From: Rubrobacter aplysinae
GTDB taxonomy: Bacteria; Actinomycetota; Rubrobacteria; Rubrobacterales; Rubrobacteraceae
NCBI RefSeq assembly: GCF_001029505.1
Contig: NZ_LEKH01000017.1
Location: 1 to 53,039 of the forward strand
Direction: 5' to 3'
DNA length: 53,039 nt
The translations under genes were made by a program, and so were the position numbers. The notes beneath the pieces were generated by a model. The model saw only the letters and a list, made by a program, of their open reading frames with translations, made no database searches and was not told where the DNA came from. Below, piece after piece: positions 1-53,039 of this stretch (its first letter is position 1; every line of letters starts with the position of its first letter).

Positions 1-537
1 CACGATGCCCGCCCCGAGCACGACCACCCTGCCGGGCCTCACGCCCGTGGCCCCGCCGAGCAGTACCCCGCGCCCGCCGGAGGGCCGCTGCAGATAGTGG
101 GCCCCGATCTGGGGCACGAGCCGGCCCGCGATCTCGCTCATCGGGGTGAGCAGAGGCAGCCGGCCCCGCTCGTCCCGCACGCTCTCCATCGCAAAGGCCA
201 CGCATCCCGAGTCCAGCAGGGCCCGCGTGAGCCTCCGGTTCACCGCGAGCGAGAGGAAGGCAAAGATCATGAGCCCCGGCCTGAGATACCCGTACTCCTC
301 CGGCACCGGGCCGTAAACTTTGGCTACCAGCTCGGCCTCGGCGTAGACCTCGGACGCCTCCGCCGCCATCCTGGCCCCGGCCTCCGCGTACTCCTCGTCG
401 GGTATCGCCGCAAGATCCCCCGCGCCGGGCTCGACGAGCACCCGGTGCCCGGCCCGCGAGAGCTCGTTGACGGCGTGCGGCGTAAGCGCCACCCGGCTCT
501 CGCCCGGCGTAAGCTCCTTGACCACCCCGATCCTCAA
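1..537 (-). CDS. Alanine dehydrogenase/PNT-family protein, 5' part only
   Basis: The first 179 codons are present; the 3' end lies beyond position 1. The protein aligns along its whole visible length with alanine dehydrogenases, which interconvert alanine and pyruvate with NAD. It has the ESRVALTP segment with Arg15, the LPLLTPMSEIAGR segment near residues 127-139, and the start of the NAD-binding Rossmann turn VVVLGAG at 171-177. The two residues known as catalytic in the family, Lys75 and His96, fall without any gap on Tyr75 (KVYGP instead of KVKEP) and Ser96 (FLSLA instead of YLHLA). Ordinary alanine dehydrogenase activity is therefore doubtful, and no symbol is given. The start is TTG at 537, the only start that gives the family's usual MRIGVVKE beginning; the SD is weak (GGGGG). 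A separate promoter upstream is possible. Confidence 0.75.
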   Translation of the reverse strand, partial: MRIGVVKELTPGESRVALTPHAVNELSRAGHRVLVEPGAGDLAAIPDEEYAEAGARMAAEASEVYAEAELVAKVYGPVPEEYGYLRPGLMIFAFLSLAVNRRLTRALLDSGCVAFAMESVRDERGRLPLLTPMSEIAGRLVPQIGAHYLQRPSGGRGVLLGGATGVRPGRVVVLGAGIV

Positions 538-585
538 GCCACGGCCCCCAGAAATCTCACCGTTCTCTCGTACACTCCGCCGGTC

Positions 586-613
586 ATCCTACACCCACGC
601 CGCGCCCACGCAA
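586..613 (-). promoter_or_regulatory. Possible promoter of the alanine-dehydrogenase-like gene
   Basis: On the minus strand there is a TTGCGT box at 608-613, a 16-bp spacer and a TAGGAT box at 586-591, about 50 bp before the TTG start. Matches to the sigma-A consensus are moderate only. It lies in the 154-bp gap that separates this gene from the one before it. Confidence 0.35.
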
Positions 614-654
614 TTCTTAACCGCTTCTCCCGGGCGCTTCTTCGGCACTTCTTC

Positions 655-681
655 TATACACCTTATACACCTTATACACCT
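655..681. repeat. Three perfect 9-bp tandem copies (AGGTGTATA)
   Basis: The unit TATACACCT on the plus strand (AGGTGTATA on the minus strand) is repeated three times without a mismatch, 11 bp after the stop codon of the upstream gene. It is non-coding, so a codon-based origin cannot explain its 9-bp period. Just downstream in the transcript lies an 11-bp pair, GAAGAAGTGCC then GAAGAAGCGCC. Confidence 0.9.
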
Positions 682-691
682 CACCCAAAGA

Positions 692-1342
692 CTAACCGGA
701 TTGGTGGCCGTGATCTACCCCGAGCGCCCGCAGCATCTCCTTCCGCGCCCCCCGGCAACCGAGCGTGACATCCGCGCGCCCCGTGTCTTCCGCGTTTTCT
801 CTATCTTCACCATCTTTTGCGCCTTCTGGAGTCGGACTCCACGACGGCCCGAAACGCACCCGCACACCGCCTCTCCACAACCGCAGGGCCAGTCCTTGTA
901 CCGCGCCGGGCTCGGGAGCGTAGGCCCGGGCCGGGCGCGCCACCCGCGTCCTGAGCGCCGCCTCCCGCACCCCGGCCACCGAGACGACGGTCCGCAGCAG
1001 CTCGTCCAGGGCGGCGGACAGATCCTCCTCGTCGAGACCGGCCAGCGTACCCCGCACCATCGTGACCTCCGAATCAGTGGACTCCCGCAGGGACGCCCGG
1101 ACCTTCGAGTCATCCACGGCGGGTAGCAGTGGGAGCACGGCGACCCGGGTATCCCACCCGGGAGGCCACTCCAGGCTGGCCTCGAACTCGGCAACCCCGG
1201 CGTTGCGCGTCTGGATCACACCCGCCGGCTCGTCCTCCAACAACCCCACCACCAGTGGGCCCCGCGCGAGAACGCCGTGCAGCCTGAGCAAGTCGTCCCC
1301 CTTCGGCATGCGGTTCGGAAGGCGGGTATCGAGGAGGCTCAC
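692..1342 (-). CDS. Hypothetical protein of 216 aa, family not recognised
   Basis: This sits between pyrG and the alanine-dehydrogenase-like gene. I do not recognise the family. Residues 1-150 look like a folded soluble domain with regular hydrophobic spacing (for example GVLARGPLVVGLLEDEPAG and LDEELLRTVV-type helices) and show no signal peptide or membrane segment. Residues about 170-195 are a charged, probably disordered stretch encoded by 9-bp repeats, followed by a short basic tail. The start is GTG at 1342, giving MSLLDTRLPN; the SD is poor. It begins 58 bp after the pyrG stop and is probably in the same transcript. Overlapping frames on both strands show no better protein. Confidence 0.6.
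   Translation of the reverse strand: MSLLDTRLPNRMPKGDDLLRLHGVLARGPLVVGLLEDEPAGVIQTRNAGVAEFEASLEWPPGWDTRVAVLPLLPAVDDSKVRASLRESTDSEVTMVRGTLAGLDEEDLSAALDELLRTVVSVAGVREAALRTRVARPARAYAPEPGAVQGLALRLWRGGVRVRFGPSWSPTPEGAKDGEDRENAEDTGRADVTLGCRGARKEMLRALGVDHGHQSG
785..820 (-). repeat. Degenerate 9-bp repeats in the tail of the 216-aa protein
   Basis: There are four consecutive 9-bp units in codon phase, typified by GGTGAAGAT and GCGGAAGAC. They encode a KDG-EDR-ENA-EDT pattern in the acidic C-terminal region. Confidence 0.7.
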
Positions 1343-1400
1343 CTTACGTTTACCTGAATCTTTACCCGCATCTACCTGCGACGTGCAGGCGTGTAACCCG

Positions 1401-3068
<1,668 letters not shown>

Positions 3069-3147
3069 TCACCACCGGCCCCGTAGAACCCAAAAACCAC
3101 GACCTCCGCTAAATCTCCTACCATCCCGATATCTGAACCTACTCGCG

Positions 3148-3177
3148 AATATATGGCGCTAATACATAATGTATCAG
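3148..3177 (-). promoter_or_regulatory. Probable pyrG promoter with operator-like palindrome
   Basis: On the minus strand there is CTGATA (-35, 4 of 6 consensus bases) at 3172-3177, an 18-bp spacer and TATATT (-10, 5 of 6) at 3148-3153. A perfect palindrome, ATACAT-A-ATGTAT, occupies 3162-3174 and overlaps the -35 box and spacer, the classic place for a repressor site. This is one of the few AT-rich patches in the window. The regulator is unknown. Confidence 0.55.
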
Positions 3178-3278
3178 TCGCGGGGAAAGCGTACGGCGGA
3201 CGGGCCACGGCAGGCCACGAGTCTCCGCCGGACGCCGAAAAACCCCGGCTTCCAGCGGCATGATACGCCCTCGGAGAC

Positions 3279-3304
3279 GAAAATAAAACAGCCTCCCGGG
3301 AGGG
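3279..3304 (-). terminator. Rho-independent terminator after recN
   Basis: A perfect 12-bp palindrome CCTCCCGGGAGG (3292-3303) is followed on the minus strand by CTG and then a T-rich run TTTTATTTT. It should end the recN transcript and separate it from pyrG. Confidence 0.75.
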
Positions 3305-3319
3305 ACTTACGGGAATTCA

Positions 3320-3359
3320 CTTCGTTTTCGCTTCTCGTTTCAGCTCCTCGTTTCAGCTC
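3320..3359. repeat. 13-bp direct repeat after recN
   Basis: CTCGTTTCAGCTC occurs twice back to back (3334-3346 and 3347-3359), with a third, degraded copy at 3320-3333. It lies between the recN stop and its terminator. Confidence 0.8.
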
Positions 3360-3364
3360 CAGGG

Positions 3365-5041
3365 TCAGTCTTCCTCGCCGAGCAGATCGGAGGCGTGGGT
3401 CAGGGAGGCGTCGTCCACCCGGCCCGAGAGCATCCGGGCCAGCTCGCGGCGGCGCTCCTCGCCCTGGACGGGCAGGATGCGGGTGATGGTGCGCCCGGCG
3501 CTCTCCTCCTTTGCGACGACCACCTGAGAGCCGGCGCCCGATGCGATCTGGGGCAGGTGGGTGATCGTCAGGACCTGATTGCGGCCGCCGAGCCTCTTTA
3601 GCTTCTCGCCCACGGCGGTCGCGGTCTCGCCGCCTATTCCGGCGTCCACCTCGTCGAAGACGTAGGTCGCGCCGGGCTCGATGCTCTCCTGGGCCAGCCG
3701 GATGGCGAGCATGATGCGCGACAGCTCCCCGCCGGAGGCGTAGCGGCGGACCGGCAGCAGGGGCTCGCCGGGGTTTGGCCGGATGGTGAACTCCACCCGC
3801 TCCCGGCCCGAGGGTCCGGGCCCGGTCTCGGCCAGCTCCGCCAGAAAGGTGGTGCCGCCCAGCTTGAGGTCCGCCAGGTTCTCCTGAACCCGCCCGGCAA
3901 GCGCCGCGGCCGCCTCCTCGCGCCCGGCCGTGATCCCGGCGGCCAGCGACTCCAGCTTCTGCTCTCCGGAGGAGATCCTGCGCTCCAGCTCCTCGGTCTC
4001 CTCTCCGGCATTCTCCAGCCGGGAGAGCCTCTGGCCGGCCTCCTCCAGGTACCCCTCCACGTTTTCGCCGTACTTGCGTTCGAGCTCCCGGAAATCGGCG
4101 AGGCGGCCCTCGATCTCGTCCAGCCTGCCGGGGTCGGCCTCCAGCTCGTCCAAATAGGATCGGAGCTCGTACGCCACGTCCTCAAGCTCCGCCCCGATGC
4201 CGCCGACCCGCTCCAGGAGCCCGGACAGCCCCTCGTCGTAGCCGCCCGCCCGCTCTAACTCCGAGCGCGCCCGGCCGACGCCCTGCATTGCTCCGCCTTC
4301 CTCGCCGGATAGCGCACCGGTTGCGGTCCCGACGGCCTCCAGGAGGTCGGTGACGTTTCGCAGCCGCTCACGCTCACGGGCGAGGGCGGCGGCCTCCTCG
4401 GCGGAGTAGCCGGAGTCCTGTATCTCCGAGACCTGGTAGCGGAGAAAGTCCAGCTCCCGGATGCGAGCCTCGGCGCCGGAGGAGATCTCGGCCAGCTCCC
4501 GCCGGTCACGCTCGACCTCGCGCCAGAGAGCCGCGTGCTCCTTGAGCGCCTCCCGCGCCCGCTCCGGCAGGAAGTCGTCCAGGATTCTTAGCTGCTCGGC
4601 GGGATCGGTGAGCTTGCCTTGCTCGCGCTGGCCGTGATAGGAGACCAGCCGGTCGCCGATGGCCGCGAGCGCCTTTACCGGCACCGAGACCCCGCAGACG
4701 TAGCACCGCGAACGCCCCTCCCCGGTAAGGGTGCGGCGCAGGGTCAGCCCCTCGGCGAGATCCCCCTCGTCAAGTTCGTCGTACAGATCGCCGAGCGCCT
4801 CCGAGAGCGTGCGGCCGAGGAGATCTTCCGGCAGCACGAACGTACCCTCGACCGTGGCCTTCTCGGAGCCTGCGCGCACCGACTCGGAGCGGGCGCGGCC
4901 CCCGAGCAGGAGCTGAAGGGCGGTGGCGAGCAGGGTCTTTCCGGCCCCGGTCTCGCCGGTTATGGCGTTGAGGCCGGGCTCGAACTCCAGCGTGGCCTCC
5001 TCTATGAGGGCGACGTTTCGGACGGAGAGCTCAGTAAGCAC
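3365..5041 (-). CDS. recN: DNA repair protein RecN
   Basis: RecN is an SMC-like ATPase that acts at double-strand breaks. Its 558 aa are the usual length. It starts LTELSVRNVALIEEATLEF and has Walker A GETGAGKT at about residues 29-36. A long central coiled coil rich in Glu, Leu and Arg (about residues 150-380) follows. The C-terminal head carries SGGELSRIMLAIR (signature), VFDEVDAGIGG (Walker B) and THLPQIAS. The start is GTG at 5041, with GAGGA 8-10 nt upstream. It follows nadK by 32 bp in a conserved tlyA-nadK-recN unit and is closed by a terminator. Confidence 0.96.
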   Translation of the reverse strand: MLTELSVRNVALIEEATLEFEPGLNAITGETGAGKTLLATALQLLLGGRARSESVRAGSEKATVEGTFVLPEDLLGRTLSEALGDLYDELDEGDLAEGLTLRRTLTGEGRSRCYVCGVSVPVKALAAIGDRLVSYHGQREQGKLTDPAEQLRILDDFLPERAREALKEHAALWREVERDRRELAEISSGAEARIRELDFLRYQVSEIQDSGYSAEEAAALARERERLRNVTDLLEAVGTATGALSGEEGGAMQGVGRARSELERAGGYDEGLSGLLERVGGIGAELEDVAYELRSYLDELEADPGRLDEIEGRLADFRELERKYGENVEGYLEEAGQRLSRLENAGEETEELERRISSGEQKLESLAAGITAGREEAAAALAGRVQENLADLKLGGTTFLAELAETGPGPSGRERVEFTIRPNPGEPLLPVRRYASGGELSRIMLAIRLAQESIEPGATYVFDEVDAGIGGETATAVGEKLKRLGGRNQVLTITHLPQIASGAGSQVVVAKEESAGRTITRILPVQGEERRRELARMLSGRVDDASLTHASDLLGEED

Positions 5042-5073
5042 TAAGGATTCCTCATAAAAGCCTCACGAGATCC

Positions 5074-5934
5074 TCACAGGAAGGTCCTCCTCACCGCCCG
5101 CCACCAGCTCCACTCGTCGGTGCGGCCTATTTTTATGCTCTCCTCGGAGAGACCCACCCTGACGGTGGACCCTGGTTCGAGCTCGTAAGGCTCCCCGCCG
5201 TCCAGCGACAGCAGGGCTCCGCGGGTGTTGAGGGTGAGCTCGGTGCGCTGCTCTCCTCCGAGCACCATCGGGCGGCTGACCAGCGAGTGCGGCGCTATGG
5301 GGACCAGGGTGTAGCATGGCACGTCGCCGGAGATTATGGGGCCGCCGGCGGAGAGTGCGTACGCGGTGGAGCCGAGGGGCGTAGCGGCTATGAGGCCGTC
5401 GCACTGGTAGGAGGCGAGACGTTCCCCGCCGACGGATACCTCGACGGAGGCGATCTGGTGCGGCCGTTTCTTGAGCAGGACCGCGTCGTTGACGGCGAGC
5501 CGCCGCTCTCCGCCGCTCTCTATCTCCAGGAGCCGGTACTCCTGCACGTGCAGGGCCCCTTCCAAGACCTGCTCAACGCCAGGCTCTATGTTCTCCGGGC
5601 TCATCCCGCTCATAAAGCCGACCGTCCCGAGGTTCACCCCAAGGAGTACCTTCCCGGGGTGGGTTTTCGAGGCCCTGAGCATGGTCCCGTCGCCGCCGAG
5701 CACGAAGATCACGTCCGCCGCACCGTCCACGGGACTCTCGGTGTCGTGGGTGTCTTCGGTGTCGTGGGTGTCTTCGGTGTCGTGGGTGTCGTAAGAGACC
5801 TCGGCGCTCCCCACCACCTCGACGTCGTGCTTCTCCAGGACGGCCACGAGCCGGCTGGCATATTCCGGGTCCACGTCCGGGTTCTTGACGATGCCGGCTC
5901 GGCGCAAGGTGGGATCTTCCGGGCTCCAGCTCAC
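5074..5934 (-). CDS. nadK: NAD kinase with a repeat-encoded insertion
   Basis: This enzyme phosphorylates NAD to NADP with ATP or polyphosphate. The 286-aa protein has the GGDGT loop at residues 80-84 and the NDAVLL motif at 149-154, followed by DGLIAATPLGSTAYALSAGGP, the family's substrate loop. Residues 50-66 are a run of THDTE-type repeats encoded by six 9-bp units just before the first conserved strand. Homologues have only a short linker there, so I infer a surface-loop insertion. The GTG start at 5934 overlaps the tlyA stop in a GTGA arrangement, implying coupled translation. Confidence 0.93.
   Translation of the reverse strand: MSWSPEDPTLRRAGIVKNPDVDPEYASRLVAVLEKHDVEVVGSAEVSYDTHDTEDTHDTEDTHDTESPVDGAADVIFVLGGDGTMLRASKTHPGKVLLGVNLGTVGFMSGMSPENIEPGVEQVLEGALHVQEYRLLEIESGGERRLAVNDAVLLKKRPHQIASVEVSVGGERLASYQCDGLIAATPLGSTAYALSAGGPIISGDVPCYTLVPIAPHSLVSRPMVLGGEQRTELTLNTRGALLSLDGGEPYELEPGSTVRVGLSEESIKIGRTDEWSWWRAVRRTFL
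5740..5793 (-). repeat. 54-bp minisatellite inside nadK (six 9-bp units)
   Basis: Six 9-bp units alternate between GGTGTCGTG and GGTGTCTTC on the plus strand, with a single mismatch in the last unit, so an 18-bp higher-order unit is also visible. In nadK they encode alternating Thr-His-Asp and Thr-Glu-Asp triplets. This is the longest and cleanest member of the 9-bp repeat set in the window. Confidence 0.95.
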
Positions 5935-6803
5935 CCCTGGACCGCCTCGGAGATCTCGGAAATCTCGGAGATGCGCTCCGCGGTAAGCGTCCGGCCGGAG
6001 CCGCGCAGGAGCCGCAGCGGGTACTCCTGGTTGCCCGAGCGCCGCCCGGTAACGGAGGCCCGGGTGAGGTCCACCGCCCCGAACCCGAGCCGCTCGAACT
6101 CCTCGGCCACCCGGGTTATGGCGGCGGCGCGGGCGAGAGGGTCGCGGACCACGCCGCCGCGCCCGACCTGCTCCGGCCCGGCCTCGAACTGGGGCTTTAC
6201 GAGCAGCACCATCTCCCGCAGGTTCTCGGCGGACCCGGCCACGCCCGCCAGCGCAACCGGCAGCGAGATAAACGAGAGGTCCCCGACGAGCAGGTCAGGC
6301 TCGAACGGGAGATCCCGCACAGAGAGGTAACGGATATTGGTCCGTTCGAGCACCTCGACCCGGGGGTCGTTGCGCAGGCTCCAGTCCAGTTGTCCGTAGC
6401 CGACGTCGGCCGAGATCACCCGCGAGGCCCCCCGTTGCAACAGAACGTCGGTGAATCCCCCGGTCGAGGCTCCGGCGTCCAGGCAATCACGCCCCCCGAC
6501 CTCGACGCCGAACTCGTCCAGCGCGCCGGCGAGCTTCTCCCCGGCGCGGGAGACGTACGGGCTCCGCTCTTCGACGGAGATCTCCGCGTCTCCGGTGTGA
6601 CGGCTACCGGACTTGGTAACCACCTCGCCGCCGACCCGGACCGAACCGGCCAGAATCATGCCCTGCGCCCGGCTGCGGCTCTCGGCCAAACCGCACTCGA
6701 CGAGCAGATTGTCCAGACGCTCCTTGGAGGTCGCAGCCGTAACTCTTTGTGATCCGTATCGTGTCCCTCGCGTTCCCCGTGATCCGGTTCCGTCCGTAGC
6801 CAT
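5931..6803 (-). CDS. tlyA: TlyA-family rRNA 2'-O-methyltransferase
   Basis: The protein has an N-terminal S4 RNA-binding domain (KERLDNLLVECGLAESRSRAQ) followed by an FtsJ/RrmJ-type SAM methyltransferase domain with DAGASTGGFTDVLLQ, GDLSFISL and VLLVKPQFE. TlyA methylates ribosomal RNA in both subunits in mycobacteria; some homologues are annotated as hemolysins. I place the start at ATG 6803, preceded by GGAGG 12 nt upstream, over a TTG at 6842 without an SD. Both ends of the protein are low-complexity, encoded by 9-bp repeats (GSRGTRGTR at the start, ISEISEISE at the end). The stop overlaps the nadK start. Confidence 0.93.
   Translation of the reverse strand: MATDGTGSRGTRGTRYGSQRVTAATSKERLDNLLVECGLAESRSRAQGMILAGSVRVGGEVVTKSGSRHTGDAEISVEERSPYVSRAGEKLAGALDEFGVEVGGRDCLDAGASTGGFTDVLLQRGASRVISADVGYGQLDWSLRNDPRVEVLERTNIRYLSVRDLPFEPDLLVGDLSFISLPVALAGVAGSAENLREMVLLVKPQFEAGPEQVGRGGVVRDPLARAAAITRVAEEFERLGFGAVDLTRASVTGRRSGNQEYPLRLLRGSGRTLTAERISEISEISEAVQG
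5949..5975 (-). repeat. 9-bp repeats at the 3' end of tlyA
   Basis: There are three units of the GAGATCTCC type (CGCATCTCC, GAGATTTCC, GAGATCTCC) in codon phase, encoding ISEISEISE just before the end of TlyA. Confidence 0.85.
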
Positions 6804-6827
6804 GCTCCCCCGAGACCTCCGAGACCT
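6759..6827 (-). repeat. 9-bp repeats at the 5' end and RBS of tlyA
   Basis: There are two arrays. At 6810-6827 the unit AGGTCTCGG occurs twice perfectly and contributes to the ribosome-binding region before the ATG at 6803. At 6759-6785 three units of the GGAACGCGA/GGGACACGA type encode GSRGTRGTR at the protein's N-terminus. Confidence 0.8.
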
Positions 6828-6852
6828 AACCCACGCCGTCAATGCCGGCTCT

Positions 6853-6908
6853 CAAACCCCTGAGACGCCTGAAGCACTTAAGAAGCACTTGAAATACCCA
6901 AGACGCAA
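6853..6908. repeat. Degenerate 9-bp repeats in the spacer before tlyA
   Basis: Units such as GAGACGCCT, GAAGCACTT (twice) and GAAATACCC follow one another at 9-bp steps, with one 11-bp step. The array lies in the 168-bp non-coding gap between the polyprenyl synthase stop and tlyA. I see no clear promoter or terminator in the rest of this gap. Confidence 0.65.
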
Positions 6909-6971
6909 AGCCTACAACGGCCGGGCCACACTGTCTGCGCTGCACGCCCCGTCTCGCGTCCGCGGGCAGGT

Positions 6972-7925
6972 CTAGCTGCCCCGGTTGCGGACGAACAGGG
7001 CGAGCTCCCGGAGCCCGCCGGTCTTTTCGCCGGTCGGGGCCGGCTCGACCTTTTCTAGGGCCCCGAGGGCGCGGTCCAGGGCGGCGTCGGCCTCGCCCCG
7101 GGCGCCGTCCAGGCCGTACACCCCGACGAAGGTCGCCTTCGCCTTCTCGGCGTCGCTCCCGGCGCTCTTTCCAAGCTCGTCGGCGGTCGCCGTCGCGTTC
7201 AGGAGGTCGTCCACGATCTGGAAGCAGAGCCCGAGCTCTCCGGCGTAGACGCCTATCGCCTCCAGAGGGCCACCCCTGCCCCCGGCGAGCACCGCACCCA
7301 TCCGGGCCGAGGCCCGGATGAGCGCCCCGGTCTTGAAGCCGTGGATCAGGGAGAGGGTCTCGGGGTCCGCGCCGGAGCCGGCCCCGGTGCTCTCGACGTC
7401 TATTACCTGCCCGCCGACCATGCCCTCGACGCTGGTCGCGGCGGCCAGGGCGTGGGCGGCCTCCAGACGCTGCTCGGGAGTGCCCTCCTGCTCGCCGGTT
7501 ACGAGCATCATCGCCTCCCCGAAAAAGGCGTCCCCCGAGAGGATGGCGAGGGCCTCGCCGTACTTCTTGTGGGTGGTGGGACGCCCCCGGCGGTAATCGT
7601 CGTCGTCCATCGCCGGCAGGTCGTCGTGGATCAGGGAGTACGTGTGTATGAGTTCCACGGCGGCGGCGGCCGGCAGTACCCGCTCCGGGTCGGCCCCGAA
7701 CACGCGGGCGACCTCCATACACAGCGTCGGCCTTACGCGCTTGCCACCGCCGAGCATCGAGTAGCGCATGGCCTCGACCAGCCGCGAGAGGCGAGGCTCG
7801 GCCGAGAAATACAGGCCCTCCAGATAACCCTCGAACGCCGAGCGGTGGGACTCCCACACGGCGTCCCAGGAAGGCTCACTCTCCGGCGGGGCCGGGCGTG
7901 AGCGGGGATACGGGCCTCTAGCCAT
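6972..7925 (-). CDS. ispA: Polyprenyl (farnesyl/geranylgeranyl) diphosphate synthase
   Basis: This is a trans-isoprenyl diphosphate synthase that condenses IPP with allylic diphosphates in the cytosol. Of 317 aa, the first aspartate-rich motif reads DDLPAMDDDD at 101-110 and GGGKRVRP at 59-66. The second motif is FQIVDDLLN at 235-243, with Asn243 where bacterial enzymes usually have the third Asp. Lys after GKSAGSDAEKAKAT is as in the family. Product length cannot be read from sequence alone, so the symbol is a family-level choice. The ATG at 7925 overlaps the nusB stop by 8 nt. xseA and xseB, common neighbours elsewhere, are absent. Confidence 0.9.
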   Translation of the reverse strand: MARGPYPRSRPAPPESEPSWDAVWESHRSAFEGYLEGLYFSAEPRLSRLVEAMRYSMLGGGKRVRPTLCMEVARVFGADPERVLPAAAAVELIHTYSLIHDDLPAMDDDDYRRGRPTTHKKYGEALAILSGDAFFGEAMMLVTGEQEGTPEQRLEAAHALAAATSVEGMVGGQVIDVESTGAGSGADPETLSLIHGFKTGALIRASARMGAVLAGGRGGPLEAIGVYAGELGLCFQIVDDLLNATATADELGKSAGSDAEKAKATFVGVYGLDGARGEADAALDRALGALEKVEPAPTGEKTGGLRELALFVRNRGS

Positions 7926-8319
7926 GCCCGATCAACTCTCGGCCCGCCCCGCGCAGCACGCCGCCGACGAACCCCGGCGCCTCTTCACTGGAGAAGCCCT
8001 TGGCGAGCTCCACGGCCTCGTTTACGGCGACCTCTTGGGGCACGTCGGGGGCGTTGATCATCTCGTACAGGGCGAGGCGCATTATGGTGCGGTCAACCGA
8101 GTTCATGCGGCCTATCTTCCACCCCTCCGCCGCCTCGCCGATGCGCTCGTCGAGATCGAGGCGGTCCCGCTCAACGCCCCGGGCGAGCTCCTCGGCGTAC
8201 TCCTCGAGGTCGCCTTTATAGTGACGCCAGCGCGCCAGGATGCTATCCAGCCCGACCCCGGTGACGTCGCTCTGATACAGCGTGAGGAAGGCCTGTTTTC
8301 TGGCGCGTCTACGGCTCAC
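7918..8319 (-). CDS. nusB: Transcription antitermination factor NusB
   Basis: NusB binds boxA RNA with S10 (NusE) and supports rRNA antitermination. The 133-aa all-helical protein begins SRRRARKQAFLTLYQSDVTG, has IGRMNSVDRTIMRLALYEM in the middle and NEAVELAKGFSSEEAPGFVGGVL near the end, all typical. The start is GTG at 8319 with GGAAAGG about 6 nt upstream. It follows efp after an 80-bp purine-rich spacer and overlaps the next gene by 8 nt. Confidence 0.95.
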   Translation of the reverse strand: MSRRRARKQAFLTLYQSDVTGVGLDSILARWRHYKGDLEEYAEELARGVERDRLDLDERIGEAAEGWKIGRMNSVDRTIMRLALYEMINAPDVPQEVAVNEAVELAKGFSSEEAPGFVGGVLRGAGRELIGHG

Positions 8320-8399
8320 TCGTGCCTTTCCGTCTCGTCTTCCCTACTTTTCACTGCTCTTCGCCTCTTCACCAATCTCCCCCGCGCGGGACCGGGCCT

Positions 8400-8957
8400 C
8401 TAGACCCGGGTCTGGTACTCGCGATTACGAGTGTCTATGCGCAGCCGGTCGCCGCGCTCCACGAAAAGCGGCACCTGCACCGTAAGGCCGGTCTCCATGG
8501 TGGCGGGCTTGCTGCCGCCGGTCGCGGTGTCGCCTTTTACTCCCGGGTCCGTATCCGCTACCTCTAGCTCGACGTGGGGCGGGGCCTGCACGCTGACGAC
8601 CTCGCCGTCGGCGTAGAGTATGTTCGCGGTCGTATTCGCCGCGATGAAGTCCGCGGTATCTCCTACGACGCCGGCGGGTATGGCGGCCTGCTCGAAGGAC
8701 TCGGCGTCCATGAAGTGCAGGCTCTCACCGTCCGAGTACAGGAAGGTCGCGGGCCTCGACTCTGTGCGGATGTCTTCGAGCTTCTCGCCGGCCCGGAAGG
8801 TCTTGTCCTGGACCGAGCCGGTGTCTATGTTGCGCAGCTTCGTGCGCACGAACGCGGCCCCCTTGCCCGGCTTTACGTGCTGGAACTGCACGATGGTAAA
8901 CCGCTTGCCGTCTACCTTTATCGTGGTCCCGTTCTTGAACTGATTGGTGGATATCAT
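8400..8957 (-). CDS. efp: Elongation factor P
   Basis: EF-P enters the ribosome near the E site and relieves stalling at polyproline. The 185-aa protein has three barrel domains. The tip loop reads KPGKGAAF with Lys32, the residue that is modified in some lineages; no modifying enzyme gene is seen here. The C-terminal domain ends [17 protein letters not shown], as in the family. I take ATG 8957 ([10 protein letters not shown]) with AGGAG 10 nt upstream; the upstream GTG/ATG codons in frame lack conservation. It is preceded by a 131-bp gap with a possible promoter. Confidence 0.97.
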
Positions 8958-9043
8958 GGTACTCGTACTCCTAAACGCTTCTAAAACCCGGTAAGACTCG
9001 GTATGGCTTGGCATCGTGGCGGACCTGCCGCGCACGGGCCGAT

Positions 9044-9071
9044 ATTATCGCACAACCGGGGCCCGGGCTAA
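9044..9071 (-). promoter_or_regulatory. Possible efp promoter
   Basis: On the minus strand there is TTAGCC at 9066-9071, a 16-bp spacer and GATAAT at 9044-9049 (5 of 6 bases of the -10 consensus), about 85 bp before the efp ATG. It lies in a gap after the GFA gene stop. Confidence 0.4.
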
Positions 9072-9088
9072 CGGATATCCACGAACGT

Positions 9089-9508
9089 CTAGCGTGGCTT
9101 GCTGCTCTTTTCGTGGCGGGGCAGACCGTCGTCTATAGAGAGCCAGCTTACGGCCTGCGAGTGCCAGCTATGCACCGTTGGAGCAAGCCTATCGGGCTCG
9201 TCGAAGAGGCCGGCGTGCAGGTAGATCTCACCCGGAAGCAGCTCGTCTTCGTAAGAGACGGTGCCGCCACACGTGCCGCAGAAGGCGCGGGTCACGGTCT
9301 CCGAGGACTGGTACTTTTTCGGCTCGTCCCCGGTGTACTCGACCTTCTCGGCGTCGTAGCCGACGAGCGCGGAGACCGGCGCGCCGCTGGATATCCGGCA
9401 GTCCACACAATGACAGTACACGCACGTTAGCGGCTCGCCGTGCGCCACGAAATGGAAGCTGCCGCAGAGGCATCTTCCGGTCGCCGCGTTCTCCCCGGAG
9501 AGGCTCAT
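9089..9508 (-). CDS. GFA/CENP-V family zinc protein
   Basis: The 139-aa protein has the GFA-family cysteine pattern: CLC at 13-15, C-x2-C-x-C-x2-C at 29-37 and CGTC at 77-80. The family is named for an enzyme thought to speed glutathione-formaldehyde adduct formation; most members have no proven activity, and actinobacteria generally use mycothiol rather than glutathione. The ATG at 9508 overlaps the aroQ stop (ATGA), so it is translated from the aro transcript. In many bacteria a peptidase gene (pepQ) occupies this place between aroQ and efp. Confidence 0.85.
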   Translation of the reverse strand: MSLSGENAATGRCLCGSFHFVAHGEPLTCVYCHCVDCRISSGAPVSALVGYDAEKVEYTGDEPKKYQSSETVTRAFCGTCGGTVSYEDELLPGEIYLHAGLFDEPDRLAPTVHSWHSQAVSWLSIDDGLPRHEKSSKPR

Positions 9509-9981
9509 CGCGGCTCCGGGGCGTGGTCTCTGGAGAGGACGTAGGAGACGGCGGCCCGGTATCCGAAGGCGCCCATGCCGGCTATAACGGCGTCCACGGA
9601 GGGTGAGATCACGGACTCCCGCCGCCAGCCCTCGCGGGCGTGGACGTTGGAGAGGTGGACCTCGACCTTTGGCATCTCGACCATCTCCAGCGCGTCGTGC
9701 AGGGCGTAGGCGTAGTGGGTCCAGGCTCCGGGATTTATTATGAGGCCGTCGTAGCCCTCCTCTCCATCCGGCGCGGCGGCGTGGATCCAGGCCACCATCT
9801 CACCCTCGTGGTCGGTCTGGCGTAAGTCTATCCCGGTCCCCGGGAACGTCTCCTGAAGCTCTGACCGGATGTCGTCCAGGGTGAGACCGCCATAGACCTC
9901 CAGGCGCCGGCGGCCGAGCCTACCGAGGTTGACGCCGTTTAGCACCAGTATCCGTCCGCTATATGTACGGGGACTATTCAA
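9505..9981 (-). CDS. aroQ: Type II 3-dehydroquinate dehydratase
   Basis: This is the third step of the shikimate pathway, dehydroquinate to 3-dehydroshikimate. The 158-aa protein carries ILVLNGVNLGRLG and the catalytic Tyr in EVYGG, QTDHEGEMVAWIH, INPGAWTHYAYALHDAL, and EVHLSNVHARE with the catalytic His. Two variations from the usual motif are visible: LNGVN for LNGPN and TDHEGE for SNHEGE. The start is TTG at 9981 because GGAGG sits 6 nt upstream and longer versions run into aroB coding sequence without conservation. It overlaps the aroB end by 8 nt. Confidence 0.94.
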   Translation of the reverse strand: MNSPRTYSGRILVLNGVNLGRLGRRRLEVYGGLTLDDIRSELQETFPGTGIDLRQTDHEGEMVAWIHAAAPDGEEGYDGLIINPGAWTHYAYALHDALEMVEMPKVEVHLSNVHAREGWRRESVISPSVDAVIAGMGAFGYRAAVSYVLSRDHAPEPR

Positions 9982-11104
9982 CCACTTCCTCCACGGCCAA
10001 TCGAGCCTCCTCTTCGGATACGGGCACGTCCCAGACGGGACGCCCGATCTCTTCCAGCAGCACGAAGCGGTGCCCACCATCTCCCGAGCGGCGCTTCTTG
10101 TCCCGGCCCATCGCCCGGAGCACTGCCGCCGGCTCGACACCTTTCGTCCCTAGCGGCAACCCGGCGGCCCCGAGAAGCTCGTCCTGCTCCGCGGCAAGCT
10201 CCACGCCGAACCGCTTCTCGGAGAGCCGCGCGGCGGCCCGCATCCCGAGCCCTACGGCCTCGCCGTGGGCCAGAGAGTATGCGGCGGCCGCCTCCAGGCC
10301 GTGCCCGATGGTGTGACCGTAGTTGAGGATGGCGCGCCGTCCCGACTCGCGCTCGTCGGCCTCCACCACCCCGGCCTTGAACCGTACGGAGTGCGCCACG
10401 AGCGTGAGCAGGGCGCCCCGATCCCCCGCGCGGGCGGGCTCTAGCAGGGACAGGTCCCGGTAGAAGTCTCCCCCCGAGAGCAGGCCCATCTTCAGCACCT
10501 CGGCGAGCCCGCACGAGACCTCACGTCCCGACAACGAGCCGAGCATGGCGGTATCGGCGACGACGGCGCGGGGCTGGAGAAAGGCCCCGGCGAGGTTCTT
10601 CCCCTCCGGCAGGTCCACCCCGACCTTCCCCCCGACCGAGCTATCCACCATCGCCAGCAGCGAGGTCGGCACCTGCACGAACCCGATGCCCCGCAGGTAG
10701 CTCGCCGCCACGAAGCCGCCGAGGTCGCCGATCACGCCTCCCCCCAGGGCGACGAGCACGGAGTTCCGGGAGAGACCGACCCGGGCGAGCCTGCCGAGTA
10801 CCTCCGCGTAGATTTCGAGGCTCTTCGAGCCCTCTCCGGCGGGAACCTCGACGGTCTCCAAGACGTCCATCCCGGCGGACCGCAGCGAGCGCGCGAGCCC
10901 CGCCGCGTACAACGGGCCGACGTTGGAGTCCGTGAGTATGGCCGCCGCGCCGGTTGCTCCGAATGCGGCGTTCCCCGCCGCTGCGCCCACCGCCTCAGCC
11001 AAGATCTCCCCCGTCCGGAGGCCGGGGCCGACCAGCACGTCGTACGGGCTCGAACCCCCGACGGGTATTCGATGCCGGTCTACGCCGTCTACCCCTTCAG
11101 CCAA
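9974..11104 (-). CDS. aroB: 3-dehydroquinate synthase
   Basis: This NAD-dependent cyclisation of DAHP to dehydroquinate is the second shikimate step. The 376-aa protein has GGGVIGDLGGFVAASYLRG, QVPTSLLAMVDSSVGGK, NLAGAFLQP and the metal-binding NYGHTIGHGLEA and LAHGEAVGLGM segments. The start is TTG at 11104, inside the last codons of aroK, with AAGGAGA 7-8 nt upstream. The 16-nt overlap with aroK suggests coupling. Two 9-bp units lie across its first codons. Confidence 0.96.
   Translation of the reverse strand: MAEGVDGVDRHRIPVGGSSPYDVLVGPGLRTGEILAEAVGAAAGNAAFGATGAAAILTDSNVGPLYAAGLARSLRSAGMDVLETVEVPAGEGSKSLEIYAEVLGRLARVGLSRNSVLVALGGGVIGDLGGFVAASYLRGIGFVQVPTSLLAMVDSSVGGKVGVDLPEGKNLAGAFLQPRAVVADTAMLGSLSGREVSCGLAEVLKMGLLSGGDFYRDLSLLEPARAGDRGALLTLVAHSVRFKAGVVEADERESGRRAILNYGHTIGHGLEAAAAYSLAHGEAVGLGMRAAARLSEKRFGVELAAEQDELLGAAGLPLGTKGVEPAAVLRAMGRDKKRRSGDGGHRFVLLEEIGRPVWDVPVSEEEARLAVEEVVE
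11074..11091 (-). repeat. Two 9-bp units at the aroK-aroB junction
   Basis: TAGACGGCG and TAGACCGGC follow each other, and the first three bases are the aroK stop codon. The arrangement copies that at the pyrK-pyrD junction. Confidence 0.5.
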
Positions 11105-11601
11105 CGCTCGATCTCCTTCGCCACCTTGCGCGCCGGGCGGTTGCCGACGTGTATCCTCAGCCCGGCGACCTCCCGGTACAACGGCAGGCGCTCCTCGTAC
11201 CGGCGCTCGAAGTCCGCGAACCCGCCGGCGGCGAGCGGCCTGCCCGGACGGCGGGTTCGCTCGTACAGCGCCTCTATATCCTCGTGCAGAAATACCGTGT
11301 CAGCCCGCCGCAGCAACTCGCGGTTGCGAGGCTCCAACACCACGCCCCCGCCACACGCGACCACCCGCCTCTCCGCGCCGTCGAGAGCTGCGGCGAGCGC
11401 CTCGTGCTCCACCTCGCGGAAGCGGGCCTCGCCGGACTCGGAGAAGATCTCGGGTATCGAGCGCCCCTCGCGACGGCGTATGTCACGGTCGAGGTCCACC
11501 AGGGTCCAGCCGAGGCCGCGGGCCAGCATCCGGCCGACGGTGCTCTTGCCGCTGCCCATGTAACCCACGAGCGCCACTGGCCTCGGGCTCTGTGCAGGCA
11601 C
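11089..11601 (-). CDS. aroK: Shikimate kinase
   Basis: This enzyme phosphorylates shikimate at the 3-OH with ATP. The 170-aa P-loop protein has GYMGSGKST at 13-21, the DLDRDIRRREG segment (substrate Asp), FREVEHEAL with the shikimate-binding Arg, and CGGGVVLEPRNRELL. The start is GTG at 11601 with AGAGG 8 nt upstream. It follows aroC after 9 nt and overlaps aroB. Confidence 0.96.
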   Translation of the reverse strand: MPAQSPRPVALVGYMGSGKSTVGRMLARGLGWTLVDLDRDIRRREGRSIPEIFSESGEARFREVEHEALAAALDGAERRVVACGGGVVLEPRNRELLRRADTVFLHEDIEALYERTRRPGRPLAAGGFADFERRYEERLPLYREVAGLRIHVGNRPARKVAKEIERWLKG

Positions 11602-11610
11602 CCCCGGCCT

Positions 11611-12855
11611 CTAGGACGGCCCGAAACCAGACGAGCCAGAGGAGCCGGAAGGCGCGGCAGAGCGCACGCCGCCGACCGTGCCCTGCAGGCGCCGCATGTA
11701 GGACTCGTAGGAGGAGCGCAGGTCGGTCAGGTTATCCGCGCCGAACTTCTCCAGAAAGGTTTCGGCCAGCACGACCGCGACCATCGCCTCCCCGATCACG
11801 GCCGCCGCCGGCACCGCGCAGGAGTCGGCCCGCTCCCTGAAGGCCCTCGAAGGCTCGCCGGTCGAGAGATCCACGGTCTGCAGCGCCTTGGCGATGGTCG
11901 AGATGGGCTTCATCGCGACGCAGACCACCACGGGCTCGCCGTTTGTCATGCCACCTTCTAGGCCGCCGAGGCGGTTGCTGGTCCGCGTCAGGCCCGCAAC
12001 GCCCTCTCCGTTCTCCGACGGTACGATCTCGTCCTGCACCTCGCTGGAGCGGTGGCGGGCCACGTCGAAGCCGTCTCCGAACTCCACGCCTTTCATCGCG
12101 TTTATGGACATCACGGCCGCCGCGAGCTTCGCGTCCAGCTTGTCGCGCCAGTCCACGTAGGAGCCAAGACCGGGCGGGCAGCCGCGGGCCACGACCACGA
12201 ACTCCCCGCCGAGGGCGTCCCGGTCGCGGCGGGCGGCGTCTATCTCCGCCTTCATCTTCTCGGCGGCCTCGGGGTCGGGACAGCGCACGTCGGACTCGTC
12301 GGCCGTCGCCGCGCCCGCGACGGCGGTCTGCTTCTCGGTGGCCGCGCCGCCTATGCGGTACACGGCGCTGTGTATCTCGATGCCGAACTCGGAGAGGAGC
12401 CTTTTCGCCACGCCTCCGGCCGCGACCCGGGCGGTGGTCTCTCGGGCACTGGAGCGTTCCAGGACGTTGCGGAGGTCGTCGAAGGCGTACTTCTGCATCC
12501 CGGCGAGGTCGGCGTGACCGGGCCGGGGCAGGGTAACGGGCTGGTTGTGCTTCCCGTCTTTGCCCTCCTCGACCGGGTCCGGCGTCATCCGGGCCTCCCA
12601 GTTGGCGTAGTCCTGATTGCGGATCAACATGGACACCGGCGCGCCCAGGGTCCTGCCGTGCCGGACACCGCCGATGAACTCGATCCCGTCCCGCTCTATC
12701 TTCTGGCGGCCGCCGCGCCCGTAACCCTTCTGCCGGCGCGCGAGGTCCCGGTCCACATCCTCCACGGTTAGCGGGAGCCCGGCCGGGACCCCGTGTACCA
12801 GCGTTACCTCTGCCGGGCCGTGCGACTCGCCCGCCGTCGAAAAGCTAAACCTCAA
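11611..12855 (-). CDS. aroC: Chorismate synthase
   Basis: The FMN-dependent last step of the shikimate pathway. Of 414 aa (the family has about 360-400), motifs include STAGESHGPAE at the start, GGVRHGRTLGAP, RPGHADLAGMQKY, SSARETTARVA and EGGMTNGEPVVVCVAMKPI. The C-terminal end (SGSSGSSGFGPS) is a Ser-Gly tail encoded by 9-bp units and probably disordered. The start is TTG at 12855; a small out-of-frame reading frame overlaps it. It heads the aroC-aroK-aroB-aroQ unit after a 148-bp gap. Confidence 0.96.
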   Translation of the reverse strand: MRFSFSTAGESHGPAEVTLVHGVPAGLPLTVEDVDRDLARRQKGYGRGGRQKIERDGIEFIGGVRHGRTLGAPVSMLIRNQDYANWEARMTPDPVEEGKDGKHNQPVTLPRPGHADLAGMQKYAFDDLRNVLERSSARETTARVAAGGVAKRLLSEFGIEIHSAVYRIGGAATEKQTAVAGAATADESDVRCPDPEAAEKMKAEIDAARRDRDALGGEFVVVARGCPPGLGSYVDWRDKLDAKLAAAVMSINAMKGVEFGDGFDVARHRSSEVQDEIVPSENGEGVAGLTRTSNRLGGLEGGMTNGEPVVVCVAMKPISTIAKALQTVDLSTGEPSRAFRERADSCAVPAAAVIGEAMVAVVLAETFLEKFGADNLTDLRSSYESYMRRLQGTVGGVRSAAPSGSSGSSGFGPS

Positions 12856-12914
12856 ATCCGCCCCGTATCCTCTCTAATACCTCTGTCATGGGCCCTGTGA
12901 GAGCCGGAAATACG

Positions 12915-12929
12915 ACCCGGACCATCCGG
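12915..12929 (-). terminator. Hairpin in the gap before aroC
   Basis: CCCGGA and TCCGGG pair around a 3-nt loop, followed on the minus strand by the short T-rich TCGTATTT. It could end the upstream pil transcript; the T-tract is weak. The 148-bp gap also holds an AT-rich TATATTTAT patch at about 12939-12947 that could be an aroC -10 box, without a convincing -35 box. Confidence 0.4.
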
Positions 12930-13003
12930 GCCGAAAGATAAATATAACCCAGTCTCTCTCCGAGGACATCCGTTTCCGCCCGTTGCCGGTGGCGTTACTC
13001 GTA

Positions 13004-13810
13004 CTACTTGTACGTCCCGCCTCCCGCGTTGCCACCGTTGCGGAAGTCCTCCGGGGGCTGTCCGGCGCCCGAGCGGCCGGAGCCGCCGGAGCCGGGAGGA
13101 CCCTGCACGCCGGCGGGGCCCCGCTGACCGGCGGAGTCCGGCTGATCCGCCGCGTCCCGGCCACCGTTACCGCCACCGTTTCGTTCCTCCTCACAGAGCA
13201 GCCTGTCGAAATCACGCTCGATGTTGCTACAGTCAACCTGTTCCCCGTTCGGAGCCGTGGCCGCACCACCCGCCGCAGTATTCCTATCCTGCGGGGTCTG
13301 ACTAGCTCCGCCAGCGCCGTCTTCGCCGTTCTGTCCCTGCAAAGAAGTCGAACCCTGGCTTCCGGGAGAGCCTCCATCGGCGCCGAAGCCCGTGCTCTCG
13401 CCACCACTTCCGTCTCCGCTCCGAGCACCTGCTTCGTTCCTGCCGGTAGTAGCGTCCGCTTCGGCACCCCCGTCTCCGGTAGTTGACCCGGCGTTGGCGC
13501 CATCCGTCTCGGCCTCGGCCACAACCGGGTTGAAGGGGTTTCGCTCTTCGCCGAAAGCGGCGTAGTCGGGATCTCCGTCGGGGATGGTTCCGGAGTCATC
13601 CCCGCTCTGTACGGCTCCGCCGGAGTCGTCCCCGGAGGACTGGGCCCGGGCCTCGTGACCGCCTCCGCCGCCGAGGGCCCACGTAGTAGCCAGGCCGAAG
13701 AGGAGTAGGGTAGCCGTGAGAGCGGCGAGTAACAGGACACGGCCTTTCTGGCCTCCCTTACGGGGCGGGCCCGGGGTGCGGGTCATGCCTTCGTACAATT
13801 TACCGGACAT
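13004..13810 (-). CDS. Low-complexity membrane-anchored or exported protein
   Basis: The 268-aa protein has a basic start, a hydrophobic segment at about residues 24-45 (VLLLAALTATLLLFGLATTW) and then a long Gly/Ser/Asp/Gln-rich region with no repeat register except a short collagen-like GPAGVQGPPG stretch. Two cysteines lie in CSNIERDFDRLLCEEE near residues 185-200, the only part that looks folded. It follows pilO by 35 bp and takes the place where pilP stands in pilMNOP operons, but it shows no PilP motifs. Another minus frame (12886-13740) is open too but has no sensible composition. The start is ATG 13810; an ATG 8 codons later is also possible. Confidence 0.65.
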   Translation of the reverse strand: MSGKLYEGMTRTPGPPRKGGQKGRVLLLAALTATLLLFGLATTWALGGGGGHEARAQSSGDDSGGAVQSGDDSGTIPDGDPDYAAFGEERNPFNPVVAEAETDGANAGSTTGDGGAEADATTGRNEAGARSGDGSGGESTGFGADGGSPGSQGSTSLQGQNGEDGAGGASQTPQDRNTAAGGAATAPNGEQVDCSNIERDFDRLLCEEERNGGGNGGRDAADQPDSAGQRGPAGVQGPPGSGGSGRSGAGQPPEDFRNGGNAGGGTYK

Positions 13811-13845
13811 TCACATCCATCTTTACCGCCATTATACGGCTTCCG

Positions 13846-14547
13846 CTAGCCACCTTCGTCGCTCTCGTCACTTGAATCACCTGTATCATCTGAGCCACCT
13901 GCGTCTCCCTCCCCTCCGGCGTCCGGCTCGGCGTTGGTCTGTATCCCGTCCTCGCCGGGCTGGGCGTAGACCTCGGTGCCGAGCTCGATCTGGAGCGTCC
14001 TCTCGCCATCCGAGGCCTGCTCGGAGGTATTTGAGGTATCCTCGTCTCCCTCCGTATCCTCGTCCACGGCCTCGTAGACCACGGACTCCACGGTCACCAG
14101 CCGGGTCAGGTTCCTCAGCCGCAGCAGGAACTCCTGGAGCTGCTCGTAGCTACCCTCGAAGCTCATTGTAACGGGTATGATGGTGTATTCACCACCGTCT
14201 TCGGGTTGCTCGGGGTCCTCGGGCTGCACGAGGAGCTGGGTGACGTTTGAGGCCTCCGCTATCTCCTGCACCTGGACCACCAGGGTCGGGATCTCGGGCT
14301 GCTCGGGGACGCGCCGGGAGAGCTGTAGTAGCTGGCGTTCGATCTCCGGGGCGCGGCTCTGAATCCCTTCGAGGCGGGAGATCTCACTCTCGAGCTGAGC
14401 GAGCTGCTCTTGCTTGGCGTCGCGCTCGTCCCGGCGCTCCGAGAGGTTCTCGCGCAGCGGCCCGAGCAGGAACACGTAGTACCCGATCAGGAGCAGCACG
14501 AGTACCCCGGCCCCTATTATCAGGAGGTTGCGCTGCTGGCGGTCCAC
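13846..14547 (-). CDS. pilO: Type IV pilus assembly protein PilO-like
   Basis: The 233-aa protein has one membrane segment (LLIIGAGVLVLLLIGYYVFLL, about 8-28), a coiled coil (30-80, ERRDERDAKQEQLAQLESEISRLE) and a ferredoxin-like domain with PVTMSFEGSYEQLQEFLLRLRNL, typical of PilO, which forms the inner-membrane alignment platform with PilN. The C-terminal about 60 residues are acidic and repeat-encoded, unlike other PilO. The GTG at 14547 overlaps the pilN stop by one base (TAGTG). Confidence 0.85.
   Translation of the reverse strand: MDRQQRNLLIIGAGVLVLLLIGYYVFLLGPLRENLSERRDERDAKQEQLAQLESEISRLEGIQSRAPEIERQLLQLSRRVPEQPEIPTLVVQVQEIAEASNVTQLLVQPEDPEQPEDGGEYTIIPVTMSFEGSYEQLQEFLLRLRNLTRLVTVESVVYEAVDEDTEGDEDTSNTSEQASDGERTLQIELGTEVYAQPGEDGIQTNAEPDAGGEGDAGGSDDTGDSSDESDEGG
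13855..13908 (-). repeat. Six 9-bp units at the 3' end of pilO
   Basis: Six consecutive 9-bp steps with degenerate units (for example TGTATCATC and TGAGCCACC on the plus strand) encode a Gly/Asp/Ser-rich tail with a triplet pattern. Confidence 0.75.
14026..14061 (-). repeat. 9-bp repeats within pilO
   Basis: Four units of the GGTATCCTC/CGTATCCTC type (plus strand) encode DTEGDEDTSNTS in the linker after the conserved PilO domain. Confidence 0.65.
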
Positions 14548-15287
14548 TATCCCTCCCCGCCGTTGTTGCCGCCGTTGTCGCCGCTATTATCTTCATCGTC
14601 GCCGGTATCTCCACTCCCGCCGATTGGGACCTCGTCGCCGTTCTCCCCGACCGTCGTCAGGAGGCGAGAGATGGCCTGGAACAGGATAGCGGGCTCCTCG
14701 TAGGTCTCGCGGTCCAGCTCGGCATTCTCCAGCCCGGAGTTGTCGAGGTAGCTGAGGGCGTTCATCTGTACCACGAAATCCGCGACGTTGCGGTAGTCGG
14801 CGAGGGCGAGGGCGTCGAAAGAGATCGAGCCCGGCGGCGATAGAATCTCACCGCTCTGGGCGCTCACGTCGACCTGGGAGGCCTCTCCTTCGAAGCTCTC
14901 CAGGCTGGTGGTGTCCGGGGTAACGAAGGACAGCCCTTCGAGAAATCCGTCCCAGGCGAATCGCGTACGGTAGATGCCGTCCGCGACGGGCTTCTTCACG
15001 TCCAGGCTGGCCTGCAACTCGTCGAAAGGCTGGAGCTCGGCCACCCGCGCCTGGCGGTCCGTGATCTGCTCGTCGAGGCCCGCTATCTCCTCTTCCACAT
15101 TACCGAGCATGACGGCGTAGACGAGGTACACGCCGGCCATCAGCACGATGAGCACGGCCCCGGAGATTGCGAGCAACCCCACGAGACCGCCCGGCACCGC
15201 GGACACTGAAGACCCGGTAAGACCGCTGAGTGGCCGCCACCGGCGCTCGTCCTCGGGTAGGAGGTTTATCCGCCTCAAGCGGCCCAA
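14547..15287 (-). CDS. pilN: Type IV pilus assembly protein PilN-like
   Basis: The 246-aa protein starts with the RRINLLPEDE motif, through which PilN binds PilM in other species, followed by one membrane segment (about 33-58), a coiled coil and a small periplasmic-type domain. A Gly/Asp/Asn-rich tail closes it. TTG at 15287 is used; a second TTG three codons later would start directly at LRRINLLP. It lies 43 bp after pilM and overlaps pilO by one base. In a Gram-positive envelope the extracytoplasmic part would face the wall. Confidence 0.85.
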   Translation of the reverse strand: MGRLRRINLLPEDERRWRPLSGLTGSSVSAVPGGLVGLLAISGAVLIVLMAGVYLVYAVMLGNVEEEIAGLDEQITDRQARVAELQPFDELQASLDVKKPVADGIYRTRFAWDGFLEGLSFVTPDTTSLESFEGEASQVDVSAQSGEILSPPGSISFDALALADYRNVADFVVQMNALSYLDNSGLENAELDRETYEEPAILFQAISRLLTTVGENGDEVPIGGSGDTGDDEDNSGDNGGNNGGEG

Positions 15288-15330
15288 CCCCCGGGGTTTT
15301 TACGGCCCCCGCCGCTCTCTTCACCGGGTC

Positions 15331-16479
15331 TCATGTATCTTCGACGGCGAGTCCCAGGGCCACCGCCAGGACCGGCTCCATGAGCTCGAGCTGTTCGTCG
15401 GAGACGTTGGACTGGTTTGCCCCGATCTTCGCCAGCGGCCGGCCCCGGCTGACGGGCAGCCCGAGCAGCTCTCCAAGATAACCGTCGAAACCAGAGATCA
15501 TGGTCCCCTCCCCAGACACGACCACCTGCGCAACCTCCCGCGAACCCGGCTGGGAGTAATGGTACTCAATAGACCTCTGCACGTCTTCGGCGAGTGTTTG
15601 CACCGCGTCCTCCACCCCCCGGCGCACGTCGTAGAGCACGGCCGGGTCGATCTCTATCTCCTCGTCCGGGGCCCAGCTCTCGCCCTCGATCTCGCGCCGG
15701 GAGTCGCCGAGGTGGACGGCGGGGTTCATTAGCTGACGCTCGGCCTCCTCTTCGGGTATGCGCGCGTAGTCAGAGACGGTGCCGGATATCTGGGCCGAGC
15801 CGCCGGGCAGAAAGCGGGCGAGCATCGGGTTGCGCTCCTGGGCCACGACGAGGTTCGAGAGCTCCGATCCCACGTCGAGCAGCACCACAGCGCCCTCCTC
15901 GTCGGCGAAAAGCGGCAGCGTGGAGCGGGCCAGCGAGAGCGCCTTTACGTCCACGCCCTTGGGGTTGAGGCCGGCCGCGCGCGCGGCCGAGGTGAAGCGG
16001 CGGATCATGTCGGTCTCGGCGGCCACGACCAGGACCCGGTCGAGGTCCGAGCCCTCGGGCCCGGGGCCGAGCGAGACGTAGTCCATGACCGCCTGATCCA
16101 GCGGAATCGGTATCCTGTCCTGGGCTTCGAACTGGATCGCCCCCCTGAGATCCTCGTCGCTCATCCGGGGCATCTCCAGTAGCCGGACGACGACCTTCTG
16201 GTTCGACAGTCCCAGAAGCACGCTCTTGCCCTTGAAGTCGTGCGCGGCCCAGAACTCCTTCATCTCGGAGGCGAGCAGATCGTGGTCGGCGACCTCCCCC
16301 TCCACGATGGCGCCGTATGCGAGCCTGCGATACCCGACGTGCCGCAGCGAGTAGGAGCCGCCACTGCGGGAGGCCTGCACCGCCTTGAGCGCGCCCCGGT
16401 CCAGGTCGAGCCCTATACCCTGCCCGCCGAGCCGCCCGACTCGACCGGCTTTCGCAAGATTCCCCACAAATCCCCTCAC
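15331..16479 (-). CDS. pilM: Type IV pilus assembly protein PilM-like
   Basis: This is a cytosolic actin-like ATPase-fold protein that recruits PilN. The 382-aa protein has GIGLDLDRGALKAVQ (phosphate 1), FEAQDRIPIPLDQAVMDY, the phosphate-2 segment VVLLDVGSELSNLVV and ALGLAVED at the C-terminus. The start is GTG at 16479 with GGGGGAGG 7 nt upstream, one of the strongest RBSs here. The pilB, pilC and pilin genes of a complete system are not in the window. Confidence 0.88.
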   Translation of the reverse strand: MRGFVGNLAKAGRVGRLGGQGIGLDLDRGALKAVQASRSGGSYSLRHVGYRRLAYGAIVEGEVADHDLLASEMKEFWAAHDFKGKSVLLGLSNQKVVVRLLEMPRMSDEDLRGAIQFEAQDRIPIPLDQAVMDYVSLGPGPEGSDLDRVLVVAAETDMIRRFTSAARAAGLNPKGVDVKALSLARSTLPLFADEEGAVVLLDVGSELSNLVVAQERNPMLARFLPGGSAQISGTVSDYARIPEEEAERQLMNPAVHLGDSRREIEGESWAPDEEIEIDPAVLYDVRRGVEDAVQTLAEDVQRSIEYHYSQPGSREVAQVVVSGEGTMISGFDGYLGELLGLPVSRGRPLAKIGANQSNVSDEQLELMEPVLAVALGLAVEDT

Positions 16480-16482
16480 ACC

Positions 16483-17235
16483 CTACCCTCCCCCGAGTAA
16501 GCGCAGATATCCGCCCCAGAGCCCCGGCCCGGCGAACAGGGTAGCGAGGCCGCCGAGGGCCATGAAGAACCCGAACAGTATCCTCGTGCGCCGCCCGGCC
16601 CGGCCGGTGGCCATGAGTACCCCGCTCACCACCGCCCCGGCGAGCGCGGCGAGGAAGACGGCCAGCGCGGCGTAGCCGCCGAGGAAGGCTCCGAGCATGG
16701 CGCCCATCTTGACGTCGCCCATCCCCATGCCGCCGGGGTAGACGAGCGCCAGCGCCAGCAAAAATCCGCCCATCCCGGCGGCCACGACCGGATACGTCCA
16801 CCATCCCGCCGGGTTCGCCACGGCGGAGAGTACCAGCCCGGCCAGCAGCGCCGGCACGACGATGACGTTCGGCAGGAGTTGGTGTTCGAGGTCGGTAACG
16901 GCCAGTGCGACCAGCGCGCAGACGAGGATCAGGGCCGTCGCCAGCTCGACGCTCGGACCGAGAAGGTAGGCGGCGGCCGCGAACAGCACCGCGGTGGCGA
17001 GCTCGACCAGCGGGTAACGCGGCGATATACCGGCCCCGCACTCCCGGCAGCGGCCCCTCAGAACCACATAGGAGAGGAGCGGGATGTTGTCCAGCTTGCG
17101 CAGGGCCGCGCCACAGCCCGGGCAGTGAGACGCGGGCCACGCCACCGACTCCTTACGGGGTACCCGGTGGATCACGACGTTTAAGAAACTCCCGATCACG
17201 AGGCCGAACGGGAGTAGCACGAGCGCCAGCAGCAT
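16483..17235 (-). CDS. pilD: Prepilin peptidase / N-methyltransferase
   Basis: A multi-pass membrane aspartic protease that cleaves and N-methylates type IV prepilins. The 250-aa protein has the zinc motif C38-x2-C41 … C63-x2-C66 needed for the methyltransferase half, and both catalytic aspartates: D115 in VTDLEHQLLPN and D174 in GMGMGDVKMGA. About seven to eight membrane segments are visible. ATG 17235 is chosen because it overlaps the previous stop by one base and begins the first membrane segment. Its presence supports a working pilus or pseudopilus system. Confidence 0.93.
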   Translation of the reverse strand: MLLALVLLPFGLVIGSFLNVVIHRVPRKESVAWPASHCPGCGAALRKLDNIPLLSYVVLRGRCRECGAGISPRYPLVELATAVLFAAAAYLLGPSVELATALILVCALVALAVTDLEHQLLPNVIVVPALLAGLVLSAVANPAGWWTYPVVAAGMGGFLLALALVYPGGMGMGDVKMGAMLGAFLGGYAALAVFLAALAGAVVSGVLMATGRAGRRTRILFGFFMALGGLATLFAGPGLWGGYLRLLGGG

Positions 17236-17873
17236 CAGGCCCCGGCGTCCGGTCCGGCGTACCGGAGGGCCTCTATCTCCGTCCCGTCGGGCACGTTCGT
17301 CTTGCGCCCGATCACGGAGTTGTATCCTAGCTGCGTCCTCGCGCCGACCGCGGCGCCCGCGCCGATAACGCAGCCCGCCGATACCCAGGCTCCGGCCCCG
17401 ACCGTCGCGTCGCGGTCCAGCACGGCCCCGCTGCCGACCATGCAATGACTGCCGAGGCCGGCATCCGGGTGCAGCGCGGCCCCGGCGCAGATCACCGAGC
17501 CGTCCCCGACGGTGGCCTCCGGCGAGACGTAGGCCGCCGGGTGCGTGGCGGACATGAACTGCCCCCCGAGGGCCCGGATGGAGTTTGCGACCCGGAGCCT
17601 GGCGGCGTTATCCGTTATGGCGACGACGACGAACACGGACTCCACGGAGAGCAGGCTTTTTAGCATCCAGGTATCCCCGAGCACGGGAAAGCCGCGCACC
17701 TCCCCGGGCAGGTCGGCGTGCGCGTCGTCGTAGAAGCCCATGATCCAGGACTCATACCCGCAGGCCAGCAAGACGTCGAGGACCATCCTGCCGCAGCCCC
17801 CGGCTCCGACGACGGCGATCCTGAACCCCGCGCCGACCTCTTCTTCCTGTACCTGGACCTCGGGCTGCGTCAC
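17235..17873 (-). CDS. PglD/NeuD-type sugar O- or N-acyltransferase
   Basis: The 212-aa protein has an N-terminal Rossmann-like part (FRIAVVGAGGCGRMVLDVLLACGYE) and a C-terminal left-handed beta helix with hexapeptide repeats (for example ATVGDGSVICAGAALHPDAG), the layout of PglD and NeuD. These acetylate UDP-sugars or sialic acid; the substrate here is unknown. A His in THPAAYVSP matches the region of the catalytic base. I use GTG 17873, the first start in frame after a long stretch without one. It overlaps pilD by one base, so it may serve a glycan on the pilus or envelope. Confidence 0.8.
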   Translation of the reverse strand: MTQPEVQVQEEEVGAGFRIAVVGAGGCGRMVLDVLLACGYESWIMGFYDDAHADLPGEVRGFPVLGDTWMLKSLLSVESVFVVVAITDNAARLRVANSIRALGGQFMSATHPAAYVSPEATVGDGSVICAGAALHPDAGLGSHCMVGSGAVLDRDATVGAGAWVSAGCVIGAGAAVGARTQLGYNSVIGRKTNVPDGTEIEALRYAGPDAGA

Positions 17874-17986
17874 GCCGCCCCTGGCCTCCGGCTCTCTTAT
17901 CTCGGCCTCCTCCCGGGTCGAGCAAGCGAGTGATCTCGCGCTTACGCCCCTCGCAACTCGGAAAATTCTAGCATCGTAGCCATGAC

Positions 17987-18010
17987 TCCGCCCTCGGGCA
18001 CCTGGGCGGA
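17987..18010 (-). other. Hairpin between fmt and the acyltransferase gene
   Basis: TCCGCCC and GGGCGGA form a perfect 7-bp stem with a 10-nt loop, 16 bp after the fmt stop. No T-tract follows, so it is not a standard terminator. The rest of this 152-bp gap has a short 13-codon reading frame of no evident meaning. Confidence 0.5.
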
Positions 18011-18025
18011 AGGCCAAACAGAGGG

Positions 18026-18940
18026 TTAAACGGAGAAGCCGCCTTCCAGCCGGTTCCCGACCAGGAACTCGGCGGCGGTCAGGGCTTTCGAGCCCGGGAG
18101 CTGGAGCCCCAGAATCTCTATGGAGTCCGAGCCGCATCCGACGAGGATACGGCGCTTGTCCGAGAAGATCTCCCCCGGCGCGAGGCCGCCCGCCTCGGCC
18201 ACCCGGGAGCCCAGCAGCTTTACCGGACCCTCGACGTCCGGGTGGGTCGCCCTGGCTCCTATGTGCGGCGAGAGCGCCCGGATGTGGTCGTGTACCCGCC
18301 GGGCGTCGAGCCTCCAGTCCACGAATCGTTCCTCCGGTGAGATCTTGGCTGCGTGGCTCGCCCGGGACTCGTCTTGCTCCTCGGGCTCCGCCGATCCGGC
18401 CTCCACGAGGTCCAGGGCCTCCACTATCGCCTCAGCTCCCAGCCCGGCCAGGGCCGCGGTCAGCTCCCCGCCGGTGGTCTGCGGGCCCAGGCCGATCTCA
18501 CGCCGCAGGATGAACGGCCCGGTGTCGAGACCTTCGGTCATACGCATTATGGTTACGCCGGTCGTGTCCTCACCGGCCATGATCGCCCGCTCAACCGGAG
18601 CCGCTCCCCGGTAGGCCGGAAGCAGCGAGGCGTGCACGTTCCACGCTCCCCGGGGCGAGGCTCCGAGGGTGTCGGCGCGGAGGATCTGGCCGTAGGCCGC
18701 GACTACCAGAGAATCGTAATCGCCTATCTCTCCGGCCGCCTCCCCGATACGTCCGGGCTGGCGCAGCTCGCAGCCGGAGCGCGCCGCTAGCTCTGCGACG
18801 GGCGTGGGCGTGGTCTTGCGTCCCCGGCCCCGGCGGGAGTCGGGCTGTGAGATCACGAGCCCGACCTCGTGTTCCGAGGCCAGCAGCCCCTCTAGCACCG
18901 TGGCCGCGAATGTCGGGGTGCCCGCGAAGGCGATCCTCAA
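18026..18940 (-). CDS. fmt: Methionyl-tRNA formyltransferase
   Basis: It formylates initiator Met-tRNA with 10-formyl-THF. The 304-aa protein has RIAFAGTPTFAATVLEGLL, the catalytic HASLLPAYRGAAPVERAI segment, EGLDTGPFILRREI and a C-terminal OB-like domain (ARRVHDHIRALSP). The start is TTG 18940 with AGGAGG 5 nt upstream. It follows def by 53 bp, the standard def-fmt pair. Confidence 0.97.
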   Translation of the reverse strand: MRIAFAGTPTFAATVLEGLLASEHEVGLVISQPDSRRGRGRKTTPTPVAELAARSGCELRQPGRIGEAAGEIGDYDSLVVAAYGQILRADTLGASPRGAWNVHASLLPAYRGAAPVERAIMAGEDTTGVTIMRMTEGLDTGPFILRREIGLGPQTTGGELTAALAGLGAEAIVEALDLVEAGSAEPEEQDESRASHAAKISPEERFVDWRLDARRVHDHIRALSPHIGARATHPDVEGPVKLLGSRVAEAGGLAPGEIFSDKRRILVGCGSDSIEILGLQLPGSKALTAAEFLVGNRLEGGFSV

Positions 18941-18993
18941 CTCATCCTCCTGTAGCCGCGGACTCTGTCACGGACTAGCCAACCTTGCCGGCC

Positions 18994-19488
18994 CTACCTC
19001 TGGGCCAGCATCCGCTCCCGGAGACCCCGCATCGCCTCGCGCCGGGACTCGCGGTCCGTGCGCTCCAAGATGGTGATCCCGTCGAGGTGATCCATCTCGT
19101 GCTGTATTATGCGTGCTAATAGCTCTGTGGCCTCGATCCGGATCATCTCGCCAGAGGGGTCGTAGCCCGTGACGATTATGCTCACCGGACGCTCGACCTC
19201 TACTTGAACTCCAGGTAGAGATAGGCAGCCCTCCGTATCCGTCTCGGTCTCTTGAGAGCGGCTCTCTATGACCGGGTTGACGACGGCATACTCCTCGTCC
19301 TCGAGGCCGGCGACGAAGATCCGCTTCAGGCGTCCGACCTGGGTGGCGGCGAGGCCGACCCCCTCGTGCTCGCGCATGGAGACGAGCATGTCTTCGGCGA
19401 GCCGGGAGAGGGCCTCGTCGAAGCCCTCGACGGGCGTGGCGGCGGACCTCAGTACCGGGTCTCCGAAGGTCCGGATCTCAAGCGCCAA
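18994..19488 (-). CDS. def: Peptide deformylase
   Basis: A metalloprotease that removes the formyl group from nascent proteins. The 164-aa protein carries all three motifs: GVGLAATQVG, EGCLSLPG with the metal Cys, and QHEMDHLDG with the two metal His and catalytic Glu. The start is TTG 19488, two bases after the priA stop; its SD GAGGAGG is formed by the last priA codons, so translation of the two is probably coupled. Confidence 0.97.
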   Translation of the reverse strand: MALEIRTFGDPVLRSAATPVEGFDEALSRLAEDMLVSMREHEGVGLAATQVGRLKRIFVAGLEDEEYAVVNPVIESRSQETETDTEGCLSLPGVQVEVERPVSIIVTGYDPSGEMIRIEATELLARIIQHEMDHLDGITILERTDRESRREAMRGLRERMLAQR

Positions 19489-19490
19489 CT

Positions 19491-21893
19491 CTATACCTCC
19501 TCGGGGTCTAGTTCGATCTTTATTCTACGTACCTCTCCTGGAGCTCTTGGGCCGCGTTTTGGTCCGGCGTGCGGTATCTCTGCCGCGGCGGAGAGCGCCT
19601 CCGAGAGCTCCGGGCGACCGCGGGACCGGAGTATGACCCGCCAGATTCCCGCGCCGTTCGCTTCTTTGACTTCTCTGGCTTCCCTAGCTTCTTCTCTGGC
19701 CAGCGGCACGGGCACTGTGGCCTGGACGGCGGGCTCCCGGGGGCTCGTCAGGGATTCTACCGCACGCCGCACGGCGGGTTCTGCTCCCTCAAGCGTCAAC
19801 GCGGCCAAGCAGAGGTAGGGCGGGTATCCGGCCCGTTTGCGCCGGGGCAGCTCTCCGGCCGCGAAGGCCGGGTAGTCCCCCCGCAGCGCGGACTCGAGTA
19901 CGGCATTCTCCGGGTCGCGTGTCTGGACCACGACGCGCCGCCCGGCGGACTCCGCCGCCGAGTAGAGCGTGCGAAAGCCGCGCTCGGCGGCGAACACGTC
20001 GCCCCCGAAGAGCAAGGAGTCCGCATCCGGCACGAGAACGGTGTCCCACCTGCGGGAGAGGACCTCGTGCGCCGTACCGACCAGCACCTTCGAGTCCCTC
20101 CCGGCGCTGCGGCCGGCGGTGATCAGGCCGACCTCCTCGTCGAGGCTCTCGGCCAGGATATTCCGGGCTCGCTCCACCCCGAGGCCGGTGGGCACGAGCC
20201 TCCCCGAGCCGCATACCGCACACGCGGCGCACTCTTGCCGGGCGGGGCTGCGGGAGGCGCAGTGGTGACAGACCATCTCGCCCCGGATACCGCTGCCGGA
20301 AGCCTCCCCGTGCAGCACCAGCGGCGAGCCGCAGCGTTTGCAAGAGACGAATGTGCCGCAGCCTGCGCACGAGACCGAGGTGGCGTAGCCCAGGCGGTTG
20401 ACGATCACGCCGACGCCGCCATCCTCGGAGCCCCCGGACATGCCCTCGCGGCAGGCGTCGAGAAGGTCGCCGCTCATGGCGGCCCCGGAGCCGCGCATGT
20501 CCACGACGCGGGCACTGGGCCAGCTAGCGGCTTCGCGGGGCTCTAGCTCCCGCACGGCGCCATCCCGGGCGGCGAGATACATCGTGAGCGACGGCGCCGA
20601 AGACAGCAGGAGGACGGCCGCACCCTCGCGCCGGGCTCGTTCGAGTGAGATCTGCCGGACGTGCAGGGGTATCCCCTCGTACCCGGGCTCGGCGCGGTGG
20701 GCGGGGTTCGGCTCGTCCACGACGCAGATGGCGCCCGGACGGCTCAGGGGTATCAGGGCAGCGGCCCGGGTGCCGACCAGGACGTCCACGGCCCCCTGGC
20801 GCGCGGCCTCGTACACCGCCGCCCGTTCCCTCCCGAGCCCGCTGTGATACGGGGCCACGGTCGTGCCGGCGGGCAGCAGCGCCCCTAGCTCCGCGACCAG
20901 CCGCTCGACGTCCCGCACCTCGGGGGCGAGCACCAGGGCCTGCTCCCAGCGTCCGGCCGCGACCCGGCAGAGCCCGGCCACCGCGCCCGACTCTTCGCCG
21001 CCGGGAACGCGCCACAGGTAAGCCCCGCCCCGCTCCAACATCTCCTCTGCGGAGTCCCGGGAGAGAGGCGCCTCTACCCCCTGTGCGGGCCCTAGGAGCT
21101 CTGTGTGATTCGGGCCCCGGGCGGCCTCCACGGGCGACGAGCCGGAGCGGCGTTCCAGCCGGACCGCGCCCCGGTCAGCGAGGCCCTTGAGCGTCTGCCG
21201 GCGCGCCCCGGTCTCCTCGAGCAGCGGGCGCACGCGGCAGGCGCCGCGGGAGGAGATCTTCTCGAACAGTTCCCACTGGCGCGGGGCCCGGGTGAGATCC
21301 GGGGCCGGCTCCAGGGGCGTGACCCACTCGACCCTCTCGCGGCGTGAGGGCGCGGGCGAGAGCGCGATACGTCCCGCCGCCTCGGCCTCCTTCAGAGCCT
21401 CTTTGCCCAGGCTTTTGCGGAGCGCGGCGCGCTCTACCAGAGAGCCCCGCCGCCAGCTCCAGCCGGGGCCGGGCTCGACGATTCGGTACAAGTCTATCCT
21501 GACACCTGGGGGCAGGGCGTTGCGCAGCACCACGGGTAGCGGCAGCGCGGTGCTCTCCGAGATCCACCGGCATAATCCTACGAGCTCCGGCCCGAGGGAG
21601 AGACTGCCCAGCACGCGGCGCACCTCTTCGAGGCTGCGATGCAGAACATCCGGGCGCTCCGGTCCGGCTTCCCCCGTCTCCACCACGATGCCCACCCGGG
21701 AATAGCCCGATAACGGCACCACCACCGCCGAGCCTACCTGGAGCCTGCCGCGCAGAGCCTCCGGCACCCGGTAGCTCATCAGGGGCAGCGCCCTGGTGGG
21801 TATGAGCAGACAGACCCGCGCCTCGCGGATGCCCTGACGGGGCCGCGAGGCGCGGGTCTGCGTTTGCGCCGTGAAAGCTGCGGGTTTCGCCAA
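19491..21893 (-). CDS. priA: PriA-like primosomal protein without helicase motifs
   Basis: The 800-aa protein follows PriA architecture: N-terminal 3'BD domain (ARVCLLIPTRALPLMSYRVPEAL), winged helix, helicase-like lobes and a zinc module with CAGC, CKRC, CHHC and CAVC at about residues 505-565. Walker A is missing (RVPGGEESGAVAGL in its place, about 295-308) and the DEAH box reads DEPN at 393-396. Actinobacterial PriA proteins are known for lacking helicase activity motifs. The start is TTG 21893, 19 bp after metK, without a good SD, and the first codons contain a perfect 18-bp hairpin. The tail region has a 9-bp repeat. Confidence 0.9.
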   Translation of the reverse strand: MAKPAAFTAQTQTRASRPRQGIREARVCLLIPTRALPLMSYRVPEALRGRLQVGSAVVVPLSGYSRVGIVVETGEAGPERPDVLHRSLEEVRRVLGSLSLGPELVGLCRWISESTALPLPVVLRNALPPGVRIDLYRIVEPGPGWSWRRGSLVERAALRKSLGKEALKEAEAAGRIALSPAPSRRERVEWVTPLEPAPDLTRAPRQWELFEKISSRGACRVRPLLEETGARRQTLKGLADRGAVRLERRSGSSPVEAARGPNHTELLGPAQGVEAPLSRDSAEEMLERGGAYLWRVPGGEESGAVAGLCRVAAGRWEQALVLAPEVRDVERLVAELGALLPAGTTVAPYHSGLGRERAAVYEAARQGAVDVLVGTRAAALIPLSRPGAICVVDEPNPAHRAEPGYEGIPLHVRQISLERARREGAAVLLLSSAPSLTMYLAARDGAVRELEPREAASWPSARVVDMRGSGAAMSGDLLDACREGMSGGSEDGGVGVIVNRLGYATSVSCAGCGTFVSCKRCGSPLVLHGEASGSGIRGEMVCHHCASRSPARQECAACAVCGSGRLVPTGLGVERARNILAESLDEEVGLITAGRSAGRDSKVLVGTAHEVLSRRWDTVLVPDADSLLFGGDVFAAERGFRTLYSAAESAGRRVVVQTRDPENAVLESALRGDYPAFAAGELPRRKRAGYPPYLCLAALTLEGAEPAVRRAVESLTSPREPAVQATVPVPLAREEAREAREVKEANGAGIWRVILRSRGRPELSEALSAAAEIPHAGPKRGPRAPGEVRRIKIELDPEEV
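19659..19694 (-). repeat. 9-bp repeats near the 3' end of priA
   Basis: Four units of the AGGGAAGCC/AGAGAAGTC type in codon phase encode an EEA-REA-REV-KEA helix-like stretch in a linker of PriA. Confidence 0.8.
21811..21860. repeat. Perfect 18-bp inverted repeat in the start of priA
   Basis: The left arm at 21811-21828 (CAGACCCGCGCCTCGCGG) is exactly complementary to the right arm at 21843-21860, with a 14-nt loop. In mRNA it is a very stable GC-rich hairpin covering priA codons 12-28, about 33 nt after the TTG start. No T-tract follows. Confidence 0.95.
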
Positions 21894-21912
21894 CTACGGC
21901 ATCGGCTACAGG

Positions 21913-23145
21913 CTAGAGCCCCGCGGCGCGGCGCAGGTCGTCGGCGCGCGAGGTCTCCTCCCAGGTAAATCCGGGCTCGCTGCGGCCGAAGTGACCGTAG
22001 GCGGCGGTGCCGGTGTAGATCGGGCGCTGCAGCTTCAGGTCGCGGATGATCGCACCCGGACGCAGGTCGAAGTGCTCGTTTACGAGATCGTTGATCTTCT
22101 GCGGGTCCACGTTGTGGGTGCCGAGCGTGTCCACCATGATGCTGACCGGGTGCGCGACGCCGATGGCGTAGGCGAGCTGTACCGTACAACGCTCGGACAG
22201 GCCGGCGGCGACCACGTTCTTTGCAACCCAGCGGGCGGCGTAGGCCGCGCTGCGGTCAACCTTCGTCGGGTCCTTGCCGGAGAAAGCCCCGCCGCCGTGG
22301 GCGACCGCGCCGCCGTAGGTGTCCACAATGATCTTACGTCCCGTGAGCCCGGCATCACCCTGGGGACCACCAACCACGAACCTTCCGGTGGGGTTGACGA
22401 GGACCTCGGTGCTGGCCGAGAAGAACTCTTCGGGGATCACCGGCCGGACGACGGTCTCCAGGATGTCGTCGTGGATGCGGTCCTCCATGCCCTCCTGGTG
22501 CTGGGCGCTTACCAGGACCTTCTCGATACCCACGGGCCGGTTGCCCTCGTAGCGTACCGTGACCTGGCTCTTGCCGTCGGGCCGGAGGTACTCGAGATCC
22601 CCGCTCTTGCGAACCTCGGTGAGCCGCCGGGTAAGCCGGTGGGCCATGTCTATCGGCAACGGCATCAGCTCCTCGGTCTCCGAGCAGGCGAAGCCGAACA
22701 TCATGCCCTGATCTCCCGCGCCGACCTCGTTCAGCTCCTCGTCGGAGCGGTGCTCCAGCGCCCGGTCAACGCCCTGGGCGATGTCCGGCGACTGCGGGTC
22801 TATGCTGCTCATCACGCCGCAGGTCTCGTTGTCGAAGCCGAACTTGGCCCGGGTGTAGCCGATCTCCTCGATCTTGTGCCGCACCAGCGTCGGGATGTCT
22901 ACGTAGGTCTTGGTGGTGATCTCACCGGCCACGATCACGAGCCCGGTGGTACACAAAGTCTCGCAGGCCACACGGCTTGCGGGGTCCTCCGTGAGCGCCG
23001 CGTCCAGGACGGCGTCCGAGATCTGATCGGCTATCTTGTCCGGGTGACCCTCGGTTACGGACTCGGATGTGAAAAGATGCGAAGTCCCCGCACTCCCACT
23101 ACCCTGGCCGCTGGTCTGGGTGCCCGGAATGGTATTTTCGGCCAC
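21913..23145 (-). CDS. metK: S-adenosylmethionine synthase
   Basis: It makes SAM from methionine and ATP as a tetramer. The 410-aa protein has [19 protein letters not shown], the [13 protein letters not shown] motif, [19 protein letters not shown] and [10 protein letters not shown]. The first about 22 residues are an additional Gly/Ser/Thr-rich lead. The start is GTG 23145, with GGGAGG 9-10 nt upstream, 4 bp after coaBC. It probably shares the transcript with coaBC and rpoZ. Confidence 0.97.
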
Positions 23146-23149
23146 GCCG

Positions 23150-24340
23150 TTATACCTCCCTATGCTTGATTGCCGGCGTCAAGTGGCCCAGTATAACGGA
23201 TGCCAACTCCTTTTTTGGGCCTCGGGGAACGAAATGCTCCTCGCAACCCCCGTCAGAGACGCTTTCCATGACTATGTATGCTTCGTTGTCTTCGCTCCCG
23301 AAGCCTATGCCGGGAGCGGAGATGTCGTTGCCGACCACGAGGTTTACGCCTTTCTTGGCGAGCTTCTCACGGGCGTCGGGGCGTGGGTCGCCGTGGGTGG
23401 CGGCGAAGGCGGCCACCGGCAGCTGTGGGTATCTGGCCCGGACGCCGGCGAGTATGTCCTGGGTCGCGGACAGCTCTAGGGACATGGTCTCGCGCCCGCC
23501 GCGACGGATCTTCTCGTCCGGTAGCGGTGAAGCCGGGGTAAAGTCCGAGACGGCGGCGGCCATTACGAGAGCATCGGCGGATTCGCAGAGGCGCGTGGTC
23601 TCCGTCTGGAGCTCTCTAAAGGTCTCTACCGGATACCAGTCCACGCCGGGCTCCACCTCGGACACGTTCGCCGCGACCACGGATACCCGCGCGCCCTGGC
23701 GGTAAGCCTCGCGAGCCACGGCGGCGCCCATCTTGCCCGACGAACGGTTGCCTATGAAGCGGACACTGTCCACGGGCTCGCGCGTACCACCGGCGGTTAC
23801 GACCACGTGAAGGCCGTCCAGGGGCCCGCCGATCTCGTGCAGGGCGCGGGCCACCACGTCACGCGCGGCGGGATAGCCGATTGCAGAGTCGCCCATTTCA
23901 GACGCACCGAGGATCACACAGCCATCTTCTATGAGCAGCGTGAGGTTCTCCTTTACCGCCGGGTGAGCGGCGGTACCGGGATCTAGCTCCGGCACGACCA
24001 CCACCGGGCACGGGTACCGGGCACCGGCAGCGTAGCGCCGCAGCGGTGGAGCTTCCCCGAGACCGTGGGCCAGGCGAGAGATCCCGGCCGCACCGGCGGG
24101 CGCGAATATTAGCGCCTCCGGGCTGCCAGGAGCTTCACGATGCTCTTCCGACTCTCCTGACCCTTCTGATTCCAGGGTAACCCCGGCGGCGCCCCGGGCA
24201 CGAAAAGAGGCGGGGCCCACAAACTCCCGGGCCCCGCTCTCCAGATATACCTCTACCTCGTATCCGGCCTCCGCCAGCAGTCCGACCGCCTCCGGGGCAC
24301 GCAGAGCCCCGGGACCGGGGCCGACGCTGAACAGTATCAA
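23150..24340 (-). CDS. coaBC: CoaBC-like protein; CoaB half intact, CoaC half degenerate
   Basis: CoaBC couples 4'-phosphopantothenate to cysteine (CoaB) and decarboxylates the product (CoaC). Residues 175-396 form a good CoaB domain: [35 protein letters not shown], and [13 protein letters not shown]. In the N-terminal flavoprotein half His67 sits where the catalytic His is expected, but the PAMN motif reads PELD (117-120) and the active-site Cys loop reads [13 protein letters not shown] without Cys. Decarboxylation may therefore depend on another protein. A 9-bp repeat lies just before and over His67. The start is TTG 24340, 21 bp after rpoZ. Confidence 0.85.
24134..24169 (-). repeat. 9-bp repeats next to the CoaC active-site His
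   Basis: Units TCAGAAGGG, TCAGGAGAG and TCGGAAGAG plus a diverged fourth unit encode [12 protein letters not shown] (residues 58-69). The fourth unit contains the codon for the presumed catalytic His67. Confidence 0.8.
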
Positions 24341-24361
24341 CCCGGTTGCCGCGGCTTCTGG

Positions 24362-24835
24362 CTAGGCCGCGCCCGGCCCCTCGTCCTCACCCTCGGACGA
24401 GGCGTCGGAGCCCTCGTCTTCCGAGCCTCCCTCTTCCGGGCTCTCGGTTACGCCCCGGTCGCTGTTCAGCTCCTCGTCGGCTTCTTCGGGAGCCTTGGCC
24501 TGGGGGTCCTCGTCGGTGAGGATGCCTTCCCCGGCCGCCTCCTCGGCCACCGGGTCGGCGGTGTCCTCCTCCTCCGGTGCGGGGGCGTACTCCGGTCCGG
24601 GGCGGCTCTTGAGGCCTATGTTGAGCCGGTCTTCGCGGAGCTCCTCTAAAGCTATGCTCAGGGGGTGCTGTGAACGGGTGTGAACCTGGGGGCCGGGTAT
24701 GCCCAGAGACTCGTTGAGGCCCAGGGTTGCGGCGTACTCGTTGATCTGCCGCGCGCGCCGGGCGCTGGCGAGTACCAGCCCGTAGCGGGAGTCCACCTTA
24801 CTCAGAAGCTCGTCTATCTTAAGCTCGTTCAGCAT
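24362..24835 (-). CDS. rpoZ: RNA polymerase omega subunit with long acidic tail
   Basis: Omega helps fold and stabilise the beta' subunit. Residues 1-80 match the family: KIDELLSKVDSRYGLVLASARRARQIN and the later SQHPLSIALEELREDRL. Residues about 85-157 are an acidic tail rich in Glu, Asp, Pro and Ser; the family is usually 70-110 aa in total. ATG 24835 has AAAGGAG 6 nt upstream, which is provided by the repeat at the end of gmk. It overlaps gmk by 17 nt, the usual gmk-rpoZ pairing. Confidence 0.93.
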   Translation of the reverse strand: MLNELKIDELLSKVDSRYGLVLASARRARQINEYAATLGLNESLGIPGPQVHTRSQHPLSIALEELREDRLNIGLKSRPGPEYAPAPEEEDTADPVAEEAAGEGILTDEDPQAKAPEEADEELNSDRGVTESPEEGGSEDEGSDASSEGEDEGPGAA

Positions 24836-25493
24836 TGCTATCTCCTTTTGAAGTGTTTGAGGTGTCTCTCGAACTCCGTACGATGCCGTGCATTAGATCC
24901 AGCATACTCTGGCGGGCGGTCTCGCGGTCGCCGTTGATGAGTTCCAGATCGAACTCCCCGCTGGCCGAGACCTCCCTGACCGCCGTCTCCATGCGATCGT
25001 GCATGGCCTCGGTGGTCTCGGTGGCCCGGCCTTCGAGCCTGCGGCGCGTCTCGTCGAGGGAGGGGGCGCGCACGAAGATCATGGTGGCGTCGGGACGCTT
25101 CTCGCGCACCTCCCGCGCGCCCTGTAGCTCTATCTCGAGTATCACGGAGAGCCCGCGGTCCATGAAGTCTTCCACCGGATGCTCCGGCGTACCGTACAGG
25201 TTACCCGAGTACTCGGCCCACTCCAGAAAGCGCCCCTCGGAGATCCAACGCTCGAACGTCTCCCGAGAGAGGAAGATGTAGTCCTCGCCGTCTACCTCGC
25301 CCTCCCGGGGAGCCCGGGTCGTCGCCGAGACGGAATAGGCCAGCCCGGGCACGTTCTCCAGCGCGTCCCTTATCAGGGTGGACTTGCCAGCCCCGCTGGG
25401 CCCCGAGACGACTACCAGCCTACCTCTCGATCCCCTTGAACCTATTGATCTCCCCGGGTCCGCCCCTCCACTCTGTCCGCCGGGCGCGCTCAG
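24819..25493 (-). CDS. gmk: Guanylate kinase, start codon non-canonical
   Basis: It phosphorylates GMP to GDP. The core reads LVVVSGPSGAGKSTL (P-loop), TTRAPREGEVDGEDYIFL, and EWAEYSGNLYGTP, all as in the family. There is no ATG, GTG or TTG in frame between the mihF stop and the P-loop. Two candidates have good SDs: CTG at 25493, which overlaps the mihF stop as CTGA with GGAGG 7 nt before it (224 aa), and ATA at 25445 after GGGGAG (208 aa, the E. coli-like length). I annotate the CTG but cannot decide. Both ends of the protein are 9-bp repeat-encoded (GSRGSRG and DTSNTSKGD). Confidence 0.9.
   Translation of the reverse strand: MSAPGGQSGGADPGRSIGSRGSRGRLVVVSGPSGAGKSTLIRDALENVPGLAYSVSATTRAPREGEVDGEDYIFLSRETFERWISEGRFLEWAEYSGNLYGTPEHPVEDFMDRGLSVILEIELQGAREVREKRPDATMIFVRAPSLDETRRRLEGRATETTEAMHDRMETAVREVSASGEFDLELINGDRETARQSMLDLMHGIVRSSRDTSNTSKGDSNAERA
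24846..24872 (-). repeat. 9-bp repeats at the gmk-rpoZ junction
   Basis: Units TCGAGAGAC, ACCTCAAAC and ACTTCAAAA run into GGAGATAGC. They encode the gmk tail and end in the SD of rpoZ. Confidence 0.7.
25425..25442 (-). repeat. Two 9-bp units at the start of gmk
   Basis: GGTTCAAGG and GGATCGAGA encode GSRGSR directly before the first conserved strand of guanylate kinase and directly after the candidate ATA start. Confidence 0.5.
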
Positions 25494-25801
25494 GGGAGCA
25501 CCTCCAGGAGCCGGTCCCGCTGGCCGTGGGTGAGGCCTACCAGCGTCTTGGAGCGGCTTACCCCGGCCTCCCGCAGCACACGATTGACCTTTATCCGGCC
25601 CATCCCGCGCACGGCCAATAGCATCTCCTCTACCTTGGCCCCCTTTAGCTCCTCGGAAGGGTCCATGAGCAGGTCGTAGAGGCTCAGCTCTCCGCTCTTT
25701 AGGGCTCGCTTGGCGTCGGCCCGGGCGAACCGGACTCGGTTTGCCTCCTGCAGGGCCGTCCAACGTTCCTGGCTGGTTCTCTCTGGTGCTCTCCTCAGCA
25801 T
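25490..25801 (-). CDS. mihF: Integration host factor MihF
   Basis: A small actinobacterial nucleoid DNA-binding protein, first found as a host factor for mycobacteriophage L5 integration. The 103-aa protein contains the conserved RWTALQEANRVRFARADAKRALKSGELSL and the helix-two-turn-helix region GMGRIKVNRVLREAGVSRSKTLVGLTHGQRDRLL. It sits next to gmk, as in other actinobacteria. The start is ATG 25801, which lies 9 bp after an extended -10 box and has no SD, suggesting a leaderless or near-leaderless mRNA. Confidence 0.95.
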   Translation of the reverse strand: MLRRAPERTSQERWTALQEANRVRFARADAKRALKSGELSLYDLLMDPSEELKGAKVEEMLLAVRGMGRIKVNRVLREAGVSRSKTLVGLTHGQRDRLLEVLP

Positions 25802-25810
25802 GGACCCGCT

Positions 25811-25819
25811 AGTATAACA
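25811..25819 (-). promoter_or_regulatory. Extended -10 promoter of mihF
   Basis: TGTTATACT on the minus strand matches the extended -10 pattern (TGn followed by TATACT, 5 of 6). Its end is 9 bp from the mihF ATG, so the transcript would begin about 1-3 nt before the start codon. No -35 box is evident. It lies in the 106-bp pyrD-mihF gap, which holds nothing else clear. Confidence 0.6.
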
Positions 25820-25907
25820 TCGGTTGTGATCCGTAATACCGTCATTTGCCGCTCTTTCGGGACGATCCGCGGGGGATTCATTGGCGTTTCACGAGTCTCG
25901 GCGGCCT

Positions 25908-26795
25908 CTAGCGATGCAAGAGCCCGGTGAGGCCGCGGGCGGACAGCCCGGCCTCTTCAAGGTAACCCTCCAGCTCTCGCAGTATCTCCCGGGGCTGGCG
26001 GGAGAAGGCAGAGGAGCCGACCTGGACGGCGGTTGCGCCGGCGAGCATGAACTCCACAGCGTCCTCACCGGTCGCGACGCCGCCGCAGCCGACTATCGGT
26101 ATGCCGGCGACGCGGTACGCCTCGTACACGGCGCGCAGGGCTACCGGCTTCATGGCGGGCCCCGAGAGACCACCCCGGACGACGACCCGGCGGCTCCGGG
26201 CGTCTACAGTCAGGGCCTGGATGGTGTTGGAGATGGTAAGCGCGTCGGCCCCGGAGCCCTCGGCGGCGGCCGCGTTCTCCGCGGCCTTCTCGCAGGCGAG
26301 CTTCGCGATCAGAGGCTTCCCCAGCAGCGTCTCCCGGCAGGCGGCGACGACCGTTCTCACGGAGTCCGGTTCGGAGCAGAAGGTCGCCCCGGAGCGCGCT
26401 CCGGAATGCTCGACGTTCGGGCACGAGAGGTTCAGCTCCACCCCGGCTACGCGGTCGTCATCGGCCAGCCTCCCGCAGAGCGAGGCAAAATCTTCGGGCG
26501 TATCCCCCGCGACGGAGAGCAGTAGCGGGAGCCTGTCTCCGAACGCATCCAGCTCGTCCAGGAAGCTCTCCACACCCGGGTTCTGGAGCCCGATGGAGTT
26601 GACCATCCCGGAGGCCGTCTCGGAGATGCGGGGCGGCGGGTTGCCGGATCTCGGCGAGGAGGTGACGGTCTTTGGTAGCAGAGCGCCGTACGCCCCGGTC
26701 CCGCGCTCGGCAACGGCCTCGGCTGCCAGCGTGCCGGCGGCGGGCATGAGCGGTGTAGCGAGCCGCATCCCGCACAGCTCAACGGAGACATCCAC
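25908..26795 (-). CDS. pyrD: Dihydroorotate dehydrogenase, catalytic subunit
   Basis: A class 1B type enzyme, which works with PyrK and passes electrons to NAD. The 295-aa TIM barrel has LMPAAGTLA, GLQNPGVESFLDEL, ELNLSCPNVEHSG with the active-site region, the Lys in LIAKLA, and IVGCGGVATGEDAVEFMLAGATAVQVG for FMN phosphate. I start at GTG 26795 (VDVSVELCGMRLA) because the upstream in-frame codons fall within pyrK. The GAGG SD lies in the 9-bp repeat joining the two genes. pyrF, which often follows pyrD, is absent. Confidence 0.94.
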   Translation of the reverse strand: MDVSVELCGMRLATPLMPAAGTLAAEAVAERGTGAYGALLPKTVTSSPRSGNPPPRISETASGMVNSIGLQNPGVESFLDELDAFGDRLPLLLSVAGDTPEDFASLCGRLADDDRVAGVELNLSCPNVEHSGARSGATFCSEPDSVRTVVAACRETLLGKPLIAKLACEKAAENAAAAEGSGADALTISNTIQALTVDARSRRVVVRGGLSGPAMKPVALRAVYEAYRVAGIPIVGCGGVATGEDAVEFMLAGATAVQVGSSAFSRQPREILRELEGYLEEAGLSARGLTGLLHR

Positions 26796-26821
26796 GCCGC
26801 CTACCTCGTCTACCTCTTCTA
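26795..26821 (-). repeat. 9-bp repeats forming the pyrK-pyrD junction
   Basis: TAGAAGAGG, TAGACGAGG and TAGGCGGCG begin exactly at the pyrK stop codon and end at the first base of the pyrD GTG. In the pyrK frame they give three stop codons in succession; their GAGG parts serve as the pyrD SD. Confidence 0.8.
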
Positions 26822-27556
26822 CCAAGCCAGATCCCAGGCTATAAACACGGGCCCGTCCACGCACACTCTTTTATAGGACACTCCCCCGCCCACGACGGCG
26901 GGCACGACGCAGCCGTAGCAGGAGCCGTCCATACAGGCCATCCGCTCCCTCAACGCCAGTTGCGCGTCGGGCCGGTCCCGGCCGACGCGGCGGAGGGTAT
27001 CCCGGTCCCCGCTCACGTACACCTCTCCGCACCCGGCGAGCCCCTCCAGAGAGGCCCCAAAAGCCCCGGGCGAGCCGTCGGTGGATACTACCTCGGCCCC
27101 GGGATGGGCCAGCCGCAGCCACGAGAGGTACTCCTCTGAGGCTTCCGGCGGCGCTTCGAGATACACGCTATGGTCTACCCCGTGCTCCCCGAGACGCCGA
27201 CCGAGGAACCTGAGCGGCGCCACCCAGACCCCGCCACCCACCAGCGCTGCCCTGCCGGATTCGGAGGCCGACTCCAGCTCGAACCCTCGGCCTCGCGGGT
27301 CGCTCACGAGAAGTTGTTCGCCGCCGTAGAGAATGGACTCCGTGCCCCGGCCCCGCACCTTGAAGAGTAGAGAGATCTCTCCCTCCTCGGCGTCGTGGAC
27401 GAAAAACGGCCTCGGCAGGAAGGGATCGGAAGCCGTACCGGCCTTGACGCCGACGAACTGCCCCGGCTCTGGCTTACGACCGGACCACTCGTACCGGAGC
27501 AGCGCATGACCGCCGATGGTCTCACGTTCCAGAACCTTTACAGGACGTAGATTCAA
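26819..27556 (-). CDS. pyrK: Dihydroorotate dehydrogenase electron transfer subunit
   Basis: This FAD and 2Fe-2S protein carries electrons from PyrD to NAD. The 245-aa protein has the FAD-binding LPRPFFVHD segment, the NAD-binding GGGVWVAPLRFL region, and the cluster cysteines in ACMDGSCYGC followed by KRVCVDGPVF. The usual motif is CGIGAC; here Met-Asp replace Gly-Ile. TTG 27556 is used; longer versions overlap carB without conservation. It overlaps the carB stop region by a few codons' distance only (15 bp gap). Confidence 0.9.
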   Translation of the reverse strand: MNLRPVKVLERETIGGHALLRYEWSGRKPEPGQFVGVKAGTASDPFLPRPFFVHDAEEGEISLLFKVRGRGTESILYGGEQLLVSDPRGRGFELESASESGRAALVGGGVWVAPLRFLGRRLGEHGVDHSVYLEAPPEASEEYLSWLRLAHPGAEVVSTDGSPGAFGASLEGLAGCGEVYVSGDRDTLRRVGRDRPDAQLALRERMACMDGSCYGCVVPAVVGGGVSYKRVCVDGPVFIAWDLAW

Positions 27557-27570
27557 CCTAGAGTTCAGCC

Positions 27571-30500
27571 TCAGATACGAGCCGCGTACAGGCTCTGCAA
27601 CGGCTCGACGCGGCGGGTTTCGCCCCGGATCTTGGACTCTATCCCCTGGACCGCGGCGGAGGCGGCGGCCAGCGTGGTGATGCACGGCACGCCGTGGGCG
27701 AGAGCCTTGCGCCGGATCAGATACCCGTCCGTGCGGGCTCCGCGGCCCCAGGGCGTGTTCAGGATCAGGTCCACCCAGCCGTCCTCGATCATGGCCAGCA
27801 CATCCTGGCCGTCCCCAGCTTGGCTCTCCGATTCCCCGATCTTGGGCACCACCTGCACCGGTAGCCCGTTGTTCGACAGTACCTCCGCCGTCCCCTCGCT
27901 TGCGGCGAGCTCGAACCCGAGGTCCGCGAAAGCCCGCGCTATGAGCACCACGGCCCGTTTCTCGCGGTTTGCGACGGATATGTACACCCGCCCACCGACC
28001 GGCAGCGTCTGACCGGCGGCGGTCAGAGCCTTTGCGAACGCTCCGCCGAACGTACGGTCTATGCCCATCGCCTCGCCCGTCGAGCGCATCTCCGGCCCGA
28101 GCAGCGTGTCCACCCCCGAGAACCTGTCGAACGGGAACACCGGGGCCTTTACGCTAAAGTGCCCCTCCGTACGCTCGCGCCAGTCCTCTACCTCCAGCGG
28201 CACTAGGTCCCGCAGCCTCTCGCCCACCAGCACCCGCGTCGCCAGCTTCGCGAGCGGCACGCCGGTGGCCTTGGAGACGTAGGGCACCGTGCGCGAGGCC
28301 CGGGGGTTGCACTCGATGACCATGACCTCCTCGCCGCGCACCACGAACTGGATGTTCATCAAACCAACCACCCCCACGCCGCGCGCCAGACGCCGGGTGT
28401 AGTCCTGTATCTTCTCTACCAGCGCGCGCGGGACCGTGATCGGGGGCATCACACATGAGGAGTCACCCGAATGTACCCCGGCCTCCTCCACGTGCTCCAT
28501 GATGCCGCCGACGTACACGTCATCTCCGTCGGAGACCGCGTCCACGTCCACCTCGACGTGATCCTCCATGAACTTATCTATCAGGATCGGATGCTCCGGG
28601 CTCGTCGCAACACTCGTCTTCAAGTACAGGTCGAGGTCCTCGTCGGAGTACACGATCTCCATGCGGCGGCCGCCGAGCACGTACGAGGGCCGGACGACGA
28701 CAGGGTACCCGATACCGTGCGCGACCTCGCGGGCCTCCTCGGCGGTGGTCGCGGTGCCGAAGCGGGGCTGCGGGATACCGAGGTCCGAGAGCAGCCTGCC
28801 AAAACGCGAGCGGTCCTCGGCGAGGTCTATGGCCTCTGGAGAGGTGCCGAGTATCCTGACCCCGCTCTCCTCCAGCTCGCGAGCCAGCTTGAGCGGGCTC
28901 TGGCCGCCGAACTGCAGGATCACGCCCTCCGGCTCCTCGCGGCGCAACACGTCCAGGACATACTCCGCCGTGAGTGGCTCGAAGTATAGCCGGGTGGAGG
29001 TGTCGTAGTCGGTGGAGACCGTCTCGGGATTGGAGTTGACCATTACCGAGTCGTACCCGGCATCCGAGAGTGCGTAGCTGGCGTGGACGCAGGCGTAGTC
29101 GAACTCCACGCCCTGCCCGATACGGTTGGGACCGCTGCCGAGCACCACGACGGAGGGGTTACCACCGCGCTCCACCTCGTCCTCGACCTCGTAGGTGGAG
29201 TAGAAATATGGGGTGCGGGCCGGGAACTCTCCGGCGCAGGTATCCACCGCCTTGTAGGTGGGCCTGATCCCGAGCGCCTGCCGCACCCCGCGCGCCACCT
29301 CCCGCGAGCCGCCGTACGTCGCGGCCAGAGCCTCGTCGGGCAGTCCGGTGCGCTTCGCCTCGTGAAGCTCCTCTGCCGTGGGAACCTCGCCCGGAGCTCC
29401 CGAAATCGAATCCTCGGCAGCCACGATCCGGGCTATGGAGGCTATGAAGAACGGATCTATGTGGGTGCGGGAGAAGATCTCCCGGATGTCCATCCCGCTG
29501 CGTAAAGCCTCGAATACCGCGAAGATCCTGTACGGGTTCGGCTCGTCCAGGATAGGCAGGACGTCCTGTGGGTCAACCTCAAGTGAAGCCATAGCCTTCA
29601 GGAGGCTTTCGGTGAAGGTGCGGCCTATAGCCATGACCTCGCCGACGGACTGCATCTTGGTTGTCAGGCTCGGGGTGGCGGCGGGGAACTTTTCGAAGGC
29701 GAAGCGTGGGATCTTGGTGACTATGTAGTCCAGCGCGGGCTCGAAGGAGGCCGGGGTAGCGCCGGTAATATCGTTCGGGATCTCATCCAGCGTGTACCCG
29801 ACCGCGAGCTTTGCCGCGATCTTGGCTATGGGAAAGCCGGTCGCCTTGCTCGCCAGCGCGCTGGAGCGCGATACGCGGGGGTTCATCTCGATCACGTAGA
29901 ACCCGTCGCTCTCTGGGTCCACGGCGAACTGCACGTTCGAGCCCCCCGTCGAGACCCCGATCTCACGTATTATGCGTGCAGAGGCGGTGCGGAGCATCTG
30001 GTACTGCTTGTCGGAGAGGGTCTGTGAGGGGGCGACGGTGATGGAGTCCCCGGTGTGGACGCCCATCGGGTCCAGGTTCTCTATGGAGCACACGATCACC
30101 ACGTTGTCGGCGGCGTCGCGCATCACCTCGAGCTCGAATTCTTTCCACCCGGCGACGGACTTCTCCACGAGCACGCTGTTTACTGGGCTGGCGTCGAGCC
30201 CTTCGGCCACGGTGCGTCGCAGCTCGTCCATGTCGTGGGCGGTGGCCCCGCCCTTGCCGCCGAGGGTGAAGCTCGGACGGATGATCAGGGGAAACCCCGC
30301 CGTCTTCACCAGCTCCTCGGCCTCCTCGACGTGACGCACCGTGCGGCTCTCCGGCACGGCGAGGCCGATGCGGTCCATCGCCTCGTGAAACAGCCTCCGG
30401 TCCTCGGCCTTCTGGATAGAGTCCACGGAAGCTCCGAGCAACTCTACCCCGTGCTCTTGAAGCACCTCGGACTCGTAGAGCTCGATCGACAGGTTGAGCG

Positions 30501-30783
30501 CGGTCTGGCCGCCGAGGGTCGGGAGCAGGGCATCGGGCTGCTCGCGGCGGATGATTTCGGCCACCGTACCGGCCGTTAGCGGCTCGACGTAGGTTACGTC
30601 GGCGATCTCGGGGTCGGTCATTATGGTCGCGGGGTTCGAGTTGACCAGGATCACCCGGTACCCTTCCTCGCGCAGGGCCCGGCACGCCTGGGTGCCGGAG
30701 TAGTCGAACTCGGCGGCCTGGCCTATGACTATCGGACCGGAGCCCACTATTAGTATCGTCTCAATGTCGTCGCGGCGGGGCAA
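27571..30783 (-). CDS. carB: Carbamoyl-phosphate synthase large subunit
   Basis: It makes carbamoyl phosphate from ammonia, bicarbonate and two ATP, for pyrimidines and arginine. The 1070-aa protein shows the two homologous ATP-grasp halves ([21 protein letters not shown] and later [23 protein letters not shown]), each with a GGKGG- or GGRRM-type loop, and a C-terminal MGS-like regulatory domain (about 940-1070, [20 protein letters not shown]). The start is TTG 30783, 20 bp after carA. Confidence 0.97.
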
Positions 30784-30803
30784 CTCCTGCTACCTGTACC
30801 TTC

Positions 30804-31919
30804 CTAGACCGCTACCGGGTTGGTCTCGCCGGTCAACGTCTCCACGAACTCGTCGAAGAGGTAGCCGGAGTCCTGCGGGCCGGGGCTAGACTCTGGGTGG
30901 TACTGCACGCTCCACGCCCGGCGCTCGCGGTCCGCCACGCCCTCGACGGTGCCGTCGTACAGGTTGCGGTGGGTGAGCTCCACGCTCCCGGGCAGGCTGT
31001 CCTCATCTATGGCGAAGCCGTGGTTCTGACTCGTGATCTCGATCCTCCCGGTTCTCAGATTCCTCACCGGGTGGTTCGCACCGTGGTGGCCGAACGGCAT
31101 CTTGTAGGTCTCACACCCTAAAGCTAAACCCAAGAGTTGATGTCCGAGACAGATGCCGAAGACCGGCAGCCTGCCTATGAGGCTCTCCAGCGTGCCGACC
31201 GCCCGCTGCAGGACCGCCGGGTCTCCGGGACCATTGGACAGGAAGAGCCCGTCCGGTTCCTGAGCCATCACCTCTTCCGCCTCGGCGCTGCCCGGGATCG
31301 CAACGACGGAGACGCCCCGGCTGCGGAGCTCCCTGTAGATGGAGCCCTTCACCCCGTAGTCCAGCGCGGCGACCCGGCAACGCTCCTCGCCAAAGGCCGG
31401 GAAAAGCGTGGGCCCGGCGAGCTCCGTACCGCCGGAGGCGAGGTCGAGGCCGGACATCTCGGGGTGGGAGTTGGCCTTCTCCTTTAGCCTGTTTACGTCT
31501 GTCTCCTCGGTGGAGATGACGCCGCGCATCGCGCCCTTGTCGCGCAGGTGCCGGGTAAGAGCGCGGGTGTCCAGACCCTCGACGCCGATCACGCCGCTCT
31601 CTTCCAGCGCGGCGGACAGGCCGCCCCCGCTGGCCCAGTTGCTGTGGTGTGGGGTGTACTCGCGTACGAGGACGCCGGCGGCCTGCACGCCGGGGGACTC
31701 GTCGTCGCCGGAGATCACGCCGTAGTTCCCTATTAGGGGGTAGGTGAAAAGCACGATCTGACCCCGGTACGACGGGTCGGTCACGGTCTCCTGGTAGCCG
31801 ACCATGCTGGTGGTAAAGACCACCTCGCCGGCCACCTCACCCTCTCCCGCGAAGGTCCAGCCGTCGTAAGAAGCTCCGTCTTCCAGGACGAGCCTCGCCC
31901 GTCTACGTCCTCTCTCCAA
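30804..31919 (-). CDS. carA: Carbamoyl-phosphate synthase small subunit
   Basis: The glutaminase partner of CarB. The 371-aa protein has the N-terminal domain with [20 protein letters not shown] and a class I amidotransferase domain with the nucleophile in [15 protein letters not shown] and the His in [14 protein letters not shown] 31919 has GGGAG 6 nt upstream and overlaps pyrC by 17 nt. Confidence 0.97.
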
Positions 31920-33219
31920 GCCTCACTCCCATTCTGTCATGTACCAGCTCGCCGCCGACCATCGTGCCCACGACCCGGCCCCTTAGCCTGCGCCCGAGGT
32001 ATGGACTATTGGACGACCGGCTGACCAGACTCTCCCGGCCGACGGTCCACTCCTCGGAGAGATCCACGAGCGTGAGATCCGCCGGCGCGCCGGGATAGAT
32101 GCCGTGCCCACCCGTTAGCCAGCCTCCCGGGGCCGTGCTCATGGCCTCGACCAGCCGGGACAGCGGCAACTTTCCACCCTCCACCAGGTCCGTGTAGATG
32201 GCGGCGAACGCCGTCTCGTGACCCAGGAAACCGGGCGCGGACTCCTCGAAGGGGAGATCCTTCTCCTCCGGAGCGTGCGGCGCGTGATCGGTCGCCACGA
32301 AGTCGAGGATACCATCCCCGAGCGCGGCCCCCACACCGAACCTGTCCCCGTCCGGCCTGAGCGGCGGGTTTACCCGGAACCGGCCTTCGAGCGTGGAGAC
32401 GAGCCCGTCCGTGAGCGTCAGGTGGTGCGGCGTGGTATCCCCGGTAACGTTAGGGCCGCCCCGCTTGAAGAAGCCCACGAGCGCCGCGGATAGCTCCGTC
32501 GAGACGTGGGTAATGTGTACCCGCGCCCCGGTCTCCCGCGCTAGCACGAGCGCCGTGGCCGTGGCGGCGTCCTCGGCGCTCGCCGGGCTCCCGGGGATAC
32601 CGGCCAGCGCGGCCGCCGCTCCGTCGTGGACGACGCCGGTGGCCAGCGTGTGATCCTCGCAGTGCAGCAAAACCGGCAGCCCTGCATCGGCGGCGTAGAG
32701 CATACCGCTGCGCAGTATCCCCGCCGAGGCGGTCCCCAGCCCGTCGTCCGAGACGCAGACCGCGCCGGCCTCCTTTAAGAGCCGCATCTCGGTCAGACGC
32801 TCTCCGGCGAGCCCGACGTGCAGCGCGGCGCTTATGTAGGTCCGCACCCGGGACTCGCGCTCGATGCACCGGGCCAGGCCCTCGACCACCACGGGCCGGT
32901 CCACCACGGGGTCGGTGTTCGGCATCATCATAACGCCGGTGAATCCCCCGGCGGCCGCGGCGGCGGAGCCGGTCTCTATGCTCTCCTCTTCCTCGCGGCC
33001 CGGCGTGCGCCAGTGGGCGTGGACGTCCACGAACCCGGGAAAAAGGTGGAGACCGCCGGCGTCTATCTCGCGCACGCCGCGCAGATTCTCCCCCACCTCC
33101 GCAATGTACCCCCCTGAGATCCGCACATCCAGATAGCCGTCGAGTTCTTGAGAAGGGTCGAGGACGCGGGCGCCCCGGATCACGGTCTCTGGCATGGCCT
33201 CTGTAGCTTCCGGCGTCAT
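31903..33219 (-). CDS. pyrC: Dihydroorotase (class I)
   Basis: It cyclises carbamoyl aspartate to dihydroorotate. The 438-aa amidohydrolase has the metal-binding [10 protein letters not shown] (HxH), CVSDDG, HCEDH, ITHVST and ATDHAPH segments. The usual DxHxHLREPG signature differs at Ala-His-Trp-Arg-Thr. The ATG at 33219 overlaps the pyrB stop by one base (TGATG), the usual tight pyrB-pyrC pair. Confidence 0.96.
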
Positions 33220-34148
33220 CAGGCCGCCGCCTCCCTGCGGGCTCCGCTGTACATCTCCAGCACCGCGGAGCGGACGTGGATGCCGGCGGCCACCTGCTCG
33301 CGGATCAGGGACCGCTCGTCGAGCACCACGTCACCGGCGACCTCAACGCCCCGGTTCACCGGCCCCGGATGCAGCAAGCGTACTCCGCCTATCAGATGCT
33401 CACGCCTGACCCCGAACGAAGCGGCGTACTCCGCGACGGATGGGACCTCGGCCGAGGCCATGCGCTCCCGTTGCAGGCGCAGCGCGTACAGGGTATCCGC
33501 GCCCCAGGCCAGCGCCTCATCCACCGAGCCGAGCACCGGGCAGCCCCAGATACCGGCCGCATCCTCCGGCAGCAGCGTGCGCGGCCCGGCGAGAGCAACC
33601 TCCATACCGGCGGCCTTGAAGGCCGGGATCACGCTCCGCGCCACCCGGCTGTGCAGCACGTCGCCGACTATAGCCGCCCGGCGGCCCTCAAGCTCCTCGA
33701 AGCCGCCCCCGGCTTCGGCCAGAGCGTACAGGTCAAGCAGGGCCTGCGTCGGGTGCTGTCCGCGGCCGTCCCCGGCGTTCACGACCGGGGCCTCGGCGTA
33801 GCGGGCGGCGAGGGAGGCCGCGCCCGCCGCCGGATGGCGCAGCACGATGGCGTCGGCCCCGAGCCTATCGAGGGTTACCACGGTGTCTATCAGGGACTCG
33901 CCCTTTGAGAGCGAGGAGCCCTCGCCGGAGATCGAGACCACGTCGGCCCCGGCGCGGCGGGCGGCCAGCTCGAAGGAGGATGCCGTGCGGGTCGAAGACT
34001 CGAAGAATGCCAGGCACACGGTGTGTCCCGCGAGCCCGAAATGTACGTCGCCCGCCGCGTGCTCCCGGGCTCGCTCTATGATCTCCTGCAACTCTCCGAG
34101 GGAGACGTTTTGCAGGGAGATGAGATCCCGGCACTCTCTACTCTGCAA
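33219..34148 (-). CDS. pyrB: Aspartate carbamoyltransferase catalytic chain
   Basis: It joins carbamoyl phosphate to aspartate. The 309-aa protein has the carbamoyl-phosphate site [33 protein letters not shown] and [13 protein letters not shown], all standard. No pyrI regulatory chain follows. TTG 34148 begins inside the last codons of pyrR (11-nt overlap), with a weak SD, which fits coupling to pyrR translation. Confidence 0.97.
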
Positions 34149-34743
34149 CCCGGATCACCCCATCCTCTCCGTCGGTTTCGGAGAGCCTTACGAGCACCCG
34201 TTCACCGCGGGCGGTCGGGATGTTCTTTCCGACGTAGTCGGCCCTGACGGGTAGCTCCCGGTGACCGCGGTCCACGAGGATGGCGAGCTGTATCGCCGCC
34301 GGGCGGCCGAGCTCCAGCAGGGCCTCCATCGCGGCCCGTGAGGTGCGGCCGGTAAAGAGCACGTCGTCCACCAGCACGACGTTCCGGCCCTCGACGTCGA
34401 AGGGCACGTCCGACCCGAGAAGCTCCGCCTCCCGTTCCGTCCCCTGATCCGCCTCATCGGAGCCCAGGTCGTCGCGGTGCAGGGTGATGTCGAGAGAGCC
34501 CACCGGCACGTCCAGCCCCTCGAAGTGGCGGACGTTGTGGGCGATCCGGTACGCCAGCGGGGCGCCGCGCGTCAGCACGCCGACCAGCGCCAGGTTATCC
34601 AGGTTGGAGGCGTTGCGCTCCAGGATCTCGTGCGAGATACGCCGCAGGGAGCGGCTGACGTTGTCCGGGTTCAGCACCGTGGACACCGTGGAGCTTTCGC
34701 GCTCCAGCCCACGCGCCTCTCCGGCTCCGAAACGGCTGTTCAA
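34138..34743 (-). CDS. pyrR: Pyrimidine operon regulator PyrR
   Basis: PyrR senses UMP and binds pyr mRNA; it also has some uracil phosphoribosyltransferase activity. The 201-aa protein has the PRPP motif [21 protein letters not shown] and [21 protein letters not shown] 34743 is fixed by an excellent SD (AAAGGAGGA) 7-8 nt upstream; it gives about 20 residues more than B. subtilis PyrR. The RNA directly before the SD matches the PyrR-binding consensus, so PyrR probably represses its own translation and, by coupling, the operon. Confidence 0.97.
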
Positions 34744-34752
34744 GCCTCTGTC

Positions 34753-34774
34753 CTCCTTTGCGCCTCGCGGGACG
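34753..34774 (-). promoter_or_regulatory. PyrR-binding RNA site at the pyrR Shine-Dalgarno
   Basis: Read on the minus strand, 34774-34761 is CGTCCCGCGAGGCG, matching the recalled PyrR consensus ARUCCNGNGAGGYU at the core UCCNGNGAGGY. Flanking GCG and CGC can pair to form the stem. One base later comes the SD AAAGGAGGA (34759-34751). No terminator lies between, so control of translation, as reported for mycobacteria, is the simplest reading. Confidence 0.8.
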
Positions 34775-34803
34775 CGATTAAAGGTTTGTGAAGTTCCAGA
34801 TGA

Positions 34804-34870
34804 CCCGGCGGATGATCCAGAACTCTGCTTTAGCTCGTTAAGCTCGGGATACGCTACTAGAGCCGCCGGG
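34804..34870. repeat. 8-bp inverted repeat spanning the pyrR leader
   Basis: CCCGGCGG (34804-34811) and CCGCCGGG (34863-34870) are perfect complements 51 bp apart. A transcript reading through from rluD could fold across this span; one starting at the internal promoter would lack the first arm. Confidence 0.6.
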
Positions 34871-34879
34871 AAAGTTCAA
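34851..34879 (-). promoter_or_regulatory. Possible pyrR operon promoter
   Basis: TTGAAC at 34874-34879, a 17-bp spacer and TAGCGT at 34851-34856 (minus strand). The -35 box overlaps the stop codon of the pseudouridine synthase gene. The -10 match is modest. Confidence 0.45.
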
Positions 34880-35823
34880 GTCTCGAACCCGAGGCCGGAG
34901 GCGGACGCGAGAAGGTCCCAGGGTATCCCGGCCTCGAATTCCAGAGGCTCTCCGGTGACCGGGTGGATGAAACTCAGGCTCTCGGCGTGGAGCCAGAGGC
35001 GCGCGCCTCTAGCCCCACCGACGCGGGTCCCGTACAGAGGGTCTGCGTACACCGGGTGCCCTATGGCCGCGAGGTGGACCCGGATCTGGTGCGTCCTCCC
35101 GGTCTCCAGCCGCACCCGGAGCATCGTGTACCCGCCTTTATCCTCACCTTTATCCCCGGAGACGGCGGCGAGCGTCTGAAAATGGGTCACGGCCTTCTTG
35201 CCCAGTCCGGCGGCCATTAGCGTGGGGTTCTCCGGGTGACGGCCGACCGGAGAGTCCACCGTCCCCGTGCGCGGCAGCCCGGAGCCCAGCACCACGGCCC
35301 GGTAGATACGTCCCACGCTACGCTCGGAGAGCTGCTCCACGAGCCCGCCGTAGGCCTCTTCGCTCTTCGACAACGCCAGGAGCCCGGAGGTATCGCGGTC
35401 GAGGCGGTGCACGACGCCGGGACGCACCGGGTCATCTCCGCCAATTATGCCGCGCGAGACGAGGGCGTTCACCAGCGTGCCGGACGGGTTCCCGGCCCCG
35501 GGATGCACCACGAGCCCGGCGGGCTTGTCCACCACTAGCAGGTGAGCGTCCTCGTAGACCACGGGGACCGGGATCTCCTCCGCCTGCACGCCCGGCTCGG
35601 CGGTGGTCTCCACTACCACGGTCTCCCCGGAACCAACCCGGTAAGACGGCGACGTCCGCCGCTCGCCCCCGGCCTCGACCAGCCCCTCCTCCACGGCGCG
35701 GCGGGCCGCGCTCCGGCTCATTCCGGTTCCGAGCGAGACGAGCCGATCCAGCCGCTCACCGCCCATCTCCCGGGATACGTCGAACTCCTCCCTGACGGAG
35801 GAGTCTCTATCCACCATTTCCAC
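34876..35823 (-). CDS. rluD: RluD-family 23S rRNA pseudouridine synthase
   Basis: The 315-aa protein has an S4 domain (ERLDRLVSLGTGMSRSAARRAVEEGLV) and the RluA-family catalytic domain with HRLDRDTSGLLALSKS (catalytic Asp), LLVVDKPAGLVVHPG and ETGRTHQIRVHLAAIGHPV. Which uridines it changes cannot be told from sequence. A 12-bp pair (GATAAAGGTGAG and GATAAAGGCGGG) encodes a small Gly/Lys loop. The start may be GTG 35823 or ATG 35817; both overlap the end of yggU. In many genomes this gene follows lspA, absent here. Confidence 0.93.
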   Translation of the reverse strand: MEMVDRDSSVREEFDVSREMGGERLDRLVSLGTGMSRSAARRAVEEGLVEAGGERRTSPSYRVGSGETVVVETTAEPGVQAEEIPVPVVYEDAHLLVVDKPAGLVVHPGAGNPSGTLVNALVSRGIIGGDDPVRPGVVHRLDRDTSGLLALSKSEEAYGGLVEQLSERSVGRIYRAVVLGSGLPRTGTVDSPVGRHPENPTLMAAGLGKKAVTHFQTLAAVSGDKGEDKGGYTMLRVRLETGRTHQIRVHLAAIGHPVYADPLYGTRVGGARGARLWLHAESLSFIHPVTGEPLEFEAGIPWDLLASASGLGFET

Positions 35824-36085
35824 CGAGGACGTTATCTAGCGCCTCGTACACCTGCTCCCGGGACACGTCCCTCACGAGCGCAACCTTGTCGCGGCTAGAA
35901 GCGCCGCGGATCACCTCTACCCCGGAGTCGCTTACGCGAAAAGCCGCCGCCAGAAGCCTCTCGGCCTCGGCGTTCGCCCGGCCCCCTTCTGGCGGGGCCG
36001 CCACGGAGAGCTTTACGGCCCGCTCGCCGTAGAACCCTTTTATCCCGGGCTTTTTGGCCCCGGGCGAGACGCGGAGAGAGATCTT
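35807..36085 (-). CDS. yggU: DUF167 (YggU) family protein
   Basis: A small cytosolic protein of unknown role commonly near yggT and proC. The 92-aa protein has VKISLRVSPGAKKPGIKGFYGERAVKLSVAAPPEGGRANAEAERLLA, the family signature. I start at GTG 36085, where the conserved part begins; an upstream extension would overlap divIVA. It ends inside the first codons of the pseudouridine synthase gene. Confidence 0.9.
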   Translation of the reverse strand, partial: KISLRVSPGAKKPGIKGFYGERAVKLSVAAPPEGGRANAEAERLLAAAFRVSDSGVEVIRGASSRDKVALVRDVSREQVYEALDNVLGGNGG

Positions 36086-36116
36086 CACGCCTTCACCGCA
36101 CTCACTCAGGCACCCT

Positions 36117-36908
36117 CTAGCCACGCCGGCGCAGAAAACGGCCGCGACGGGGATCGCCGTTCTCCTCACTCAGGGTATCTGCTCCATCCCCTGGCTCCTC
36201 TGCCCGAGGGCCTTCTTCAACACCCTCCTCCAGACCGGGCTCCCGGGCCTTACTGGACCCGTCACCGGAGTCTCCAGCCTCACCTACTTCCTCGGCGGTC
36301 TCGTCGCTGCTTTGGGACCGTGGCTCCTGCCCGGCTTCTCTCTCGGTCTCTACCTGCTCGGTCCCCTGCCGCTGCTCTTGACGCTCCTGATCGGCGGCCT
36401 CGCGGGCCTCGGTTATGGCCTCTGTGTCGAGGCTCTCTTCGAGGGGGACCTCGATCTCACGGGCGACGGAGGCATTCGAGTCGTCGAGGCTCTGCAGGTA
36501 TCCTTCCAGGAGTTGCCGAAGCTCGGTATCTAACCTACTCCTGGTTTCGCGCAGAGCCTCGTAGGAACTGTGGACTCGTTCGACCTTGTCCGAGGAGTCA
36601 GCGAGCCTCTCGCGGGCACTCGTCTCCGCGTCGTGGATGATGACCTCGGCCTCGCGCCGGGCGGCCTCCTGGTAGTCGCTCGCGGCCTTCTCGGCCTGTA
36701 CGAGGGTGGCCCGGATCGAGCCCTCCAGGCTCTCGTACTGCTGTATCGTGGCCCGCGCCTCGTCCAGCTCCGCCGTGAGCCGGGCCTGCTCGCCACGGAC
36801 AGCGTCCAGCTCGTCGGCGACGGCGTCGAGTAGGTCGTCCACCTCGTCCGGGCTGTAGCCCCGGACGCTACGCCTGAACTCCTTGTAGCGAAGTTCGTCG
36901 GGTTCCAA
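36117..36908 (-). CDS. divIVA: DivIVA-domain protein
   Basis: DivIVA (Wag31 in mycobacteria) marks curved membrane at poles and septa and directs wall growth. The 263-aa protein has the N-terminal lipid-binding motif FRRSVRGYSPDEVDDLLD at 12-29, a coiled coil from about 30 to 150, and an acidic, probably disordered tail (about 155-250) ending in basic RRGRFLRRRG. The tail partly comes from 9-bp units. TTG 36908 is used; it lies 18 bp after yggT. Its position after sepF and yggT is conserved in Gram-positives. Confidence 0.93.
   Translation of the reverse strand: MEPDELRYKEFRRSVRGYSPDEVDDLLDAVADELDAVRGEQARLTAELDEARATIQQYESLEGSIRATLVQAEKAASDYQEAARREAEVIIHDAETSARERLADSSDKVERVHSSYEALRETRSRLDTELRQLLEGYLQSLDDSNASVAREIEVPLEESLDTEAITEAREAADQERQEQRQGTEQVETEREAGQEPRSQSSDETAEEVGEAGDSGDGSSKAREPGLEEGVEEGPRAEEPGDGADTLSEENGDPRRGRFLRRRG
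36258..36284 (-). repeat. Weak 9-bp repeats in the divIVA tail
   Basis: GGTGAGGCT, GGAGACTCC and GGTGACGGG follow one another in codon phase and encode the GEAGDSGDG segment. The similarity between units is low. Confidence 0.45.
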
Positions 36909-36926
36909 CGCCCTACCCGGTTTCCT

Positions 36927-37289
36927 CTATCCCGTCACCGGAGCTATGAAGAGCCCGATGATCGTGTTCAGCAGGCTGCGCAGGATCAGGAGTCCGATCA
37001 CGAGAATAATCGGTGAGAGATCCAACCCCATGCCGCCGAGCCTGAGTGGTGGTATCCGGCTGCGGATCGGCATCACGAGCGGGTTGATCATGCTGGTAAC
37101 GAAGTCGTGCAGGCGCTGCAGCGCGTCGTTCGAGGGGTAGCCGATCCAGCCAAAGATGATCCAGATGATGAGCAGGCCCATCATTATGTAGAAGCCGTAC
37201 TGCACTATCCCGGCCAGCAGCCCGGCTATGCTGAAGCCGAATATCGGCTCTCCCTGCAGAGCCAGGCCGACGGGACTCGCCGCGCTCAA
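36927..37289 (-). CDS. yggT: YggT family membrane protein
   Basis: The 120-aa protein has two hydrophobic segments (about 25-48 and 92-117) separated by the conserved NPLVMPIRSRIPPLRLGGMGLDLSPII loop. The family's role is not established; the gene is typically linked to sepF and divIVA. TTG 37289 overlaps the proC stop (TTGA) with GGAGATGGG upstream in proC. Confidence 0.9.
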   Translation of the reverse strand: MSAASPVGLALQGEPIFGFSIAGLLAGIVQYGFYIMMGLLIIWIIFGWIGYPSNDALQRLHDFVTSMINPLVMPIRSRIPPLRLGGMGLDLSPIILVIGLLILRSLLNTIIGLFIAPVTG

Positions 37290-38074
37290 GACTTACCCAT
37301 CTCCCGGGCCTGATCCGTCGCCGAGCGTACCCCGTCGTAGACGGCCCCGGCGAACCCGGAGCGTTCCATCGCCACGAACGCGGCGGCGGTCGTGCCGCCG
37401 GGGGTCATCACCTCGTCCCTGACCTGGTGCGGGCTGCTGTCTTTGAGCATCACCGCCGTGCCCTGCAGCGTGCCGGTCACGAGCTTCCGGGCCACGTCGC
37501 GCGGAATCCCCTCGCGCACCCCAGCCTGCACCAGGGCATCGGCGAACAGGGCGACGTAGGCCGGGCCGGAGCCGTGCAGCGCGGTCGCGGCGTCGAAGAG
37601 ACTTTCGGGCAGCTCCACCGCCTCGCCGACGGAGCGGAAGATCTCCAGCACCGCCGGGAGAGTATCCTGTCCGGCCTCGTTCGCCGTTACCACGGCGGAG
37701 CCGAGCCCGACCGAGGCACAGACGTTGGGCATGATCCGCAGTACCGCCGTACCTTCGGGCAGCCTCCCGGATATGGTGTCCAGGGTGACACCGGCGGCCA
37801 CGCTCGCCACCGCCTTGTCGGTGCCCTGTATCTCGGGTGAGATCTCATCGAGCACCTCCCCGACGTTCCAGGGCTTGACCGCTATTATCGTCAGGTCGCT
37901 CTCGGCGACGAGCTCCCGGTTGGAGGAGGTAGTGTGGAGCCCGTACTTCTCGGAGTAATAGCCAAGCTGCTCCGGGTGTACGTCGCTCAACGCGATGTCG
38001 AACTCCCTGGAGTCCGAGAGCCTCGCGAGGAGCGATCCACCCAGCTTTCCCGCGCCTATCAAGCCTACCTTCAT
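37286..38074 (-). CDS. proC: Pyrroline-5-carboxylate reductase
   Basis: It makes proline from pyrroline-5-carboxylate with NAD(P)H. The 262-aa protein has VGLIGAGKLGGSLL (dinucleotide fold), IIAVKPWNVGEVL, HGSGPAYVALFADAL and the signature DEVMTPGGTTAAAFVAMERSG. ATG 38074 has AGAGGAG 4 nt upstream. Presence within the yggS-sepF-yggT block is a common order. Confidence 0.96.
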   Translation of the reverse strand: MKVGLIGAGKLGGSLLARLSDSREFDIALSDVHPEQLGYYSEKYGLHTTSSNRELVAESDLTIIAVKPWNVGEVLDEISPEIQGTDKAVASVAAGVTLDTISGRLPEGTAVLRIMPNVCASVGLGSAVVTANEAGQDTLPAVLEIFRSVGEAVELPESLFDAATALHGSGPAYVALFADALVQAGVREGIPRDVARKLVTGTLQGTAVMLKDSSPHQVRDEVMTPGGTTAAAFVAMERSGFAGAVYDGVRSATDQAREMGKS

Positions 38075-38122
38075 GCGGCTCCTCTGCTGCTAGATTACTT
38101 CTAGGTTGCTGCCGCCTCTCTG

Positions 38123-38746
38123 CTAGAGCTGATTAAAAAACGCCCGCTCCGCCAGCCGCTTGCGCTCCTCGGCGCTGACCTCGACGTTGCGCGGCGTCAG
38201 AAGAAAGACCCGGTTGGCGACGCTCTGGATCTGGCCGTCGAGCGCGTAGGTGAGCCCGGAACAGAAGTCCACCATCCGGCGCGAAAGCTCGACGTCCACG
38301 TTCTGGAGGTTCAGGATCACCGGCTGCTGGCGCTTGAAGCGGTCGGCCAGCGCCTGCGCGTCGTTGAACGCGGCCGGCTCCAGCACGCTTACCTTCGCGG
38401 GCGTGCTGTTGTTGTCCGGCACGGCTCTCAGGTGCTGTCCCTGACTGCCGCCGCGCTCCCTGGCCGGGGGCTCGCTGCCGAACAGGTCTCCCAGAGAGGT
38501 CCCGAAGGCGGAGGAGCGATCCTGGCGGCCGTAGCGCCTGGGACCCTCTGAGCCGTCTCCGGCGCCCGCAGCCCCCGTGGAACCCGCGGCCCCCGTGGCG
38601 GCGAGCTCCCCGCCGCGGCGGTCCCGGTAACGCTCTCCCTGGCGATCCTCCGCGCGCTCGTCCTCGTACTCGTCGTCGTAGTACTCGTCCTCGGTGCCGA
38701 ATCCGAACCAGGCCGCCATGCGGTCCAGGCTGTCCTTAACTCCCAT
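38123..38746 (-). CDS. sepF: Cell division protein SepF
   Basis: SepF anchors FtsZ filaments to the membrane. In the 207-aa protein, the amphipathic N-terminus (MGVKDSLDRMAAWFGFG) is the likely membrane tether. Residues 20-110 are a charged and Gly/Ala-rich linker with a 15-bp duplicated coding segment. Residues 115-207 are the SepF fold (VSVLEPAAFNDAQALADRFKRQQPVILNLQNVD and FCSGLTYALDGQIQSVANRVFLLTP). ATG 38746 has GGAGG 4 nt upstream. It coexists with ftsA in this window. Confidence 0.95.
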   Translation of the reverse strand: MGVKDSLDRMAAWFGFGTEDEYYDDEYEDERAEDRQGERYRDRRGGELAATGAAGSTGAAGAGDGSEGPRRYGRQDRSSAFGTSLGDLFGSEPPARERGGSQGQHLRAVPDNNSTPAKVSVLEPAAFNDAQALADRFKRQQPVILNLQNVDVELSRRMVDFCSGLTYALDGQIQSVANRVFLLTPRNVEVSAEERKRLAERAFFNQL

Positions 38747-38764
38747 CCTGCCTCCTCGCGGGCC

Positions 38765-39475
38765 TCACGTGCCACGACGCTCGATCAAAGTTCTTCCAAC
38801 CCTTAATAAGGTAGCCCCCTCCTCCAGTGCCACTCGGTAATCTCCGCTCATTCCCATTGAAAGCTCCGAGAGGTCGAAGTGGGGAGCCCACTCCCCTCGA
38901 AGACTATCACGGATGGCCCTCAGCTTTGCGAAAACATAGCGTACATCCCCGGGGTCTTCAACTTGGGGCGCCACGGTCATGAAGCCCCGCACGCGGACGT
39001 CCCCTTCTGTGGAGGCGGCGGTCTCCAGCAGCCGCTCCACCTCATCCTCCCCGACGCCGTACTTGGCCTCCTCGCCGCTGACGTTTACCTGGAGCAGAAC
39101 TTCGGTACCGGAGACACCGGCCTCGGGGACACGCTTCGCGAGCTCCTCTATGAGCCTCTCGGAGTCGACGGAGTGGATCAAGCTCACCCTCGGCACCACG
39201 TCCTTCGCCTTGCGGCGCTGGAGGTGACCTATGAAGTGCCACTCGAAATCGTCCCCGAAACGGTCCTGCTTGTAGGCCAGATCCTCTGACTTGTTCTCCC
39301 CCAGAAGCGTGACCCCGGCATCCCGGAGCATGGATACCTGCTCCACCGTGTAGTACTTGCTCGCCACGAGCATCCGGGCCTCGGAGCCGCCGCGCCCGCT
39401 ACGCTCCAGGGCAGACCGCATCTCTTCTCCTACATGGGAGAGCCTGTCCCGCAGAACCTCGTCGGTAACCTCCAA
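38765..39475 (-). CDS. yggS: PLP homeostasis protein YggS
   Basis: A PLP-binding protein with an alanine-racemase-type barrel and no known catalytic activity. The 236-aa protein has LVASKYYTVEQVSMLRDAG with the PLP lysine, LGENKSEDLAYK, WHFIGHLQRRKAKDVV, and ELSMGMSGDYRVALEEGATLLRVGR, all typical. TTG 39475 begins one base after the pgeF stop. Confidence 0.95.
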   Translation of the reverse strand: MEVTDEVLRDRLSHVGEEMRSALERSGRGGSEARMLVASKYYTVEQVSMLRDAGVTLLGENKSEDLAYKQDRFGDDFEWHFIGHLQRRKAKDVVPRVSLIHSVDSERLIEELAKRVPEAGVSGTEVLLQVNVSGEEAKYGVGEDEVERLLETAASTEGDVRVRGFMTVAPQVEDPGDVRYVFAKLRAIRDSLRGEWAPHFDLSELSMGMSGDYRVALEEGATLLRVGRTLIERRGT

Positions 39476-39476
39476 G

Positions 39477-40271
39477 CTAGGCTTCCCGCGCTTTCAGATC
39501 TCCCGAATTCCCGGGTTCAACCGCCCGGGCCACGGCCGTGAGGTTGCGCCCGGTGGTGGGTTTTTGCTTGCGGTGGGAGTAGAAGAGGTCCGGGCGACAC
39601 CCCGTACACAGGCCGAGGTCGTGTATCTCGCAGACGCCCGCCTCCTCCAGGTTGCGCTTTATCGCCTCCGGCAGAGAGAGGTAACGCCCCTCCGCCACGC
39701 CCGCGCCGAACCGCCGCTCGAAGTCGGCGGCGATCTCCTCCGAAACCTCGTAGCAGCAGCCCCGGATGCACGGCCCTATGTACGCGGCTACGTCCGCGGG
39801 CTCCGGCGACATCTCTCTTACCGCGTTCCCCGAGACGCCCGCGAGCGTGCCCCGCCACCCGGAGTGGACCATGCCGACCTCATCCCGGGAGGCCAGCGCC
39901 ACGGGCACACAATCCGCGACCGCCACTACCAGCGAGAGCCCGGCCTCCGAGCTAACGAGCGCGTCGCCCTCGCCGGCCATCCCGGGGGCGTCTACCCGGT
40001 ACACCCGATCACCCGCCTGCTGACGTACCCAGGCGGTCTCGTTATCGTGCATGGACGACCGGATCCGGGCCAGATTCTCCGAGACGGCTTCCTCGCCATC
40101 CCCGACCTTGGTGGAGACGTTGAGGCTCTCGTACGGAGCCTCTGATACACCCCCGAGCCGCGTAAAGAACCACACGCTGGCCCCGTCCGGCTCGGGATCT
40201 GGCGTCACGTAGACCGCCCCGCTCCCGGCCTCGCGCAGGGCCCAGGTGCTCCGGGTATCTGTCCGGGTCAT
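39477..40271 (-). CDS. pgeF: PgeF/YfiH family multicopper-oxidase-like protein
   Basis: Family members edit peptidoglycan precursors (removing misplaced serine, in E. coli) or act on purine nucleosides; older annotation is 'laccase domain'. The 264-aa protein has ADCVPVAL, HSGWRGTLAG and GPCIRGCCYEV, with the metal ligands His-Cys-His, and CRPDLFYSHR. ATG 40271 lies 9 bp after ftsZ, the usual place next to ftsZ in Gram-positives. Confidence 0.93.
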   Translation of the reverse strand: MTRTDTRSTWALREAGSGAVYVTPDPEPDGASVWFFTRLGGVSEAPYESLNVSTKVGDGEEAVSENLARIRSSMHDNETAWVRQQAGDRVYRVDAPGMAGEGDALVSSEAGLSLVVAVADCVPVALASRDEVGMVHSGWRGTLAGVSGNAVREMSPEPADVAAYIGPCIRGCCYEVSEEIAADFERRFGAGVAEGRYLSLPEAIKRNLEEAGVCEIHDLGLCTGCRPDLFYSHRKQKPTTGRNLTAVARAVEPGNSGDLKAREA

Positions 40272-40280
40272 CGGGTCAGG

Positions 40281-41369
40281 CTACCTGCGACGCAAGAAAG
40301 CAGGGATGTCCAGCGGGTCGCCCTCTTCCTCCTGGGAAGTCTGCGGCTCCTCCGCCGGGGCCCGATACCGCTCCTGACGCTGGGGCTGCTCCTCGCGGCG
40401 CTCGCGGCGCTGGTTTGCGAGACGCTGGTCGAACCCGGTGGCGATCACGGTCACGCTCACCCGGTCCCCGAAGGACTCGTCCACCACCGCGCCGAAGATC
40501 AAGTTCGCGTCCTGATGGGCTGCGCCGTGCACTATCTCGGCGGCCTCGTTAACCTCGAAAAGCCCGAGCTCCGGACCGCCGGTGATGTTCAGGATGATCC
40601 CGGTCGCCCCCTCGATGCTCGCCTCCAGAAGCGGGCTGGAGATGGCGGTCTTCGCGGCCTCCTCGCCCCGGTTCTCGCTACTGGACTCCCCGATACCCAT
40701 CAAGGCCGAGCCGGACTCGCTCATGATCGTGCGCACGTCGGCGAAGTCCAGGTTTATAAGACCCGGAACCGTTATGAGATCCGTGATGCCCTGCACGCCC
40801 TTGCGGAGCACGTCGTCGGCCATCTTGAAGGCGTCCATCATTGACGTGCGCTTCTCCGCGACCTGCAGCAGGCGGTCGTTCGGGATGGTTATCAGGGAGT
40901 CCACGTTCTCCCGCAGACCCTGTATACCCTCCTCGGCATAGGTCGAGCGCCGCCGCCCCTCAAAGGTAAACGGCCGGGTAACCACCCCGACGGTTAGCGC
41001 CCCCGCATCGCGGGCGAGCTTTGCGACCACCGGGGCCGCCCCGGTACCCGTGCCGCCGCCCGTGCCAGCCGTGACGAAGACCATGTCGGCCCCGCGCATG
41101 GCCTCTTCTATCTCCGACTTACTCTCCTCGGCGGCCTCCATCCCGACCTTGGGATCGGCGCCCGCCCCGAGACCCCGGGTCAGCTTCTCGCCGATGTGGA
41201 TCTTCACGTCCGCGTCGCACATCTGCAACGCCTGGGCGTCGGTGTTGATCGCCACGAACTCCACGCCCTGCAGGCCGGAGTTGATCATGCGATTCACCGC
41301 GTTCGTGCCGCCGCCGCCGATGCCGACGACCTTGATCACCGCAAGATAGTTAGTCCCAGAGTCCAACAT
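40281..41369 (-). CDS. ftsZ: Cell division protein FtsZ
   Basis: A tubulin-like GTPase that forms the division ring. The 362-aa protein has [13 protein letters not shown], the tubulin signature [16 protein letters not shown], the T7 loop [11 protein letters not shown], a variable Arg/Glu/Gln-rich linker (about 318-350) and the conserved C-terminal peptide [12 protein letters not shown] used by FtsA and SepF. ATG 41369 has GGAGGG 10 nt upstream; an 8-codon reading frame precedes it. Confidence 0.98.
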
Positions 41370-41375
41370 TTCTCT

Positions 41376-41402
41376 CTAACCCTCCATCGCCTTTTCTCCC
41401 AT
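41376..41402 (-). CDS. Possible 8-codon leader peptide before ftsZ
   Basis: ATG 41402 to TAG 41376 encodes MGEKAMEG. The perfect SD AAGGAGG (41411-41417) stands 8 nt before it, or 5 nt before an adjacent TTG, better placed than the SD of ftsZ itself. The stop is 6 nt before the ftsZ ATG, close enough for reinitiation. Such a short frame could be chance, but the unused strong SD argues for translation. Confidence 0.4.
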   Translation of the reverse strand: MGEKAMEG

Positions 41403-41450
41403 CAACCTGGCCTCCTTGGGCCTACTCCCCGAAAAGGGCCCCTCCGGGAA

Positions 41451-42671
41451 CTAAACTCCCCTGAACCAACCCTTGATCGTGGAGACTATGCTACCAAAAC
41501 TGCTCCGTGTTGCACCTTCACCTTTCAGTTCAACCTCACTGTTATTCGCGGCGTACCTCAACAGCCCAACGGCCGTGGCGTACTGAGGCTGATGCACGGG
41601 TTTAAAGTTTCCCGGAAGGGGATTCGGTAAGGCAACCCGGGTCTGGAGCCCGGTTATATCGTGCGCAAGCTCCGGCATACCGTCTAGCAGGGCGCCGCCA
41701 CCGGTGAGCACGAGCTCGGAGAGGCCGTCACTAACGCGCGCCTCATCGAGTGAGTCCCGGGCGAACTCCAGTATCTCCCGCGCCCGGTACTCCAGGATCT
41801 GGCTCATGAAGTGGGCACTGTAGTGCTTGCCGTCGAGCTCCGCCGTGGCGACCTCGTCCACGATGCCGGAGAGCACGGAGCCGTAGCCCACCTTTAGCCT
41901 CTCGGCGTCGTCATAGGAGAGCTTCAGGCCGTAGGCGAGATCCGAGGAGAGGCTCTGACCCCCGAGCGATACCACGGCCGAGTGGGTCAACGCCCCCCCG
42001 CCGGAAAACGACGCTATGTCCGTCGTGCCGCCACCCATGTCCAACAGCGCCGCCCCGGCCTCTAGCTCTCCATCCCTGAACACCGCGGCGGATGACGCCA
42101 GAGGCTCGAGCACCACTTGAGACACCTCGACCCCGCAGTCTTCCACCAGACCCAGAAGGCTCTGGATGTCCGGTACCGCCCCCGCGACCACGTGTGCCCG
42201 CATGGTGACCCGCCGCGCCGTCATCCCGACCGGATGGTAGATACCGTTCTCCCCATCCAGGGTAAAGCTCCTCGGGACTACTTGTATTATGCGGTTATTT
42301 TCTCCGGGATCCAGCCGACCTGCTTCCTTTTTGAGGCGCTCGACGAACTCGCTGGTTACGGTGTTTTTGCGGGAGCGGTTGGCGAGGGTGGCCCCGGCGT
42401 TGAAGGAGGAGATGTGGCCCCCGGCTATGCCGACTACCACCGGCCCCCGGGGAGGACCGCACTGCCGGATGGCCGAGGAGACGGCCTCGCGGGCGGCGGC
42501 GGGGTCCACGACCATCCCGCGCCTGAGACCGTGGCTCGGCGCCTCGCCCACAGAGAGCACCTCTGGAGTCCCGCCGGGTGCGTCTACGGAGCCCGAGATG
42601 GCGACCACCTTGGTCGTGCCGACGTCTATACCGTAGATCCCATACCCCTCGTGGCCCTCTTGCCGCGTCAA
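41451..42671 (-). CDS. ftsA: Cell division protein FtsA
   Basis: An actin-like ATPase that tethers FtsZ to the membrane and recruits the divisome. The 406-aa protein has YGIYGIDVGTTKVVAI, the 1C domain region, ALLDMGGGTTDIASFSGG (phosphate 2), LVLTGGGALLDGM and a C-terminal amphipathic helix FGSIVSTIKGWFRGV for membrane binding. TTG 42671 has GAGG 7 nt upstream. FtsA is missing in mycobacteria and streptomycetes but present in deep actinobacterial branches. Confidence 0.96.
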   Translation of the reverse strand: MTRQEGHEGYGIYGIDVGTTKVVAISGSVDAPGGTPEVLSVGEAPSHGLRRGMVVDPAAAREAVSSAIRQCGPPRGPVVVGIAGGHISSFNAGATLANRSRKNTVTSEFVERLKKEAGRLDPGENNRIIQVVPRSFTLDGENGIYHPVGMTARRVTMRAHVVAGAVPDIQSLLGLVEDCGVEVSQVVLEPLASSAAVFRDGELEAGAALLDMGGGTTDIASFSGGGALTHSAVVSLGGQSLSSDLAYGLKLSYDDAERLKVGYGSVLSGIVDEVATAELDGKHYSAHFMSQILEYRAREILEFARDSLDEARVSDGLSELVLTGGGALLDGMPELAHDITGLQTRVALPNPLPGNFKPVHQPQYATAVGLLRYAANNSEVELKGEGATRSSFGSIVSTIKGWFRGV

Positions 42672-42683
42672 GCTACGTCCTCG

Positions 42684-43421
42684 CTACCCGCCATTCGGCG
42701 CCCGGGATGCCTGGGCCGGAGCGGTCCCGACCACCACGCGCCCCGGCGTCCGCAGGTCGAAGTAGCGAGCCTCGCCACGGTCGCGCAGCAGCCCCTTGAG
42801 CACCCGAGCCTGGCCGCCGCCGATCTCCCCGGATACGAGGGCCAGCACCCGGGACTCTTCCGGCCCCCGAAGCGAAAGCTCGACACCGGGGGCGCCCACG
42901 GACTCCACGGACTCTACCTGTATCCCGTTACGCTCCAGAACCTTCTGCACCGACCGTATCTCCCGTAGCCTCGCCTCGCTCAACTCTATCTTCCTCAGAG
43001 AGGCCCCGCCGAGCCCGGGGAGCCGGGTGCCGTCCTCGGCCAACACCACCCTCTCGTCTCCCGCGAGGCTGGCGTTCAACGCGGCGTCTCTCTCCTCAAC
43101 CTCTACTACAACAATACCTGAGTCCCAGCTTTTGTTCACACTCACACCTTTAACCCAAGGGTTAGACTCTACCTCGCTCTCCAGGTCGCGGGCCGAGATC
43201 ATGGGCAGGCTGGCGCGTTCCGGGACGTCCTCTACGATGGCGGAGGCAGGGAGCATCTCGTTACCCTCTACCCGGACGTTCTCGACCGGGAACAGGAGGT
43301 AGAGCGAGATCAGGGCAACACTGAGGCCGAGGGCGAGGAAGGCCAGGGTACGGGACGCGGCGACTATAGCCTTCCGCCGGGCGGTCCTCCGGGACTTTTT
43401 CCTGGACCAGGTATCAGCCAA
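42684..43421 (-). CDS. ftsQ: Cell division protein FtsQ/DivIB
   Basis: A bitopic divisome protein. The 245-aa protein has a basic cytoplasmic start (SRKKSRRTARRK), one membrane segment (about 25-45) and a POTRA domain starting VENVRVEGNEMLPASAIV, followed by an FtsQ/DivIB domain with NPWVKGVSVNKSWDSGIVVVEVEER. TTG 43421 lacks a clear SD and lies 9 bp after murC, so coupling to murC is likely. Confidence 0.93.
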   Translation of the reverse strand: MADTWSRKKSRRTARRKAIVAASRTLAFLALGLSVALISLYLLFPVENVRVEGNEMLPASAIVEDVPERASLPMISARDLESEVESNPWVKGVSVNKSWDSGIVVVEVEERDAALNASLAGDERVVLAEDGTRLPGLGGASLRKIELSEARLREIRSVQKVLERNGIQVESVESVGAPGVELSLRGPEESRVLALVSGEIGGGQARVLKGLLRDRGEARYFDLRTPGRVVVGTAPAQASRAPNGG

Positions 43422-43430
43422 GGCTCGGGC

Positions 43431-44777
43431 TCACAGGAGATTTAGTAGCTCGTCGCCCACGGCGGAGATGTCTCCGGCACCCATGGTAAGCACGGTGTCC
43501 TTCGGTCCCGAGATGGAGCTCAGGACCCGCGCTATCTCCCGCTGCTCGGGAATATAGTAGACGTCGGCCGGTCTTCCGTCCACCTCGCAGATGGAGTCCA
43601 CTATGAGCTTCCCGCTCACCCCGGGCTGAGGTGTCTCTCCCGCGCCGTAGACGTCGGTTATGAGCACCGTATCGGCCGAAGAGAAGCACTCGCCAAACTC
43701 CCGGTGCAGGGTGCGGGTCCGGGAGTAACGGTGGGGCTGGAAGACCGCGATCACCCGCCCCTCCGGGTCCGTGGTGGCGCGGGCGACCTCCAGTGTGGCG
43801 GCGAGCTCTGTCGGATGGTGGGCGTAGTCGTCCACGACCCGGACCTCGCCGCTTTCACCCTTGATCTGGAACCGGCGCCTTACCCCGCCGAAGGTGGATA
43901 GCGAGCGGGCCGCCTCGTAAGGATCGTGTCCGAGCCACCGGGCGACGGCCGCGGCGGCGAGGGAGTTCAGGATGTTGTGCCGGCCGAACACCCCGAGCTC
44001 CACGAGGCCGCGCTCCTCGCCATCCTCGAAGAGGACGTAGCTGTTCTGGGAGCGGAGCTCGGCCTGGAGATCCCCCGCACCGATGCCGTACGTGGTGACC
44101 GCGCAGCGGGCTCTTGCGGCGAGCATCACGCACGAAGGATCTTCCGCCCAGGTTATGAGGTGGCCGTCCTCGGGCAGCGAGTTCACGAACCTACCGAAGG
44201 TGTCCAGAACGTCGTCGAGAGAGGCGTAGAAGTCCGGGTGGTCGAACTCGGCGTTGGTAATGACGGCGGCCCGGGGCCGGAGATACAGCAGGGATCGGTC
44301 GCTCTCGTCGGCCTCGGCCACCACCAGCCCCGGAGCACCCTCCACGACGTTGGAGCCGATGTCGTTGAGCTCGCCCCCGATCAGGGCCGTCGGGCTGTCT
44401 CCAACGGCTTTCAGGGCGTGGGTGGTCATGCTGGTGGTGGTGGTCTTGCCGTGGGTGCCGGATATCGCGACGCTGCGCTCCGTCTCGAGGATGCGGGCGA
44501 GCGCGGCGGCGCGGGGCACCACCGGGATCGAGCGCCGCCGGGCCTCTATAAGCTCCAGGTTGGTCTCTGGTATGGCGGTCGAGACGACGACCTGCTCGGC
44601 GTCCCCAACCTGTCCGGTATCGTGACCGATGTAGACCTTAATGCCGGACTCCGAGAGCCGGCGCGTATACGGCGACTCCTTGAGGTCCGAGCCCGTCACG
44701 ACGTGCCCGCCGCCCTGGAGAACCTCCGCGATACCGCTCATGCCGGCCCCGCCGATGCCTACCATGTGAATCCTCAA
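43431..44777 (-). CDS. murC: UDP-N-acetylmuramate-L-alanine ligase
   Basis: It adds the first amino acid of the stem peptide, in the cytosol. The 448-aa protein has HMVGIGGAGMSGIAEVL, the ATP loop ISGTHGKTTTTSM, the Mur ligase VAEADESDRSLLYL and YAHHPTE segments. TTG 44777 overlaps the murG stop (TTGA), with GAGGAG/AAAGG upstream. Confidence 0.97.
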   Translation of the reverse strand: MRIHMVGIGGAGMSGIAEVLQGGGHVVTGSDLKESPYTRRLSESGIKVYIGHDTGQVGDAEQVVVSTAIPETNLELIEARRRSIPVVPRAAALARILETERSVAISGTHGKTTTTSMTTHALKAVGDSPTALIGGELNDIGSNVVEGAPGLVVAEADESDRSLLYLRPRAAVITNAEFDHPDFYASLDDVLDTFGRFVNSLPEDGHLITWAEDPSCVMLAARARCAVTTYGIGAGDLQAELRSQNSYVLFEDGEERGLVELGVFGRHNILNSLAAAAVARWLGHDPYEAARSLSTFGGVRRRFQIKGESGEVRVVDDYAHHPTELAATLEVARATTDPEGRVIAVFQPHRYSRTRTLHREFGECFSSADTVLITDVYGAGETPQPGVSGKLIVDSICEVDGRPADVYYIPEQREIARVLSSISGPKDTVLTMGAGDISAVGDELLNLL

Positions 44778-45961
44778 GACCTTTGCTCCTCACTCCCGGT
44801 TGCTGCCGCCTTTAGCATCCTGCGGGCGACCTCGTCCGAGGCCCCCGGCGTTGCGAGCGCGGCCATCCTCCGGCCAAGCTCCGTCCTGCGCCCGTCGTCG
44901 TCCAGCAGCCGCTCGACCCGGTTGCGCAGGCTCGTGGGGGTGACCTCTTCGTCGAACATGAGCTCGGCGGCCCCACGCAGGGTGAAGTACCGGGCGTTCT
45001 CTAGCTGGTGGCCGCCAGCCGCGTAAGGGTAGGGCACGAGTATCGCGGCCTTGCCCGCGGCGGCGACGTCGAACAGAGAGCCCGCTCCGGCCCGGCTAAC
45101 GACCACGTCGGCCGCCGCCAGCAGACGCCACATCTCCGGCTCGTACTCCACGATCCGGTGCCGCGGGTTGTCCGTCGAGAGCCGCGGGTAGTCCCGCCGG
45201 CCGGCGACCTGCACGACCGAGTAGCCCGTCTCACCGGAGAAGGCCTCCGCCGCGGCCAGGTTCACGTGCAACGCCCCGCCCGAGCCGCCGAAGATCACGA
45301 CCACCGGAGGCTCGAGGCCAAGGCGCTCCAGGGCCTGCTCCCTGGCCTCCTCACCGGCGGCTTGCAGAGACTGCGGCCGCGTCGGCATGCCGACGTTGAC
45401 CCCGTTCTCCAGTGCCTCCTTGGCCGCCGGGAACGTTACGAGCACCTCGCGGGTCAGGCGGCTGGCGAAGCGGTTGACCTTGCCGGGCACCGAGTTCTGC
45501 TCGTGCAGGAAGGTCGGCACCCCGAGCATCCTCGCGGCGAGCACGGCCGGGGCGCTGGCGTAGCCGCCCACACCGAGCACCGCGCCGACCCGGGACCGGC
45601 GCACGAGCCTCAAGCACCCGGCCAGAGCGCGGCCGAGACGGTACACGGCCAGTGCCCGCCCGGCGAGGCCGCCGGAGAGGCCGGAGAGCGGCAGCCGGTG
45701 CAGCGGGTAGCCTGCGGCGGGGACGAGCTCGGACTCGATGCCGGACTCCGATCCGACGAACCCCACCCCGGCCCCCATCTTTCGCAAGCTATCCGCTACG
45801 CACAGTGCGGGGATCACGTGCCCCCCCGTACCGCCGCCGGCTATCAGTATCCGGGGCGCTCCCGGCGCCCGCGGCGCGGCGCGGCCGCCGCTCTCCGGCT
45901 CGTCCGGAATCTCCGTGTCTCCCGCCGCTAGCGCGGGGTCTGGCCTCTCTTGCTCGCTCAC
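44774..45961 (-). CDS. murG: UDP-GlcNAc:lipid I N-acetylglucosaminyltransferase
   Basis: It converts lipid I to lipid II at the inner membrane face. The 395-aa GT-B protein has ILIAGGGTGGHVIPALCVA, GVGGYASAPAVLAARMLGVPTFLHEQN and the donor site VSRAGAGSLFDVAAAGKAAILVPYP. The conserved part begins at about codon 37. There is no ATG, GTG or TTG between it and GTG 45961 (SD GGAGG 3 nt upstream), so an acidic N-terminal extension overlapping ftsW is unavoidable. A TTG at 46000 is a less likely alternative. Confidence 0.95.
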   Translation of the reverse strand: MSEQERPDPALAAGDTEIPDEPESGGRAAPRAPGAPRILIAGGGTGGHVIPALCVADSLRKMGAGVGFVGSESGIESELVPAAGYPLHRLPLSGLSGGLAGRALAVYRLGRALAGCLRLVRRSRVGAVLGVGGYASAPAVLAARMLGVPTFLHEQNSVPGKVNRFASRLTREVLVTFPAAKEALENGVNVGMPTRPQSLQAAGEEAREQALERLGLEPPVVVIFGGSGGALHVNLAAAEAFSGETGYSVVQVAGRRDYPRLSTDNPRHRIVEYEPEMWRLLAAADVVVSRAGAGSLFDVAAAGKAAILVPYPYAAGGHQLENARYFTLRGAAELMFDEEVTPTSLRNRVERLLDDDGRRTELGRRMAALATPGASDEVARRMLKAAATGSEEQRS

Positions 45962-47021
45962 TATCCTCCGATATTCTGTATAGGATTCCCACTGCGGCAA
46001 AGCTGACTATAACGCTCGACCCTCCGCTGCTGATAAACGGCAGCGTCATGCCCGAAAGCGGCAGCACCCCGAGGGTCGCGCCCATGTTGAACGTCGCCTG
46101 AACCACCAGGACGGTCGACACCCCGGCGGCCATACACCGGCCGAGCACCGAGGGGGCGCGGAGCGCGATCTTGTACCCCGCCAAAGCTATGAAGCAGAAG
46201 CCGAGTATCACAGCCAGCATCCCCGGCAGGCCAAGCTCCTCCCCGATCAGGGCGAAGATCATGTCCGTCCCGATCTCGGGCACCGTGTGTCCGAGCTCTC
46301 CGGCTCCGGGACCGCTACCGAGCAGCCCGCCGGACTTTATAGCAGTCATGGCCTGGACCGTCTGGTAACCCTCGCCCTCTGGAGAGGCCCAGGGGTTGAG
46401 GAAGGTGAAGAGCCGCTCGCGCCGGTAGGGCTCTGCCACCATGACGGCCGCGAGCGCGGCGCCTCCCAACCACGCGGCGATCACCAGCCCCCGGGTCCTG
46501 AGCTCGGATGCCCACAGTACCCCTGCGACGCCGGCGAGCAGCACGGCGGTGGTGCCGAAGTCCGGCTCCAGGATTATAAGCAGCAGCAGAATACCTATGG
46601 CGCAGAGCGGCCTCACGATGTCCGACATCCCCGCGCCGCCGCGCACGGCCCGTCCCCGCGATATGGCACAGCTCAGCACGATAATGGCGGCGAGCTTGGC
46701 GAACTCCGCCGGCTGCAGGCTGAAGAAGCCGAGATCCAGCCAGCGCCTCGCCCCGCCCGCGACCACGCCTACGCCCGGGATCAAGACCAGCAACAACGTC
46801 AGGAGGCTGGCCCCGTACACCCAGGGCGCCAGCCTCCGCCACCTGGTGTAGCGCATCCGGCTCACGAGCACGAAGACGCCCAGCCCGAGCGCCAGATGTA
46901 AGGCCTGCTTGATCAGGTACACAGCCCCGTACTCCTCGGCCGTCGCCGAGTACACCATCACGACGCCGAGCAGGCCGAGCGCGAGCGCGGCCATGAACAG
47001 ATTGTTCCTGAGGGTCATCAT
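45789..47021 (-). CDS. ftsW: Lipid II polymerase FtsW
   Basis: A SEDS-family glycosyltransferase of the divisome. The 410-aa protein has about ten membrane segments, with GGARRWLDLGFFSLQPAEFAKLA, ILEPDFGTTAVLL, GHTVPEIGTDMIFALIGEELGL and LPLSGMTLPFISSGGSSVI, typical of the family. The last about 57 residues after YRISEDSE are hydrophilic, Arg/Gly-rich and lie wholly over the murG 5' end in another frame. ATG 47021 has GGAGG 8 nt upstream and overlaps the murD stop. Confidence 0.95.
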   Translation of the reverse strand: MMTLRNNLFMAALALGLLGVVMVYSATAEEYGAVYLIKQALHLALGLGVFVLVSRMRYTRWRRLAPWVYGASLLTLLLVLIPGVGVVAGGARRWLDLGFFSLQPAEFAKLAAIIVLSCAISRGRAVRGGAGMSDIVRPLCAIGILLLLIILEPDFGTTAVLLAGVAGVLWASELRTRGLVIAAWLGGAALAAVMVAEPYRRERLFTFLNPWASPEGEGYQTVQAMTAIKSGGLLGSGPGAGELGHTVPEIGTDMIFALIGEELGLPGMLAVILGFCFIALAGYKIALRAPSVLGRCMAAGVSTVLVVQATFNMGATLGVLPLSGMTLPFISSGGSSVIVSFAAVGILYRISEDSERAREARPRASGGRHGDSGRAGERRPRRAAGAGSAPDTDSRRRYGGARDPRTVRSG

Positions 47022-48430
47022 CCCGGCTCCCTCCCGATGGCGACGCCCGAAGCGCGCGGTGTATCCGCGCAGCAAAGCCGGGCGAACGCCTCACCCCGCT
47101 CCGCGTAGCCGGCAAACTCGTCGAAGCTCGCGCACCCCGGCGACAGGAGCACCACGTCACCGGCCCGGGACCGGGACTCGGCCTCGGATACGGCCTCCGC
47201 CAGACCGGCGGCCCGCCCCAACCCGACACCGTAGCCCGACGCCGCCTCGGCGAGGGAGTCCGCGATGCGCCCGCCGGCCTCCCCATAACAGACCACCGCC
47301 CGGCAGCCGGAGAGGTACGAGGCGGCCTCCGAGAAGTCCGTGTGCTTCTCAGATCCCCCGAGCAGCAGCACCACGGGCCTCTCGAGCCCCGAGAGCGCCG
47401 CCGCGACCGCCGCCGGATTGGTAGCCTTCGAGTCATCCACGTACAGCACGCCCCCTCGCTCTCCCACGACCTGCATCCGGTGGGCCTTCATCCGATAGCC
47501 CGACAGCCCGCCCCGTATCCCCTCCGCGTCGGCGCCGAGACTCCCGGCTAGGGCGGCGGCGGCGAGCGCGTTCTCGTGGTTGTGGCGGCCCGCGAAGCCG
47601 AGCTCCTCCACCTCCAGTATCCGCTCTCCCCGCAGGTACAGCCCGCCGCCCCCGACCCGCGTGCCGTCGGCGCCACCGGCTCCGACGAGTATCTTCTCCG
47701 CCGGAAGGTCTTCGGCGGCCTCGATGCACACCGGATCGTGGGCGTTTAGCACGGCGAGATCCCAGGCTCCCTGACCGTCGAATACGCGCAGCTTGTCCTG
47801 CGTGTACTCCTCGAAGGAGGAGTGCCAGTTCATGTGGTCGGGGCGCACGTTCAGCAGCGCGGCGGCCCCGAACCCGGGCTCCGGTAGGTAGTGGAGCTGG
47901 AAGGAGGACGCCTCAAGCACCAGGTTCCCGGCGCGCCGTATCTCTTCCAGCCGCCCGGTCAGGGCGCTCCAGGAGTTGCCCGCGACCACGTGCGGAATGC
48001 CGGAGGCTTCCAGGATGGCCCGCGCCATGTCCGCCACCGTGGTCTTGCCGTTGGTGCCGGTCACGGCGGCGACCCGGACGTCTTTGCCGAGAAGCTCCAG
48101 GCCGAGCGCGACCTCCGATACAACCGGCAAACCACGCCGCTCGGCCTCCGTTAGCACCGGGTCCCGGGGCGGTACTCCGGGGCTCGTAACCACCCGCCAC
48201 ACCCCACCCAACACCTCATCCAGAGCCTCGGCCCCGGCGCCCGGTCGGGTCTCGACGCCGAGCCCCTCAAGGCGGGCGGCCACGTCACGAGCGGCCCCGG
48301 TATCGGCGGAGTCCGCCGCGAGCACCGGATAGCCCCGCTCCGCCAGGGCACGCGCCGCGGCCTCCCCGGACTCTCCGAGGCCGTACACCAGCGTCTTATC
48401 CGAGCCTCTCGAAACTCTCGACGAGGCCAC
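47018..48430 (-). CDS. murD: UDP-N-acetylmuramoylalanine-D-glutamate ligase
   Basis: It adds D-glutamate to the stem peptide. The 470-aa protein has LVYGLGESGEAAARALAERG, VTSPGVPP, AVTGTNGKTTVADM (P-loop), LEASSFQLHYLP and YVDDSKATNPAAVAAAL. The start is GTG 48430, one base after the mraY stop, without a strong SD. It overlaps ftsW by 4 nt. Confidence 0.96.
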   Translation of the reverse strand: MASSRVSRGSDKTLVYGLGESGEAAARALAERGYPVLAADSADTGAARDVAARLEGLGVETRPGAGAEALDEVLGGVWRVVTSPGVPPRDPVLTEAERRGLPVVSEVALGLELLGKDVRVAAVTGTNGKTTVADMARAILEASGIPHVVAGNSWSALTGRLEEIRRAGNLVLEASSFQLHYLPEPGFGAAALLNVRPDHMNWHSSFEEYTQDKLRVFDGQGAWDLAVLNAHDPVCIEAAEDLPAEKILVGAGGADGTRVGGGGLYLRGERILEVEELGFAGRHNHENALAAAALAGSLGADAEGIRGGLSGYRMKAHRMQVVGERGGVLYVDDSKATNPAAVAAALSGLERPVVLLLGGSEKHTDFSEAASYLSGCRAVVCYGEAGGRIADSLAEAASGYGVGLGRAAGLAEAVSEAESRSRAGDVVLLSPGCASFDEFAGYAERGEAFARLCCADTPRASGVAIGREPG

Positions 48431-48431
48431 C

Positions 48432-49424
48432 TCAGACCGCCGTGTACAGGGTCAGGTAGTAGATCATGAACCCGGCGGCGGCGAAAGCCGCCTGCAAGAT
48501 CCAGAAACGGACCACGATCTTGTTTTCCTGCCAGCCCGAGAGCTCGAAGTGATGGTGTATCGGGGCCATCTTGAAGATGCGGCGCCGGGTCAGCTTGAAG
48601 TACCCGAACTGCAGGATCACGGACAGAGCCTCCAGCACGAACACCCCCCCGATTATCGGGAGGAGCATCTCCGTCTTGGTCAGGATGGCCGCCGCCGCCA
48701 GCACGCCGCCGATGGCCAGAGAGCCGGTATCTCCCATGAACACCTCGGCCGGGTGGGAGTTGAACCACAGAAAACCCACAACCGCCCCGGCCATGCCGCC
48801 ACACAGCACGGCCACGTCGTACTGGCGTTCCAGAAAGGCGATGGCGGTGTACACCAGGAGCGAGATACACCCGGCTCCGGCGGCCAGCCCGTCCAGGCCG
48901 TCGGCGAGGTTCACCGCGTTGGTGGTGCCCACGATCACGAGCAGCATCAGCACGCTGAAGAGCACGATCCCGATAATCCCCGGCCCCAGCACCAGGTTCT
49001 GCTCGAAGCCCGGCACCACGACGTTCTGGGTGATCCCCACGTAGCGTAGCGCGAGTATGTCGGCCACGAGCACAGCGATCCCTAGAAACAGGAACTTGAG
49101 TCGTACCGACAGCCCCTCGTTCTGCTTTTTGGTGATCTTCTGCCAATCGTCGTAGAGCCCGATAGCCGCCACGGAAAAGACTATTATCAACGCGGCGAGC
49201 GTTGAGAAGGTCGGCCGGGCCACCACGAAGAGCGCGGCCAGCAGCCCGATCAGCACCATCACCCCGCCCATCGTGGGGGTTCCGGCCTTTATCAGATGGG
49301 TCTGCGGCCCTTCCTCCCGGACGAACTGGCCGAACTTCTTGACCTGCAGCCACTCTATGAACTTGGGGCCGAGCGCGAGGGTCACCATCATCGCGACCCC
49401 GGCGGCCAGGATCACGCTAAACAA
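48432..49424 (-). CDS. mraY: Phospho-N-acetylmuramoyl-pentapeptide transferase
   Basis: The membrane enzyme that makes lipid I on undecaprenyl phosphate. The 330-aa protein has about ten membrane segments and the motifs KAGTPTMGGVMVL, IGLYDDWQKITKKQNEGLS, NAVNLADGLDGLAAG, FMGDTGSLAIGG and PIHHHFELSGW. TTG 49424 lies inside the end of murF (8-nt overlap) with GGGAAGA about 9 nt upstream. Confidence 0.97.
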   Translation of the reverse strand: MFSVILAAGVAMMVTLALGPKFIEWLQVKKFGQFVREEGPQTHLIKAGTPTMGGVMVLIGLLAALFVVARPTFSTLAALIIVFSVAAIGLYDDWQKITKKQNEGLSVRLKFLFLGIAVLVADILALRYVGITQNVVVPGFEQNLVLGPGIIGIVLFSVLMLLVIVGTTNAVNLADGLDGLAAGAGCISLLVYTAIAFLERQYDVAVLCGGMAGAVVGFLWFNSHPAEVFMGDTGSLAIGGVLAAAAILTKTEMLLPIIGGVFVLEALSVILQFGYFKLTRRRIFKMAPIHHHFELSGWQENKIVVRFWILQAAFAAAGFMIYYLTLYTAV

Positions 49425-50811
49425 CGGCCAGATCTTCCCTGAGACGGCTCGAAACGGCCTCTAGCCCTACGCCGCGGGACCCCTTGACGACCACGTAGTC
49501 GCCGCTTTCGAGATAACCCTTCAAACCTTCTCCGGCCGCGGCGGCGTCATCGTAGAGAACGGCCTCTCCCGCGAAACCTTCCGCGTACCACCGGGCCTCG
49601 TCCCCGACGCAGACCAGGAGCCCAACGCCGAGCTCCGTCGCCAGAGCCCCGATCTCCCGGTGATACTCTCGGGCGCCGGCCCCGAGCTCGAACATGCCGC
49701 CGAGGACGGCGACGAGCCTGCCGCCAGCCCGGACCTCCTCCGCCCCGTGACGGAGCACCGCCTCGTTTGCGACCGGCGAGGCGTTGTAGGAGTCGTCGTA
49801 GACCACGATACCGTCCCGCAGCCGGTACACCTCGCCGCGCAGCCCGGTGCGCTTCAGGCGGGCAATACCCCGGGCACAGTCCTCCAGGCTTACCCCCAGC
49901 GCGAGCGCGCCGCCGGACGCCGCGAGCAGCGGCTCCACGAGATGCGCCCCGAAGACCGGAGACTCCACCCGCACCTCACGCCCCCCGTAATGCACGGTAA
50001 ACGATATCCCCGCTTCGCCTCCCGCCACCTCGGAGGCAGTGATGCTCTCCCGCTCACCCGCCGCGTCAAGATCCCCGCCGAACACGATGCGCCGGGCAAA
50101 GGGGCGTCCGCGGCCGGTGGCCGTGGTGGATACGTCGTGGGGATAGACCAGGGTGCCGGTATCCGGCAGAGCGTCCGCGAGCTCGCCCTTGGCGGCGGCC
50201 AGATCCTCCAGGCTTCCGAAAGACTCCAGGTGTACCGGCGACACCGCCGTGAGCACCCCGATCTCGGGCGGGGAGATCCGGCACAGATGCGCTATGTCTC
50301 CGGTGTGGGTCGCTCCCATCTCCAGCACCAGCGCCTCGGTATCCTCCCCGGCCGCCAGCAGGGTCAGCGGCAGCCCGATCTCGTTGTTGTAGTTCCCCTC
50401 GGTCGCCGAGACCCGCATCCCGGCGGCCCGGAGTATCGCCGCGAGCGCGTCCTTGGTCGTGGTCTTCCCGACGCTGCCCGTGATGCCGACCACCCGCGGG
50501 GGCCGCACGTCTTCCCGCGTGAGGCTCCACCGGGCCAGATCCTGTAGCGCCCACAGGGGGTCCTCGACCACTAGCGTCGGAACCTCCAGGGGCCGGGAGG
50601 ACACGACCGCCACGGCGCCGTTGCGGTGGGCCTCGCCGGCGAACTCCGCGCCGTCGGTGTTGCCGCTCAACGCGAAGAAGAGCTGTCCGGCCCCCGGCCG
50701 CACCTCGCGGGAGTCCGCCACCCCGCCCCTCACGATCGCGCCGCCGTCCACCGAGCCCGGCGGCTCGGCCCCGATCACCCGGGCAACGGTTTCGAGAGAC
50801 ACCGGCCTCAC
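49417..50811 (-). CDS. murF: UDP-MurNAc-tripeptide-D-Ala-D-Ala ligase
   Basis: It completes the pentapeptide. The 464-aa protein has DSREVRPGAGQLFFALSG, the P-loop GITGSVGKTTTKD, TEGNYNNEIGLPLTLL, LEMGATHTGDIAHL and YDDSYNASPVANEA. GTG 50811 overlaps the ftsI stop (GTGA) and has GGGAGG about 9 nt upstream. murE, which usually stands between ftsI and murF, is not here. Confidence 0.96.
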   Translation of the reverse strand: MRPVSLETVARVIGAEPPGSVDGGAIVRGGVADSREVRPGAGQLFFALSGNTDGAEFAGEAHRNGAVAVVSSRPLEVPTLVVEDPLWALQDLARWSLTREDVRPPRVVGITGSVGKTTTKDALAAILRAAGMRVSATEGNYNNEIGLPLTLLAAGEDTEALVLEMGATHTGDIAHLCRISPPEIGVLTAVSPVHLESFGSLEDLAAAKGELADALPDTGTLVYPHDVSTTATGRGRPFARRIVFGGDLDAAGERESITASEVAGGEAGISFTVHYGGREVRVESPVFGAHLVEPLLAASGGALALGVSLEDCARGIARLKRTGLRGEVYRLRDGIVVYDDSYNASPVANEAVLRHGAEEVRAGGRLVAVLGGMFELGAGAREYHREIGALATELGVGLLVCVGDEARWYAEGFAGEAVLYDDAAAAGEGLKGYLESGDYVVVKGSRGVGLEAVSSRLREDLAVV

Positions 50812-52712
50812 CCGCCACCACCTCCCTGTTTGCGGCCATTAGGCGCGGGGTAGTCGCCGGTCGCGGCGTCCGGGTAGCCCGGAAGCCCGTCCTCGTCGAA
50901 ACGCTCCGGGCTGCCGGAGAGGCGCGGGGCCTCGTAGTCCGGGCGATCCGGGGCGACGTTGAAGTAGCTCAGGGTGAAGCTCATGATCTCCTGGAATGCC
51001 GGGGCGGCGACCTTCTCGCCCCACATGCTGTCCTGGGGCTCATCGACCGCTATCAAGGTGAGATACTCCGGGTCGTCGGCCGGGGCGAAGCCCACGAACG
51101 AGGTAATGTAACTGTCGTCGTAGGCTCCGGTCTCCGGGTCTATCTTCTCCGAGGTGCCGGTCTTGCCGGCGACGCTGTAGCCGGGGATCTGGGCGTAACC
51201 GCCCGATCCGTCGTCAACCACGCTCTGGAGCATCCCGCGTACTATATCCGAGGTCTCGCCGCTTATCACCCGGTCCCCTTTGCCGCCCTTACCACTCGTC
51301 TCGGATTGCTCGGCGACGTGGGGCTCGACCTCGAAGCCGCCGTTGGCGAGCGTGGCGTACCCGGCGGCAAGCTGCAGGGGCGTGACGGAGATGCCCTGGC
51401 CGAACGGGATGTTCCCGATGGACACGCCGCTCCACTCCGAGTAGGGCGGGACGCTGCCCGCGGCCTCTCCGGCGAGGTCTATGCCCGTCGTCTCCCCGAA
51501 CCCGAACCGCTGTATGTACTGGCTCAGCTTCTTGCCGCCGAGCTCCAGGGCAACCTTCGTCGTCCCGACGTTGCTCGACTCCTGCAGGATCTCGGCCGGG
51601 CTCATACGCTCGGTCGCGTGCTCGTGGGAGTCGTTGATGGTCACGCCCGAAACCTTGAGGGAGTCGGGCACGGAGAAGCTATCCTCGGGGCTGACGCTGC
51701 CTTCTTCGAGGGCCGCGGCCATCGTGAACGCCTTGAAGGTCGAGCCCGGCTCGTAGGGGTCGGTCAGTATCCGGTTGCGCTGCTCTTTCGCCGGGGCTTG
51801 CGCAAAGTCGTTGTTGTCGTAGGATGGGGAGTTGGCCAGTCCCACTATCTCGCCGCTATCCACCTTCATCACAAGCCCGACGCCGCCCTTGGCATCGTAG
51901 TCGGATACCGCATCGTCGAGGGACTCCTGGAGCTGTTGCTGCACGGCGACGTCCAGGGTGAGGTCAACGTCCTGCCCCGAAGACAGAGCATCGTTATATC
52001 CGGCCTCCACGCCGCCGAAGGCGTTCCTGTAGTCGCCGAGATACCCGATGAGCTGGCTGGCGAGGGCCCCGTGCGGATACTCGCGGACGGCGTCCGGCTC
52101 GGTCGAGATGCCGGCAATCCCGAGATCCTCTACCTCCAGGACTTTCTCGGGCGCGACCTCCTCCGCGACCACGCTGTACCCGGCGAGCCCCCCGTCCCCG
52201 TCACGGGCGGTGAGGCTGTTCTCGATCTCCTGCATCCCGGGACCGGAGTCGCCGAGCACGCCGGAGATCCTTCCGGCGGCCTTCGCCGGGTTTTCCACCT
52301 GATAGGGGGCGGCGACTATCTTGGAGGCCTGTATGCTGGTCGCGAGCTCGCGGCCGTCGGAGCCCAGTATGTCGCCGCGTCTCCCGAGGTCCTCCGCCGA
52401 CACGTTCTCGGAGGCGAGCGCCTGGAAGTCCTCGAACTGGACCACGCTCAGGTACGCCGCGCGGCCGCCGAGCAACAGCCCGACCAGCACCACGGCGAGC
52501 ACAACCAGCGGTAGTCTGCGCGGCCCGACGTGCTTTCTGGAGGTTCCGGAGGCTCTAGAGGAGGGACGACCGGCGGAGCGGCCACCCGTCCGGGGCCTAC
52601 GGTCGCCCCGTGGCAGGTTCAGGACCTCGCCATTTCTGCCCCGCCGGGAAGAGCCCGGGCGGGAGACTCGCTCCCTACCTGCCCTCTTCCTCCCCGGTCT
52701 GCCCTGCCGCAT
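50808..52712 (-). CDS. ftsI: Division transpeptidase FtsI (class B PBP)
   Basis: It crosslinks septal peptidoglycan. The 634-aa protein has a basic, Arg/Gly/Ser-rich cytoplasmic N-terminus of about 60 residues, one membrane segment (about 66-85), a PBP dimerisation domain and a transpeptidase domain with the catalytic EPGSTFKAF, ESSNVG and VAGKTGTSEK motifs. The end is Gly-rich. I use ATG 52712, because the SD GGGGAGG touches an ATG at 52721 directly but stands 9 nt from this one. It overlaps ftsL by 38 nt. The downstream gene is murF; murE is missing. Confidence 0.94.
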   Translation of the reverse strand: MRQGRPGRKRAGRERVSRPGSSRRGRNGEVLNLPRGDRRPRTGGRSAGRPSSRASGTSRKHVGPRRLPLVVLAVVLVGLLLGGRAAYLSVVQFEDFQALASENVSAEDLGRRGDILGSDGRELATSIQASKIVAAPYQVENPAKAAGRISGVLGDSGPGMQEIENSLTARDGDGGLAGYSVVAEEVAPEKVLEVEDLGIAGISTEPDAVREYPHGALASQLIGYLGDYRNAFGGVEAGYNDALSSGQDVDLTLDVAVQQQLQESLDDAVSDYDAKGGVGLVMKVDSGEIVGLANSPSYDNNDFAQAPAKEQRNRILTDPYEPGSTFKAFTMAAALEEGSVSPEDSFSVPDSLKVSGVTINDSHEHATERMSPAEILQESSNVGTTKVALELGGKKLSQYIQRFGFGETTGIDLAGEAAGSVPPYSEWSGVSIGNIPFGQGISVTPLQLAAGYATLANGGFEVEPHVAEQSETSGKGGKGDRVISGETSDIVRGMLQSVVDDGSGGYAQIPGYSVAGKTGTSEKIDPETGAYDDSYITSFVGFAPADDPEYLTLIAVDEPQDSMWGEKVAAPAFQEIMSFTLSYFNVAPDRPDYEAPRLSGSPERFDEDGLPGYPDAATGDYPAPNGRKQGGGGG

Positions 52713-53016
52713 CTGTTCCATCCTCCCCTTGACTACCGTAAACCTTCAGACTTCCTACGGGATCGCGTAACCCGAGATCCCTGGCCTCCGAGCGAACCCT
52801 CTCGGGGGACGTGAGCGCCGTGAGCCTGAGGTCCAGGTTCTCCTGCCGGACCTCGGCCGTCTCCCGGCTCTGCTCTAGCTCGGCGACCCTTTCGGAGATG
52901 CCCGCGGCGGCCGCGTGCGTGTAGATGCTCCCCAGCATCAACAGCACCGGCACCACTACTAGAGCGATGAACGCCCGCCATCGCCGGGCGCTAATGCCGG
53001 GGCGCCGTCTCCCCAA
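52675..53016 (-). CDS. ftsL: FtsL-like division protein
   Basis: The 113-aa bitopic protein has a basic start (MGRRRPGISARRWR), a membrane segment at about 15-35, a coiled coil with ISERVAELEQSRETAEVRQENLDLRL, and the SPERVRSEARDLGLRDP segment common to FtsL/DivIC proteins. The acidic tail overlaps ftsI. TTG 53016 has AGGGGG about 5-6 nt upstream. The usual upstream genes mraZ and rsmH would lie beyond the window; the 23 bp at 53017-53039 are too short to assign. Confidence 0.88.
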   Translation of the reverse strand: MGRRRPGISARRWRAFIALVVVPVLLMLGSIYTHAAAAGISERVAELEQSRETAEVRQENLDLRLTALTSPERVRSEARDLGLRDPVGSLKVYGSQGEDGTDAAGQTGEEEGR

Positions 53017-53039
53017 CGGCGCCCCCTGCGCCGACGGAC

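Follow-up and report, generated by a model that had tools for sequence, protein, structure and literature searches.

Alanine dehydrogenase (AlaDH) and the dI domain of the transhydrogenase subunit PntA belong to the same superfamily (AlaDH/PNT), and the loss of Lys75 and His96 in PNT is already known. As quoted in PMC10401832 from He 2018, substitution by Ala of Arg15, Lys75, His96 or Asp269 abolishes AlaDH activity, and PMC4691113, quoting Agren, refers to the His96 and Asp270 mutants of the Mycobacterium tuberculosis enzyme as inactive. The protein described here is encoded at the edge of a window of 53,039 nucleotides (the whole stretch of Rubrobacter aplysinae DNA that was analysed). It has in common with M. 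tuberculosis AlaDH (Rv2780; EC 1.4.1.1; TIGR00518) the fold, the length, an ungapped N-terminal alignment, the NAD motif and the residues Arg15, Glu118, Met133, Ser134, Asp270 and Asn300, with 49% identity across the two fragments in which the gene was recovered. It differs, together with its orthologues (the window type), in having Tyr, Gln, Phe or Ser instead of Lys75, Gly instead of Glu76, Ser instead of His96, Asp instead of Ala268 and Lys or Arg instead of Ala299.

Two further systems invite comparison. The canonical Ald of the Rubrobacterales is a member of the same family under selection of comparable strength, but it possesses Lys75 and His96, is 43% identical and is encoded beside genes of amino-acid metabolism. 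The canonical ald of other Actinomycetota occupies the same locus as the window type, with pyrG upstream and, in several of them, scpA-scpB-rluB downstream; it differs by the presence of Lys75 and His96 in 20/20 sequences and, where scpA follows, by an interval of about 2.5 kb between the two genes. In the open-licence literature we found no description of a lineage-wide, Ald-derived protein that lacks Lys75 and His96, retains Asp270 and resides in the ancestral ald locus.

Reconstruction of the gene and the replaced residues

The window begins at the first base of contig C17, which means that the assembly truncates the gene; its ORF starts with TTG and remains open past the window edge (Table 1). 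The encoded fragment matches the Pfam domain AlaDh_PNT_N (E=1.3e-43) and the beginning of AlaDh_PNT_C. A search of the same genome with AlaDh_PNT_C yielded a second fragment at the extreme end of contig C19, and since it starts at position 185, about five residues are missing between the two contigs. Because the two fragments fit together and intact orthologues have the same genes on either side, we infer that both contig ends belong to one gene. Superfamily membership is thus given by the N domain and the start of the C domain on C17, by the C domain on C19, and by the fold. The C19 half, which the preliminary description had wished to see examined for Asp270, retains this residue as well as Asn300 and carries Asp268 and Lys299; that the truncation conceals an absent Asp270 is therefore excluded.

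Table 1. Coordinates of the features discussed in the text (window positions unless stated otherwise)
Feature	Position	Strand	Basis or remark
AlaDH-derived protein, N-terminal 179 residues	1..537	minus	ORF and Pfam; truncated by contig edge
Codon 96 (TCG), His96 to Ser	250..252	minus	alignment to M. tuberculosis AlaDH and orthologues
Codons V74-Y75-G76, Lys75 to Tyr	310..318	minus	alignment to M. tuberculosis AlaDH and orthologues
Hypothetical protein, no Pfam match	692..1342	minus	conserved (31-42%) beside pyrG in most Rubrobacterales
pyrG (CTP synthase)	1401..3065	minus	upstream neighbour of the ald locus, conserved across Actinomycetota
Remaining 194 residues of AlaDH-derived protein	contig C19 end, L057:8893-9477	minus	AlaDh_PNT_C search
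Short tandem repeats	655-681, 5738-5804, 5946-5972; L057 scpA C-terminus		

Residues 1–178 of the window protein align without any gap to residues 1–178 of M. tuberculosis AlaDH (2voe). KVYGP stands where the latter has KVKEP, and FLSLA where it has FLHLA, with no displaced Lys or His within either motif of this alignment. Orthologues were recovered from 35 of the 39 Rubrobacterales genomes, the four others being incomplete assemblies (77–89%). Position 75 is occupied by Tyr (23), Gln (4), Phe (4) or Ser (4) and never by Lys, position 96 by Ser in 35/35, these counts omitting one frameshifted fragment that misaligns. The gapless alignment together with the orthologues rules out misalignment as the cause of Tyr75 and Ser96, and the consistency of the 35 orthologues likewise excludes chance or a sequencing error. 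The preliminary description, which had seen the N-terminal half only, was thus right in placing Tyr75 and Ser96 without a gap at the positions of Lys75 and His96, and equally in noting that Arg15 and the overall sequence are conserved. Indeed, Arg15, Glu118, Asp198, Asp270 and Asn300 are invariant among the orthologues, the NAD motif (GxGxxG and Asp198) is retained, and the newly acquired residues are nearly as constant (Asp268 in 32/33, Lys or Arg299 in 33/33). The alignment contains 135 positions conserved in at least 95% of the sequences, and dN/dS amounts to 0.09–0.18 in close pairs, the canonical copy being in the same range; by these sequence measures the gene is kept under strong purifying selection. 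In one genome (G024, L095:7123-8306) it is split by a frameshift near residues 152–156, which is either an error or a pseudogene. Two canonical, pyrG-linked ald sequences (L154 and L156) have Asp268 with intact Lys75 and His96, so that Asp268 by itself is not linked to the absence of these two residues.

Regarding family models, three full-length orthologues reach 410–437 bits against the NCBIfam equivalog model of AlaDH, TIGR00518 (cut-off 391.85 bits), and against the NCBIfam AlaDH model the truncated protein of the window gives 223.9 bits on its own, well above transhydrogenase. Scores of at most 149 bits against the pntA and PRK09424 models remain far below the cut-offs of 444.4 and 383, which rules out a PntA misread as Ald. 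Passing the TIGR00518 cut-off counts against a loss of AlaDH activity, but the model does not test single residues: among those associated with EC 1.4.1.1, Arg15, Asp270 and Asn300 are present, and Lys75, the ligand of pyruvate or alanine, and His96, which serves proton transfer, are not. The AlphaFold model of the R. taiwanensis member (mean pLDDT 94.9) has as its top PDB match in Foldseek the holo form of M. tuberculosis AlaDH (2vhw; TM 0.96–0.97, rmsd 1.4), a match to transhydrogenase dI being also obtained (TM ~0.77). As far as this predicted structure goes, the fold is that of AlaDH; the model is silent on activity.

Paralogues, phylogeny and genomic context

The second, canonical ald that the preliminary description had suggested looking for exists in the same genome (C9:70031) and has both Lys75 and His96. 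Its neighbours resemble a Glu/Leu-type dehydrogenase, a transporter, an aminotransferase and an aldehyde dehydrogenase (named by inspection). A third member of the superfamily, PntA, is encoded on contig C6 with its membrane subunits and has lost Asp270 along with Lys75 and His96. Both the canonical ald and PntA are widespread across the Rubrobacterales, the former with Lys75 and His96 in 30/30 rows. A broken, partial gene of the canonical type follows an aldehyde dehydrogenase gene on contig C28 (L008:5622-5974), and in each of three genomes (G025, G027 and G001) two contigs stop about 36 residues into the canonical ald; these paired contig ends suggest that the start of this gene is repeated in several genomes.

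In the tree of AlaDH/PNT proteins, which had also been proposed earlier, the window type forms a single clade (100/100) on a long stem (0.9) and joins the pyrG-linked ald of other Actinomycetota (95/91), its nearest clade, while the canonical Rubrobacterales copy constitutes a separate clade (100/100) outside the actinobacterial group. Locus and tree suggest that a vertically inherited ald may have been altered in place and that another ald, probably imported, took over its role. A tree uniting both Rubrobacterales clades is not rejected (AU test, p=0.248), and an old duplication is a possible origin of the two copies.

A profile built from 14 complete members was used to scan 396 genomes of Actinomycetota, including 39 Rubrobacterales, and 199 of Bacillota. 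Complete members score 655–710 bits and come exclusively from the Rubrobacterales; the window type was not found in the 357 other Actinomycetota (best score 480 bits) nor in the 199 Bacillota genomes (best score 427 bits). The 20 matches from other Actinomycetota that were inspected, the top ones included, all contain KVKEP and His96. A scan seeded with peptides and covering about 85,000 species, which is biased to close relatives, gave window-type matches confined to Rubrobacter and related MAGs, and plasmid records contained only matches below 60% identity.

The gene order in the Rubrobacterales is pyrG, the hypothetical gene, in some cases a gene for a DUF3866 protein, the window-type gene, scpA, scpB, rluB, aroA, cmk, plsC and der. 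pyrG lies upstream in 30 of the 31 loci with enough upstream sequence (the sole exception being L104 from G006) and scpB lies downstream in all 31 loci having downstream sequence. The DUF3866 gene is found in R. marinus (L097:6284-7696) between the hypothetical and the window-type genes, where the window genome has just 154 bases. In other Actinomycetota the canonical ald is located downstream of pyrG, with scpA, scpB and rluB following in four members with large genomes; the altered gene therefore occupies the normal place of ald in the phylum. At one locus of the other Actinomycetota (L034) a NUDIX gene is inserted between pyrG and ald. The genes around the window type are housekeeping genes, and no metabolic partner is linked to it at the locus. 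Some open frames, the longest of 889 residues, gave the appearance of a domain fusion and represent read-through of a GC-rich frame upstream of the true start, as the orthologues share the start residue and the DUF3866 gene of L097 uses another frame there.

The junction with scpA was read in 19 loci. In 18 of them the stop codon of the window-type gene overlaps a start codon (ATGA, GTGA, TTGA, TGATG or TAATG), the remaining one (L092) being ambiguous. A ribosome-binding site of the GGAGG or GAGG type suited to scpA lies within the final codons of the window-type gene. From these two features we infer that the gene is probably coupled translationally to scpA. As gene structure, the link to scpA is real; that it extends to a function with condensin is speculation.

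Possible functions of the altered protein

Two of the four residues required for AlaDH activity (Arg15, Lys75, His96 and Asp) are missing, which makes this activity very unlikely, and its loss is well supported by the mutants in the literature, by the lineage-wide replacement and by the canonical copy in the same genome. In all likelihood, then, the window type would lack alanine dehydrogenase activity, and since the order-wide loss of Lys75 and His96 is accompanied by strong selection beside scpA, the protein very probably has another role. The preliminary description had offered two alternatives, action on another substrate or a non-catalytic regulator, and both fit the present data. An NAD-linked enzyme derived from AlaDH and acting on a substrate other than alanine or pyruvate is the best explanation, to which we would give an even chance. 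The ligand site is seemingly in use, because Asp270, Glu118 and Asn300 are kept whereas PntA has lost Asp270. The product of the ancestral actinobacterial ald locus would have lost AlaDH activity and been put to other use, with a reshaped pocket that binds NAD(H) and a small carboxylate, Arg15 being the carboxylate-binding residue and Glu118, Asp270 and Asn300 retained pocket residues. Asp270 could serve as the remaining acid/base for chemistry on the other substrate, and the canonical ald, at its separate place in the genome, would handle alanine turnover. Against an enzyme it counts that the neighbours are housekeeping genes with no metabolic partner among them, that position 75 varies between Tyr, Gln, Phe and Ser, so that no new catalytic residue is fixed there, and that the invariant pocket residues are compatible with a non-catalytic ligand sensor as well.

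Such a non-catalytic sensor of NAD(H) is the main rival. This protein would bind NAD(H), and perhaps a carboxylate as well, without catalysis, and would signal redox or nutrient conditions, the receiver possibly being the ScpA/ScpB condensin, which is encoded on the same transcript; we consider it possible, though tentative. The disappearance of both the catalytic Lys and His, with nothing fixed at position 75 and the NAD motif retained, speaks for it, as do the constant presence of scpB downstream and, in nearly all loci examined, the overlap with the scpA start and the scpA Shine-Dalgarno sequence in the last codons. The invariant Asp270, Glu118 and Asn300, however, exceed what binding of NAD alone needs, and neighbourhood alone does not imply a function with ScpA, because the ald found at the same locus in other Actinomycetota is catalytically intact. 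The more specific proposal, in which the protein responds to NAD(H) as a partner of the Rubrobacterales ScpAB/SMC condensin and is synthesized alongside ScpA through translational coupling, is decidedly improbable. That the window type is still an alanine dehydrogenase, in which Lys/Arg299 or other groups compensate for Lys75 and His96, seems unlikely: the scores above the TIGR00518 cut-off, the retention of most pocket residues and the positive residue gained at position 299 would agree with it, but substitutions at the equivalents of Lys75 or His96 inactivate the known enzymes according to the two sources cited above (PMC10401832, PMC4691113), and both the window genome and most of the order possess a canonical ald. 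A stand-alone carrier of NAD(H) resembling transhydrogenase dI could explain the common absence of Lys75 and His96 and the Foldseek match to dI, yet 437 bits to AlaDH stand against 149 bits to PntA, Asp270 is present where PNT lacks it, and there is no membrane partner nearby, the pnt gene set being located elsewhere; we hold this very improbable. Scarcely credible is a decaying pseudogene or an assembly artefact retained as a translational leader for scpA. The truncation in the window assembly, the frameshift in L095 and the service of the 3' end to scpA translation point in this direction, but the gene is full-length and intact in nearly all genomes, and its many conserved positions and dN/dS values of about 0.1–0.2 in close pairs already contradict it.

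The window type represents a clean case in which the catalytic Lys/His pair is lost throughout an order while the rest of the pocket and the coenzyme site are still selected, the original task being left to an intact copy. It offers a natural starting point for asking what the AlaDH scaffold does without Lys75 and His96. The NCBI equivalog model labels its members alanine dehydrogenase, and metabolic models of the Rubrobacterales would be led astray by such automatic annotation.

Finally, tandem repeats of 9 or 18 bases were observed inside housekeeping genes, namely in NAD kinase (HDTEDTHDTEDTHDTE), at the end of TlyA (ISEISE) and at the C-terminus of ScpA (REQREQREQ, L057), and a TATACACCT repeat is located between genes; such short repeats may be a genome-wide habit.
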